Part shown: positions 1 to 49,414 of the stretch, in pieces
Numbering within the stretch: position 1 is the first letter of the stretch
Layout of the letters: every line of letters starts with the position of its first letter
Assembly (NCBI GenBank): GCA_946498975.1
Contig: CAMMQC010000008.1
Coordinates: forward strand, 1 to 49,414
DNA: 49,414 nucleotides
Direction: 5' to 3'
Source: an uncultured Mycoplasmatota bacterium
GTDB taxonomy: Bacteria > Bacillota_I > Bacilli_A > RF39 > UBA660
Translations under genes and position numbers: made by a program
Notes under the pieces: generated by a model
Databases searched by the model: none
The model's input: the letters and a program-made list of their open reading frames with translations, nothing else
Told to the model about the DNA's origin: nothing

Positions 1-779
1 TAGATTTATTAACTAGAAATATAAAATTACCAAAAATAGGAAAAGTTAAAATAAGGGGTTTTAGAAATAAGGATAAAATAGAAGGAAAGATAGTAAATGC
101 TACTATTTCAAGAGAATCAACAAATAAGTATTATGTTAGTGTAGTTGTAGTAGGAGATATCTTAATGGAGAAAGCAATACCTACTAGTATAGTAGGAATA
201 GATTTAGGAATAAAAGATTTAGTAATAACAAGTGATGGTGTTAAATATAGTAATGATAAAATATTAATGAAATATGAAAAGAGATTAAAAAGATTACAAA
301 GAAAATTATCTAGACAAGAAAAGGAAAGTAAAAACTATTTAAAGACAAAAGAAAAAATAGCAAGAATATATGCAAAAATAAAGAATTATAGAAAACATTA
401 TTTAAACGAAATAGCAAATGAGATAGTAGATGATCATGATATTATAGTAACAGAGAGTCTATTAGTAAAAGATATGTTTAAAGATAAGAAAAAAGCATTT
501 AATAAAAGTCTATCAGATGCATGTGTTAGTACATTACGTTCTTTAATAGAGTGGAAATGTAAAATAAAAGGCAAGTATTATTATAAGATAAATACCTATT
601 ATCCAAGTAGTCAGATATGTAGTCATTGTGGTTATAAGAATAGTGAAATAAAAGATTTAAGTATAAGAGAATATGACTGTCCGGAATGTGGAGTACATAA
701 TGATAGAGATATAAATGCAAGTTTAAACATATTATTTGAAGGATTAAAGTTACACTATAATTTAGCTAGTGTAGTTTAG
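1..779 (+). CDS. tnpB: TnpB family RNA-guided nuclease, 5'-truncated by window edge
   Basis: The reading frame is open from the left edge (first full codon at base 3), so the in-frame ATG at 165 is internal and not the start. The product is the C-terminal part of a TnpB protein of IS200/IS605 or IS607 transposons, which in characterised members is an omega-RNA-guided DNA nuclease. The RuvC-like catalytic acidic residues are visible: Asp in GIDLGIKD, Glu in VTESL, and Asp in DRDINAS. Between the last two lies the four-cysteine zinc finger, CSHCGY then CPECG. The upstream LPKIGKVKIRG segment is typical of the TnpB wedge domain. The 3' end of the gene runs into a structured omega-RNA-like region. 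No TnpA transposase is visible; it could lie left of the window. With all catalytic residues present this copy looks intact in its visible part. Confidence 0.93.
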   Translation, partial: DLLTRNIKLPKIGKVKIRGFRNKDKIEGKIVNATISRESTNKYYVSVVVVGDILMEKAIPTSIVGIDLGIKDLVITSDGVKYSNDKILMKYEKRLKRLQRKLSRQEKESKNYLKTKEKIARIYAKIKNYRKHYLNEIANEIVDDHDIIVTESLLVKDMFKDKKKAFNKSLSDACVSTLRSLIEWKCKIKGKYYYKINTYYPSSQICSHCGYKNSEIKDLSIREYDCPECGVHNDRDINASLNILFEGLKLHYNLASVV

Positions 780-912
780 ATAATGTTTTAGATAAAATAA
801 TAATTTAATAAAAAATAAATGAGTACGGTAGCGACTATCGGAATTTAAGCCTATGGAGAATAAGGGATACCTTATCTATGAAGTAGGAATCCTTGGAGGT
901 AACGACAAGGGC
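740..912 (+). ncRNA. Putative omega RNA / right end of the TnpB transposon
   Basis: The region overlaps the 3' end of tnpB and continues past its stop. It carries the sequence style of TnpB right ends: GGTAGCGACTATCGG, then CTATGGAGAATAAGG and GAAGTAGGAATCC. Short hairpins are visible: ATAAGG-GATA-CCTTAT near 870 and CCTTG/CAAGG at 891-910, the latter placed like the subterminal hairpin of an IS605-type right end. In characterised systems the omega RNA scaffold ends at the transposon boundary and the guide is read from the flanking DNA. The exact boundary cannot be set without the left end or an empty site. Confidence 0.65.
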
Positions 913-977
913 GAAATAAAATTTATTTTATTTCTTATGTTCTCTTTATAAATAATTATATTTCCAAATTCACTCAT
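879..977 (-). pseudogene. 5' fragment of a small gene apparently interrupted by the TnpB element
   Basis: An ATG on the minus strand at 977 is preceded by a good ribosome binding site (AAGGAGA, bases 983-989). It starts a frame beginning MSEFGNIIIYKEN that continues about 22 codons before running into the right end of the TnpB transposon, where it meets a stop. Upstream there is a plausible promoter (TTGATA, 17 nt, TATTTT) and, at 1050-1066, a perfect inverted repeat. The start resembles that of small regulators with a helix-turn-helix, but too little remains to assign a family. I infer that the element landed in this gene. Alternatively it is a chance short frame. Confidence 0.35.
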
Positions 978-1049
978 ATATCTCTCCTTATGCAATGCAT
1001 AAAATAATATTTCTTAAAACTAATATCAATTATTAAGATTTTTTTACCT

Positions 1050-1066
1050 ATTCGATTTTTTCGAAT
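1050..1066. promoter_or_regulatory. Perfect inverted repeat, possible operator
   Basis: ATTCGA and TCGAAT are separated by five T residues on the plus strand. It lies about 70-90 bases upstream of the truncated minus-strand gene starting at 977, close to that gene's likely promoter. A symmetric site there could bind an autoregulatory dimer. It could also be a small RNA hairpin. Confidence 0.3.
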
Positions 1067-1193
1067 AACTTAATATAATAATTAATATTATTAATTCGGC
1101 TATTTTCGGCTTATTTTACCAAACCATACTTTTATATAAATGTTTTAATGCTTAATATCTTAACATTAGAATAAACGTTCGTCAACAACAAAA

Positions 1194-1961
1194 TTAAAAT
1201 AATGTTAAAAAGTCAAAAATCTCACTAGTAGTAACTTTACTAAAGAACACTATAAGAAACGCTATTAAGATAAAAGGTCCAAAAGGTATCATATGCTCTT
1301 TATTTTTATAAAGTAAATACAAAGATACTGGTAAAGCTATTAAAGAGGCTAAAAAGATAGTTACAAGTCCTAGAAAAGGATCTATTACAAGTCCTAAAAC
1401 AAAGAATAATTTAACATCTCCTCCCCCTAAAGATTCCTTTTTAAATAAAGCATTACCTAGTTTCATTAAACAATACATAAAAAAGAATAGAGATAATCCA
1501 CTAAGTAAAGATAAACCTACACCAGTTATACCCTCTAAAAAGAACTCTAATATTATAATAACTATACTAAAAAAGATAATTACTTCATCAGGTATAATCA
1601 TATAAGTTAAATCACTTGCAAATATAATCATAGCAAGTGCCACAATACTTAAAGCTAAAACTAAATCTATAGAAAAGCCAAAACTATAGTAAGATAGAGC
1701 AAATAAAATACCTGTTACAACTTCAATAAAAGGATTTAATAAACTTACCTTTTTATGACAATATCTACATCTACCTTTTAAAGAAATATAGGATACTAAA
1801 GGTATTAAATCATACCAAGATAAAACTTGTCTACAATTATCACAAACACTTCTATCATTAATAATTTTTTTATTTGTACTAAGCCTAAGTCCTACACAAC
1901 AAAAGAAAGACCCAAAGACTAGGCCCATTATAAAGAAACAAATTATATATAATACTTCCAT
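1194..1961 (-). CDS. pilD: Prepilin peptidase (A24 family)
   Basis: A 255-aa membrane protein that cleaves, and in the full-length family also N-methylates, type IV prepilins and pseudopilins at the inner face of the membrane. The N-terminal domain has the paired cysteines C40/C43 and C65/C68. The two catalytic aspartates are present: D117 in ASDLTY and D182 in GGGDVKLF (the GxGD motif). Several hydrophobic segments give the usual multi-pass topology. The start has AGGTGAAGTC before the ATG. It lies 8 nt downstream of pilC on the same strand, so the two form an operon. Its substrates are probably the pseudopilins at 11151-12419 and 17106-18653. No PilB or PilT ATPase is in the window. ComC is the name used in competence systems. 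Confidence 0.95.
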   Translation of the reverse strand: MEVLYIICFFIMGLVFGSFFCCVGLRLSTNKKIINDRSVCDNCRQVLSWYDLIPLVSYISLKGRCRYCHKKVSLLNPFIEVVTGILFALSYYSFGFSIDLVLALSIVALAMIIFASDLTYMIIPDEVIIFFSIVIIILEFFLEGITGVGLSLLSGLSLFFFMYCLMKLGNALFKKESLGGGDVKLFFVLGLVIDPFLGLVTIFLASLIALPVSLYLLYKNKEHMIPFGPFILIAFLIVFFSKVTTSEIFDFLTLF

Positions 1962-1969
1962 GACTTCAC

Positions 1970-3424
1970 CTACTGAATCTTTCCATAAATATCAAACATT
2001 GGAACAACTATTGATAAAAGAATAGTACCAACAATTAATGCTAAGAATGCTATCATTAAAGGTTCTATAAAGCTTTGCATTTGTTTGACTAAGGTCTTAT
2101 GTAATACTTGATAATAGTTAGCAACTTTTTCCATCATTAATCCTAATTGTCCCGTCTTCTCACCTGTTACAATCATTTCATAAGCTGCAACTGGAAAAGC
2201 CCATTGTCCTTTAAATGATTCCGATATATTAACACCTTTATTAAGATTTATAATTGTTCTAGCAATTATCTCTTTATATATTTCATTATTAGTTATTTTA
2301 GCAAGAACTTCCATACTATCAGTAATGAAGACTCCATGGTTTAAAAGAGATGCAAAGGTTTTAGTAAAATTATATACTTCATTATAAATAATAATTTGAC
2401 TAAAAACAGGTATATGCATAAGAACTAACTGGACATTTTTTCTAAAACCTTTATTTTTCTTATATAGATATATAAATAAGCCAACAAAAACACCAACTCC
2501 TACAATTATTAATGCATAATAATTAACAATAAAGTCACTGGCATTCATAACAAATGTTGTAATAACAGGAATCTCGGCATCATTATCTTGATACATCTTT
2601 ACAAATTGCGGTACAATACTAACTAAAATAAAGATAATAACTCCTATAGCAATACATAAAACTATTACTGGATATGTCATGGCAGAAACCATTGCTTTTC
2701 TTGTTTCCTCTTTAGAAGTATAATAATCAGCCATATCATCTAAAACAGATGTTAAATCTCCAGTAAGCTCAGCTGTTTTAATCATATTAACCAATAGAGT
2801 TGGAAATTTATCTCCTTGTTTTTCCATAGCAGTAGATAAATCTTGACCTTTTAATAATTCATATACAACTTTTTGATATACTTTTCTTTGTTCTGGTTTT
2901 TCACTTTGTTTTTCTAGTATTCTAACTGAATCTATTAAAGCAATACCCGCTTTTAGATATGTAGATAACTGAGTAAGTGAAAAAGAAAGATCAGCAGCAG
3001 TAAACTTTCCACCAATATTTATATCTATATCATAAAATTTACGAGGAACTACTTCTAATACTTCATATCCTTCATTTTGCAAAAATATTTTTACTTCATC
3101 AGCATTAGGGCCCTCAAAAGTACCATTTATAATTTTACCATTACTACCCTTTACCTTATAGCGAAAAGATATTTCAGGTTCTTTACTCAAAGTTATTCTT
3201 TTATTAGCTTTTTCTTTTGATTCATTCATCAGTTTTTCTACTTCCAAAATAGCCGAATCTTCTTTAACTTTTTCTTCTTTTTTCTTACTAACTTTACCTC
3301 TAGTTAGTTTATCGCCCAAAGTTAACACACCAGTATATGCATAATTTAATATGCGTTTAGGAGAAAGCAAAATATAATGGACTATATGATATATAAAGAT
3401 AAAAGGCTTTGCAATTATTTCCAT
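1970..3424 (-). CDS. pilC: Type II secretion / type IV pilus inner-membrane platform protein PilC
   Basis: PilC/GspF-type polytopic membrane protein that forms the assembly platform for pilus or pseudopilus fibres. I choose the ATG at 3424 (484 aa) because AAAGGAGAGAGTGT precedes it; a longer frame to 3466 has no ribosome binding site. After a basic leader of about 80 residues comes an N-terminal domain (RYKVKGSNGKIINGTFEG), then the two T2SSF repeats, each with an N-terminal helix bundle (FTAADLSFSLTQLSTYL; NFTKTFASLLNHGVF) and hydrophobic membrane segments. The final segment, SIVVPMFDIYGKIQ, is typical of the family C-terminus. Directly upstream of pilD. The extra basic N-terminal leader, including a hydrophobic stretch near the start, is longer than in most PilC proteins. 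Confidence 0.95.
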   Translation of the reverse strand: MEIIAKPFIFIYHIVHYILLSPKRILNYAYTGVLTLGDKLTRGKVSKKKEEKVKEDSAILEVEKLMNESKEKANKRITLSKEPEISFRYKVKGSNGKIINGTFEGPNADEVKIFLQNEGYEVLEVVPRKFYDIDINIGGKFTAADLSFSLTQLSTYLKAGIALIDSVRILEKQSEKPEQRKVYQKVVYELLKGQDLSTAMEKQGDKFPTLLVNMIKTAELTGDLTSVLDDMADYYTSKEETRKAMVSAMTYPVIVLCIAIGVIIFILVSIVPQFVKMYQDNDAEIPVITTFVMNASDFIVNYYALIIVGVGVFVGLFIYLYKKNKGFRKNVQLVLMHIPVFSQIIIYNEVYNFTKTFASLLNHGVFITDSMEVLAKITNNEIYKEIIARTIINLNKGVNISESFKGQWAFPVAAYEMIVTGEKTGQLGLMMEKVANYYQVLHKTLVKQMQSFIEPLMIAFLALIVGTILLSIVVPMFDIYGKIQ

Positions 3425-3530
3425 ACACTCTCTCCTTTCTATTCTTAAAATAATTATAACACTCAATTTTTATATTCACAAGTAGGAAAAATTAATCATA
3501 TATTAAAGTAAAGGGAAAGGTAGTGTTTTT

Positions 3531-3827
3531 ATGTACAACGAGTATAATATGGGATATCCTAATTATATGCCAAAAAGAGGAATAAATTGGAATAACATTT
3601 TAAATAACACGCAAAGAACTCTTGGAATCATTAATCAAGCGATACCAATTGTCTACCAAGTAAGGCCATTATTAACCAATGCAAGGACTCTTTTTCGAGT
3701 AGCTTCTGCTATAAATAGTAGCGATGATGAAGAAAAAAATGAAGTAGTAAATGATAATAATTATAGTAATAATGTAAATTATGAAAAACAAAAAAAAGAT
3801 AGCAATGGACCTATATTTTATTTATAG
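3531..3827 (+). CDS. YqfQ (VrrA)-like small protein
   Basis: A 98-aa protein with a Tyr/Asn/Pro-rich N-terminus, a central segment (INQAIPIVYQVRPLLTNART) and a charged tail rich in Asn, Asp and Lys. The central part resembles the core of Bacillus YqfQ/VrrA proteins, where a low-complexity N-terminus is followed by a conserved helix ending in a leucine-rich RPLL/ALWK-like stretch. In Bacillus yqfQ lies near nfo, trmK, rpoD and dnaG, all of which occur in this window, which supports the assignment. Function is not established for the family. Divergent from pilC. The stop codon lies inside the downstream terminator hairpin. Confidence 0.5.
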   Translation: MYNEYNMGYPNYMPKRGINWNNILNNTQRTLGIINQAIPIVYQVRPLLTNARTLFRVASAINSSDDEEKNEVVNDNNYSNNVNYEKQKKDSNGPIFYL

Positions 3828-3844
3828 GACTAGCTATCTTTTTT
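3792..3844. terminator. Bidirectional intrinsic terminator
   Basis: AAAAAAGATAGC (3792-3803) pairs with GCTATCTTTTTT (3833-3844), with an inner stem CCTATA/TATAGG. The poly-A and poly-T ends serve both directions, so it ends the yqfQ-like transcript and the convergent thrS transcript. Confidence 0.85.
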
Positions 3845-3845
3845 A

Positions 3846-5582
3846 TTATATTTTCTTAGTAGATATTTCTTCTTTAAGTAAGTTAATAAATTCTTCTACA
3901 CTAACTGTAGTAGTATCTTTTTCACCATGTTTTCTATAACTAATAGTATTATCAGTCTTTTCTTTATCTCCAAGTATTAATGTATAATTAATCTTTCTAG
4001 TTTGAGCTTCTCTTAATCTATAACCTAATTTTTCATTACGATTATCTAGTTCTACTCTAATATCATTTTTCTTTAATTCTTCATATACTTTACTTGCATA
4101 CTCTCCTTGATATTCACTAGATACTGGTATAACTATAACTTGTACTGGATTTAACCAAAGTGGGAAAAGTCCTGCAAAGTGTTCTATTAAAATTCCAATA
4201 AATCTTTCAATAGAGCCAAAAATAACACGATGTAGCATAATTGGTCTTTTTTTAGAACCATCTTTATCTATATATGTTAAATCAAATCTTTCTGGTAAGT
4301 TATTATCTAACTGAATTGTACCACATTGCCATACTCTACCTAGTGAATCTTTAATATGGAAATCAAGTTTTGGTCCATAGAATGCTCCATCTCCAGGATT
4401 TATCTTACAATCATGGCCTGCTTGTTTACAAGCATTTTGTAAAATAGCTTCTGACCTGTTCCAAGACTCAATACTACCAATAAATTTATCTTCTGGTCTA
4501 GTTGATAATTCTATATCATAAGATAAGCCAAATAGACTATAAATTCTATCTATAAAGTTAATTAATCTAATTATTTCACTTTCTATTTGATCTTCTCTCA
4601 TAAAAATATGAGCATCATCTTGAGTAAAAGTACGAACTCTAAATAAACCATTTAAAGCACCACTCGCTTCATGACGATGTACTTGACCTAATTCACCACA
4701 TCTTATTGGTAAATCTTTATATGAGTGCAAAGAGTTTTTATAAACTAACATACCTCCAGGACAATTCATAGGCTTAATAGCAAAAGTTCTATCATCTATT
4801 TCTGATGTATACATATTTTCTCTATAATTAGCCCAATGTCCTGATTTCTCCCATAATTCTTGATTTAACATAATAGGAGTTTTAATAAAAACATAACCCT
4901 CTTTAGTATGCTCTTCATACCAAAAGTTTTCCAAAATATTTCTTAAAATCATACCATTAGGTAAAAAGAAAGGAAATCCTGGTCCATATTCACTAATCAT
5001 AAACAAACCTAATTCTTTACCTAATTTTTTATGATCACGTCTTTTCGCTTCTTCTAAGAACTCTAAATGTTTATTTAAATCTTCTTCAGTCTCATAACAA
5101 ACTCCATAAATACGTTGTAACATTTTATTTTTAGAGTCTCCTTTAAAGTATGCCCCACTTACTCTAAGTAATTTAAAGTGTCTTAACTCTTTAGTAGATT
5201 CTACATGAGGTCCACGACAAAGATCAGTAAAGTCTCCTTGAGTATAGCATGTAATTACTTCATCATCACTCATATTATTAATTAAATCTATTTTATAAGG
5301 GTCATCTTTAAATTTATCAAGTGCTTCTTCTCTAGTTAATTCATGACGAATGATTTTTTTATTACCTTTAGCAATTTTCTTCATTTCTTTTTCTATTACT
5401 GGTAAATCATCATCGGTTAGAGTCTTATCACCTAAATCAATATCATAATAGAAACCATCTTCTATTACAGGTCCTACCCAGAACTTTGCCTCCGGATATA
5501 ACTTCTTAACTGCCTCTGCTAATAAATGCGCACAAGAATGATTAAGTGGCATTAATTTTTCACTTTCTTTAATATTTATCAT
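3846..5582 (-). CDS. thrS: Threonyl-tRNA synthetase lacking the TGS domain
   Basis: Charges tRNA-Thr in the cytoplasm. The 578-aa protein begins almost directly in the editing domain, whose metal-like motif HSCAH (H15, H19) and CRGPH are present. The usual N-terminal TGS domain of about 60 residues is absent. The catalytic domain shows motif 2 (RHEASGALNGLFRVRTF), the zinc ligands (Cys in MNCPGG, His in DDAHIF, His in motif 3) and the GSIERFIGILIEH motif 3. A C-terminal anticodon-binding domain follows (VIVIPVSSEYQ onward). The start is firm: GGAGAAAATAAAT precedes the ATG, 2 nt after the stop of the upstream gene. Mycoplasma ThrRS enzymes are similarly short. Transcription is controlled by the T-box leader at 6111-6320. 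Confidence 0.97.
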   Translation of the reverse strand: MINIKESEKLMPLNHSCAHLLAEAVKKLYPEAKFWVGPVIEDGFYYDIDLGDKTLTDDDLPVIEKEMKKIAKGNKKIIRHELTREEALDKFKDDPYKIDLINNMSDDEVITCYTQGDFTDLCRGPHVESTKELRHFKLLRVSGAYFKGDSKNKMLQRIYGVCYETEEDLNKHLEFLEEAKRRDHKKLGKELGLFMISEYGPGFPFFLPNGMILRNILENFWYEEHTKEGYVFIKTPIMLNQELWEKSGHWANYRENMYTSEIDDRTFAIKPMNCPGGMLVYKNSLHSYKDLPIRCGELGQVHRHEASGALNGLFRVRTFTQDDAHIFMREDQIESEIIRLINFIDRIYSLFGLSYDIELSTRPEDKFIGSIESWNRSEAILQNACKQAGHDCKINPGDGAFYGPKLDFHIKDSLGRVWQCGTIQLDNNLPERFDLTYIDKDGSKKRPIMLHRVIFGSIERFIGILIEHFAGLFPLWLNPVQVIVIPVSSEYQGEYASKVYEELKKNDIRVELDNRNEKLGYRLREAQTRKINYTLILGDKEKTDNTISYRKHGEKDTTTVSVEEFINLLKEEISTKKI

Positions 5583-5584
5583 AT

Positions 5585-6079
5585 TTATTTTCTCCTTCCA
5601 TAATAATAACTTCTTTTACTTATAGTTTTTTGTCTATTAACTTTTTCAGTAGGTACTAATTCATCAAGGTATATTTCATTTTCTATGTTCTCTAATAACT
5701 CTACTTCTCCTGTAACTTCATCATACCCATAACCTAAACTTTCTAAAATTTCTTTTCTTCTTTTCTCTCTTTCATTAGCACTTAAATTACTACTTAAAAT
5801 AGCATTTTTATTAAGCGCTAAACAATTACTATAACATCTTATATTCTTATCATCATCTCTAACATAAATATATTTATCAGAATCATCTTTAGATGCTATA
5901 TCTAATGAAACAGCAGTAGGAGGAGTAACTCCTCTATTAATTAAGTATAATGGCATGTCATTATGATGAAACCTCGTTCTTTTACGATGATGACTTTTAA
6001 CACCATACCAATTTTTCATAAATACGTGAATATTTTCGCATTCCTTTGAACTTTTATAGTATCCCTTTTTCTTACCCAT
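5585..6079 (-). CDS. Hypothetical basic protein, first gene of the T-box thrS operon
   Basis: I do not recognise this 164-aa protein. The start at 6079 is chosen because AGGAGGAAAAATT precedes the ATG; a longer frame to 6127 would begin inside the T-box terminator. The product is basic at both ends (MGKKKGYYK and RSYYYGRRK) and His/Arg-rich near residues 28-40 (KSHHRKRTRFHH), with an acidic C-terminal third. No membrane segment or signal peptide is seen. It sits between the threonine-responsive leader and thrS, 2 nt before the thrS start, so it is made when uncharged tRNA-Thr accumulates. The composition would suit an RNA- or ribosome-binding protein, but that is a guess. Confidence 0.75.
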   Translation of the reverse strand: MGKKKGYYKSSKECENIHVFMKNWYGVKSHHRKRTRFHHNDMPLYLINRGVTPPTAVSLDIASKDDSDKYIYVRDDDKNIRCYSNCLALNKNAILSSNLSANEREKRRKEILESLGYGYDEVTGEVELLENIENEIYLDELVPTEKVNRQKTISKRSYYYGRRK

Positions 6080-6110
6080 AATTTTTCCTCCTAACTTAAC
6101 CTTATATAAT

Positions 6111-6320
6111 AAAAAGGATGATATCACTAGGAGTGCCCTACACTACACGATACCATCCTTTTTTAACTTAATTTAGATAACGGCACTAACCGGAATTACT
6201 TTGCATAACTCTACTCATTAAGGTAGTAATAAAAGATCTTTTCTTAACTTTCACCAACCGTTAAGTCTCTAAGATTAAAAGGATTCTTTTACCAAGTCCC
6301 TAACTAATAACGTATTTACA
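6111..6320 (-). promoter_or_regulatory. T-box riboswitch, threonine-type, for the thrS operon
   Basis: Read on the minus strand. The stem I distal region is recognisable (AGAGA, then CTTAAC-GGTTGGTGAAA-GTTAAG). Thr codons ACT and ACC occur in the specifier area (complement of 6222-6227). GTGCCGTTATCTAAATTAAG leads into the T-box itself, AAGGATGGTATCGTG (6146-6160), a variant of AAGGGTGGTACCGCG. The competing terminator pairs AAGGATGGTATC with GATATCATCCTT and ends in T residues at 6111-6115. T-boxes read through when uncharged cognate tRNA binds. Specificity is assigned mainly from the downstream thrS. Confidence 0.92.
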
Positions 6321-6326
6321 ACTATT

Positions 6327-6354
6327 ATTTTACTACAAATTAAAAAGATGTCAA
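6327..6354 (-). promoter_or_regulatory. Promoter of the thrS T-box operon
   Basis: TTGACA (complement of 6349-6354), a 16-nt spacer and TAAAAT (complement of 6327-6332). The predicted start near 6320 coincides with the beginning of the T-box leader. Confidence 0.75.
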
Positions 6355-6406
6355 ATTATTTTTATAACAAAACATATTTTCTATTAAAAAAATGTATCTT
6401 GTTCGA

Positions 6407-6435
6407 TTGATTTATCATATCAAATATGCTATTAT
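6407..6435 (+). promoter_or_regulatory. Promoter reading into the possible type I toxin remnant
   Basis: TTGATT at 6407-6412, a 17-nt spacer and TATTAT at 6430-6435. The transcript would begin near 6441, at the hairpin TACTAGG-AATA-CCTAGTA (6439-6456). Confidence 0.55.
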
Positions 6436-6515
6436 ATCTACTAGGAATACCTAGTAAAGCAGTGTTTTTTTACCTCTTTCTTTCACTTTATTAAATAGGG
6501 GGTTAGAAAGGGGAA

Positions 6516-6591
6516 ATGTCTATCTTGTAAGAAAGATTTTCTAATTGCATCATTGGTAATAATAATTATACTTCTGATTATTTATAGATAG
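6516..6591 (+). pseudogene. Possible frameshifted small hydrophobic toxin (type I-like)
   Basis: A strong ribosome binding site (AAAGGGG) precedes an ATG at 6516, but that frame stops after four codons. The +1 frame from 6517 encodes a short peptide with two lysines followed by an almost uninterrupted hydrophobic run (DFLIASLVIIIILLIIYR) and a stop at 6589, the shape of a type I membrane toxin. One missing base between 6519 and 6531 would join the two. The segment lies between convergent promoters and upstream of a strong hairpin, as in Fst/par-like loci. I cannot match the peptide to a named family, and it could be chance in AT-rich DNA. Confidence 0.35.
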
Positions 6592-6625
6592 TAAAACGCC
6601 CTATTACAACTTTGTAATTAGGGTG
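6590..6625 (-). terminator. Hairpin with T run on the minus strand, possible end of an antisense RNA
   Basis: CGCCCTATTACAA (6597-6609) pairs with TTGTAATTAGGGTG (6612-6625) with one bulge. Read on the minus strand the stem is followed by GTTTTA. An antisense RNA starting near 6708 would end here, overlapping the 3' part of the hydrophobic frame. Confidence 0.5.
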
Positions 6626-6714
6626 TCTATCAAAAAACTTTTTTTGAGGTAACACCAAAATGGCAAACTAGGTATTCCTCTTTTTTATAATATGTAAATT
6701 CTCTTTACATATTC

Positions 6715-6743
6715 ATATTATCATAAATAATTAATTTTATCAA
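6715..6743 (-). promoter_or_regulatory. Convergent promoter for a possible antisense RNA
   Basis: On the minus strand: TTGATA (complement of 6738-6743), a 17-nt spacer and TAATAT (complement of 6715-6720). It reads towards the hydrophobic frame at 6516-6591. A TATGTAAA-GAGAA-TTTACATA hairpin lies at the predicted 5' end. Confidence 0.45.
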
Positions 6744-6777
6744 GATATTAATCGTTGCAAAAAAGTATCATTTAATC

Positions 6778-6806
6778 TTTGCAACAGTATAAACATATGA
6801 TATACT
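6778..6806 (+). promoter_or_regulatory. Promoter of the first ToxI-like cassette
   Basis: TTTGCA at 6778-6783, a 17-nt spacer and TATACT at 6801-6806. It aligns base for base with the promoter of the second cassette (TTTACA, 17 nt, TATACT at 6962-6990). Confidence 0.7.
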
Positions 6807-6812
6807 TTAAAT

Positions 6813-6920
6813 GCAGTAAATGAGTGACATCTCATATAAAGATAAAAGAGGTTCACACTATTCCTTAAAAGCGCATAAAAGTATAAGGGCGATACCTTTG
6901 TTGGTATTGTCCTATTTTTA
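6813..6920 (+). ncRNA. Orphan ToxI-like RNA, upstream cassette with one repeat
   Basis: A short version of the ToxI cassette that precedes toxN. It has the same promoter type, the same 5' hairpin (ATGAG/CTCAT), one repeat unit at 6844-6877 (AGAGGTTCACACTATTCC and onward) and the same terminator. The terminator stem AGGGCGATACC/GGTATTGTCCT (6886-6913) keeps pairing through G-U pairs where it differs from the second copy. No toxin gene follows; the second cassette starts instead. It is either a duplication or what remains of a second system. Its repeat differs from the others in the hairpin loop (ATTCCTT for ACTCCTT) and in the stem. Confidence 0.7.
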
Positions 6921-6961
6921 TTATTAAAAAGTAGAAATCATCAAAAAAGTAACATTTTTTC

Positions 6962-6990
6962 TTTACAACAATATAATCTTATGATATACT
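6962..6990 (+). promoter_or_regulatory. Promoter of the toxI-toxN operon
   Basis: TTTACA at 6962-6967, a 17-nt spacer and TATACT at 6985-6990. Transcription would start near 6997. No separate promoter is seen between the repeats and toxN. Confidence 0.75.
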
Positions 6991-7065
6991 TTAGATGTAT
7001 TAAATGAGTGATACCTCATATAATAACAAAAGTCGGAATTCCCTTGCCACAGTAGGGAGCTAATA

Positions 7066-7163
7066 AAAGAGGTTCACACTACTCCTTTAAAAGTGTATAT
7101 AAAGAGGTTGACGTTACTCCTAAAAAACGTATAAAGGTTCACACTACTCCTTTAAAAGTGCAT
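7066..7163 (+). repeat. Three tandem ToxI repeat units
   Basis: Units at 7066-7100, 7101-7132 and 7133-7163. The shared core is GGTTCACACTACTCC, or GGTTGACGTTACTCC in the middle unit, followed by an A-rich half. Differences within the stem preserve base pairing. Confidence 0.9.
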
Positions 7164-7172
7164 AAAAGTATA

Positions 7173-7206
7173 AGGGCGATACCTTTGTTGGTATTGCCCT
7201 ATTTTT
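7173..7206 (+). terminator. Attenuating terminator between toxI and toxN
   Basis: AGGGCGATACC (7173-7183) pairs with GGTATTGCCCT (7190-7200), followed by ATTTTTATTTT. In type III systems this leaky terminator sets the excess of antitoxin RNA over toxin mRNA. Confidence 0.9.
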
Positions 7207-7232
7207 ATTTTATATGACAGGGGGGAAATATA

Positions 7233-7772
7233 ATGAAATGGTATTTTATTGATAAAAAATATATAAACTTTTTAAAAAAATTTGACTATAAAGTTTCAAA
7301 TGTTGATTATGGAGAGAACAAAATGAAAGGATTTATTGGTGTAGTCTTGCAAAAAGAAAATAATACTAATTATTTTGCACCCATTACTTCTTATAAGAAA
7401 AAATTTGAAGGAATGCCAGACAACATTGACTTTATCAAAATATTTGATAATAATAGTAAAATATTAGGTGCTTTAGATTTAAACAATATGATACCTGTTC
7501 CAGACAATTTATGTGTTGAAGTTACATTTGATAATTTGGAAGAGTTTCGTACATTTAAAAATAATCAAGAAAAAATTAAATACTGGAATCTATTAAAAAA
7601 GGAACAAAAATTTCTAAATAAGAAAAAATATATAATTAATAATAATGCTAATAGATTATATAACATAGTGAAAAACAAGCAGAATCATCCTATTTCTAAA
7701 AGATGTTGCAACTTTAAATTATTAGAAGAAAAATGTATGGAATATGAAAACTTACTATTAGAAACTAGTTAA
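7233..7772 (+). CDS. toxN: Type III toxin-antitoxin endoribonuclease ToxN/AbiQ family
   Basis: A 179-aa protein with the features of ToxN. It starts MKWYFIDKKYINFLKKFD, followed by KGFIGVVL and the catalytic-region motif FAPITS, placing Thr52 and Ser53 exactly as in characterised ToxN, then SYKK. The conserved MIPV near residue 90 and CNFKLLEEK near the C-terminus also match. ToxN is a KorB-like-fold RNase that cuts cellular mRNA and its own antitoxin repeats; related AbiQ systems abort phage infection. The gene follows toxI and its terminator, the canonical order, with AGGGGGGAAATATA as ribosome binding site. Nothing suggests inactivation. Likely acquired horizontally with the adjacent cassettes. 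Confidence 0.93.
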   Translation: MKWYFIDKKYINFLKKFDYKVSNVDYGENKMKGFIGVVLQKENNTNYFAPITSYKKKFEGMPDNIDFIKIFDNNSKILGALDLNNMIPVPDNLCVEVTFDNLEEFRTFKNNQEKIKYWNLLKKEQKFLNKKKYIINNNANRLYNIVKNKQNHPISKRCCNFKLLEEKCMEYENLLLETS

Positions 7773-7800
7773 GGAAGAGTTTTATTCTCTTTCTTATTTT
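7772..7800 (+). terminator. Possible toxN terminator
   Basis: GGAAGAG pairs with CTCTTTC with one bulge, followed by TTATTTTT. Weak but positioned directly after the stop codon. Confidence 0.4.
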
Positions 7801-8663
7801 TCACTTCTCGCTTCATTTAAGAGAGTATCAAGTGTTACTAAAGTAAAACCTCTTTGTTTTATATAGTTTATTAATACTTTTAATTCAGATACATTAGACT
7901 CAGTTAATTTAACACTTATAATACTACCACTTCTTAAGTTACCTTTAGCACTACTATAAATATTATTATCTAGTTTTAAAGTAGGTATAATAGTATGCAT
8001 AGATAACTTACTACATAGATTTAATACTTCTTCATTATCATAAGTTGCATAACAGTACTTAGGAGTAGTACTAGTAAGTGTTTTTATCTTATCAATAGTT
8101 GCTTTAAATAAAAGTTCATCATAAGCTTTATCATAACTAAGTACTTCTACTTCATTACCATTTACTACTGCGTCTGTTACAAATGATGTATTACTATCAG
8201 TAAATTTACCATCTATAAAAAATGTTCCTACTACTCCCATATCTTTTAATATATTTAATAAATTATCTGTATAACTACTATCATCAATAGCAAAAACTAA
8301 AGCAATGTTAGTACTTATACCATTACCACTAGAAATATACTTATCATAATAATCATCTATCGATATAGTAGGTTCCACTTCTTCAAATACTAATAGGGCA
8401 TCATTATAACTACCATACCCTTTCATCTTAGTAAAGCTTTCTTCTAAATCTATAACAAGGCCATTATAACCCGGTATTAAATAGTCTCCTTCTACTTTAG
8501 CATTAATGGCCTCTTCTTCCTTACCACTACCCTTATCTTTTATCTCTTTCATAATTGGATCATTAGATTCTAATAACACAATCGCTTTTTCAGTATAATA
8601 AAAAGAAAAAAGAACAAGTAACATGACAAATATTACTTCTATAACCTTTTTAATAAGAACCAC
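7794..8663 (-). CDS. Membrane-anchored polysaccharide-deacetylase-like protein, catalytically degenerate
   Basis: The 289-aa product has an N-terminal hydrophobic segment (residues about 8-27) and then an extracellular region. From about residue 120 it follows the NodB deacetylase fold: a strand ALVFAIDD where active enzymes have the TFDDGP motif, then ILKDMGVVGTFFIDG (the classical KATFFVIG segment), and a C-terminal YIKQRGFTLVTLDTLL. The paired aspartates and HxxxH metal motif are not intact, so it probably does not deacetylate. The annotated start is GTG at 8663; the ribosome binding site GAGGTGG overlaps it, so an ATT start at 8654 is an alternative. It lies 37 nt downstream of the penicillin-binding protein gene, suggesting a cell-wall role. 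Confidence 0.65.
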   Translation of the reverse strand: MVLIKKVIEVIFVMLLVLFSFYYTEKAIVLLESNDPIMKEIKDKGSGKEEEAINAKVEGDYLIPGYNGLVIDLEESFTKMKGYGSYNDALLVFEEVEPTISIDDYYDKYISSGNGISTNIALVFAIDDSSYTDNLLNILKDMGVVGTFFIDGKFTDSNTSFVTDAVVNGNEVEVLSYDKAYDELLFKATIDKIKTLTSTTPKYCYATYDNEEVLNLCSKLSMHTIIPTLKLDNNIYSSAKGNLRSGSIISVKLTESNVSELKVLINYIKQRGFTLVTLDTLLNEARSEK

Positions 8664-8700
8664 CTCTATAAAATTTTATTATAGAGATTGATAAATTATT

Positions 8701-10782
8701 CTAAGGATATAGAGCAAAATAAGCATCACTTGCTCTTTTACTAATTCTTCTAGTAACTAGAGTTGAATAACTGTTTCTTGGATTTTCCCAAGTAGAATCT
8801 GGACTTGTTACTGTTATAGACATTTTAGGACTACTTGATGGAGCATAACCTACAAAGGCAGTTGAGACTGTATCAGTATCATTAATATCATCACCATCTG
8901 TATCTTTAGCACTCTGACTTGTACCTGTTTTACCTGATGGATCATGAGAATCATCTATATAACCTACTCCTAGTCCATAACTTTTATTCATAACAGCATA
9001 GAATCCTTCTTTAACTCTATTTAAATATTCAGGAGTTGTATTAACGGTATTTAAAACATTTTTCTCAAATGTATATATTACATCTCCTAAACTCTCATCA
9101 TCAGTTGAAGCATGTACTTCTTTTAATAAATGAGGTTGTAATCTACTACCACCATTTGCAAAAGTTGAAATATACTGTGATAACTGGATAGCAGTATATG
9201 TATCATACTGTCCCATTACAAAGTCAAGTAAAAGTCCAGGAGCTTTATTACTACTAGTATATCCTAAAGACTCTACTGGTAAATCTATTTCTGTTTCAAC
9301 ACCAAGTCCAAACTCTTTAAAAGTATTTCTATAAATATCAAAAGCTTCTTCATTAATTACTAAAGGTTTATTATATTGATAAGTTGCACCTGCTACTTTC
9401 ATCGCTGTTTTAAACTGATAAACATTACTAGATAAAGCTAGAGCATCTATATCATTAATTCTACCTAGTGTTCTCCAAGAACACTTCTGTGGAGTTCCTG
9501 CTATTTTTATACATTCATCTACTTGGTAATCTCCTGGTTTAATAGCACCTGTATTATACCCTACTAACATACTAGCACCTTTAACAACAGAACCTGAAGT
9601 CATTGGATCAGTCATAATACCTGTAGTACAGTCAACTGTCTTATAACCTCCATTACCATCACTAATTACTTGACGTCCTGCCATAGCAAGTATCTCTCCT
9701 GTATTAGGATCTTGTATCACTGCATAACTTCTATCATAATACTCTGTATTAGGTTGTCCTTTAGTAGCAAGTATTTCTTCATTTAATATCGCTTCTAATT
9801 GTTGTTGTAATTCTATATCAATAGTAAGTACTATATCATTACCTCTTTTGCCTTCACTAACTAGCTCTAACTCATGAGAATTAACTGTCTTATATATCGC
9901 TTTAGTACCTTTTAAATATTCTTCATACTCTTCTTCTAAATAACTAGTACCAACTATATCATTTAAAGAATATCCTTTAGCAAGATATTCATCTTTCTCT
10001 TCACTAGGAATAGTCCCAACATTACCTAAAATAGTTCTAAAAGTATCTCCATAATTATAAACTCTCTCCCAATCTAGTTTTGTATTAAAACCAGGTAACT
10101 CTTCATTATTCTCTGCTATATAAGCATATTCTTCATCAGTTACATCTTCATTTTTAATAATTTTATCATCATAAGAATATCCTTTATTCATTAAATAATA
10201 TAAATAGCTAGCTTTAATATCTTCTTCTGTAAAAGCATTTAATTCTTCATTTGTCACTCTTTCTATTTTAAGTTCATATATATCATCACTATCTAATTTT
10301 CTTTGTTCATACTTTTCCCATTCTTTATCAGTTATTCTATCATCCATATTACTACTATTCTTAGCGACAAAGAATTCTCTTTTATTTCTATCAGACACTT
10401 TATCATAATCTAAACTAAGATGACTAGATACTAAATAAGCAAGTTCTATCTCTTCTTTAGTTCCTCTACTTTTATCTTTATTATAATAAATTGTCTTAAC
10501 TGCTTTATTATCAACTATTACTTTTCCATTACGATCAAGTATTCTACCACGTGGAGAACTAGGTCCTTCTACTACTGTGGTAGCAAGAGTCGTAAGCTCT
10601 TCTTGATAATATGCTTGTTCTCTTAACATTACCCCGTAAAGTCTAAGTGTTATTACTAAAAACAAAACAACTAAAACACTACCTAAAAAGAAAAATCTTT
10701 TCTTATAAGTATTACCATTAACAGTATATTTTCTTTCTCTTCTATTAATGTTTTTCTTATTAACTTTCTGTTTTATTCTCAA
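8701..10782 (-). CDS. Class B penicillin-binding protein (PBP2/FtsI type transpeptidase)
   Basis: A 693-aa bitopic protein that cross-links peptidoglycan. A basic cytoplasmic tail is followed by one membrane helix (residues about 29-48), a dimerisation/pedestal region starting with the conserved GRILDRNGKV motif near residue 80, and the transpeptidase domain. All three active-site motifs are visible: S398-V-V-K401, S451-S-N453 and K618-T-G-T. The start codon is TTG at 10782, with AGAAGGTG at suitable distance. The length and the insert before the transpeptidase domain fit either the elongation (PbpA/PBP2) or division (FtsI/SpoVD) branch; I cannot separate these by eye. Followed by the deacetylase-like gene. 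Confidence 0.93.
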   Translation of the reverse strand: MRIKQKVNKKNINRRERKYTVNGNTYKKRFFFLGSVLVVLFLVITLRLYGVMLREQAYYQEELTTLATTVVEGPSSPRGRILDRNGKVIVDNKAVKTIYYNKDKSRGTKEEIELAYLVSSHLSLDYDKVSDRNKREFFVAKNSSNMDDRITDKEWEKYEQRKLDSDDIYELKIERVTNEELNAFTEEDIKASYLYYLMNKGYSYDDKIIKNEDVTDEEYAYIAENNEELPGFNTKLDWERVYNYGDTFRTILGNVGTIPSEEKDEYLAKGYSLNDIVGTSYLEEEYEEYLKGTKAIYKTVNSHELELVSEGKRGNDIVLTIDIELQQQLEAILNEEILATKGQPNTEYYDRSYAVIQDPNTGEILAMAGRQVISDGNGGYKTVDCTTGIMTDPMTSGSVVKGASMLVGYNTGAIKPGDYQVDECIKIAGTPQKCSWRTLGRINDIDALALSSNVYQFKTAMKVAGATYQYNKPLVINEEAFDIYRNTFKEFGLGVETEIDLPVESLGYTSSNKAPGLLLDFVMGQYDTYTAIQLSQYISTFANGGSRLQPHLLKEVHASTDDESLGDVIYTFEKNVLNTVNTTPEYLNRVKEGFYAVMNKSYGLGVGYIDDSHDPSGKTGTSQSAKDTDGDDINDTDTVSTAFVGYAPSSSPKMSITVTSPDSTWENPRNSYSTLVTRRISKRASDAYFALYP

Positions 10783-10861
10783 ACTACAACACCTTCTTTC
10801 TTTAATAGTTTATCACATATTTTTTATTTTACTACATATAAATTAAATAAAGGTGAAGAAT

Positions 10862-11110
10862 ATGATAGAAAGAATAATAAAAAATAATATTAGTATTTTA
10901 AATCCTCATTTAGTAATGGGATACTTAGAAAGTAAAAATATTTATCCTACTGAAGATGAAGCGATAGTTATTTGTAATTTTTTAAAAGAAAATTATAATA
11001 TTTTATTAAAAGATAATAGTATTCTACTTAATTTAAAAGGTAATATTAGAGATGATATCTATTATGGAGTGTCAAATATTTTAATTAATTTAAAGAATAC
11101 ATACCTATAA
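10862..11110 (+). CDS. YqfT (DUF2624)-like small protein
   Basis: An 82-aa protein beginning at the ATG at 10862, preceded by AAAGGTGAAGA; a GTG nine bases upstream is less likely. The first half (ILNPHLVMGYLESKNIYPT, then DEAIVICNFLKENYNIL) resembles Bacillus YqfT/DUF2624, in which a helix pair (LTPEELLKYAKQYGI-like) is followed by a segment ending NINIF. Bacillus yqfT is next to nfo, and nfo lies 1.3 kb away here with one gene between. No function is known for the family. Divergent from the PBP gene. Confidence 0.5.
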   Translation: MIERIIKNNISILNPHLVMGYLESKNIYPTEDEAIVICNFLKENYNILLKDNSILLNLKGNIRDDIYYGVSNILINLKNTYL

Positions 11111-11150
11111 AGTGTTAAATATGTTATAATCCTATTATAGGAGTGATAGG

Positions 11151-12419
11151 ATGAATAACAAAGGTTTTACTTTTATAGAATTACTAGCAACTATTACAAT
11201 ATTAGCCTTGATATTACTTTTAGTAATACCATCTCTTACAGCTTTAGTCAATAATAATGAAAATAAAATTTATGAATCTTATGGAGATAGTTTATTGGAA
11301 GCTTCTAAGATATATGTTAATAATGAAGGAGAAGATATCAATCCCCAAGGAATTAAAAACTGGCTTGGTTGTGTTGATATAACATATGAAGATTTAATTA
11401 ATAGTGATTTAATTAAACCTTTCCCAGAAGAAAATGTTGATTGCAGTGATGCCAAAGTTAGATACACAAAAAGCAAAGATGGCAATAGTTTCAGTTACGA
11501 CTTGACTTGTAAGGATGTAACTAATAATGAAATTTTGTATGAATATCATGGTATAGGCGGAGAAACTTGTAAAGTTATTGATGCCGATGATGTAACTCCC
11601 CCAATATGTGGCGAAGTTACTGGCGATAGTACAGAATGGACTAATGAAGCTAGAGAAATTACTATATCTTGTACTGACGAAAGTGGTTGTGAACCTGTTA
11701 CTAAAGTTTTCGATAGTACAACTCAAGTTGGATATATAACAATAGAAGATAATAATGGTAATAAAACAAGTTGTCCTGTCAATGCTTATGTTGATAAAAC
11801 TCCTCCAGTATGCTCTAATAGCGGAGGCAGTAGTAATTGGACTAAAGATGATGTTACCATATCTGGAACATGTACAGATTATGAAAGTGGTTGTCAGACA
11901 CCTTCTGTTAGTAAACTTTATAATAAAGAAGGAGAGTTTTTAAACCAATCTCCAGGGAAATTAACCGATAATGTAGGAAATACTACTACTTGTCCTACAA
12001 ACCAAACTGTAAGAATTGATAGAAGTGTAGCGACTCCTTATATTGTTGAATTAACAAATGAAAGAGCACCAATGGTTTGCAATTATACAACAGAACAAAT
12101 GAAAGCAGGAGTTTACGCTCCTATTAAATGTACTCTTTATGCCTATGATCCGCCTACTGGTTTTACTCAAAGATTTAGTGCAGATGATAAAGGTGGTAGT
12201 GGTATTAAAGATGAAATTTCCTACTTCCAAGGCTATGGTTCAAGTTCCTGTAGAGATCCTGGAAATGCTGGAACATTTCCATGGGGACAATGGAATACCA
12301 ATGCTTTAGGAAATTATGGTATATCACATTGTACTTATGCTGAATATTTTATAAGGCAACGAGATAATGTAGGAAATGTTAGTGAAACACTTACAATATA
12401 TATATATTACGGAAATTAA
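11151..12419 (+). CDS. Large pseudopilin with cysteine-rich repeated domains
   Basis: A 422-aa protein with a class III-type prepilin leader: MNNKG cleaved before FTFIELLATITILALI, the conserved Glu at position 5 of the mature protein, and a long hydrophobic helix. It is a predicted substrate of the prepilin peptidase at 1194-1961. A pilin-like region to about residue 130 is followed by at least two copies of a cysteine-bearing Ig-like module: PPICGEVTGDSTEWTN...ISCTDESGC and PPVCSNSGGSSNWTKDD...GTCTDYESGC, each ended by a VDKTPP/IDRS linker. The same module occurs in the pseudopilin at 17106-18653. The tail has further cysteines. AGGAGTGATAGG precedes the ATG. Probably a minor or tip pilin displaying a binding region. 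Confidence 0.85.
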   Translation: MNNKGFTFIELLATITILALILLLVIPSLTALVNNNENKIYESYGDSLLEASKIYVNNEGEDINPQGIKNWLGCVDITYEDLINSDLIKPFPEENVDCSDAKVRYTKSKDGNSFSYDLTCKDVTNNEILYEYHGIGGETCKVIDADDVTPPICGEVTGDSTEWTNEAREITISCTDESGCEPVTKVFDSTTQVGYITIEDNNGNKTSCPVNAYVDKTPPVCSNSGGSSNWTKDDVTISGTCTDYESGCQTPSVSKLYNKEGEFLNQSPGKLTDNVGNTTTCPTNQTVRIDRSVATPYIVELTNERAPMVCNYTTEQMKAGVYAPIKCTLYAYDPPTGFTQRFSADDKGGSGIKDEISYFQGYGSSSCRDPGNAGTFPWGQWNTNALGNYGISHCTYAEYFIRQRDNVGNVSETLTIYIYYGN

Positions 12420-12423
12420 TCAT

Positions 12424-12464
12424 AAAAAGTGTTTATTAAAGAAAAACTAATAAACACTTTTTTT
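12424..12464. terminator. Bidirectional intrinsic terminator
   Basis: AAAAAGTGTTTATTA (12424-12438) pairs with TAATAAACAC plus T7 (12448-12464). It serves the pseudopilin gene on the plus strand and nfo on the minus strand; it overlaps the 3' end of nfo. Confidence 0.85.
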
Positions 12465-13301
12465 ACTTTTTATTAAAGCAATTTCTTCTTTATAAGGAGC
12501 CTTACCATCTATATAAGGTGTTTCTAATATTTTAGGAACATCTTTTAATTTAGGATTATCAATTACTTTCATTAAAATATCTAATCCTATAGTACCTTTA
12601 CCTACATTTTCATGTCTATCTTTATGTAAACCCAAAGTATTTTTACTATCATTAATATGAATACATTTAATCTTATCAATCCCAATAATTTTATCAAAAG
12701 AATCTAATACTTCATTAAAATTATTTAAATCATAACCAGCATCATTTAAATGACACGTATCTAAGCAGACACCTATTCTATCTTTTTTCTTAATGCCATC
12801 TATAATTTGTTTTAATTCTTCAAAGGTTTTACCTAATTCACTTCCTTTACCAGCCATAGTTTCAAGTAAAATCATTACATCACTTTCATCATTAGATAAA
12901 ACTTTGTTTAAGGCTTTTATAATATTAAAAATACCAATATCTACACCCTGTCCTACATGACTACCTGGATGTAAAACAAGATACTTCATTCCTAATGTAT
13001 TAACTCGTTTTAACTCTTCACTTAAGAAGTTACACGAAAAGTTAAATTTACTTTCATCACCATTAGCAAGATTAATAATGTATGGAGCATGAACTATTAC
13101 ATTATTTTTATCTATACCATTATCTTGCATTAATTTATAAGCTTCTTTTACGTTCTCTAAATCAATACTACTTCTAATAGTATTTTGAGGAGCCCCTGTA
13201 TAAAACATAAAAGTATTAGCATCATAACTTAAAGCTTCTTCAACACTTCCTACTAAACCAGAGTCTTTTTTATAACCAACATGAGAACCTATTATTAACA
13301 T
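12447..13301 (-). CDS. nfo: Deoxyribonuclease IV (apurinic/apyrimidinic endonuclease)
   Basis: A 284-aa TIM-barrel AP endonuclease that cuts 5' of abasic sites in base-excision repair. The metal-binding motifs of the family appear in order: GSHVGYKK at the N-terminus, VHAPYIINLA, HPGSHVGQG, LLETMAGKG, CLDTCHLNDAGYD, IHINDSKN, DRHENVGKG and LETPYIDG. Length is normal for the family. The ATG has AAGAAGGTGTAGT upstream. In Bacillus the gene (yqfS) belongs to the dnaG-rpoD-trmK-yqf neighbourhood, also represented here. Confidence 0.97.
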   Translation of the reverse strand: MLIIGSHVGYKKDSGLVGSVEEALSYDANTFMFYTGAPQNTIRSSIDLENVKEAYKLMQDNGIDKNNVIVHAPYIINLANGDESKFNFSCNFLSEELKRVNTLGMKYLVLHPGSHVGQGVDIGIFNIIKALNKVLSNDESDVMILLETMAGKGSELGKTFEELKQIIDGIKKKDRIGVCLDTCHLNDAGYDLNNFNEVLDSFDKIIGIDKIKCIHINDSKNTLGLHKDRHENVGKGTIGLDILMKVIDNPKLKDVPKILETPYIDGKAPYKEEIALIKSKKSVY

Positions 13302-13354
13302 TACTACACCTTCTTTCTAATTAGAAAAATAAGTTATAGAATTAATAACTTATT

Positions 13355-15199
13355 TTAGTTTCCAAGTTCTACTGTAAACGGATTATTTTTAGTACCTGTT
13401 CCTCCTGTTATTTGCACGTTAGATTTTAGATTTACAGAAGGCTGCACGCCACGCGAATAGCCCGAAGGCGAATTGCTGCTAGCGCCACCATCGTTGTAGA
13501 CATACCAAACGTATGACGAAGAATATGGTGTTAAAGTCCAATAGTATGTATTGTTACCATATCTATCAAATTGCCCGGACATTAATTCTCCAAATCTCAA
13601 TAATCCTACTTTAGCTTCTGCTATATTTGAGGTTATTGCAGTTCCGCTTGCATCTGTATATTTTGCATTCTTATATGAGTAGGAACTACCACTTCCTACA
13701 GTTCCTAGATACCAAGTTGTATTATCTTCTATCATTGAACTATAACTGCTATCTACGTAACTTGTTAAATATTCTCCGTTTAGGAATGTACCTATTGTAT
13801 TTGTACTTGAAAATGTTGCATTACTTCCAAAGTTCATTTTTATAAACTCCCCAGAACTTTTTAGTGGTTCGGCACTTACTATCTTTGTTCCTGTTCCATT
13901 TTCGTGGCTTACTATCCTGTATAGATTATTTTCATCATTTCCAAATTTTATATATTCTCCACTGTATCTACTTGACAACACTGCTCCTGAAAGATTAGTA
14001 TCATTATCTCCGTTTAAGCGATAAGGATTATCTATTGTTCCATCACCATCTACAATACGAACGCTAGATTTTAGATTTATTGATGGCCGCACACCACGCG
14101 CACTAGACGACGGATTGCTGCCGCTCGCGCTACCATTGCCGTTGACAAACCGAACGTGTGACGAACTATATGGTGTTAGAGTCCACCAATAAAGTCCATT
14201 ATTTAAATAACCATTTGTTCCTCCATTATTACTAGATTGATATTCATACATATTAAGTAATCCTACTGCATCTGTTACAGTTGCCTCCCCATTTGGTCTT
14301 GTTATACTTCCTAAACCGGTTGCATCCAATGTCGCGTCCCATACTGCATCTGTCACTACAAAGTTTTCATAATCTCTTAAGTTACCTAAGAAACCATCGA
14401 CGCTAGTATCATTTAACCAATCTTCCATATAACTGCCTTCAAAGTCTATACTTCCACTTGAATAAGTAATTGTACTTATATTCCACTGTGTTACTAACTT
14501 AGTTGTCTTTGCTTCATTATTTACAGATACCGCTCTCCATAACTTTCCACTATACCAGATATAGTTATTTGGGTCAGTTCCTGTTATAAATGTATCTACA
14601 TCATCATCATAAGTACTTCCATTACCTAAATTACTTGTTAAAAGCGTTTCTGATACTGTTTGAAACTGTATTTCTTCAAATAAATGACCATTAGCAGGTA
14701 ATTCTAAATCATTATAATCAAGTCCTACACCTACACCTAAATTAATAGTAACACTACTATTAGAACTATTCGATATTTTTATTAGATAAGTATTACTTGA
14801 ACCAGCAGAATCCGCTTTTGATAAATTTGTTCCTTTCGCTTCTGGTGGAACATTAACACCATCATTTACTTTATAGCCAATAGTTACATCACTTGGCAAA
14901 TCTCCTATATAATAAAAATTAAATCTTGCCATTCTATTATTAGGATTACTTAATGTTACTATAAATTCCTTAGTTGTATTTTTAGGGACTGTTAAAATAT
15001 TTCCTTCACTACCATCTACAGATAATTTATAAGTTAAGTTACCTGTTACAATACTAATAGCATTATTTTTTTCCTTACTTACCGTAAATATAGCATAAGA
15101 AAAGAAACCTCCTAATAGTAATAGACATATAATACTTACACCTAAGATATAAAACTTAGATATATCTGCTTTCATAAACTCTTTTATCTTATATTTCAT
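13355..15199 (-). CDS. Membrane-anchored surface protein with two DGR-like C-type lectin variable regions
   Basis: A 614-aa protein with one N-terminal membrane helix (about residues 17-40, ILGVSIICLLLLGGFFSYA) followed by a CalY/TasA-like beta domain to about residue 185. Two lectin-like domains follow, each ending YYWTLTPYSSS or YWWTLTPYSSS, then a run of Gly/Ser/Asn, RGVxPSxNLKS and VxI. This is the layout of C-type-lectin domains diversified by diversity-generating retroelements. Within the two ends (residues about 339-385 and 554-598) the DNA is far richer in GC than its surroundings, and the copies differ mainly at first and second codon positions. No template repeat or DGR-type reverse transcriptase is in the window. 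It is probably displayed on the cell surface as a ligand-binding protein. The ribosome binding site is weak (AAGGTGAG). Confidence 0.8.
   Translation of the reverse strand: MKYKIKEFMKADISKFYILGVSIICLLLLGGFFSYAIFTVSKEKNNAISIVTGNLTYKLSVDGSEGNILTVPKNTTKEFIVTLSNPNNRMARFNFYYIGDLPSDVTIGYKVNDGVNVPPEAKGTNLSKADSAGSSNTYLIKISNSSNSSVTINLGVGVGLDYNDLELPANGHLFEEIQFQTVSETLLTSNLGNGSTYDDDVDTFITGTDPNNYIWYSGKLWRAVSVNNEAKTTKLVTQWNISTITYSSGSIDFEGSYMEDWLNDTSVDGFLGNLRDYENFVVTDAVWDATLDATGLGSITRPNGEATVTDAVGLLNMYEYQSSNNGGTNGYLNNGLYWWTLTPYSSSHVRFVNGNGSASGSNPSSSARGVRPSINLKSSVRIVDGDGTIDNPYRLNGDNDTNLSGAVLSSRYSGEYIKFGNDENNLYRIVSHENGTGTKIVSAEPLKSSGEFIKMNFGSNATFSSTNTIGTFLNGEYLTSYVDSSYSSMIEDNTTWYLGTVGSGSSYSYKNAKYTDASGTAITSNIAEAKVGLLRFGELMSGQFDRYGNNTYYWTLTPYSSSYVWYVYNDGGASSNSPSGYSRGVQPSVNLKSNVQITGGTGTKNNPFTVELGN
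13415..13540 (-). other. Candidate DGR variable region VR2
   Basis: The 3'-most lectin end of the 13355-15199 gene. Within 13441-13500, 36 of 60 bases are G or C in an otherwise AT-rich gene. Many codons are of the NNC/NNT type (TAC, AAC, GAT, GGC, AGC) expected when AAY codons of a template are randomised at adenines. It ends with a conserved low-variation stretch encoding VNLKS, where an initiation-of-mutagenic-homing sequence would sit. Confidence 0.6.
14060..14185 (-). other. Candidate DGR variable region VR1
   Basis: The internal lectin end of the same gene. Within 14101-14160, 35 of 60 bases are G or C. It aligns without gaps to VR2. Differences such as CAC/TAC, AAC/TAC, GGC/AAC, AAT/GAT, AGC/GGC and AGT/TAT keep the third base and change the first two. 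The flanks (TGGACT.TAACACCATAT on one side and TAAATCTAAAATCTA on the other) are nearly identical. Confidence 0.6.
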
Positions 15200-15223
15200 A
15201 GACTCACCTTATCCTTATATAAA

Positions 15224-15250
15224 AATAATAACACAGATTGTGTTATTATT
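15224..15250 (-). terminator. trpS terminator
   Basis: A perfect 12-bp stem, AATAATAACACA/TGTGTTATTATT with loop GAT on the plus strand. Read on the minus strand it is followed by TTTTTATAT, 25 bases after the trpS stop. Confidence 0.8.
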
Positions 15251-15274
15251 AAAGAATTTTTATATTTTTTTATG

Positions 15275-16351
15275 TCAATCAAAGTAATCTATTAACATTG
15301 CCTTTTTAACTTTTTTTAATGTCTCTTCTGCTTTGCTATTGGCTTTTATACTTCCCTCTTTTAATATCTTATAAACTAAATCTATATTATCTTCATAATA
15401 TTTTCTTTTTTCTCTAATAGGTATTAATATATCTTCAATAACTTCATATAAAAAGTTCTTTACTTTTACATCGCCTAATCCACCTTTTTCATAATGAGCC
15501 TTTAATTCATCTAGATTCTTATATTCAGGTAAATATTTCTTGAAATGATCATCAGTTGACAAGGCCTCTAAATAAATAAAGACAGGATTATCTTTAGTAT
15601 TACCAGGATCTTCCACCTTCAAATGATTAGGATCTGTATACATACTCATAACTTTCTTTTTAACTGTATCACTATCGTCTTTTAAGTAAATACAATTACC
15701 TATAGATTTACTCATCTTAGCTTTACCATCAGTACCAGGAAGCCTTCTACATACTTCATTATCTGGAATAACTGCTTTAGGCTCTACTAATGTTTCTCCA
15801 TATATATTATTAAAACTTCTAACTATCTCTCTTGCCTGTTCTATCATAGGTAATTGATCATCTCCTACTGGAACAATAGTTGCATCAAACGCTGTTATAT
15901 CTGCTGCTTGACTAATAGGATAATTTAAAAACCCTACTGGAATACTACTACCAAAATCTTTCTGCTTTATTTCACTTTTCACAGTTGGATTTCTCTCTAA
16001 TCTCGCTAATGTAACTAAATTCATATAATACATAGTAAGTTCTGGTAACGCCCTAACCATACTTTGAATAAAAATTGTCACTTTCTTAGGATCTAAACCT
16101 ACAGACAAATAATCAAGTGCCACTTCAATAACATTATCTCTAACCTTTTTAGGATTATTGAAATTATCAGTCAAAGCCTGTGTATCAGCGATAAAAACAT
16201 ACATCTCATCATAATTACCTTCATTTTGAAGCATTACTCTATTTTTAAGAGAACCAACATAATGACCTAAATGAAGATTACCAGTAGGTCTATCTCCTGT
16301 TAAAATAATTTTCTTCTTTGCTATAAATTCTTCTTTCATTTCAATCTTCAT
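15275..16351 (-). CDS. trpS: Tryptophanyl-tRNA synthetase
   Basis: Class I aminoacyl-tRNA synthetase charging tRNA-Trp, 358 aa. The N-terminal TGDRPTGNLHLGHYVGSL contains the HIGH-equivalent HLGH, and AKMSKSIGN is the KMSKS loop. The Trp-binding region (FIADTQALTDN, MYYMNLVTLARLERNPTVK, GFLNYPISQAADI, VPVGDDQLPMIEQ) is complete. The first ATG follows AAAGGAAGGA closely; the second Met, four codons in, is an alternative start. No T-box was recognised in the 300 bases upstream. Confidence 0.97.
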   Translation of the reverse strand: MKIEMKEEFIAKKKIILTGDRPTGNLHLGHYVGSLKNRVMLQNEGNYDEMYVFIADTQALTDNFNNPKKVRDNVIEVALDYLSVGLDPKKVTIFIQSMVRALPELTMYYMNLVTLARLERNPTVKSEIKQKDFGSSIPVGFLNYPISQAADITAFDATIVPVGDDQLPMIEQAREIVRSFNNIYGETLVEPKAVIPDNEVCRRLPGTDGKAKMSKSIGNCIYLKDDSDTVKKKVMSMYTDPNHLKVEDPGNTKDNPVFIYLEALSTDDHFKKYLPEYKNLDELKAHYEKGGLGDVKVKNFLYEVIEDILIPIREKRKYYEDNIDLVYKILKEGSIKANSKAEETLKKVKKAMLIDYFD

Positions 16352-16657
16352 TCCTTCCTTTAAGTCAATATAAAATTACATAAGGTAACTTTTGTATTTA
16401 GCTATCTCCACAAAAAGACATTAAACAACCTAAACACTTTTTTATTTCACTAAATTCGTAGATTAAAACTATTATACTAACATTTTATTTAACACTATGA
16501 TAAAACATTACATTTTTCACCTTTATCTGTATAGTTAATATGTCATTCTACAAATCTATAGTAAATATTGTAATATATCTTTATTTTAGATATACTATAT
16601 ATCAGATATCATTCATTCTTTTCCTATAATATTAATTAAGAACAAGAGCTAATCAAA
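16352..16657. other. Intergenic region between trpS and an unknown gene
   Basis: An AT-rich stretch of 306 bases on the trpS side of the divide between minus-strand genes. It contains a TATAAT-like box (complement near 16467-16472) that could belong to a trpS promoter but has no clear -35, and a partial palindrome of GATAT/ATATC motifs near 16585-16610. I see no gene, T-box or strong terminator in it. Confidence 0.4.
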
Positions 16658-17089
16658 TTAATTACTATTTATCATTTTTAATTCCTCATCTGATAAGTAT
16701 TGTAATTCATAATTATTAATAGAAAATGGTTTTTCATTATAAAGTTCAATTACAACATCTTCCGTATTGTTTGGTTCTATTGTACCATGCCTAGTTATAT
16801 AACTTTTGTTATTATTAAAAACTATTTTAAAATACCCATTTTGAATAGGCATTTCGCCTTTATTTTTTATTTGGAAATTAATCATTTCAGAATTATTATT
16901 AAAGTTTATCTCTACCTTTTCAACACATAGGTTATCCAAACAAGCCTCTTTTTCAACTACTTCATTATACTTATTGTTATTAGCATTATTAGTATTATTA
17001 GTATTATTAAATATAAAATAAACTATAACACCCAATACTATCATAATAACAGATATAATAATTATAATTAAAAATCTTTTTTCTCTCAT
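16658..17089 (-). CDS. Hypothetical single-pass membrane protein with Asn-rich stalk
   Basis: A 143-aa protein starting at the ATG at 17089, preceded by AGGTGGAAAT; a longer frame to 17182 overlaps the upstream gene and lacks a ribosome binding site. A short basic N-terminus (MREKR) is followed by a hydrophobic helix, then an Asn/Thr-rich linker encoded by near-perfect 9-nt repeats. After two cysteines (ACLDNLCVEKVEI) comes a beta-rich domain (INFQIKNKGEMPIQNGYFKI) resembling FxLYD-type or CARDB-like extracellular modules; the family is not certain. The start lies 16 nt after the stop of the large pseudopilin, so it may act with it. Confidence 0.7.
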   Translation of the reverse strand: MREKRFLIIIIISVIMIVLGVIVYFIFNNTNNTNNANNNKYNEVVEKEACLDNLCVEKVEINFNNNSEMINFQIKNKGEMPIQNGYFKIVFNNNKSYITRHGTIEPNNTEDVVIELYNEKPFSINNYELQYLSDEELKMINSN

Positions 17090-17105
17090 ATTTCCACCTA
17101 CTCTT

Positions 17106-18653
17106 TCAAAAATTAAACATTGTATTTTCATTAAATAAGCAATTGCCTGCATAATCACATAATCTAAAATTAGTTCTAACACTATGTCCCTTTACACAAT
17201 TTGCATTTACATGTGCTAAAGCAGAAGCTTGCACCCCAGATTCAACACTTGGATACTGAGTATATTGATAATAATACTTATACTTATCACCAAATATTGA
17301 ACTTGGATAATGAGAATATTGATTAGGAATACTACATGTAGCTCCACAAGTATCATAGTTGTGGCCTGTATAACAATATTCCCAATAAGATGTATTTTTG
17401 TCTATACCAGAAACATCATCTGTAATTATCCATCCAAAATAAGACCATGCTCCACTAGTATATTGATTATTAGAAATAACTTTTGGTAATGTCTTATCTA
17501 TATACTTATCAACTGTACAAGAAGTAGTATTTCCAGCTTTATCATATATATCTATGGTGCCTGTTTTCCCCTCTTTAGAAAAAGTCTTATTATAACTATT
17601 ATTTGCACATTCACCTATATCATCTTTGCACAATACAGATATATATCTATCCTGACTAGTCCATGTGGTACTAGCACCAGTTACAGTTGAACAAATTGGA
17701 GGTGTTCTATCTATTTTATAAGCTTCTGATGTTGAAACACAAGAATTTCCGTATTTATCGAACAATTCCACTTTAACATTATAAACACCTTCTTTTTTTA
17801 TTGTAACTGTAGAAGGTGTAGAACCAATATATGTATTAATTAGCTCCCTTTCACCATTACTGCTTTCTATACTTATTTCATATCTAAATGTACTTTCTGG
17901 TACTTTTATATTTAACGTAATATCCTTATTATACCAAGTATTTTCTTCAAATTCGCTTGAAACCGAAACTGAAGAGCAATCTACAGTATCAGATATTATA
18001 TATTCTCCAGATTTTTCAGATGATAAATTATTACTATTGTCTATTGCATATCCAGTTATTCTATATGAACCTAATTCTGTTAAATTAATTGTAATATCAC
18101 CATCATAAGTTTGATAACCACTATCTTGATAAGTCTCTCCATCTTTTTCAATTACATATCTATAAGTTGTAACTTCTACATTATCAGTAATAGACATAGT
18201 AACAGTAATAGAACTATTAGATGAACTAGTATTGGGGCTAAAAGCAATCATTGGTTTCTCTTTGTCTTTTTCAGTTTCATAATTAGAACATTTTAAAATA
18301 CTATAATATTGATAGTCTTTTTCTGTTATCTTTTGAACAGTAACACCACTATTAACAAAATCACAATCGTTACCATCTTTATCTTTTATAGGATCTATAT
18401 ATGATTCATCTATTAATGTTTTAACAGATACTGTAGCAGTCTCACCTATCTCTTTAGGAAGTTCACTTCTATAATCAGCAAAATACTCTCTCCCTGCTAA
18501 AATTAACATGTTTTCTTGAGAATCATAATAACTATCATTACCTCTATCTAAAACCGATCTAACACCTACATACGCTAATGTAAACAATAATCCCAATATA
18601 ATTATAGTTGCTAACATCTCTATTAATGTAAAAGCACTCTTATTATGATACAT
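17106..18653 (-). CDS. Large pseudopilin with Ig-like and cysteine-rich domains
   Basis: A 515-aa protein with a prepilin leader: MYHNKSA before FTLIEMLATIIILGLLF. The residue before the cleavage site is Ala, not the usual Gly; Glu5 of the mature protein is present. A pilin-like globular segment (YFADYRSELPKEIGE, then DKDGNDCDF, residues about 53-125) precedes several Ig-like domains. One module, PPICSTVTGASTTWTSQDRY with a later CKDDIGEC, matches the repeats of the pseudopilin at 11151-12419. The C-terminal 110 residues hold several more cysteines and aromatic residues and may be a binding head. AAGGAGTGATTTT precedes the ATG. It is predicted to be processed by the PilD at 1194-1961 and assembled by PilC. 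Confidence 0.85.
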   Translation of the reverse strand: MYHNKSAFTLIEMLATIIILGLLFTLAYVGVRSVLDRGNDSYYDSQENMLILAGREYFADYRSELPKEIGETATVSVKTLIDESYIDPIKDKDGNDCDFVNSGVTVQKITEKDYQYYSILKCSNYETEKDKEKPMIAFSPNTSSSNSSITVTMSITDNVEVTTYRYVIEKDGETYQDSGYQTYDGDITINLTELGSYRITGYAIDNSNNLSSEKSGEYIISDTVDCSSVSVSSEFEENTWYNKDITLNIKVPESTFRYEISIESSNGERELINTYIGSTPSTVTIKKEGVYNVKVELFDKYGNSCVSTSEAYKIDRTPPICSTVTGASTTWTSQDRYISVLCKDDIGECANNSYNKTFSKEGKTGTIDIYDKAGNTTSCTVDKYIDKTLPKVISNNQYTSGAWSYFGWIITDDVSGIDKNTSYWEYCYTGHNYDTCGATCSIPNQYSHYPSSIFGDKYKYYYQYTQYPSVESGVQASALAHVNANCVKGHSVRTNFRLCDYAGNCLFNENTMFNF

Positions 18654-18787
18654 AAAATCACTCCTTATTTTTATTTTATAATAAAAATCAGAAATATACT
18701 AACTAAATTTAATATATACCATGTAAAAGTTGTAAATTATTCAGTATATTTTTATTTATTCTACATAATATTTATTAGGTGAATCAA

Positions 18788-19150
18788 ATGCAATATTTAA
18801 AAAAATTAGGTAAATCTATTTTATTTACTCTTATTAGTATATTTTTATTAGGACTAATACTAAATACCCTATATTATTTTGATATTATTAGTAATAATAT
18901 CTATAATATTATGAAAATGATTATAGTTTTAGGTTCATTATTTATTAATTCTTTTCTATTAGGCAAAGATTCTAATAAATATGGTATAGTTGAAGGTTTA
19001 AAATTAGGCTCTATATTTTTACTAATTATAATCATATTTAAATTAATAATTAATAGTTCTTTTGATATTAGAACACTTATCTATAGTATTATTATTTTAT
19101 TAACTTCTAGTGTAGGTGCAATTATTGGAATTAACAAAAAAACAAAATAA
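18788..19150 (+). CDS. Four-helix membrane protein, TIGR04086/YrzE-like
   Basis: A 120-aa hydrophobic protein. The start at 18788 is chosen because TTAGGTGAATCAA precedes that ATG; a GTG nine bases earlier is weaker. Four hydrophobic segments are visible, with the motif SNKYGIVEGLKLGSIFLL between the second and third, which matches the K-x-x-G-x-x-E-G-L-K-L-G signature of TIGR04086-family proteins of Bacillota. Function of the family is unknown. Divergent from the pseudopilin gene. Confidence 0.7.
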   Translation: MQYLKKLGKSILFTLISIFLLGLILNTLYYFDIISNNIYNIMKMIIVLGSLFINSFLLGKDSNKYGIVEGLKLGSIFLLIIIIFKLIINSSFDIRTLIYSIIILLTSSVGAIIGINKKTK

Positions 19151-19244
19151 AACTTAAACATATAGCTAAACAAAGCGAAATAAAACCAATAATTACAAAA
19201 GCAGTTCTAATTATCTAAATAACTATCATTAAATTACCTATTAA

Positions 19245-19922
19245 TTATTTATCTAACTCCTCTAAAATTAACATTAGATATTTAATTTCTTTTTTTGTTA
19301 ATCTTATTTTACTTTTAAATGATTTAGGTAAAGTTTTAAGTAAAGATTCTTTAGTATTTAATAAACCTTGATAATATTCTTTAATTAAAGCATCTTTTTT
19401 AGTCATTAAAACAGGCCCCAAAAATAATTTTTTATAAGAATAATATTTCTTACCTTTTTTAAATACTAATACTTGATAAATAATATTTTTTTCTTTAACC
19501 AAAACTTCATCATCTATATAATAACCTAACTTTATCAATTTCCTTTTAACTGCAATAGAATAATTATTAGGTGACAGTATTAAAGTATTAATATTTTTTA
19601 ATTTTTTTCTATTATCATCTAATATTTTATTAATATTAAGTCCTCCCATACCTGATATAGTTATAGTATCTATTCCCTCAGTATAAGAATCTAATCCTTC
19701 AGCTTCTATTAACTTTACCTTATCAGATACTTTATAGAAGTTAACGTTTTCTTTCGCTTTTTTTAATGGACCACTTTTATTATCACTAGCAATTGCTTTA
19801 CTAAGGCCTTTTTCTTTAACTAAATAAATGGACAAAAGAGCATGATCACACCCAATATCTAAGGGGTATGAAGAAAGGGGAACTAAATCCCCTATCGTTT
19901 TTAATCTGTTATTTATTTTCAT
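19245..19922 (-). CDS. trmK: tRNA (adenine(22)-N(1))-methyltransferase
   Basis: A 225-aa Rossmann-fold methyltransferase that modifies A22 of tRNAs, using S-adenosylmethionine. Motif I is SSYPLDIGCDHALLSIYL; the acidic residue after the second strand is in IASDNKSGPLKKAKENV; the conserved TISGMGG motif follows, then LILSPN. A C-terminal helical extension (SYKKLFLGPVLM onward) is typical of TrmK. It follows rpoD with 1 nt between stop and start, matching the Bacillus order dnaG-rpoD-trmK (yqfN). Confidence 0.93.
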   Translation of the reverse strand: MKINNRLKTIGDLVPLSSYPLDIGCDHALLSIYLVKEKGLSKAIASDNKSGPLKKAKENVNFYKVSDKVKLIEAEGLDSYTEGIDTITISGMGGLNINKILDDNRKKLKNINTLILSPNNYSIAVKRKLIKLGYYIDDEVLVKEKNIIYQVLVFKKGKKYYSYKKLFLGPVLMTKKDALIKEYYQGLLNTKESLLKTLPKSFKSKIRLTKKEIKYLMLILEELDK

Positions 19923-19923
19923 A

Positions 19924-21015
19924 TTAATCTGTTAGGAAGTCCTTTAGTTTTCTAGATCTAGAAGGATGTCTTAACTTTCTTAATGCTTTCGCTTCTATTT
20001 GTCTAATACGCTCTCTTGTTACTCCAAATATTTGTCCTACTTCTTCTAGTGTTCGACACTGCCCATCATCAAGACCAAATCTAAGTCTTAATACTTTTTC
20101 TTCTCTGTCTGTTAATGTTAATAAGACACTAGCAAGTTCTTCTTTTAACATTTCTTCTGTTGTATATTCTTCTGGCCCTATCATTCTATCATCTTTAATA
20201 AAGTCTCCTAAATGAGAATCATCTTCTTCTCCTATAGGTGTTTCTAATGCAACTGGGTCTTGACTAATCTTATAGACTTCTCTTACTTTTTCTACAGGCA
20301 TTTCTAATTTTTCAGCAATTTCATCATCAGTTGGTTCTCTATTTAACTCTTGAGTAAGTTGTCTTTGAATTCTTGCTAGTTTATTAATTGTTTCTACCAT
20401 ATGAACAGGTACTCTAATAGTTCTAGCTTGATCTGCTATCGCTCTTGTTATCGCTTGTCTTATCCACCAAGTAGCATATGTTGAAAATTTATATCCTTTT
20501 GTTGGATCGAACTTTTCAACTGCTTTCATCAAACCAATATTACCTTCTTGAATTAAATCAAGAAAAAGCATTCCTCTACCTACATAACGTTTGGCAATTG
20601 ATACAACTAAACGAAGGTTAGATTCAGCAAGTATTCTTTTCGCTTCTTCATCACCATCAACAGCTCTTTCAGCATATTCAAATTCTTCATCACTATTTAA
20701 TAAAGGTATTCTACCTATCTCTTTTAAATACATTCTAACAGGATCATTAATTTTAATATCTTTTGACATTGTTAAGTCTTCTGTTTTAGTATGCTCTGTA
20801 ATTTCTTCACCACTAGCATCATCGTTTCCATCTTCTGATACGATATCAATACCCTCAGCAATTAAACTGTTATATAAATCATCAAGACTATCACTATCGA
20901 TTTCTAGACCTTTTAATTCTGAAGCTAGCTGTTCATAAGTAATATATCCTTGTTCTTTACCTAATTTAATAAGTTTTTCTTTTCTTTGTTCCATTGTTTT
21001 TATTTCTTCTACCAT
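19924..21015 (-). CDS. rpoD: Primary RNA polymerase sigma factor
   Basis: The 363-aa housekeeping sigma-70 (SigA). A short region 1.1 (residues 1-60, [21 protein letters not shown]) and an acidic linker precede region 1.2 ([16 protein letters not shown]), region 2 ([18 protein letters not shown]-like, with [19 protein letters not shown]), region 3 and region 4 ([39 protein letters not shown]). It fits the -35/-10 boxes found across the window. GGGGAGAGTTAAA precedes the ATG, which follows the dnaG stop by one base. Confidence 0.98.
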
Positions 21016-21016
21016 T

Positions 21017-22750
21017 TTAACTCTCCCCTATTCTTAGTTTTCTAATCTCTTCAGCGTATTTTACTTGCATTAACGGATCTGTTTCATTTTTAATTTTCTC
21101 TTCTAAATTACTAATTGTCTTCTTAAAGTTATACTCTCTTATCACTTTAAAGTAATCATAGAGTTCTTCTTTAGTAAGAGTAGTCTTTAAGTCCATCTCT
21201 AATACTTCATTTAAGAGATTAAGTAACTCCCCTTTAGGTGTTAAGTAAGTATAAAAGTCTGCTTCATTAATAAACCCATACTTATGATAAAAATAAACAA
21301 TTTCACTTTCTAATGCTCTTAAAGCTTCGGTAGGGAACACCAAGTGTTCATCTTCTACCATATCTATTATATCTTGTTTATTTAGCATATAATATATAAT
21401 ATTGAGGCTTGCTTTTTGATACTTATCTTTTTTCTTAGGTTGCACTTTTCTAGGAGTAGTAACCACTTCTTTTTTTATCTCTTTATTGTTAACTAACTCC
21501 TGAAAACTTTTTTCTAGGGTATTATAACCTATTTCAAACTTTTTTGCAAGGTCTTTTAGTATAATTTCTGTTCTAATAGTATCATTTATTTTAGAAGCTT
21601 CTTCTAATACTTCATGAATATAATTAGCTTTCTCTTCACTGCTAGCAAAGTTACGGTTACGAGATAAGTTCTTAATCTTAAAGTCACTATAGTAAATGGC
21701 ATTATTTATCAAGCTTTGAAAAGCATCTTTACCATTCTTTAAGATATAGGTATCAGGATCATCTTCTCCTGGAAGTGTTATTACTTTAACTTCTATTCCC
21801 TCACTTTTAAATAATTCTCCTGAAGCTAGTGTCGCTTTAACTCCTGCTTCATCGCCATCAAAACAGAGAATAATGTTATTAGATAGTCTTTTAATCTCTT
21901 TTATATGGTCTTTTGTTAAGGCAGTACCCATAGTAGCGACTGTATTTTTAATACCAACAGTACTAGCACGAATGATATCCATGAAGCCTTCCATGATTAT
22001 AACAGACTTTTTAACCCGAGCTTCTTCTTTAGCGATATGATAATGGTATAAAAGTTTACCTTTTTTAAAGAGTTCTGTTTCTTTAGTATTAAGATATTTA
22101 TTTTGTTTACCATTATTTATAATACGGCCACTAAAACCTATTACTTTGCCGTTTAAATCATGTAAAGGAAACATTAGACGGGAATTATATATATCGTGAT
22201 CTTCACTACTAAGTCCTATTTTATTAAGTAAATCAACAGAATGTCCCTTCATAGTAAGTAATTTAGTAAGGTCATCTCTCTTCTTTAGAGAATATCCTAT
22301 TTCAAATTCTTTAATAGTCAAATCATCAATACTTCTATTATTTAAATATTCCCTAGCCCCTTCTCCTTCCTTACTAAGTAAATTGTTTTGATAATATTTA
22401 TTAGCAAGATCATATATTTTATACCATTCATCATATTTAGTTGATACTTTTTTAGTTTTAAATCCACTTAAAGTTATACCAACACGGTTTGCTAAGTCAC
22501 TTAATACTTGATTAAACTCTTTATGTTCATAGTTCATTAAAAAGGTAAAGACATTCCCTGTCGCATGACAAGAGAAGCAAGTATAAATTTGTTTTTCTCT
22601 TGAAACACTCATAGAAGGATTAGTATCATCATGAAATGGACAAACTCCAAAGTAGTTTTTACCTCGTTTTTCAAGGGGAATCTTCTCGCCAATAACATCA
22701 ACAATATCATTTTTTCTTCTTACTTCATTAATAATATCTTGATTATTCAT
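21017..22750 (-). CDS. dnaG: DNA primase
   Basis: A 577-aa primase that makes RNA primers for replication. The N-terminal CHC2 zinc finger has C37, H40, C58 and C61. The core follows (IGFSGRI and others), with the TOPRIM motifs [13 protein letters not shown] (catalytic Glu) and [13 protein letters not shown] (DxD). The C-terminal helicase-binding region is present but diverged. AAGGAGGGATATTC precedes the ATG. First gene of the dnaG-rpoD-trmK operon, the core of the macromolecular synthesis operon; rpsU is not adjacent. Confidence 0.98.
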
Positions 22751-22805
22751 GAATATCCCTCCTTACCAATCTATCAATTATTTTAACACAATAGAAAAGA
22801 AAATT

Positions 22806-23306
22806 CTATAAACTACTAGAATTTTCTAATTGCGTATCATCAAGTTCTTTTAACATCTGTTCTTTAATTTTATCTATGTCAGTAAAAAATAAATTTATAC
22901 CTTTTGACTTTAATTTTAATAAGTATTTAAAACTTCTAAGTATCTCATCTTGTAACGAATCAATTACTTTGGCAGGGCGTCCATTATCAAGTAAATGTAT
23001 ATGGTCTATATATTTATCTAAAGTAGGAAAAGCATTTTGAATTAAAATAGCTGAATCTTCTCCTAATACTTTTCTTATTAAGATACTATCACATCGTCCA
23101 TATTTTTTTATTTTGTTATTTATAATTCGTCTATATTTATTAACATTACTACTTAAAGGAATAAACCATAATATTTTCTTATCTTTAATAACAAAGTATG
23201 TAGGCCTCTTATGTCCCTTCTCTTTATTAGTCATAAGATTTTCATCTTTAACAATATCAAAAAACTCATCTTTTATGTGATATAAATAACCAGGTTTTAT
23301 TTTCAT
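22806..23306 (-). CDS. Type III toxin-antitoxin toxin, CptN/TenpN family
   Basis: A 166-aa protein with the features I know from CptIN/TenpIN toxins: MKIKPGYLYHIKDEFFDIV at the start, LMTNKEKGHKRPTYFVIKD, then ILWFIPLSSNVNKY, KYGRCD, and AILIQNAFPTLDKYIDHIHL, followed by a helical C-terminus. These proteins share the ToxN-type RNase fold and are held inactive by processed repeat RNAs. Upstream on the same strand lie a promoter, two 49-nt repeats and a terminator, the full type III layout. GGGGGTG precedes the ATG. It comes from a different family than the ToxN at 7233, so the two systems are not copies. Confidence 0.85.
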   Translation of the reverse strand: MKIKPGYLYHIKDEFFDIVKDENLMTNKEKGHKRPTYFVIKDKKILWFIPLSSNVNKYRRIINNKIKKYGRCDSILIRKVLGEDSAILIQNAFPTLDKYIDHIHLLDNGRPAKVIDSLQDEILRSFKYLLKLKSKGINLFFTDIDKIKEQMLKELDDTQLENSSSL

Positions 23307-23342
23307 ATTTGTACACCCCCAATATATATAAGTTGTAGCCTA

Positions 23343-23372
23343 AGTGTACCATATAAAAAATATGTTCGTCAA
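23343..23372 (-). promoter_or_regulatory. Possible separate promoter for the CptN-like toxin
   Basis: On the minus strand: TTGACG (complement of 23367-23372), an 18-nt spacer and TACACT (complement of 23343-23348). It lies after the antitoxin terminator. If active, it would express toxin independently of the repeat RNA. Confidence 0.4.
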
Positions 23373-23389
23373 TGTTTTTTTGCAAAATT

Positions 23390-23425
23390 TAAAAAGAAAA
23401 TTCTATCTTTATGATAGAACTTTCT
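23390..23425 (-). terminator. Terminator between antitoxin repeats and the CptN-like toxin
   Basis: Read on the minus strand, AGAAAGTTCTATC pairs with GATAGAATTTTCT (13 positions, one G-U), loop ATAAA, followed by TTTTT. It occupies the place of the attenuating terminator of type III systems. Confidence 0.85.
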
Positions 23426-23592
23426 AAAACATTTTCACCCGGAATAATTTATTACTCGCACCATCCGGGAGCGAGAAACATTGTCGACCGGAATAATTTA
23501 TTACTCGCACCATCCGGGAGCGAGAAACATTTTCATATATGTAAGTAAAACTACTTACTTTAATATTATATGAAAACTCTTTCATTTAATAC
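23393..23592 (-). ncRNA. Repeat antitoxin RNA of the CptIN/TenpIN-type system
   Basis: A transcript starting near 23592 would contain a 5' stretch of about 60 bases with a TATGAAA/TTTCATA-type hairpin, then two 49-nt repeats and a partial third, and end at the terminator. Each unit contains CTCGCTCCCGGATGGTGCGAG and ATTATTCCGG on the minus strand, able to form a stem (CTCGC/GCGAG) and a second pairing (CCGG/CCGG), as expected for a pseudoknotted antitoxin. The toxin would cut within the repeats to release single units. Confidence 0.8.
23430..23527 (-). repeat. Two tandem 49-nt antitoxin repeats
   Basis: Units at 23430-23478 and 23479-23527. They are identical except at two positions near one end (CATTTTCACCC against CATTGTCGACC on the plus strand). 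A partial copy (CATTTTCA) follows at 23528. The repeats are noticeably richer in GC than the surrounding DNA. Confidence 0.92.
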
Positions 23593-23598
23593 ATCTTT

Positions 23599-23627
23599 AT
23601 TGTATCACAACAAATTATTTTAGTAAA
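23599..23627 (-). promoter_or_regulatory. Promoter of the CptIN-type antitoxin RNA
   Basis: TTTACT (complement of 23622-23627), a 17-nt spacer and TACAAT (complement of 23599-23604). Confidence 0.65.
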
Positions 23628-23634
23628 TACTTTT

Positions 23635-23662
23635 TGACTTATAATTTTTCTATGTTATAATA
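23635..23662 (+). promoter_or_regulatory. Promoter for the hypothetical gene at 23689
   Basis: TTGACT, a 16-nt spacer and TATAAT on the plus strand. It diverges from the antitoxin promoter, the two -35 boxes being fewer than 10 bases apart. Confidence 0.65.
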
Positions 23663-23688
23663 AGTAGCTATAAGAAATGGGGGATTTT

Positions 23689-24144
23689 ATGTTAGAACTT
23701 ATGAAAGAAAGAAAAGTTTTAAAAGATAATAGTACATTTTTTAAATTATTGAAGATATCTCTTGAAAGAGATTTAACTGAAAAAGAACAGAACATATTCT
23801 TAGAATCTTCTTATAGAAATATAGGTTATTTAGAAGAAGAGTTTAATGTTTATAAAAGTAGTGCTATAGGTAACTTAATTATATATAGTACACTTATCAA
23901 TAATGGTATTACTTTAATTAATGGTCTAAGAAATGGACTTAATATAACTAAAGATAATTTTATTAAAGAAAACATTCATCAATTTAGTGCCCATTATCAA
24001 TCAGTTAAAGAGTATGAAGAATCTTTTTTAGCATATAGAGAAAACAGTACTGATGAAAGTTATGATGAGGCAATAGAAAAGTATGAAGAAGCGATAGATT
24101 ATAGTGAAGCTTATACAATAGAAAAGACTTTAACTAAATGTTAA
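23689..24144 (+). CDS. Hypothetical soluble helical protein
   Basis: Not recognised. A 151-aa protein starting at the ATG at 23689, for which GGGGG is well placed; the ATG at 23677 overlaps that ribosome binding site. The sequence is mostly helical with many Glu, Lys and Tyr residues, no membrane helix and no cysteines apart from the terminal one. The segment SLERDLTEKEQNIFLESSYR and the C-terminal YDEAIEKYEEAIDYSEAY look like coiled or TPR-like helices. It is transcribed divergently from the type III antitoxin and converges with the gene at 24151. A link with the toxin system is possible but unsupported. Confidence 0.7.
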   Translation: MLELMKERKVLKDNSTFFKLLKISLERDLTEKEQNIFLESSYRNIGYLEEEFNVYKSSAIGNLIIYSTLINNGITLINGLRNGLNITKDNFIKENIHQFSAHYQSVKEYEESFLAYRENSTDESYDEAIEKYEEAIDYSEAYTIEKTLTKC

Positions 24145-24150
24145 GGTCTT

Positions 24151-24960
24151 TTAAAATTCACTTTGACTATTAAGATTTGCAAGTTCTATTAAGTAACTAT
24201 TATCAATACTATCTCTTGTTTCAAAGATATATGTATAACTAGTTAATTCATCCTTATACGGCTCTATTAGACTATTAATATCACTATCTTCATAGTCATT
24301 ATATTCTTCGTATAAATCTACTACTAAATTTCTATTATTTACTAGGTCTGTATAATTACTGAAATATGCTGATGTATTTGGATATGCAAAAGCTTTTTTT
24401 AATGTTACAGAATAGATTAATTTATCTCCTTCTACTATTCTTTCTCCTTCTATATAATAGTTTTCTATAGATAAAGGAGTATATGCACTATGAGCATGAT
24501 AATTATTATCTGCTTTATACATTTTAGTATTACTATCATAAATTAAATAATCTCCATCATCTAGAAAACAAGTAGAATTTACTGGATTAAATGTTGTTTT
24601 AGGTCCAAAATATTTTTTTAAAGTAGATTCTACTTCTTTTAAACTAACACCTTTATTAAAGTCTAAGTTAAGTTCATTTTTTACATCAATAGGTAATCTA
24701 TCTATAAAGTTAATCTTTTCTTTACTAGATAAACTACTTAAGTCTTTTGTACCATCAAAAGTAATTATATAACTATCATAGATATTAACTAATTCTAATA
24801 GAGATGTTACTTCTTCAGTAGAAAGACTACTACTATCTTCATTAAATATTTCTTTACTTTCTTCTTTTAGATTAATATTAACTATAAATATGATGGATGC
24901 TACTATTATGAGAGTTATTAAAGCGATAAATAACATCCCTACTCTTCTTACATTTTCCAT
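24151..24960 (-). CDS. Hypothetical membrane-anchored extracellular protein
   Basis: I do not recognise this 269-aa protein. An N-terminal helix (residues about 8-29, MLFIALITLIIVASIIFIV) anchors it, followed by a Ser/Glu linker and an extracellular domain of about 220 residues. Acidic and aromatic residues dominate, with blocks such as STCFLDDGDYLIYDSNTKMY and FAYPNTSAYFSNYTDL. AAGGAAACTAGCTT precedes the ATG. It lies upstream of the aspS terminus but is likely transcribed on its own. Confidence 0.75.
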   Translation of the reverse strand: MENVRRVGMLFIALITLIIVASIIFIVNINLKEESKEIFNEDSSSLSTEEVTSLLELVNIYDSYIITFDGTKDLSSLSSKEKINFIDRLPIDVKNELNLDFNKGVSLKEVESTLKKYFGPKTTFNPVNSTCFLDDGDYLIYDSNTKMYKADNNYHAHSAYTPLSIENYYIEGERIVEGDKLIYSVTLKKAFAYPNTSAYFSNYTDLVNNRNLVVDLYEEYNDYEDSDINSLIEPYKDELTSYTYIFETRDSIDNSYLIELANLNSQSEF

Positions 24961-25048
24961 AAGCTAGTTTCCTTTCTTACTTAGAGTATAAGGGAAGAAG
25001 AAGAATTATTCCATAAAAAAGAAAAAAAGACATGTAAATTTACATATC

Positions 25049-26365
25049 TTATGGATTTAATCTATTAGGTCCTCTAAATATTAACATAGATTCTTTAACA
25101 CTAGGTAATCCTAATACTAACATAGTAAGTCTATCTACTCCTAGTCCAAATCCACCATGAGGAGGACAACCATATTTAAAGAACTCTAAATAGAACTCTA
25201 CATCTTTATCAAGTCCTTTTTCTTTCGCTTGTTTAACTAAAACATCATATCTATGCTCACGTTCTGCTCCTGTAGTTATTTCAACTCCTCTATAGATTAA
25301 GTCATATCCTTCTGGAACATCATCTTTTCTCATATGATAGAAAGCACGTTTTTCTTTAGGAAAATCTGTAACAAAGATAAATTCTGAATTAAACTCATCC
25401 ATAGCATAACGATAACTTAGTCTTTCTGCTTCTGTAGTTAAATCATTCTTTTCAGACTCATCTACTTTATAATCATATCTTTTCTCAAGTTCATCATAAA
25501 GATCAGCTAGTTTTACTCTTGGAAATTTCTCTTTAGGTACAACTATTTCTTTATCATAAAGCTTTTTAACTAATTCTCCATACTTTTCATTTAATTTTTC
25601 TAAAGTATAAGTTAATAGTTCTTCTTCTAAATCCATAACATCACGATATGAATCGATATAAGCAAATTCTACATCAAAACCAGTAAACTCTGTAGTATGT
25701 CTACTAGTATTAGAGTTTTCTGCACGGAAAACTGGTGCAACTTCAAATACTTTATCATAACCACTAGAAATAGCCATTTGTTTATAGAATTGTGGTGACT
25801 GGGCAAGATAAGCTTTCTTGTCAAAGTATTTTACTTCAAATACATCAGCACCACTTTCACTTGCAGCACCTATTAACTTAGGTGTATGTATTTCTGTAAA
25901 GTCACGAGAATACATAAACTCTCTCATAAACTTAACCATATCACTTTGTATTTTAAAGATATTAAAGTTATATTCATTTCTAAGGTCTAACCAACGATAA
26001 TCTAATCTTTGATCTAATAATTGAGCATCTTTATCATGAATATTAATAGGAAGTTCAGCATCACTTGTACTAGTAACTTCTATTTTAGTTGGAATAAACT
26101 CCATTCCTCTTAATCTAACATTTTCATTTTTCTTTAATGTTCCTGTTACTTTAATAGTAGATTCAACTGTTAAATTATTAACTAACTCTACCATAGGAGC
26201 ATTATTTTCATCACTTTTTTCAATAGTTACTTGAACTTTATCAGTAGAATCTCTTAGTACTAAAAACTGTACCCATTTAATATTTCTAATATTTTCAACA
26301 AAACCACTAATTTCTATTTCTTTATCAAAATAATTTTCTAAATCTTTGAAATATATTTTTTTCAT
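25049..26365 (-). CDS. aspS: Aspartyl-tRNA synthetase, archaeal-type (probably non-discriminating)
   Basis: A class IIb synthetase of 438 aa. The N-terminal OB-fold (residues 1-100, EISGFVENIRNIKWVQFLVLRD) binds the anticodon. Motif 1 is in the EIHTPKLIGAASESGADVF region, motif 2 is VFRAENSNTSRHTTEF, and motif 3 is GGFGLGVDRLTMLVLGL. The size and the absence of the bacterial GAD insertion (bacterial AspRS is near 590 aa) place it with archaeal and eukaryotic enzymes. Such enzymes in bacteria often charge both tRNA-Asp and tRNA-Asn and rely on GatCAB, which is not in this window. AAGGAGTAAAAACGT precedes the ATG. The start overlaps the end of the upstream gene by 41 nt. Confidence 0.95.
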   Translation of the reverse strand: MKKIYFKDLENYFDKEIEISGFVENIRNIKWVQFLVLRDSTDKVQVTIEKSDENNAPMVELVNNLTVESTIKVTGTLKKNENVRLRGMEFIPTKIEVTSTSDAELPINIHDKDAQLLDQRLDYRWLDLRNEYNFNIFKIQSDMVKFMREFMYSRDFTEIHTPKLIGAASESGADVFEVKYFDKKAYLAQSPQFYKQMAISSGYDKVFEVAPVFRAENSNTSRHTTEFTGFDVEFAYIDSYRDVMDLEEELLTYTLEKLNEKYGELVKKLYDKEIVVPKEKFPRVKLADLYDELEKRYDYKVDESEKNDLTTEAERLSYRYAMDEFNSEFIFVTDFPKEKRAFYHMRKDDVPEGYDLIYRGVEITTGAEREHRYDVLVKQAKEKGLDKDVEFYLEFFKYGCPPHGGFGLGVDRLTMLVLGLPSVKESMLIFRGPNRLNP

Positions 26366-27227
26366 ACGTTTTTACTCCTTCTTTATGTTTTTCTTCATAC
26401 TCTTTAGTAAAGATACAATCTAATAAATGTTCTTTTATTTCTTCTCTTGGATAATAATCATACATCTTATCCTCTATATAATCTAATAATTCATAAAAAT
26501 CACTAGTATTACTTTTTTCTACCAACCTTATCATTTCATCATATGGCAATAGCAAATGCCTACTAACTTTTATAATTTTTGGTTTGAACTCCTTGACTCT
26601 TTCTGTTATACACTTTTCATCTTCGACAACTTTTTCTTCGCCTTGTTTTATTACAACATAATTAATTATTTTATTATTTTTTTTAAAATATAAAGATGTA
26701 ATATAAGAATTAACTTCATAATAAATTTTATATTGATGTTTTAACCAAGTATTAGTGCATATTATTTTACTATCATTCTCTTTTCTTAAAATACTATAAT
26801 ATAACTCGTCTCCTTTTTCAGTTAAAAATTTTATCTTATCTAAATAGTTTTCACGATAACTATATCCATCTTTAAATAATGACCAATCATATAAAGTATT
26901 TTCTCTTATAAATTTAACATCTTTTTCTATTTTCATAAACTGTTCATATCTATATAAGTCTTGCCCTTCTTTTAGCATTTCTTCATCAAACCGATAATTA
27001 TCTAATAGATAAGATATATCTTTATCTAATAAGTCTTTTGTTTCTTTAGAACATTCTATTACATCATTACAATAATCTTCTTTTAATTTCATAAATTCTT
27101 TATAGAACTCTCTATCATAAGATGAGATAATCTGTACTTTAAATTCTTCTTGTTTTATTAAAAATAAATATGGTTTTCCATAAGGATTAAGCCCCTCTTT
27201 TAATTCTACCAATGGTTTATTCGTCAT
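26325..27227 (-). CDS. Hypothetical protein between hisS and aspS
   Basis: I do not recognise this 300-aa protein. The likely start is the ATG at 27227, which overlaps the hisS stop (ATGACGAATAA), suggesting translational coupling; a longer frame to 27257 exists. It is rich in Lys, Glu and Tyr, has no membrane helix or signal, and looks largely helical. Its last 41 bases overlap the aspS start. The tight placement in a hisS-X-aspS operon suggests co-expression with translation genes, but no motif supports a function. Confidence 0.75.
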   Translation of the reverse strand: MTNKPLVELKEGLNPYGKPYLFLIKQEEFKVQIISSYDREFYKEFMKLKEDYCNDVIECSKETKDLLDKDISYLLDNYRFDEEMLKEGQDLYRYEQFMKIEKDVKFIRENTLYDWSLFKDGYSYRENYLDKIKFLTEKGDELYYSILRKENDSKIICTNTWLKHQYKIYYEVNSYITSLYFKKNNKIINYVVIKQGEEKVVEDEKCITERVKEFKPKIIKVSRHLLLPYDEMIRLVEKSNTSDFYELLDYIEDKMYDYYPREEIKEHLLDCIFTKEYEEKHKEGVKTYEKNIFQRFRKLF

Positions 27228-28527
27228 GATTATGGTCATGGCAAGTACATTCTTCATCTATAGGTAGATTATCATCACTTATATGTTCATCAAAGTAATA
27301 AATGATATATTCCATCATAATCTTTTCTTCTTCTTTAGTTTTATTATTCTTAATAGTAATTAAACCTTCATTTAAGTCATCACTATTTAGTAGTATTAAA
27401 TATTTACTATTAAAGTAATCTGCTCTTTTAAACTGACTCTTTAAACTTCTTCCAGTATATTCTGTTTCTACTACAAAACCTGACATTCTAAGTTCATTAG
27501 CAAGATAAATAGCATTTTTCTTTTCATCTTTATTAACATACATAATGAAAGCATCTATATCAGCTCTAACATTATCTATATCTCTAGAGATTATCTCATC
27601 AACTAATCTATCAAGACCAACTGCATAACCTACACATGGTGTTTCTGGACCTCCTAGCATACTAACTAAGTTGTCATATCTTCCTCCACCACCTAGTGCA
27701 AGATTATTATTTAAAGTACATAATTCAAAAACAGTATGATTATAATAATCAAGTCCTCTTACTATTTTAGAATTTATTTCATATTTAACCTCTAATAAGT
27801 CAAGATACTCACATACTTTATCAAAGTGTTCCTTACTTTCTTCATTTAGATAATCTAATATTTTAGGAGCATCTTTAAAGTAGTCTTTATTACTATCTAC
27901 TTTACAGTCTATAATCCTTAAAGGGTTCTTATCGAACCTTTCCTTACAATCATCACATAAATCGTCTAAATGAGGCTTAAAGTACTCTTTTAAGGCTTCT
28001 CTATATTTATCACGAGATTCTTTATCTCCTAGACTATTAATATGTACTACTGTATCTGTTAATCCTAACATTTTATTAATATTGTAAGCAAGAGAGATAA
28101 CTTCTGCATCCATCAAAGGGTCATTACTACCTAGAACCTCTACTCCATATTGACTAAGTTCTCTATATCTACCCTTCTGAGGTCTTTCATAACGATACAT
28201 TGTCCCATTATAATAAACTTTAACAGGTAAGTTATGAGTACCATACATTTTATTTTCTATATAACTTCTAACTACTCCTGCTGTTCCTTCTGGTCTTAAA
28301 GTAATAGATCTATCTCCTCTATCTTTAAAGTCATATGTTTCTTTAGTAACAATATCAGTAGAATCACCTATTCCTCTATGAAATAACTCTGTTGATTCAA
28401 ATATAGGAGTTCTAATATAATTATAGTTATATTTTTCCATGCATGAGTCAATTACTTCTTCTACATATTTCCATGTTCTTGCCAACTTATCCGTTAAATC
28501 AACTGTTCCTTTTGGTTTACTAATCAT
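27217..28527 (-). CDS. hisS: Histidyl-tRNA synthetase with a Cys/His-rich C-terminal tail
   Basis: A 436-aa class II synthetase. Motif 1 region: NYNYIRTPIFESTELFHRGIG; motif 2: MYRYERPQKGRYRELSQYGVE; the His-binding loops: VRGLDYYNHTVFEL and LALGGGGRYDNLV; motif 3: PCVGYAVGLDRLV. The C-terminal anticodon-binding domain (VRADIDAFIMYVN onward) is complete and is followed by an extension ending in ECTCHDHNHDE, which looks metal-binding. It starts a hisS-unknown-aspS operon. No T-box was found in the 120 bases to the divergent gene. Confidence 0.97.
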   Translation of the reverse strand: MISKPKGTVDLTDKLARTWKYVEEVIDSCMEKYNYNYIRTPIFESTELFHRGIGDSTDIVTKETYDFKDRGDRSITLRPEGTAGVVRSYIENKMYGTHNLPVKVYYNGTMYRYERPQKGRYRELSQYGVEVLGSNDPLMDAEVISLAYNINKMLGLTDTVVHINSLGDKESRDKYREALKEYFKPHLDDLCDDCKERFDKNPLRIIDCKVDSNKDYFKDAPKILDYLNEESKEHFDKVCEYLDLLEVKYEINSKIVRGLDYYNHTVFELCTLNNNLALGGGGRYDNLVSMLGGPETPCVGYAVGLDRLVDEIISRDIDNVRADIDAFIMYVNKDEKKNAIYLANELRMSGFVVETEYTGRSLKSQFKRADYFNSKYLILLNSDDLNEGLITIKNNKTKEEEKIMMEYIIYYFDEHISDDNLPIDEECTCHDHNHDE

Positions 28528-28589
28528 TTTAATCCCTTTCTTTCTATCAGTTATTATACAGTAAAATTTCTCTTAAGGAAAGCCTAAGC

Positions 28590-28618
28590 TTGATTTTTCT
28601 TTAATTTTGTGGTATTTT
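28590..28618 (+). promoter_or_regulatory. Promoter of the kinase-like gene
   Basis: TTGATT at 28590-28595, a 17-nt spacer and TATTTT at 28613-28618. Confidence 0.5.
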
Positions 28619-28646
28619 ATATAGTACTTTTAGAAAGGGGTACACT

Positions 28647-29432
28647 ATGAATATAAGTTTTAGAGAATCTTGTTTTATTAAGAAATTACCTAATATGGAA
28701 GGTGCTTTTGGTTATCTTGCCACTCATAAGACTCTTCCTAATGGTAAGGTTATAAAAGTAATAAATAATTTAACTAAAGAAAAAGAATCTACTATAAAGG
28801 CTTTAATAGATAATAGTCCTATTAAAGGTAGTGGCTATCCTATAGATGAATATAGAGTTAATAATAAATTACTAGGCTTTATCATGTATTATTATCCTCA
28901 CTCTTATACTTTTGATTATGTTATTAATAGAGAAATGTTTACTCATAAGGAAAGATTAAAAGCCACGATAGATTGCACTATACAGTTAAAAGAATTACAT
29001 AATAAAGGATATCTTCTAAATGATATCGCTCTTACTAATCAATTAATTGATAAAGATGGTGGCCATTTAATAGACTTTGATTCTGCTACTAAAAGAAGTC
29101 CTAAGAAAACAGAAAGTCATTATGAATTAACCTTAAATGGTAGAATGCTTAGTCCTAGTTATAATACTGATAAATTAAAACAAGCTTTAACTAATCTAGC
29201 CTTAATCTATAAGATTAATTTTGAAGAAGTAATAAATGAAAGAACAAATGATGTTAATAGTCTATTTAGTTTATTTAAAGATAATAAAGAAGTTTTTAAT
29301 CTTTTATATAGTTACTTAAGTTGTGATAGTTCTAAACCTTATTTTGATGTATTAAAGGACTCTTTAGAAGATGAAGAGAAAATTATCTTTGAAAGTGCTA
29401 AAATATATAGAAAAACTAATAATCTAGTTTAA
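28647..29432 (+). CDS. Protein-kinase-like fold protein
   Basis: A 261-aa soluble protein with a recognisable kinase core. A lysine-bearing strand (GKVIKVINNL) resembles the beta-3 ATP-binding Lys. LKELHNKGYLLNDIALTNQLID is the catalytic loop, with Asp and Asn spaced as in HRDxxxxN but with Asn in place of His-Arg. HLIDFDSA stands for the DFG loop (DFD). The glycine-rich loop is weak (NMEGAFGYLATHK). The family could be a small Ser/Thr kinase, an aminoglycoside-kinase relative or a spore/antibiotic-type kinase. AGAAAGGGGTACACT precedes the ATG. It is monocistronic, with a terminator at 29441-29470. Confidence 0.65.
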   Translation: MNISFRESCFIKKLPNMEGAFGYLATHKTLPNGKVIKVINNLTKEKESTIKALIDNSPIKGSGYPIDEYRVNNKLLGFIMYYYPHSYTFDYVINREMFTHKERLKATIDCTIQLKELHNKGYLLNDIALTNQLIDKDGGHLIDFDSATKRSPKKTESHYELTLNGRMLSPSYNTDKLKQALTNLALIYKINFEEVINERTNDVNSLFSLFKDNKEVFNLLYSYLSCDSSKPYFDVLKDSLEDEEKIIFESAKIYRKTNNLV

Positions 29433-29440
29433 GACAAAAT

Positions 29441-29470
29441 AAAAGAAGTCACCTAAACTCTTCTTTTTTT
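29441..29470 (+). terminator. Terminator of the kinase-like gene
   Basis: AAAAGAAG (29441-29448) pairs with CTTCTTTT (29460-29467), followed by more T residues, 8 bases after the stop. Confidence 0.75.
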
Positions 29471-29630
29471 GTTTAATTTGGGCGACTTAAAACAAAATAA
29501 GATGGTAAAGAGAGCTAGATGACTTAGGAAATTTCTTTCCTAATACAAATATATAATAAAAATTAAAAAGATACAAGTACGAGTTTTCGTAAACACGTTC
29601 AAACCCTTTAATATCAACAAAAATTTATAA

Positions 29631-30746
29631 TTATTTTTTTGTTTTGAATGGAACAAAACCTGATAAGACTAATAATCCTATACAAAAATACATTAATTTT
29701 GGAATACTTCCAGTTAAAAATAAACCAATTAAAGTAATAGAAACTCTTGCAATATTTATAAAACATTCATTACCACAAATATAAGTAAGTCTATCTAACT
29801 TTTGTCCTAAAAGATAATAATTATTATTATTAACTACATTAAAAAATTGTTTAATAAACCCTTCTATAAAAACAATAACTAAAACAAACTCTGTAGTAAT
29901 ATTAATTTTCAATAAGTAAATTAAGCAAATTAAAACAGTACATAATAATAAATAACTTTCACGTTTATCATCAATTCTTTTGGACAGAAAATATGTAAAT
30001 ATCATACTAGCTAAACCTAAAAAAAAGTTAGCAAGTCCTGCAAAGGAATATGTATTAGATACATAAATATACAAATAAAGTGGAAAGAAAGCAGTCATTA
30101 CTGTTGATGCTTCTCTTAATGCTAAATGAAATAAAGTTATTTTAGGAACTGTTTTAAAATAAGCAATTATAGAACCACTAGGTTTTTTCTTCCTTTTTTC
30201 ATCTATTGGAAAAATAATAATTAATGAAATAAACATTAAAATACTAGATATAATAACTAAAGGAACAATACTAAAATTATCTAATATTACTGCAGAAATC
30301 ATAGCAGCGGTAATTTCTGATATTTGAGAAATAATTAAAAGTATTCCTACTTTACGTCCTATTTTTTTATCATTTAAAGTAGTAAATTCTAAATTATGTC
30401 TTACATTCCAAAAAATACTATTATAGCAAGTATATAAAATTGCATTAAGTATTAAAGAAAATAGACTGTCAAGATAAAAAGCTAACTCTATATATGTAGA
30501 TATAAAAAAAACAAATGATACTAATAATAATACTTTATTACTAAATTTATGTCCATATTTTAATAATATAGGTTGAAAAATCATATATCCTATATAAGTA
30601 ATTAATATCCATATAGCAACTTCTATAACCGAAAAGCCTTGTTTATATAGATAAATACAATTAAAGGTTCCCAAAAGATTTTTAGCAAGTGCAGACAATA
30701 ATAAGTACATTCTAGTATATGTAATATCTTTTATTGTACTATTCAT
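29631..30746 (-). CDS. MFS-like multi-pass transporter
   Basis: A 371-aa membrane protein with about ten to twelve hydrophobic segments in two halves separated by a basic loop (FPIDEKRKKKPSGS, residues about 190-205). The second half opens with FHLALREASTVMTAFFPLYLY. The layout fits the major facilitator superfamily, perhaps the sugar/drug exporter type, but no substrate motif can be read. The start at 30746 is chosen because GAGGAGATTAAAT precedes that ATG; it overlaps the upstream gene by 8 nt, so the two are translationally coupled. Confidence 0.7.
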   Translation of the reverse strand: MNSTIKDITYTRMYLLLSALAKNLLGTFNCIYLYKQGFSVIEVAIWILITYIGYMIFQPILLKYGHKFSNKVLLLVSFVFFISTYIELAFYLDSLFSLILNAILYTCYNSIFWNVRHNLEFTTLNDKKIGRKVGILLIISQISEITAAMISAVILDNFSIVPLVIISSILMFISLIIIFPIDEKRKKKPSGSIIAYFKTVPKITLFHLALREASTVMTAFFPLYLYIYVSNTYSFAGLANFFLGLASMIFTYFLSKRIDDKRESYLLLCTVLICLIYLLKINITTEFVLVIVFIEGFIKQFFNVVNNNNYYLLGQKLDRLTYICGNECFINIARVSITLIGLFLTGSIPKLMYFCIGLLVLSGFVPFKTKK

Positions 30747-32646
30747 ATTTAATCTCCTCATTAAATAATTCGTTGTTTTTCTTTATATTTTGTAAAATAT
30801 TACTAATATTTATTAAATTATTATTTTCTAATAAAATATTTACTTCCTTACTCTTATTTGATAAAGGATCTAAAAATTCATAACTGTAATTTATAACTGC
30901 ATCTTCTAAAATATTATCATTATTCAATATTTGAAAGACAACCTCTTTAATAGTTATATTATCTTTTTCTAATAATGGACTCAATAAAATTACAACATTG
31001 CTCTTAATATTGTTATATTTTTCATAAATATATCTTTTTATTATATTTTCTAATAATAGTTTTAAATACTCATCTTTATTAACATTGTTAACCAAATCCC
31101 TAGCTTTATATTTAGAAGTAAACTTTAAAGTATTACCAGTCTTTAAATAATCTAAAATAGCATAAATACCCTGTCCCTTTTTATAGACTTTATCACAAAT
31201 TACTACCGCTATATTTAAATCTAAAACTGTATTTATATCTTTAAAAATATTATTGTCATCTTTAGTAATAGTTACATTTATTTTAGGACTACTTTCAAGT
31301 AGTTTTAACTCTTCTACTCTCATATTTAAATAGTCTTTAATCTTATCATAATTAGTTTTAATATTACCAGTTACCTCTAATTCATTACTAATATTATCAC
31401 TTGTATTAACAATAGGAGTATTATCTTCTTTAACATAGTTACTAGATATAAGTGAAGATAAAGTATTGGTATCATATAAAGTCTTTAAGATACTCTTAGT
31501 ATTAAATTCACTTTTTATATTAGGATTTAACAAAACTTCTATAATAAGACGTTCAATTTCTTTTAATTTAGAATCATTTTCTTCATTATAGTTAGGAAAA
31601 TATTCATTTATACTAACATCATTATAAGTAATATTAGGATATTTATCACATGGTAAATGATTAACTAATAGCGCAATTGAATCTATAAAACCTAATTGTA
31701 CTTTTATATTTTCTTCAAGATAAGTTAATCTTGTCTTATAACTTGCAATTAAATCATCTATTTCTTTAGTCATTTTTGTTTTATAACTCATCTCAATATA
31801 TCGCATAAACTCATTTAAATCATAATATATGCTAGCATTTTTAATAATGATTTTACAAGTATTTATAATATTATCTTTAGTTAACATCAAATTAGGTAAA
31901 GTAGTAAAACTTTGATCTATAATTTTTATTTCAGATTCATTTTTTACTATAGCATAATATTTACTATTATCTTCAAGCGTATATAACGCATATATAAGGT
32001 TATCTTTATTTATAAAAGATGAACCTACTATTTGATCATTTATTTTTGCAAAAAGATTAAATACACTTTCTTTATAATTTTTCTTACTCTTATCAGGATT
32101 AAAGCTGAAGGCTTTTATAAGTTCATTTGTTCTTATAATAAAGTTTTCTAAAGCTTTTATATTTTCCTTATTAATAGAATTATAAAGTACAAAAAGTTCT
32201 TCTTCATTACTTTTAGGAATATCTAAAGTATTTAGTTTTGTAATATTTCCATTTGCTTTCACAACTAAATTATTATATTCTGTAATATCTTTTTCTAACT
32301 TATTACTATTATATATAATATTAGATAACTCTTTATAAGATTTAATTAAAGTATCATAGATAAGATTAAAAGATTCTGCTTTTTTATTTATATCAGATTC
32401 ATTTTCTATAGTATTTTTTTTATCAGTCAACTCTTTTATTATATTAGTATTTCTAGTTAATTCTTCTTTAGTAATAGTATCCTGCCCTCTTACTAATATT
32501 TGATTATAATGGCCTAATAATTGGTTAATTAAAGTTCTTTTAGCAGTTATTTCCTCTTCTAATAATATTTTATTAGTATCTTCTACAAAATCTTTTATTT
32601 CGTTTTTATTATCGCTTAATTGACGTAACAATTCAAAATTCTTCAT
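30739..32646 (-). CDS. Hypothetical large coiled-coil protein
   Basis: Not recognised. The 635-aa product starts at the ATG at 32646 with GAGGT eight bases upstream; an ATG at 32655 is an alternative. It is almost entirely helical, Asn/Lys/Glu-rich, with heptad-like stretches in the first 160 residues (EELTRNTNIIKELTDKKNTI). A region around 465-590 (NIAVVICDKVYKKGQGIYAI) looks more globular. No membrane helix or signal peptide is seen. It is coupled to the MFS-like gene downstream and lies after the acidic low-complexity protein, so these may work together at the membrane. Confidence 0.7.
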   Translation of the reverse strand: MKNFELLRQLSDNKNEIKDFVEDTNKILLEEEITAKRTLINQLLGHYNQILVRGQDTITKEELTRNTNIIKELTDKKNTIENESDINKKAESFNLIYDTLIKSYKELSNIIYNSNKLEKDITEYNNLVVKANGNITKLNTLDIPKSNEEELFVLYNSINKENIKALENFIIRTNELIKAFSFNPDKSKKNYKESVFNLFAKINDQIVGSSFINKDNLIYALYTLEDNSKYYAIVKNESEIKIIDQSFTTLPNLMLTKDNIINTCKIIIKNASIYYDLNEFMRYIEMSYKTKMTKEIDDLIASYKTRLTYLEENIKVQLGFIDSIALLVNHLPCDKYPNITYNDVSINEYFPNYNEENDSKLKEIERLIIEVLLNPNIKSEFNTKSILKTLYDTNTLSSLISSNYVKEDNTPIVNTSDNISNELEVTGNIKTNYDKIKDYLNMRVEELKLLESSPKINVTITKDDNNIFKDINTVLDLNIAVVICDKVYKKGQGIYAILDYLKTGNTLKFTSKYKARDLVNNVNKDEYLKLLLENIIKRYIYEKYNNIKSNVVILLSPLLEKDNITIKEVVFQILNNDNILEDAVINYSYEFLDPLSNKSKEVNILLENNNLINISNILQNIKKNNELFNEEIKYE

Positions 32647-32709
32647 AACTACCATACCTCATTATTCTACTATAATTAAATTATAGCAAAGAAAAAGAAA
32701 ATAGTAAAA

Positions 32710-34269
32710 CTATTTTGTTAAACCATTTTCTTCTATGTTAGTATTAGTAATTGTTACTTCTGTACTATATTGCCCTGTATTAGCATCATAAGTTATCGAA
32801 GCATCTCCACCATTAGCCATAACCTCAATAGCTTGATCTACTGCACTTTCTAAATCAGTATTACTATTTTCTATTGTATTTTGAGGTAAAGAAACTGTAT
32901 CTTCAGTATATGGTGTTTCTTCTTGATAAACAGGAACAATATCTGAATCATCGATTATATCTGTATCAGTGACATCTGTTAATTCATCATTAGTAATTTC
33001 TTCTTCATCACTAACATAATCACCATCAGCAGCGGTATCATTTGGATCTGGTAATTCTCCATAAATTATTTCATAATCTGAAGAACCATCATTTGTATAA
33101 TTAGGATCAAATGTATAATCATCATCAACAGAAGGATCATTTTCATAACCTTCATCAAAATCAATATCGCCTTCTGTTAATTCATCATCTTCATAGTTAT
33201 TATCTTCCTCATTATCATTAATATTACTATCTTCAGGTTCTTCAATTATTATTTCTTCACTATAATCATCATCAGTATTATTATCACCAGGAACATCTAC
33301 TTCTATTTCTTCACTATAATCTTCATCTTCAGAATTATTATTGTTATTGTTATTATCATTATCATTATTATCAACAGGCTCTTCACCTTCAATTACATTG
33401 TCGAAAGGATCTTCAGGTTGCTCATTTCCTTCTCCAGAGCCACCACCTTGATTATTAGAATCATCAAGACTAGCATCAGGATCTTGAAATTCATTCATAT
33501 CTTCATTAGTAGAACCTGGAGTTGAAGTAACATTAGAAGAAGTATTATTAGAAGAAGTATTATTAGAAGAAGTATTATTAGAAGATGATGAACCACTGTT
33601 TGTTGAAGAATAATTTGCATTTGAAGCGGTAGTCTCAGTAGCAGTTGTATCCGTAGTTTTAGTTTCTTCTTTTTCCTTAGTTTCTTTTTCTTCTTTAGCT
33701 TTATCTTCCTCTTCAGTTTTATCCTTATCATCAGTATCATCTACTGTTGCAATTCTACTATTATTAGCAGTTGGACCACTACAGCTATTTAATGAACAAG
33801 AAGCTATTCCCAAAGCTGTAAGAGTAGCAGCTGCACCAATTGCAACTTTCTTAACTTTCTTATTAAGCCATAAATTCTTAACTTTAGTTCCAAATTTAGA
33901 GTTAGAAATTTTCTCTTTAATCCTAGTAAAGATACCTTCTTCATCTTTATCATAATCATCTATAGCATTATCAAAATCATCATCATTTATTTTCTCATCT
34001 GGATTAGCTCTTTTTATTCTCTCAAGAACCTCATCATAATCTTTACAGTTCAAATTAAACCTATCCGGATCATTCACAATATTTTCATAATTGTCTTTAG
34101 TATAATCACTACTATTACAAAACTTTGCAGCCATACTAGCCGCTTCATCCCAGTCTTTAGTAAAATTATAATCTAACTTACCAGATGGCAACTTTGTAAC
34201 ATAAATATATAAATCACTACCATCATCATCTTTACACCTATAAAATCCAATTATTTTACTACTCATCAT
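32710..34269 (-). CDS. Acidic low-complexity protein with one internal membrane helix
   Basis: A 519-aa protein in three parts. Residues 1-140 form a soluble domain (IIGFYRCKDDDGSDLYIYV and CKDYDEVLERIKRANPDEK) that would stay in the cytoplasm. Residues about 141-165 are a helix (VKKVAIGAAATLTALGIASCS). The remaining 350 residues are a Ser/Thr/Asn- then Asp/Glu-rich extracellular stalk with almost no hydrophobic residues. Within it a 15-nt repeat encodes a run of Ser-Asn-Asn-Thr-Ser. Only the last 60 residues (LESAVDQAIEVMANGGDAS) look folded. GGGGGAATTAAT precedes the ATG pair. It lies 11 nt after the pilin-like gene at 34281. Function unknown; the shape is that of a surface spacer or tethering protein. 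Confidence 0.75.
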   Translation of the reverse strand: MMSSKIIGFYRCKDDDGSDLYIYVTKLPSGKLDYNFTKDWDEAASMAAKFCNSSDYTKDNYENIVNDPDRFNLNCKDYDEVLERIKRANPDEKINDDDFDNAIDDYDKDEEGIFTRIKEKISNSKFGTKVKNLWLNKKVKKVAIGAAATLTALGIASCSLNSCSGPTANNSRIATVDDTDDKDKTEEEDKAKEEKETKEKEETKTTDTTATETTASNANYSSTNSGSSSSNNTSSNNTSSNNTSSNVTSTPGSTNEDMNEFQDPDASLDDSNNQGGGSGEGNEQPEDPFDNVIEGEEPVDNNDNDNNNNNNNSEDEDYSEEIEVDVPGDNNTDDDYSEEIIIEEPEDSNINDNEEDNNYEDDELTEGDIDFDEGYENDPSVDDDYTFDPNYTNDGSSDYEIIYGELPDPNDTAADGDYVSDEEEITNDELTDVTDTDIIDDSDIVPVYQEETPYTEDTVSLPQNTIENSNTDLESAVDQAIEVMANGGDASITYDANTGQYSTEVTITNTNIEENGLTK

Positions 34270-34280
34270 ATTAATTCCCC

Positions 34281-35255
34281 CTATCTTATATTACCTGTAT
34301 AGGTATATCCTTGATTTAATAAATTAGTATCATTATAAGTACTCCATTTAGTATCAGTACCACCACTACTTAATAAAGTCCTAGTTCTCGTACTATAATA
34401 ATGTACAGTAGCATAAACTGGTCTACCATTAGAAGTACCTACTTTTTCTTTCCTTGAATATAGTTGAATTTCTTTCAAACAATTAACATCTGTATCACTA
34501 CATTTAATAGCACTATATCTATTACTATTACGAGCCCAACTACTCCAACTACTCCAAGCTGAAAATATTGGGTTAGTAACTTTCCTATATTCATACATTG
34601 TTGTCTTTTGATTTCCATTTGATGGTGCTGGTGGACTATTATTTGCACTACCAGTATTACTGTTGCTACTATTATTATAACCACTATTCTTTATATTAGA
34701 ACTATTATTATTAGTATCTTCTGTAATATCTACTTCTTTAGTAACTTCAGTCTCTTCTTCTTTCTTCTCATCTTTTTCTTTACTACTATCCCTCTTACAG
34801 ATAGTCTTATCACAGTAGCTGTATTCTCCTACTTTTTGTAAAGAATAGTCTTCTTTATCTTCACACTTCAAATTAACTCTTAAAGTATAATCATTATCAT
34901 TCTTAGTAAGTCTAATAAAACTTTCATTAACATCACATGATTTACCATTAGAATCAGTAAATGCTTCTAGAAGATTAGAATTAACCATTTCTCTTAATGT
35001 TAGTTCTATATTATCTCCTACTTCTTTAGGTAATCTATCTTTTGTAAAATATTCAAAGGCTGCATTTTCCATAGACTCTAAGTTTGCACTAAATACTTTA
35101 TCATAGTCTGAACTAGCTGTTTTATTATTACTAGTAGGACTAGTTACTTTAGTAATAATAAATATAATCAAAACTATAAAAATTATAACTACAATAGCTT
35201 TTAGTAAAATATCACGTAGTGGAAAACGACCTCTAGCATTTTCTTCTGTATACAT
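34281..35255 (-). CDS. Pilin-like membrane protein without prepilin leader, with TSP1-like tail
   Basis: A 324-aa protein starting at the ATG at 35255, preceded by AGGGGGCATGGAACT; the longer frame to 35318 is unlikely. After a basic N-terminus comes a strongly hydrophobic helix (AIVVIIFIVLIIFIITKV). The domain that follows (FEYFTKDRLPKEVGDN, LREMVNSNLLEAF, DSNGKSCDVNESF) matches the globular segment of the pseudopilin at 17106-18653 (YFADYRSELPKEIGE and DKDGNDCDF), but no G/A-FTxIE cleavage site is present. An acidic Lys/Glu and then Asn/Ser-rich linker leads to a C-terminal domain with a WSSWSSW motif and cysteines, resembling thrombospondin type 1 repeats. Co-transcribed with the gene at 32710. 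Confidence 0.75.
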   Translation of the reverse strand: MYTEENARGRFPLRDILLKAIVVIIFIVLIIFIITKVTSPTSNNKTASSDYDKVFSANLESMENAAFEYFTKDRLPKEVGDNIELTLREMVNSNLLEAFTDSNGKSCDVNESFIRLTKNDNDYTLRVNLKCEDKEDYSLQKVGEYSYCDKTICKRDSSKEKDEKKEEETEVTKEVDITEDTNNNSSNIKNSGYNNSSNSNTGSANNSPPAPSNGNQKTTMYEYRKVTNPIFSAWSSWSSWARNSNRYSAIKCSDTDVNCLKEIQLYSRKEKVGTSNGRPVYATVHYYSTRTRTLLSSGGTDTKWSTYNDTNLLNQGYTYTGNIR

Positions 35256-35304
35256 AGTTCCATGCCCCCTTTTCCTTAAGTTTGGGCATATTATACCACA
35301 AAAC

Positions 35305-35562
35305 TTAAGGATTGTCAAATTTTAATCGTACAAGTGTACAGCCAGGATTCATAAAATCTATTTTATATTCTAACACACGTTTATCATTTTTTAAATAGTT
35401 AAAAACTGCTTTAGATAATATTCCTTTTCCAATACCATGAATGATAACAGCATACTCATGTTTTAATTTGTAACAATCTTCTATAAATTCTCTCACTTTA
35501 AAAATAGCATATTCCCTATCCATACCATGTAAATCTATTTTAGGATAACTAGATAATATCAA
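35305..35562 (-). CDS. Small Smr domain protein
   Basis: An 85-aa stand-alone Smr domain. The defining motifs are present: IDLHGMDREYAIFKVREFI near the N-terminus and IIHGIGKGILSKAV in the middle, then YKIDFMNPGCTLVRL. Smr domains bind or cleave nucleic acids; in MutS2 the domain acts in ribosome rescue and recombination. The frame opens with TTG at 35562 and overlaps the pfkB stop by 14 nt, so it depends on coupling to pfkB and, through it, on the intron-interrupted leader. Confidence 0.88.
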   Translation of the reverse strand: MILSSYPKIDLHGMDREYAIFKVREFIEDCYKLKHEYAVIIHGIGKGILSKAVFNYLKNDKRVLEYKIDFMNPGCTLVRLKFDNP

Positions 35563-36451
35563 CTAAATTCTTTCTTTCTAAAACAGCAGAAAGTTTTGGC
35601 ATGGAATACCTTCCTCCTACTTTTAAAGTTGATAAAGCTCCTGTTAAATTAGCAAGACGACAAGTATCTTCAAGAGAATAATTATGTGTTATAAAATAAG
35701 TAAAAGCTCCATGAAAAATATCCCCAGCACCAGTAGTATCAACTGCTTTTACTTTAACACTAGGTATTAATTTATATTCTTCCCCTATTTTAGTAAAGCA
35801 TCCCTTATCTTCCAAAGTAATAACAACTGTATTGTTAAAATCGTTAGTTAATTTCTTGTGAATTTCTATTAAATTTTCTATACTACCATCATAATTCATT
35901 TTAGTATAATCAAGAGCAAAATTTTTAGAACATACTAAATAATCTACTAAAGAACATAAAGCAACTGTAGACGGTTTATAACTACCAGCATCTATTATTT
36001 TAATAGCAGTATCATTGTTTTGTAATATTCTCCTACTCATCTCTTCCTCTTCACCGTCAACTAAAATCACATCATACTTATTATCATTAGGCACACTGCA
36101 TTTAGGAACATTATCATCTTTACTAGTTAGTATTGTTCTACTAGCATTAGTAGCATTCGCTAAAATAATACTAAGATCAGTATTAAAGTTATCAACTAAT
36201 TCTAAGTAAGTAGTATCAACATCTACACTGTTAAACTCTGCTTTTATTAATTTACCATAATAGTCATTACCTGCTACACCTTGAAATGCTACATCACATC
36301 CCCACAAAGCTAACAAGTATCCTGCATTACTAGCAGGACCTCCTCCACAATCTATGTGTTTACCTACTCTTTGTTTAGTATTTTCTTTAGGATATTTATC
36401 AACTCTAAAAGTAACATCATAAGATGCATGACCTATCGCTAAATATTTCAT
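35549..36451 (-). CDS. PfkB family carbohydrate/nucleoside kinase
   Basis: A 300-aa ribokinase-fold enzyme. The N-terminal signature GGGPASNAGYLLALWG binds the sugar or nucleoside, and the C-terminal signature DTTGAGDIFHGAF holds the catalytic Asp and anion hole. The substrate cannot be told; ribokinase, fructokinase and nucleoside kinases share these motifs. No ribosome binding site is adjacent to the ATG in the DNA. Instead, a Shine-Dalgarno AGAGGTGAT sits at 39072-39080, immediately upstream of a group II intron (36456-39071) in the same orientation. Splicing would bring it within about 6-9 bases of this ATG. Expression is therefore predicted to need splicing. Confidence 0.93.
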   Translation of the reverse strand: MKYLAIGHASYDVTFRVDKYPKENTKQRVGKHIDCGGGPASNAGYLLALWGCDVAFQGVAGNDYYGKLIKAEFNSVDVDTTYLELVDNFNTDLSIILANATNASRTILTSKDDNVPKCSVPNDNKYDVILVDGEEEEMSRRILQNNDTAIKIIDAGSYKPSTVALCSLVDYLVCSKNFALDYTKMNYDGSIENLIEIHKKLTNDFNNTVVITLEDKGCFTKIGEEYKLIPSVKVKAVDTTGAGDIFHGAFTYFITHNYSLEDTCRLANLTGALSTLKVGGRYSMPKLSAVLERKNLVDII

Positions 36452-36507
36452 TCTTATAATTATAGGTAAAGCTTTGGCTCTGTATCCTCCGCCTTTTCCC
36501 CAACCCT

Positions 36508-36541
36508 ACACCGTACGTGATTATTTCTAATCATACGGCGT
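36508..36541 (-). ncRNA. Group II intron domain V
   Basis: The 34-nt hairpin core reads, on the minus strand, GCCGTATGATTAG-AAA-TAATCACGTACGG, with the conserved bulge-bearing stem. The catalytic triad region reads CGC where many introns have AGC. It lies about 50 bases before the 3' splice site, as usual. Confidence 0.85.
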
Positions 36542-36595
36542 GCCATCAAAGTTAGTCTTTTACTTTTACTCTGTTTATATTATAGAGTTCCAAAA

Positions 36596-36931
36596 CTAAA
36601 TTGTTAGCAAGTTGTTCTCCTTTCTTATAATATTTATTTCCTCTAGTTGTTTAGAAGTCAACCCCTTTTTGAGTCTTATCATCTCTATCAAGTCATCAAC
36701 TTCTTTCTTTTCTATTAGTTCTTTTACTTTCTTTTCTACTAGAATTATATTATCATATTTATTGTTAAAAGGAGTATTTTTCCTTTTAACTATTTTTAAA
36801 TTTGATATATCTAGTATCATTTTATTAGTAAAAGCATATTTACCTAATTGTCCACAGAACTTTGATATTACATTATCATTAAATTCTACTGTTTCATTTG
36901 GGTAAGGATTTTTGAGTATTATCTCTATCAT
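36596..36931 (-). CDS. Second intron-encoded protein, unknown
   Basis: A 111-aa frame inside domain IV, downstream of the RT gene and overlapping its stop by the ATGA arrangement, so translationally coupled. The N-terminus (MIEIILKNPYPNETVEFNDN) is beta-like and the C-terminal half is Lys/Glu-rich and helical (EKKVKELIEKKEVDDLIEMI). It has no HNH or other nuclease motif. Most group II introns encode only the RT; some carry an extra gene of unknown role. I cannot assign a family. Confidence 0.65.
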   Translation of the reverse strand: MIEIILKNPYPNETVEFNDNVISKFCGQLGKYAFTNKMILDISNLKIVKRKNTPFNNKYDNIILVEKKVKELIEKKEVDDLIEMIRLKKGLTSKQLEEINIIRKENNLLTI

Positions 36932-38349
36932 ATAAAGGTTTTAATCTTTAGTTCTTTATAGAACTTATCTCTTGATTTACTATCATAGTAATCAATTTTA
37001 TCTCCTTTATATTTTGGCTCTTGATATTTTACTTTTTCTATCAAGGCTAGAGGTTTACCTCTTATATATGGTATCTTTTTACCATATGTTTTTACTACAA
37101 AGTTATCTTCATTGATATCTTCGTCGAAAGTAAGAACTCCTAAGAAATTCTTATTTATGTATGCATTTATTATAATCCCAAGTTTATGCAAGTTAGGTAA
37201 TATATTAGTAGCTTTACAGTAATATCCATGTATTCCTATCACCATACTATTATATTTATCTATTTCTTCTTTGCATTTTTTCTTATTCCATTTACTTTTC
37301 TTAATTTCTCGTACCTGCTTTTTAAGTTTATCAGTTGTATTTTTAATGGCTTTGTCAGTCATATTACTAACTACTTTTAACTTACCCTTATGTTTCTTTA
37401 GTTTAAATCTAAAGCCTAAAAAGTAAGAGTTTGTTTTCTTTAGATTTACTATTTTGGTTTTCTCTTCACTCACTTCAAGTTTTAGCCTTTTCTTTAGCCA
37501 TATTGTTGTTTTATCTAACATATCACTTGCAACCTGATATGTAGGACACAATATTTTAAAGTCATCGGCATATCTTACAAATCGAATACCTTTATTCTTT
37601 TTACTATCTAACCACCAATCTAGTTCATTTAATACTACATTTGCAAGTAGCGGTGATAGTATTCCTCCTTGTGGAGTCCCCTTATTAGGTATTCCTACAC
37701 CTTTGACTTCTGCTTTTAGCATCTTTGAAATGATTGACAGTAGATTCTTATCTCGTATTCCTAGTTGCCATAACTGTTTTAAGAGTTTACCATGGTTTAT
37801 ATTATCAAAGAATCCTTTGATATCTATATCTACCACATAGTAAAGCTTTTCTTTTACAACATAGTTAGTCATTTGACTTATTGCCCTAGAACAACTTCTT
37901 CCTTCTATAAAGCCATTACTATTATTATGAAATTTAGGAATTAGTATTGGGTTTAGTACTTGATATATCGCTTGTAGGGCAATCTTTTCTATCGGCTCTT
38001 TTATTCCTAGATATCTAATTTTTCCATTAGATTTAGGAATACCAACTCTTTTAATCGTTGATGGTGTATAATTATCTAGTTGTTCTTTTATCTTCTTCAA
38101 GTACTTATAGAGTTTCATATTACTTATAAAATCCATATTATTACCACTTAGTCCTCTAGCTTTACTTCCACCATTATTTTTGATGTTTCTATAGGCTAGC
38201 CTAATGTTAGTATCTTCATTTATGTATTTCATTAAATCATGGAATACATAATTATTTTTACTTCTTTTATTAAGTACATCAAACTCTTCTTGCATACAAT
38301 AATATTCGTTATTTCTTAGTTGCACGATTTTAGTTTTCTCTTCTCCCAT
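36928..38349 (-). CDS. ltrA: Group II intron reverse transcriptase/maturase
   Basis: A 473-aa intron-encoded protein that helps splicing and copies the intron into new sites. RT motifs in order: IKNNGGSKARGLSG (RT0/1), RVGIPKSNGKIRYLGI, FIEGRSCSRAISQM, VVDIDIKGFFDNINH (first catalytic Asp), GTPQGGILSPLLANVVLNEL, FVRYADDFKIL (YADD), and FLGFRFKLKK, followed by the X/maturase domain. All catalytic residues are present. There is no C-terminal HNH endonuclease, so mobility would use nicked or single-stranded targets. The PQGGILSP motif distinguishes it from DGR reverse transcriptases. A weak AGGAAAC lies some 15 bases before the ATG. Confidence 0.96.
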   Translation of the reverse strand: MGEEKTKIVQLRNNEYYCMQEEFDVLNKRSKNNYVFHDLMKYINEDTNIRLAYRNIKNNGGSKARGLSGNNMDFISNMKLYKYLKKIKEQLDNYTPSTIKRVGIPKSNGKIRYLGIKEPIEKIALQAIYQVLNPILIPKFHNNSNGFIEGRSCSRAISQMTNYVVKEKLYYVVDIDIKGFFDNINHGKLLKQLWQLGIRDKNLLSIISKMLKAEVKGVGIPNKGTPQGGILSPLLANVVLNELDWWLDSKKNKGIRFVRYADDFKILCPTYQVASDMLDKTTIWLKKRLKLEVSEEKTKIVNLKKTNSYFLGFRFKLKKHKGKLKVVSNMTDKAIKNTTDKLKKQVREIKKSKWNKKKCKEEIDKYNSMVIGIHGYYCKATNILPNLHKLGIIINAYINKNFLGVLTFDEDINEDNFVVKTYGKKIPYIRGKPLALIEKVKYQEPKYKGDKIDYYDSKSRDKFYKELKIKTFI

Positions 38350-39071
38350 AGTCAGTCAGTACAGTTTCCTGCCTTATACTTCTCTTAGTCTATAATAGAA
38401 CCTATGATTATTATAAACTTTTCTAGTAGAAGATTAACTCTGACTAGTGCCTTTCCCTCCACATCTTATTATCGATGCTTCTACAGTACTTTGACACCGC
38501 TTTCACAAGGATTAAGTTAAGTTATAGTCATTACTTTTCCTTAACAATACCGTCATAGCCTAATAGGGCTCTTGTATTCCTTGCTTATCAAGTTCCGATA
38601 AAACTATCTATTCATATATACTTTTAGGACTTCTCTATAAGCCTGTAGACTTGATAGTACCTTTAATACTATATGGTATTTCATAGGTGATATTCTTACT
38701 TTACCACATCTACAACACCTTTGGTGTTCATGTCATTTCTAACATGTTATCTCTAGACCTGTACACTCGAGAATTCGTCGACTAAGACTATCGCTAGTTC
38801 TTAATATTCTATCCATGAGTATTTTATAGACCACCGACCTATCATATGCAGATTATACCTCTATAACCATTTCCTTGATTTATCATTAAGGCATACTTCA
38901 GTCGTCTTTAGCGAGTTCCCATACATATTAATATCTATTACTATCATTATGCATGTCGCAGTTCTTATGGAAAGCATTTCATGGCGTTACCCATTCATTC
39001 TACTTTTTGTTTTATCAGTTGCAAGTTGTAAAAAACTTACCTATCGCTTTTCACGATAGAACCTGCCACAC
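38350..39071 (-). ncRNA. Group II intron ribozyme domains I-III
   Basis: About 720 bases of non-coding, structured sequence between the GTGTG 5' end and the RT start. Many short complementary segments are visible, such as CTATCGTGAAAAGCGATAG at 39044-39062 and TTTACAACTTGCAACTG near the 5' end. It is moderately richer in GC than the host genes and has no long reading frame. It should hold the exon-binding sites; the expected intron-binding partner is the 5' exon AGAGGTGAT. Confidence 0.8.
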
Positions 39072-39080
39072 ATCACCTCT
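39072..39080 (-). promoter_or_regulatory. Detached Shine-Dalgarno of pfkB (5' exon)
   Basis: AGAGGTGAT on the minus strand directly abuts the intron 5' end. Joined to the 3' exon AAGAATG or TATAAGAATG it would give a normal ribosome binding site for pfkB. Confidence 0.75.
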
Positions 39081-39169
39081 ATTAGTATAACAACTTTTTT
39101 TAAAAAAATATATAAAAAGAAAAGACTATAGTGTAAATATTTGTTATAATTAATAAAGTGGTGATTAAA

Positions 39170-39781
39170 TTGAAAAAGAAAGAAAAAAAGAAATTAACAA
39201 AAAAACAAATAATTATTTTTATAATAGTTACAATCATTTTAAGTATTCTATGCTATTTTATCGCTACAGAAGTCACAAAATCCATTATAGATCATAAAAC
39301 AGTAGCAAAATGGAAAGAAGAAGATTCCTATTCAGATTTAATTGAAGTAGATACAATTGATAACATTTCATTACAAGATTTAATTGTTGATTTCAATGAG
39401 ATTAATGATGAAGATATTAATATAGACGATATAAATAATAATAAAATTGTAATAGATAATATAGAAATTACATTTAATTTAAAAGAAGATAATAATATTA
39501 ATATCATAAGTATTAATTTTAATAATAAGAATAGTAAATCAAAAGAAATTATAACTAATATGATAATAGCAAATAATAATGATATCGATAATGATACTAT
39601 AGATTTAATTTATAATAAAGTATTTGAAACACTAGATAACACAAGTAACAATGATAGTAAAACTTCAGAATTTTTTCAATATCAAGGACTAGAATTTAGC
39701 TTAAAAGAATATAATAATAATGATTATAAATATAGCTTTAGAATAGGAAGAATTACAGAAGAAAATAAAAGTGATGAATAA
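39170..39781 (+). CDS. Hypothetical membrane-anchored protein, Asn/Asp/Ile-rich
   Basis: I do not recognise this protein. The likely start is the TTG at 39170, with GTGGTG positioned as ribosome binding site; a GTG at 39158 is the alternative. The 203-aa product has a very basic N-terminus (KKKEKKKLTKKQ), one membrane helix (IIIFIIVTIILSILCYFIA) and an extracellular part of about 160 residues rich in Asn, Asp and Ile, which fits the AT-rich codon pool. An extended -10 TTGTTATAAT lies 20 bases upstream. It is transcribed away from the pfkB promoter region. Confidence 0.65.
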   Translation: MKKKEKKKLTKKQIIIFIIVTIILSILCYFIATEVTKSIIDHKTVAKWKEEDSYSDLIEVDTIDNISLQDLIVDFNEINDEDINIDDINNNKIVIDNIEITFNLKEDNNINIISINFNNKNSKSKEIITNMIIANNNDIDNDTIDLIYNKVFETLDNTSNNDSKTSEFFQYQGLEFSLKEYNNNDYKYSFRIGRITEENKSDE

Positions 39782-39958
39782 ATAATAAAATTCAACACTT
39801 TTTTATTATCAATAACATTATTCAGCGTGTATTACATATTATCAAGTTAAATATCCAAGTAAAGTATACATTTCTCACTTTACATCAATGTAATTATATC
39901 TTTTTCTTTAATCCTATATATTGTATTCTTTTTTATAAATTTTCTCATTTCTTTAAAG

Positions 39959-40004
39959 AAAATTAAAAATTGACTCTACTTTATAGAGCCAATTTTTTAA
40001 TTTT
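39959..40004 (-). terminator. efp terminator
   Basis: AATTAAAAATTGACTCTA pairs with TAGAGCCAATTTTTTAATT, with T-rich ends. It lies 10 bases after the efp stop on the minus strand, and the A/T-rich arms could act in both directions. Confidence 0.8.
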
Positions 40005-40013
40005 CATACTTCT

Positions 40014-40571
40014 TTAAGCACGAGATACATATTTACCATCTTTAGTACTTACTAAGATATCTTCATCTTGTTTAATAAATAATGGTACTTGAATAGTCAT
40101 ACCTGTCTCTAACTCAGCATTTTTCATCGCACCGCTTGACGTATTACCTTTAACAGCATCTTCTGTCTTAGTTACTTTCATAACTACTTTATCAGGTAAT
40201 GATAATCCTAACATCTCACCCTCAAAGAAAGTAATTTCAACTTCTAAGTTTTCTTTTAAGTATTTAGCATCATCACCAATAACACTCTTATCAAGTTCTA
40301 TTTGTTCATAATCAGTCATACTCATGAAATAATAAGTATCTCCCATACTATATAAGAATTGCATTGTCTTCTTAGAGATATGAGCAGTTTCTACTTTAAC
40401 ACCTGCATTAAATGTTTTCTCTACAATAGAACCTGTTCTTAAGTTTTTCATCTTAGCTTTTACTATAGCAGCACCTTTACCTGGTTTAACATGTTGACTT
40501 TCAATTATAGTATAGATTCCTCCCTCAAATTGAATAGTCATACCTGGTTTAAAATCATTTGAATTAACCAT
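40014..40571 (-). CDS. efp: Elongation factor P
   Basis: A 185-aa three-domain translation factor that relieves ribosome stalling at polyproline. MVNSNDFKPGMTIQFEGGIY opens the KOW-like domain, and the loop VKPGKGAA carries Lys32 at the position modified in many bacteria. Two OB-folds follow, ending in GMTIQVPLFIKQDEDILVST, the family signature. AGGAGTAAGTAAA precedes the ATG. It follows rpmG by 55 bases. Confidence 0.97.
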   Translation of the reverse strand: MVNSNDFKPGMTIQFEGGIYTIIESQHVKPGKGAAIVKAKMKNLRTGSIVEKTFNAGVKVETAHISKKTMQFLYSMGDTYYFMSMTDYEQIELDKSVIGDDAKYLKENLEVEITFFEGEMLGLSLPDKVVMKVTKTEDAVKGNTSSGAMKNAELETGMTIQVPLFIKQDEDILVSTKDGKYVSRA

Positions 40572-40626
40572 TTTACTTACTCCTTTCTTATAGACTTAAA
40601 ACAGTCATTAAATGACTGTTATATTA

Positions 40627-40794
40627 CTATTTCTTCTCTTTATGAGTTGTGTGTTTACCACAGAATTTACAATATTTACTAATCTCCATTCTTCCTGGAG
40701 TATTATTTACATTTTTTTCTTCTCTATAATTCTCATTACCACAAACTGAGCATACAAAAGTCTTCTTTTGTCTATGTCCTAATTTCTTTGCCAT
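40627..40794 (-). CDS. rpmG: Ribosomal protein L33
   Basis: A 55-aa protein of the 50S subunit. It starts MAKKLGHRQKKTFVCSVCGN and ends KYCKFCGKHTTHKEKK. The two CxxC pairs make it the zinc-binding (C+) form of L33. GGAGGGAAAACGT precedes the ATG. The N-terminal basic extension (MAKKLGHRQKK) is longer than in typical L33, which begins near MRVNITL. It lies between tig and efp on the same strand, a likely translation-linked operon. Confidence 0.9.
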   Translation of the reverse strand: MAKKLGHRQKKTFVCSVCGNENYREEKNVNNTPGRMEISKYCKFCGKHTTHKEKK

Positions 40795-40850
40795 ACGTTT
40801 TCCCTCCTTTTTTCTCTAGTAATTTTATCAAAGATTTTAAAATCTAGCAA

Positions 40851-42137
40851 CTATTTATTTAATTCTTTTAATAATTCAATAGTTTTTCTCATCTCCCCGT
40901 CATATTGAACCATCTCAATACCCCCAAATTCATTTAAGAAATCATCTAATTCCATTTGATAACGTTCAGCAAGTCTTTTAGCTTCTTCCATTGCTTCCTC
41001 TTCACTTACTTCAATATGCTCCATATTCATGATTTCTTCAAGCATTAATCTATATAATACGTTTTGATAAGCTTCTTTTTCAAGTTGATCTCTTAAATCT
41101 TTTTCAGTAGATTTAGTAATTTGATAATATAAATCTAAACTAATTCCTTGCATAGCCATTTGTTGTTCTGCTCTTCTAAGTAATCTATCTGTTTCTTCAT
41201 CTACCATTTCTTCTGGAATATCAACTTCTACATTCTTAGATACTTCTTCAAGTAGTTTATCAATATATTTATTTTCTTCTTCCATATCTTTATTAGCTTT
41301 TATATTAGCTTCTATTTCTTTTCTAAGGCTCTCTTCATCATTAACACCTTCAATACCAAGATCGAAGAAGAAATCTTCATCTAATTCTCTTTTTTCTTTA
41401 GTTTTAATTTCATGTACTTTTACTTTAAATGTTACTTCTTGTCCTTTTAAAGACTCTTCCATATAATCTTCTGGGAAAGTTACTTTAATTTCTTTTTCTT
41501 CACCAGACTTCATACCAATTAATTGTTCTTCAAATCCTGGAATAAATGTTCCACTTCCTATTTCTAGAGAATAATTTTCTCCTTTACCACCTTCAAAAGG
41601 CTCTCCATCCTTAAATCCTTCAAAGTCAATAACTGCAACATCACCGTTTTCAACTTTACCATCATCACTCTTATTAACTAATTCTTCATATCTTTCTAAA
41701 AGATGACCTAACTCATAATCTATTTCTTCTTTAGTTACTTTAACTTCATTAGGTTTAATTCCTAAATCTCTATATGTTTTAATCTTAACTTCTGGTTTAG
41801 TAATAATTTTAAATGTAAAAGTAACACTCTTTTCATCTAAACTCTTTAAGTTAGGCTCAGGTTGTACTACTGGTACTAAATCATTTTCTTTTAATGCTTT
41901 AGTATAAGCATCTTGAATTACTAAGTCGGCTGCATCTAGTAAATAGTCTTTACCATACTTTTTATCATAGATATTTCTTGGGCATTTACCTTTTCTAAAG
42001 CCATCTACTTCTACATCTTTTGCTTTTTCTTTATAAGCCTTATCAACAGCATCAGTCCACTCTTTTCCTTCAACTTTTATTTCAATATTATGATAATTTT
42101 TCTTATTTGTTTCTTTTTTAGTTTCTTTCTTTTCCAT
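40851..42137 (-). CDS. tig: Trigger factor (ribosome-associated chaperone and prolyl isomerase)
   Basis: A 428-aa chaperone acting at the ribosome exit tunnel. The ribosome-binding signature is GFRKGKCPRNIYDKKYG (residues about 47-63), in which Cys stands where Ala or Val is usual. The FKBP-type isomerase domain follows (GDVAVIDFEGFKDGEPFEGG, GTFIPGFEEQLIGMKSGEEK), then the helical C-terminal cradle. The N-terminus has a short Lys/Glu-rich extension (MEKKETKKETNKK). GGAGGAAGAAAT precedes the ATG. A promoter lies at 42162-42190. Confidence 0.97.
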   Translation of the reverse strand: MEKKETKKETNKKNYHNIEIKVEGKEWTDAVDKAYKEKAKDVEVDGFRKGKCPRNIYDKKYGKDYLLDAADLVIQDAYTKALKENDLVPVVQPEPNLKSLDEKSVTFTFKIITKPEVKIKTYRDLGIKPNEVKVTKEEIDYELGHLLERYEELVNKSDDGKVENGDVAVIDFEGFKDGEPFEGGKGENYSLEIGSGTFIPGFEEQLIGMKSGEEKEIKVTFPEDYMEESLKGQEVTFKVKVHEIKTKEKRELDEDFFFDLGIEGVNDEESLRKEIEANIKANKDMEEENKYIDKLLEEVSKNVEVDIPEEMVDEETDRLLRRAEQQMAMQGISLDLYYQITKSTEKDLRDQLEKEAYQNVLYRLMLEEIMNMEHIEVSEEEAMEEAKRLAERYQMELDDFLNEFGGIEMVQYDGEMRKTIELLKELNK

Positions 42138-42161
42138 ATTTCTTCCTCCAATACGTCTCTT

Positions 42162-42190
42162 ATTATATATGATAAATAATAGTTTTTCAA
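42162..42190 (-). promoter_or_regulatory. tig promoter
   Basis: TTGAAA (complement of 42185-42190), a 17-nt spacer and TATAAT (complement of 42162-42167). Confidence 0.7.
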
Positions 42191-42258
42191 CATTTAATTT
42201 AAATAAATTAGTAATTGTTCACATCAGTCAACACTTTTGTGAGTGATTACTCAATAAA

Positions 42259-42289
42259 TAACCAGAGGCTTCTAAAGTTTCTCTGGTCT
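42259..42289 (-). terminator. Terminator of the hypothetical gene at 42308
   Basis: ACCAGAG (42261-42267) pairs with CTCTGGT (42281-42287). Read on the minus strand it is followed by TATTTATT. It separates this operon from the tig promoter. Confidence 0.65.
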
Positions 42290-42307
42290 TAATTATATCT
42301 AACTTAC

Positions 42308-43330
42308 TTAATTTTCTTTTTTCCTTACTAAATTTTTAACTTTACGTTTTTGATATCCATTTATTATTACATCTTTTTTATCTTCTAAGACAGCAATTTG
42401 TCTATCATATTCCTCTTTTAAAGTTATTTTTCTTTCATCTATCGCTTTAAGTTTAGGATTAATATCTAAAGCATTTACATCTTTAACATTATTTAAAAAT
42501 TCCCTAAGCCCATAAGTTGCATATGCTCTTCCTAACTCTATACTTTCTTTACTAAAGGTTTCATCTGTAATTGTAATACCAGTTTCACTATTACCTAAAG
42601 TACCATCTACATATCTTAAAGGTGTATTTACTTTCCAAGTAGAATTTACAAAAATAGGATTAACACAATTATTAAAGCTACAATGAGAGTTTTTAATATT
42701 GCTGTTTTGAACCTCAATATTTTCAGCATCTGTCTCAAATTCAAGCAAATTACAATTAATATTATTAAGTTTTATATCCTCGCCACGATGAATCAAAGAA
42801 CTAATATATTCACTTATATTACTAACCTCTAAGAAAGATGAATTAATTGTTAAATCAGGAACTTTAGGATTCCCACATAAAATTACTTTGGAAGCATCAT
42901 ATATAACAAAATCTCTTCCTTTATTATAGTTAACACCATTAATAGAATCTGTTATTTCAACAGTAAATATAACTTTATTATCTCTTTCATTTCTTATAGT
43001 TACATCTTTAGCATAAACTCTATATTTATAACTTTCTTTATCATCCATAGTAATTAGAACTTTGGTATTAGGATTTATAGTTCTTATATAGTTAGTATTA
43101 CACACTACATCTTCACCTAGGCTCTTATGAAAATGAATATAACTAATATTATCTTTTACATAATATGAGTGCTTACTTAATATTTCTAAATCAAAAACTT
43201 TCCCTTTTAAAAAGCCATATGTTGTAGGTGTAATTGTATGTATTTTATCACTACCAACAACTTTATAATATATTTTTGATTTTTTTAAATAATCCTTTAT
43301 TTCAATTAATTCATCTTTTAATTCACCCAT
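42308..43330 (-). CDS. Hypothetical protein with probable beta-helix segment
   Basis: Not recognised. A 340-aa protein without membrane helix or signal peptide. Residues 1-120 are mixed alpha/beta. From about 125 to 230 short strands repeat (KVILCGNPKVPDLTINSSF, INCNLLEFETDAENIEVQNS, SNIKNSHCSFNNCVNPIFV), suggesting a right-handed parallel beta-helix. The last 60 residues are a charged helix (ITLKEEYDRQIAVLEDKKD). The gene follows queA by 10 bases and is the last gene of the ruvA-ruvB-X-queA run. No catalytic motif is seen. Confidence 0.75.
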   Translation of the reverse strand: MGELKDELIEIKDYLKKSKIYYKVVGSDKIHTITPTTYGFLKGKVFDLEILSKHSYYVKDNISYIHFHKSLGEDVVCNTNYIRTINPNTKVLITMDDKESYKYRVYAKDVTIRNERDNKVIFTVEITDSINGVNYNKGRDFVIYDASKVILCGNPKVPDLTINSSFLEVSNISEYISSLIHRGEDIKLNNINCNLLEFETDAENIEVQNSNIKNSHCSFNNCVNPIFVNSTWKVNTPLRYVDGTLGNSETGITITDETFSKESIELGRAYATYGLREFLNNVKDVNALDINPKLKAIDERKITLKEEYDRQIAVLEDKKDVIINGYQKRKVKNLVRKKEN

Positions 43331-43340
43331 AACGAACCTC

Positions 43341-44366
43341 CTACTTTATAAACATTGCATCTCCAAAAGAGAAGAATCTATATTTCTCTTTAACTGCAAT
43401 GTTATATGCATTTAAGATATTATCTTTCCCTGCTATAGCAGATACTAACATGATTAAGGTTGATTTAGGTAAATGGAAATTAGTAATAAGTCCATCTATA
43501 CTCTTAACCTCTTTACCTGGATAAATAAAGATATCAGTAAAGCCATGGTCTTCTTTAAACTCTCCATACTTACCATAAACTGTCTCTAATGTTCTAGTTG
43601 AAGTTGTTCCAACTGCTATTATTCTTTTACCATTTTCTCTTGTTTTATTAAGGATATTAGCAACTTCACTACTTAATGAATAAAACTCACTATGCATTTT
43701 ATGTTTAGTAACATCTTCTACTTTAACAGGTCTAAATGTACCAAGTCCTACATGAAGAGTAAGATATACAATATTTATACCTTTCTCTTTTATTCTTTCA
43801 AGTAACTCTTCTGTAAAATGTAGCCCTGCAGTAGGAGCAGCAGCACTTCCTACTTCTTTAGCATACACAGTCTGATATCTATCTTTATCTTCTAGCTTTT
43901 CATGAATATATGGAGGTAGTGGCATAGTACCAAGTTTATCTAATAGTTCATAGAATATTCCTTCATAACTTGCCTCAAACACTCTAATACCTTCATCTTT
44001 AACTTCTGTACAAGTTAATTTTAATAACCCATCACCAAAAGATACTACATCACCTACATGAATACGTCTAGCAGGCTTAACTAAACACTCCCATGTATCT
44101 TTCTCTTTATTTTTTAATAATAATACTTCAATAACTGCTTTAGTACTAACTTTCTCACCTATTAATCTAGCAGGTAAGACTTTAGTATCATTTAATACTA
44201 AAGTATCCCCTTTATTAAGATAATCTATAATATCATAAAAATGTTTATGACATATTTCACCATTTTTCTTATCAAGTACCATAAGCCTTGAAGCATCTCT
44301 TTGTTTAATTGGTGTTTGAGCAATTAATTCTTCAGGTAAATTATAATCAAATTCTTCTAATCTCAT
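43341..44366 (-). CDS. queA: S-adenosylmethionine:tRNA ribosyltransferase-isomerase
   Basis: A 341-aa enzyme that makes epoxyqueuosine at the tRNA wobble position. The start at 44366 ([20 protein letters not shown]) has GGGAGGTATACAT before it; a longer frame to 44402 overlaps more of the upstream gene. Family motifs: [76 protein letters not shown] and [19 protein letters not shown]. It overlaps the end of the preceding gene by 20 nt. Placement after ruvAB is common in bacteria. Confidence 0.96.
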
Positions 44367-44877
44367 ATGTATACCTCCCATCAAAGCTAGCATTTTCTGC
44401 AAAACCTATTTTTTCTCTTCTCTCATTACTAGTCTTATTAGTAAAGTCATCTAACATTTCCTCATCTTTTTCTTGGTAATAATCCAAGTAACTACTTTTC
44501 TCATATAAACTATCTACTTTTGCAGCGATTATATTTATTATCTTAGGTGATATTTTAGCATTAACAAAGCTTTCTAACTCCTCATTATCATAATCACAAA
44601 AATAGAAACCTAGAAAATAAAAACTAAGAAGAGAATAGTCATCATAATTTTTAATTTTATTTAGAAATGAAATTAATCCTAACAAGAAACTAACTTTAGA
44701 GTGATGTTCTATCTTCTCTTTTTTATACATTTCATTTACTTTAAGTATTATTCTTTGTTTATCTTCATCATATTCTCTACTACATTTTAGATTTCCTAAC
44801 CAAAAAGGAATTAATTTTTCATTATATTTATTAATCAATAGTTCTTGTTGTAATAAGTTAATTAAATCATTATACAT
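44347..44877 (-). CDS. Hypothetical helical protein between ruvB and queA
   Basis: I do not recognise this 176-aa protein. It starts [18 protein letters not shown], overlaps the ruvB stop by 8 nt and the queA start by 20 nt, so it is translationally coupled on both sides. The sequence is mostly helical, with hydrophobic patches ([24 protein letters not shown]) too short and polar to be clear membrane helices. The C-terminal third is charged. No function suggested. Confidence 0.7.
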
Positions 44878-45892
44878 CTAAATCAACTCCGAAAAGTCCT
44901 CCTTGGTAATTTATATTAAGCTCCTTATAAGCTTTTTCTGTTACCATTCTACCACGACTTGTTCTTTTTAAATATCCTTCTTGTAATAGATATGGCTCTA
45001 TTACATCTTCTATTGTAGATGTTTCTTCTCCTATTGAAGATGCTAAAGCATCTATTCCAACAGGTCCTCCATTAAATCTTTCAATAATCGCTCTAAGTAA
45101 TTGATGGTCAGTCTCATCAAGTCCACTCTTACCTACTTTTAATCTCTCTAAGGCTTTATTCATAACATCTAAATCAATAGATTCTTTTTTATCTACTAAA
45201 GCAAAGTCTCTAACTCTTTTAAAGAGACGGTTTGCAATTCTTGGTGTTCCTCTACTTCTTTTAGCAAGTTCAATTGCAGCATTATCATCTATTGGCATCT
45301 CTAAAACTCTACTTGTTCTTTTAATAATTTCTGTTAACTCTTCTGTTGTATAGAATTTTAATTTAGATATAATACCAAATCTATCACGAAGTGGTGCAGA
45401 TAAATCTCCTGCTCTTGTCGTTGCACCTACTAATGTAAATGGAGGTAGATCTATTTTAATACTACGAGAACTTCCTTCTCCCCCAATTATTATATCTAAA
45501 GTAAAGTCTTCCATCGCAGGATATAGTATTTCTTCAATGTATCTAGGCATTCTATGTATCTCATCTATAAATAAGACATCTCCTGGTTCTAAAGTTGATA
45601 AAATCGCCGCTAAGTCTCCACTTTTCTCAATAGATGGACCACTAGCAGTTTTAATATTAACACCAAGTTCTCTTGCGATAATAAAGGCAAGTGTTGTCTT
45701 ACCTAATCCTGGAGGACCATATAAAAGTACATGATCTAATACTTCTCCTCTAATCTTACTAGCTTCTATAAAGACTCTAATATTTTCTTTTACTTCACTT
45801 TGGCCTATATATTCATCTAATACTTCAGGTCTAATAGTATTATCTACTACACCATCATCAACTAACTCTTCACTAGTTACAACACGTTCCAT
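44870..45892 (-). CDS. ruvB: Holliday junction branch-migration ATPase RuvB
   Basis: A 340-aa AAA+ motor that drives branch migration with RuvA. Walker A is GPPGLGKTT (residues 59-67), Walker B is [11 protein letters not shown], sensor 1 is [20 protein letters not shown], and sensor 2 contains RGTPRIANR. The C-terminal winged helix ([17 protein letters not shown]) is complete. It follows ruvA by 8 bases in the same operon. Confidence 0.98.
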
Positions 45893-45900
45893 TTAATCAC

Positions 45901-46461
45901 CTACTTTAATAATAATTTTAAGGCTTCTTTTATTTGGTCTTCTATACTTAAAGAATTATCTACTTTTAATATTATACTCTTAATCTCTTTATCTTTATAA
46001 CCAAGTCCAATTAAGGCTTCTCTTAACTCTTCACTTGTATCTTTAACAACTTCTTCTCCACTACTTAAATCATCAAGTTTTCCTTTCAAGTCAAGAATCA
46101 TTTGTTTAGCAAGTTTCTCTCCTATTTTAGGAAATTTCTTTAGATAAAGAATATTTTCTCTATTAATGGCATCACTAATACCATTAATTGAACCAGTAGC
46201 GATAATAGGTAGAGCCATTTTAGGGCCAAGTCCTTTAACACTAATAAGTTTTAAGAATAAATCTTTTTCTTCTTTAGTTTTAAAACCAAATAAACTATGT
46301 TCATCTTCTTTTATTTGTTGATATAGATAAACTTTATATTCATTACCTTCTAGAAAGGCAAAGGGATTAGGTGTATTAATAAGATACCCTATCCCATTGT
46401 TCTCTAAAATGATAGCATTAGACATAACTTCTGTTACTTTTCCTATAATATAACTATACAC
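45901..46461 (-). CDS. ruvA: Holliday junction-binding protein RuvA
   Basis: A 186-aa protein that tetramerises on Holliday junctions. An N-terminal OB-fold (MYSYIIGKVTEVMSNAIIL) is followed by two helix-hairpin-helix motifs (LISVKGLGPKMALPII and LKKFPKIGEKLAKQMILDLK) and the C-terminal domain that contacts RuvB. The start codon is GTG at 46461, with AGGAGAG upstream. It overlaps the preceding membrane protein gene by 8 nt. Confidence 0.97.
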   Translation of the reverse strand: MYSYIIGKVTEVMSNAIILENNGIGYLINTPNPFAFLEGNEYKVYLYQQIKEDEHSLFGFKTKEEKDLFLKLISVKGLGPKMALPIIATGSINGISDAINRENILYLKKFPKIGEKLAKQMILDLKGKLDDLSSGEEVVKDTSEELREALIGLGYKDKEIKSIILKVDNSLSIEDQIKEALKLLLK

Positions 46462-46819
46462 TTTTTTCTCTCCTATCTTTAATAATCAAAACTATACTTA
46501 ATATAACATTAAGAGGAACAAAGATATTAAATGAATTCATTAAAAGAAGACCTGCTATAGTAAATATTTCTATTAAACATATAGCATATAATAATGTATT
46601 TTTCTTTTCTTTATCTTGAATTTTATAGTTGAAAAATATAAGAATTATAAATAAAACTGTAATTACTATCTTAATAATATTAAATATATTTATAAACTCA
46701 TCAGTGTATTGATAATCTTCAATAAAAGCATTTATTCTAATATTACCAGTCTGAATTAGAAATAAAACTGTAGAAAGCAAATTTAATATTATATTAGCGA
46801 TATATACTGTTAATTTCAT
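46454..46819 (-). CDS. Hypothetical four-helix membrane protein
   Basis: A 121-aa hydrophobic protein with about four membrane segments (IANIILNLLSTVLFLIQ, IIKIVITVLFIILIFF, LLYAICLIEIFTIAGLLLM, FVPLNVILSIVLII). No family recognised. It lies between yebC (1 base away) and ruvA (8-nt overlap), so it is expressed with the recombination genes. Confidence 0.7.
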   Translation of the reverse strand: MKLTVYIANIILNLLSTVLFLIQTGNIRINAFIEDYQYTDEFINIFNIIKIVITVLFIILIFFNYKIQDKEKKNTLLYAICLIEIFTIAGLLLMNSFNIFVPLNVILSIVLIIKDRREKSV

Positions 46820-46820
46820 C

Positions 46821-47543
46821 TTAGGCCTCTTTCATATTATGATGAACATCTTGTACATCATCTATATCTTCTAAAGCCTCTATTAGATTATATACTTTTT
46901 CTTTAGTTTCATCATCAAGTTCTACTTCATTGTTGGCTACATTTGTAACTTCACTAGTTAAGAATTCTGCTACACCGATATTAGCAAGAGCATCTTTAAC
47001 TGCAATAAATTTATCACTAGGAGTTGTAATTAAATATGTATCACTCGTTTTTTCCATATCTAATGCTCCTGCATCTAGAGCAGTTAACATTACTTCATCT
47101 TCATCATAATCACTAGGTATTTCTATAATTCCTTTTCTCTCAAAGATATAACTAACAGAACCATCAGTACCTAAATTACCTCCACGTTTAGAGAAAGTAC
47201 TACGTACCATTGATGCAGTTCTATTACGATTATCAGTTAAACAATCTACCATTATTGCAACTCCTGCTGGTCCATAACCTTCATATCTTATACTTTCATA
47301 ATTTTCTCCATTACCGGCTCCTTTAGCCTTATCAATAGCTTTCTGGATATTATCTTTAGGCATATTAGCAGCTTTAGCTTTCTCAACTACAAGTCTAAGT
47401 GCTGCATTACTATCGGGATCTGGCGCTCCACTTTTAGCAGCGACATATAATTCTTTAGCAAGTTTTTGAAAAACTTTACCACGTGCTGCATCTATTAATC
47501 CTTTCTTTCTATGAATAGTAGCCCATTTTGAATGTCCACTCAT
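46821..47543 (-). CDS. yebC: YebC/PmpR/TACO1 family protein
   Basis: A 240-aa protein with the invariant start MSGHSKWATIHRKKGLIDAARGKVF. Later conserved blocks include ALRLVVEKAKAANMPKDNIQ, YEGYGPAGVAIMVDCLTDNRNRT and the GGNLGTDGSVSYIFERKG segment. The family was long called transcriptional regulators; recent work links YebC-type proteins to translation of difficult stretches. The start at 47543 has GGGAGGTAATAAA. First gene of the yebC-X-ruvA-ruvB-X-queA-X run. Confidence 0.97.
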   Translation of the reverse strand: MSGHSKWATIHRKKGLIDAARGKVFQKLAKELYVAAKSGAPDPDSNAALRLVVEKAKAANMPKDNIQKAIDKAKGAGNGENYESIRYEGYGPAGVAIMVDCLTDNRNRTASMVRSTFSKRGGNLGTDGSVSYIFERKGIIEIPSDYDEDEVMLTALDAGALDMEKTSDTYLITTPSDKFIAVKDALANIGVAEFLTSEVTNVANNEVELDDETKEKVYNLIEALEDIDDVQDVHHNMKEA

Positions 47544-47644
47544 TTTATTACCTCCCTTTCTTTCTTCATTATAATAACACAAATATAGCATTTATTCTAG
47601 ATTTAACTTTAAAATAATGTTATATTACTTAAGAGGTGAGTCTA

Positions 47645-47977
47645 ATGGAAAAATACATAAAAAACGGTAATAAAAAAATTAAGTTTAAAACAGTTACTAA
47701 ATTTATAGATAGAATTAAAGGCTTTAGATTTTATCTTTATCCTATAAAAGAAGGCTTATGTTATCCGAAAAAGAAAATGATTAATACTTATTTTGTATGT
47801 CAAAAATTAGATATAATTGTTACAGATAAAGAGAATAATATACTGGCAATATATCCTAGTATTAGAACAGAAAATTTTATAAGACCAAGATTAAAAGCCT
47901 ATTATATATATCTATTACCAGAAGGAAGTTCTAAAGGCTTAGAAAATTATGATAAGTTAAGGATAATGACTAAATAG
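47645..47977 (+). CDS. DUF192-like small protein
   Basis: A 110-aa protein starting at the ATG at 47645, preceded by AAGAGGTGAGTCTA. The order KFIDRIKGFRFYLYPIKEGL, MINTYFVCQKLDIIVTDKENN, LPEGSSKGL and YDKLRIM follows the DUF192 fold (R-x-x-G-L-M-F, T-x-x-M-x-x-x-I-D-x-x-x-x-D, G-D-x-x). No signal peptide is seen, unlike the exported members. Function unknown. A hairpin terminator follows the stop. Confidence 0.55.
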   Translation: MEKYIKNGNKKIKFKTVTKFIDRIKGFRFYLYPIKEGLCYPKKKMINTYFVCQKLDIIVTDKENNILAIYPSIRTENFIRPRLKAYYIYLLPEGSSKGLENYDKLRIMTK

Positions 47978-48003
47978 TCCCCATAGTTTTACTATGGGGA
48001 TTT
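47978..48003 (+). terminator. Terminator of the DUF192-like gene
   Basis: CCCCATAGT (47979-47987) pairs with ACTATGGGG (47991-47999), loop TTT, then ATTT. The stem is strong; the T run is short. Confidence 0.6.
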
Positions 48004-48055
48004 AAAAACAATATTAATGATGTACTAAGTTTTCTTTTAGTATTTAAATGTTTCT

Positions 48056-48976
48056 CTACATAAGCCTTGCTATTTGACTTTTAGATAGTCCTGTATACTC
48101 ACATACTTTAGGAATAGGTAATCCATCTTTAAGAAGATTCTTTGCAATAGATTTTTTTTCATTACTAGCACCTTGCTTAATGCCTTGTTTAACTCCTTGT
48201 TTAAGTCCTTGTTTAAGTCCTTGTTTTTTAGCAGTAATTTTTATACTGTTTTCTATTCTTCTTCTTTCCTCTTCTTCATCATAAAGTCCAATAGTATATG
48301 CATCATTAGTTAATCTTTTTAATTCATTAGCAACTTCCATCAACTCAACATCTCCTTCCGCTATCTTTTCAATCTCATCAACTTTTGTTAAAGTTAATAT
48401 TACTAGTTCTTTTTCTAATTTAGTTAACTCTAATCCTCTATCATACTTTTCTCTTATTAATTTTAAATTAACATATATTTTACCCCATTTATCACTTTCT
48501 ATTATTCCATATTTATCTCTTGATTTAAATTCTAATAGATTCTCCTTATTTAAGAAACAATAAAAGTTATTAATATTTATCTGTATTACTTTAGGCATAC
48601 TAGCATAACTTTTCGCTTTTCTTATTAAATCATTTTTTATTTTACCTAAATAAGCATCATTTCTCTCAATTAAGCCATTCCATTTTCTATTATTAAACTC
48701 AAAGTTAAAAACATAGCCTTTTGTTTTAAATAAAACATCTGATACTTTACCTTTTTCTAAAACATTATCTATTACATACTCAGTATTCATTTCTTTATAA
48801 GTATTTAATATTAACTCTTTAGATACACTTGTTAATTTAGATGTAGTATCTGCTCTATATTTAGGACAGTTTCTCATAATAGCTTTATATATACAGTCAT
48901 AAGTAGCAGGAACAATCTCACCTTTTCTTCTTAAGTCTTTAACTATTTCTTCAAATCTTTTCTTAGTAATAGCCAA
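48056..48976 (-). CDS. Rpn/PD-(D/E)XK nuclease family transposase-like protein
   Basis: A 306-aa protein starting at the TTG at 48976, which has AAAGGAGGAATTTCC upstream; a longer frame to 49015 begins before that ribosome binding site. The middle part (KGKVSDVLFKTKGYVFNFEFNNR, with Asp and Glu spaced as in PD-(D/E)XK nucleases, then RKAKSYASM and VIQININNF) matches the Rpn/YhgA-type family often annotated as PD-(D/E)XK nuclease family transposase. Near the C-terminus a KQG tetrapeptide is repeated five times (KKQGLKQGLKQG and onward), followed by a small helix-turn-helix (PKVCEYTGLSKSQIARLM). Such proteins promote RecA-independent recombination in characterised cases. Confidence 0.8.
   Translation of the reverse strand: MAITKKRFEEIVKDLRRKGEIVPATYDCIYKAIMRNCPKYRADTTSKLTSVSKELILNTYKEMNTEYVIDNVLEKGKVSDVLFKTKGYVFNFEFNNRKWNGLIERNDAYLGKIKNDLIRKAKSYASMPKVIQININNFYCFLNKENLLEFKSRDKYGIIESDKWGKIYVNLKLIREKYDRGLELTKLEKELVILTLTKVDEIEKIAEGDVELMEVANELKRLTNDAYTIGLYDEEEERRRIENSIKITAKKQGLKQGLKQGVKQGIKQGASNEKKSIAKNLLKDGLPIPKVCEYTGLSKSQIARLM
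48168..48230 (-). repeat. 12-nt tandem repeats encoding KQGL units
   Basis: AAGTCCTTGTTT, with variants, repeats five times on the plus strand and encodes K-Q-G-L/V/I. Copy number may vary between strains through slippage. Confidence 0.8.
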
Positions 48977-49015
48977 GGAAATTCCTCCTTTCTGCAATAC
49001 ATATAACATAGTCAA

Positions 49016-49367
49016 TAAATGATTGCAAAAAGGTAAAATTTAAAATTCAGGAAAAATACCTCTTCAATTTAATGTTTTCTCTAGACGAATTTTAAATATT
49101 CATATCAAAAATCACTTCAATTTATAAAATTCATACTTTTTTAAAATTTTTCATAACCTCCTTTTCCCCATCTTTTTTATACATCGCCTCTTCTACTTAT
49201 AAAGTATCATAATAGATAGATTGTGTCAACAGAAAAAGTAACAAATTAGCTATTAATTTATCAAAAGTTATTAACATTACTAACGTCAGAGATACTATCA
49301 GTAATTCTTACTCAAACTTGTTTCTAATAATATCTTTTTCATTTTCTTACTCCTTCCATTATTAGAG
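49016..49367. other. Intergenic region upstream of the Rpn-like gene
   Basis: About 350 AT-rich bases, most of it the leader of the minus-strand gene at 48056. A 17-codon frame on the minus strand (MYKKDGEKEVMKNFKKV), near 49130-49185 with a GAGGCG site, could be a leader peptide but is weak. No RNA family or other gene is recognised. Confidence 0.35.
49201..49229 (-). promoter_or_regulatory. Promoter for the Rpn-like gene
   Basis: TTGACA (complement of 49224-49229), a 17-nt spacer and TACTTT (complement of 49201-49206). It gives a leader of about 220 bases. Confidence 0.6.
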
Positions 49368-49396
49368 TTGTTCGGAAAATAAAAATGTGGTACAAT
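49368..49396 (+). promoter_or_regulatory. Promoter at the right edge
   Basis: TTGTTC at 49368-49373, a 17-nt spacer and TACAAT at 49391-49396, reading rightwards to a gene outside the window. Confidence 0.6.
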
Positions 49397-49414
49397 TTAA
49401 GTGCTAGATATGAA

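Follow-up and report, generated by a model that had tools for sequence, protein, structure and literature searches.

Pilin-like proteins on a membrane anchor without a recognised prepilin motif in an uncultured gut Bacilli family: probable stationary proteins of the cell envelope

An uncultured gut bacterium encodes a protein whose pilin-like head sits on a membrane anchor without a recognised prepilin motif. We think it probable that this protein, a type IV pilin paralogue, no longer takes part in the filament and has become a stationary protein of the envelope or surface, most likely together with a neighbour encoded downstream. The stretch of DNA that was analysed (the window, 49,414 nucleotides) belongs to a genome of 1.50 Mb that is 95% complete; its closest named relatives are uncultured Bacilli and Candidatus Onthousia (placed by the taxonomy in Bacilli incertae sedis), and we take the order of the host lineage to be RF39. 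The gene is a genuine ORF of 324 codons for amino acids, with MYTEEN as the first residues of the product and MYTEENARGRFPLRDILLK as its N-terminal sequence. A longer ORF with a TTG start is also on the ORF list for this place, and MY stands at the equivalent start in 45 of 48 members of the protein family, here called family F (own copy counted; starts chosen by script). Features of the window are collected in Table 1. An earlier note on this DNA had made the observation from the letters alone, and we could confirm it; its interpretation survives in part, since a pilin-like domain does sit on an anchor without a recognisable motif; a new anchor is improbable, and a thrombospondin-type-1 (TSP1) tail is not supported.

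Table 1. Coordinates of the family F protein, its parts, its gene neighbours and the two pseudopilins in the window.
Feature	Coordinates	Strand	Basis
Family F protein, 324 aa: anchor, pilin-like head, low-complexity linker and C-terminal beta domain	34281..35255	-	ORF, start, relatives
Predicted membrane helix, residues 13-38	35142..35219	-	Model and alignments; F11 just before the helix, D15 at its start
Pilin-like head, residues 50-148: helix 50-69 and beta strands	34812..35108	-	Profile E 1.4e-18; block pLDDT 80-93; PilA Z 5.9
Linker, residues 149-218, mostly low-complexity and low-confidence	34602..34811	-	pLDDT <50 at 162-215
C-terminal beta domain, residues 219-324, ending KWSTYND..LL..GYTYTGN	34284..34601	-	Model of the domain alone, pLDDT 92.4
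WSSWSSW motif, residues 234-240	34536..34556	-	Sequence; W..W..W in 25/26 full rows
Co-encoded neighbour, candidate partner: N-terminal part, one hydrophobic segment, long acidic low-complexity tail	32710..34269	-	BLAST relative in 24/31 named loci
Small gene upstream of F, presumably Smr-like	35305..35562	-	In 30/31 named loci
Gene upstream of F, presumably a PfkB-like sugar kinase	35549..36451	-	In 29/31 named loci
First pseudopilin, true and modular, head homologous to that of the family F protein	17106..18653	-	N_methyl over cut-off, TIGR02532, profile homology
Second pseudopilin, true, beside F in the tree	11151..12419	+	N_methyl over cut-off, TIGR02532, tree

The earlier note had proposed that the segment after the membrane helix aligns with the globular part of a neighbouring pseudopilin family, and both profile comparison and structure prediction bore this out. 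The two string pairs that it quoted are present, RLPKEVGD and DSNGKSCD in the family F protein and ELPKEIGE and DKDGNDCD in the first pseudopilin of the window. Profile-profile comparison of 26 family F rows (profile A1, 26 of the 48 members) with 28 pseudopilin rows gave a probability of 99.1, an E value of 1.4e-18 and a score of 98.6; only soluble parts were compared, and therefore the membrane helices were unable to contribute. Scores reached at most 18.7 over 20 column shuffles and 8.8 for a reversed profile, and because the real score is far above both, the likeness of the quoted strings is beyond chance. The predicted head has a helix (residues 50 to 69) at the place of pilin alpha1C, with beta strands after it. 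In the fold search, for which 976 chains were re-aligned, two pilins were the best two of 50 entries listed: the minor pilin PilA of S. sanguinis (7o5y; Z 5.9, rmsd 3.7, 91 residues aligned) and ComZ of Thermus (Z 4.9, rmsd 4.2, 97 residues aligned), with further pilin entries (8pfb, 8p3b, 1hpw) lower among the matches and mixed with unrelated ones. On the scale that the tool itself gives, Z values of this size are middling, and the sequence evidence is the stronger of the two. Head cysteines C107 and C131 are invariant in the 26-row alignment A1 and stand, by eye, at the same places in the pseudopilins. A PDB sequence search with the head profile returned nothing meaningful, and Foldseek, run with the whole model, found no match with E ≤ 0.001; we took the ribosomal and flavivirus envelope rows of the Foldseek searches as noise.

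The gene keeps its surroundings among close relatives. Of 31 named loci, 29 have the order pfkB, smr, F, the exceptions being L114, with smr only, and the fragment L117. In 24 of the 31, F is followed by a BLAST relative of the acidic neighbour (E ≤ 1e-4, low-complexity filter off); with this setting, the weakest matches (E about 1e-5) may reflect composition. These named loci also supply alignments A3 (window protein and 26 of 31, without L097, L101, L102, L115 and L117; a few rows are cut by 1 to 4 residues at the C-terminal end, and L112, L114 and L116 give the N-terminal part only) and A4 (window protein and 28 of 31, without L097, L101 and L115; L114, L116 and L117 give the last 55 residues only). 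They partly repeat genomes that we also counted under genome handles, so counts from the two sets are not independent. We also looked at 19 more distant loci, of which 18 come from other genera and one belongs to a divergent member of the genus. Eight of them have both pfkB and smr upstream of F and one has smr only; some stretches stop a short way upstream. Downstream of F, a large single-span protein was seen by eye in 8 of these 19 (L035, L036, L038-L041, L047 and L053), and the neighbour is not clearly visible in 11. The neighbour in the window received no convincing Pfam family name; its tail is very acidic and rich in Asn, Asp and Ser, and the single-span proteins at the same place in other genera have, by eye, long and less acidic ectodomains. 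From gene order, it is perhaps a partner of the family F protein. Two further features were seen in passing: the gene at 36928-38349, which adjoins the pfkB-smr-F cluster, looks to us like a group II intron reverse transcriptase, and the very similar proteins (by eye) encoded at window 48056-49015 and L086 11938-12879, on two contigs of one genome, come perhaps from a mobile Rpn-type gene.

Family F is widespread in the taxonomic family of the host. Strong matches to profile A1 (E ≤ 2e-22, a threshold at which true pilins, the best of which reaches 5.6e-17, are left out) occur in 47 of 58 family genomes, with 57 genera sampled; three of the 47 lie in ORFs of at most 180 aa. When a sample of the class was searched at E ≤ 0.001, with pilins counted, 52 of 54 listed family genomes matched versus 10 of 341 others, nine of these weakly. 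The pilus machine has a similar spread, T2SSF being present in 37 of 39 family genomes; the two genomes in which F is present and T2SSF seemingly absent (G020 and G048) both hold T2SSE, and the missing T2SSF therefore looks like an assembly gap. One could accordingly suppose that the protein is a fixed part of that machine, its tethered head mimicking a pilin and docking on the platform or on minor pilins as a primer, brake or stator. In favour of this are the homology of the head to pilins from the same genome, the presence in genome G044 of two ORFs with T2SSF some 10 kb away from F, and the precedent of archaellin paralogues that became a putative stator (described in portions of PMC8667602 and PMC12024892). 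Co-occurrence is unable to prove a link between F and the machine, however, because the machine is near universal in the family, and seven genomes (G040, G043, G047, G052, G057, G058 and G059) have T2SSF and T2SSE matches without a strong F match. Nor does any pilus-machine gene lie directly beside F in the window, and none was noticed among the downstream genes of the 19 more distant loci. We consider a role as a machine part unlikely. The seven machine-bearing genomes that lack a strong F match, together with the precedent of the archaellin paralogues ArlF and ArlG, lead us to favour a stationary envelope protein.

Pilins are defined by a cleaved signal peptide of class III, which has Gly or Ala before the cleavage site, a hydrophobic stretch and Glu at +5. 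The window encodes a presumed prepilin peptidase at 1194-1961. Both pseudopilins in the window score over the cut-offs of Pfam N_methyl and NCBIfam TIGR02532, and the family F protein has no match to either model. TIGR02532 is likewise absent among the 25 families listed of 31 that match any of 26 family F members, and the ComGC and ComGF models weakly match one member each (E 0.036 and 0.063). Across the 26 rows, Gly occupies the column before Phe in 3, position +4 is K or R in 22, position +5 is D in 16, N in 5 and E in 0, and position +9 is K, R or Q in 24. In a global profile alignment, F11 falls on F+1 and D15 on E+5 of true pilins, a register that is suggestive and not proof because global mode forces the ends to pair. 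The distance from F+1 to the head Tyr is 49 residues in all 30 distinct pilins and 49 to 78 in family F, where 8 of 26 rows keep a near-pilin spacing (49 to 53) and 4 of these 8 have Phe at +1. Charges in the first 26 residues number 1 or 2 in 30/30 pilins; family F has 3 or 4 in 14 of 26 rows and 1 or 2 in the remaining 12. In the model, two helices (residues 13 to 38 and 50 to 69) are separated by a low-confidence break at 39 to 49, where a pilin has one continuous helix of about 50 residues. Since register and spacing fit a decayed prepilin signal, we infer that the anchor is probably such a signal that decayed in place, with the linker gained later, rather than a swapped-in helix, and that the head probably did not move onto a new anchor. 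The note had described a pilin-like domain moved onto a non-cleavable anchor, with a plain helix replacing the prepilin motif. The domain and the lack of a recognisable cleavage motif hold, and the move and the replacement probably do not. A family F member in genome G060 (L046 5020-6600) has GFSVKDFILK, which is near the prepilin motif, at a spacing of 50 to the head; it is a possible intermediate and a lead only.

Could family F proteins still be pilins, processed in a non-standard way (after Gly9, or at GFSVKD in L046) and built as modular minor pilins into the filament or its tip? The F/D register and the rows with pilin-like charge numbers agree with this, as does the frequency of modular pilins with large grafted C-terminal domains (reported in part of PMC8179133). 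Gly at residue 9 is kept in the genus of the window protein, so cleavage after it could occur there. Across genera, however, this Gly is not conserved; the lack of a TIGR02532 match, the extra charges that 14 of 26 rows would bring into the filament core, and a linker of up to 29 added residues, which breaks the pilin spacing, likewise make retention as a pilin improbable, and we keep to a stationary envelope protein.

Family F is accompanied by two other sets of proteins in which a similar head follows a plain helix. In family S (about 600 aa), the plain helix and the head precede an Ig-like domain and a DUF6273-like part, and strong matches occur in 10 of 58 family genomes (E ≤ 4e-31); in family M (about 400 aa), an N-terminal tail comes before the plain helix and the head, and a weak DUF6273-like part after them, with strong matches in 25 of 58 (E ≤ 2.1e-20). 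The genome that holds the window encodes one of each: an S member on contig 7 (L084 4588-6426), with a sortase-like gene after it, and an M member on contig 3 (L147 2184-3404). Relatives of the latter are found in L131-L136, where the neighbours look to us like a histidine kinase and a SpoVAD-like protein. When F, the pseudopilins, S (3 rows) and M (6 rows) were compared as profiles, all six pairwise scores were above their own 20 shuffles. The S sets differ in size, with 3 of 15 members in the pairwise comparison (a strict search pattern), 15 in the tree and 17 of 19 in alignment A5.

In a tree built from 83 columns, S (99.8/97) and M (97.5/99) are supported, M pairs with a true pilin of the same genome (91/97), and the second pseudopilin of the window stands among or beside F; F is no clean group because this pilin falls among its basal members. 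The deep nodes are weak, and the tree does not join F, S and M. A single origin of the three families, which we had considered, is not borne out by it, and more than one conversion from pilin to tethered protein is therefore likely, not proven. As for the fuller proposal, that F, S and M record prepilins that repeatedly, at least two separate times, lost the signal-peptide motif and became stationary membrane-tethered envelope proteins, we put the chances at even. The reverse direction would make the head a surface domain in general use in this lineage, taken over by pilins from tethered proteins; the presence of the head in all three tethered families speaks for it. We nevertheless give it little credence: the unit in common includes the pilin alpha1C helix, the best solved matches are pilins, and the tree, for all its weak deep nodes, sets M and F beside different pilins.

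Modelled alone, the C-terminal domain is predicted with high confidence to be a beta domain (pLDDT 92.4). The WSxWSxW motif that the earlier note had pointed out is present, and it is kept among the 26 full C-domains of close relatives as W..W..W in 25 and in strict form in 24; RTR comes after it in 25 of the 26 rows, KWS.YND occurs in 26/26, and every row has exactly two cysteines. In the 19 more distant members, strict patterns picked up the KWS...GY..TG block in 14 and the W..W block in 6; long inserts often separate the two, and some of the misses are due to the patterns themselves. The C-domain alone has no Foldseek match at E ≤ 0.001, nor any match in plasmids and phages at E ≤ 0.01. Its profile matched 6 of 295 genomes of the phylum, all from the same family, and every match lies inside a family F ORF; in the genome sample searched, the domain was thus seen only in family F. 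Five other listed family genomes have F matches and no C-domain match at E ≤ 1e-4, and therefore the domain is not constant even within F.

TSP1 repeats have a conserved cysteine pattern with CSxTC. The suggestion of a thrombospondin-type-1-like tail found no backing: the TSP_1 profile matched neither the window protein nor 29 C-domain members nor genome G000 (E up to 1), and the search for similar folds gave a best Z of 2.5 among the solved chains listed, with no TSP1 chain among them, an absence that proves nothing by itself. We rejected TSP1 identity, as the domain has two cysteines, no TSP_1 profile match and WxxWxxW alone in common with the repeat. It is very improbable that the tail is a TSP1-like adhesin binding glycosaminoglycans or host matrix through a Trp-Arg ladder, since the WxxWxxW and later RTR of close relatives and the rank of properdin as best PDB sequence match (E about 1 over 28 residues) stand against two cysteines throughout, no TSP_1 match and a W..W block in only 6 of the 19 more distant members. 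TSP1 repeats do occur elsewhere in the sample: a true prepilin of another related genus (L146 2182-5136, minus strand, genome G038), with GFTMVELL and an N_methyl match over the cut-off, carries them (TSP_1 E 8.4e-07 and TSP1_ADAMTS E 2.1e-06, both over cut-off), and of 20 genomes G038 is the only one with a TSP_1 match.

As a stationary envelope protein, a family F protein could have arisen and could work as follows. Its class III signal peptide would have decayed, mostly losing Gly before Phe and acquiring a basic residue at +4, Asp or Asn for Glu at +5, and Gln or another basic residue at +9; most members would then have gained a flexible linker between anchor and head. With the signal decayed and the linker in place, the protein is proposed to remain in the cytoplasmic membrane, which it would span once, with its N-terminus inside and its pilin head outside. 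Pilins themselves sit in the membrane at first, their heads on the outer side, and processing precedes their extraction into the filament (as outlined in part of PMC10191384); an uncut head with charges at the would-be filament core should therefore remain in the membrane. The head would then form a membrane-proximal module, the low-complexity linker would reach into or through the wall, the C-terminal beta domain would be displayed, and the protein may act together with its co-encoded neighbour.

This arrangement suggests that parts of a pilus have been reused as fixed surface proteins in a gut bacterium. A widely kept family with a pilin head and no recognised signal would show filament subunits becoming fixed parts of the envelope, and such proteins would escape surveys that rely on the prepilin motif. 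For an uncultured gut lineage, the result provides surface proteins that can be tested, together with a C-terminal domain unseen outside the family in the sample. Among the titles and abstract openings that our searches of an open-access library listed, none concerned a bacterial pilin head on an uncleaved anchor.

Several known systems resemble the family F protein in part. The best of the listed structural matches to its head, at a middling Z over 91 residues, is the PilA minor pilin of S. sanguinis (7o5y), which is a filament pilin, unlike the tethered protein proposed here. The modular pilins PilB and PilC of S. sanguinis, in which a foreign C-terminal domain follows the pilin head after a linker (PMC10191384 and PMC8179133, in the sections relevant here), have in common with it a pilin head and a C-terminal domain after a linker. 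They differ in having a class III signal peptide and a place in the filament, whereas the family F protein has no recognised signal and has a linker between anchor and head. CpaL/TadG of Tad pili likewise combines a pilin-like module with a large C-terminal domain; going by parts of PMC12607857 and PMC13170226, CpaL carries a vWA domain and a potential site of prepilin cleavage, and we saw neither in the family F protein. A functional analogy, and only that, comes from ArlF and ArlG, paralogues of archaellar filament subunits that became static envelope proteins, as we propose for family F. According to portions of PMC12024892 and PMC8667602, their N-terminal helices are shorter by 15 to 20 residues, ArlF is secreted in full-length form and attaches to the S-layer, and ArlG is cleaved by an unknown protease; they are archaeal, have the archaellin beta-sandwich and play a role in rotation, of which the family F protein gives no sign. 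Repeated loss of the signal motif in this gut Bacilli family may, with the case for and against about equally strong, prove to be both the reverse of what modular pilins have done and a bacterial counterpart of the conversion from archaellin to stator.
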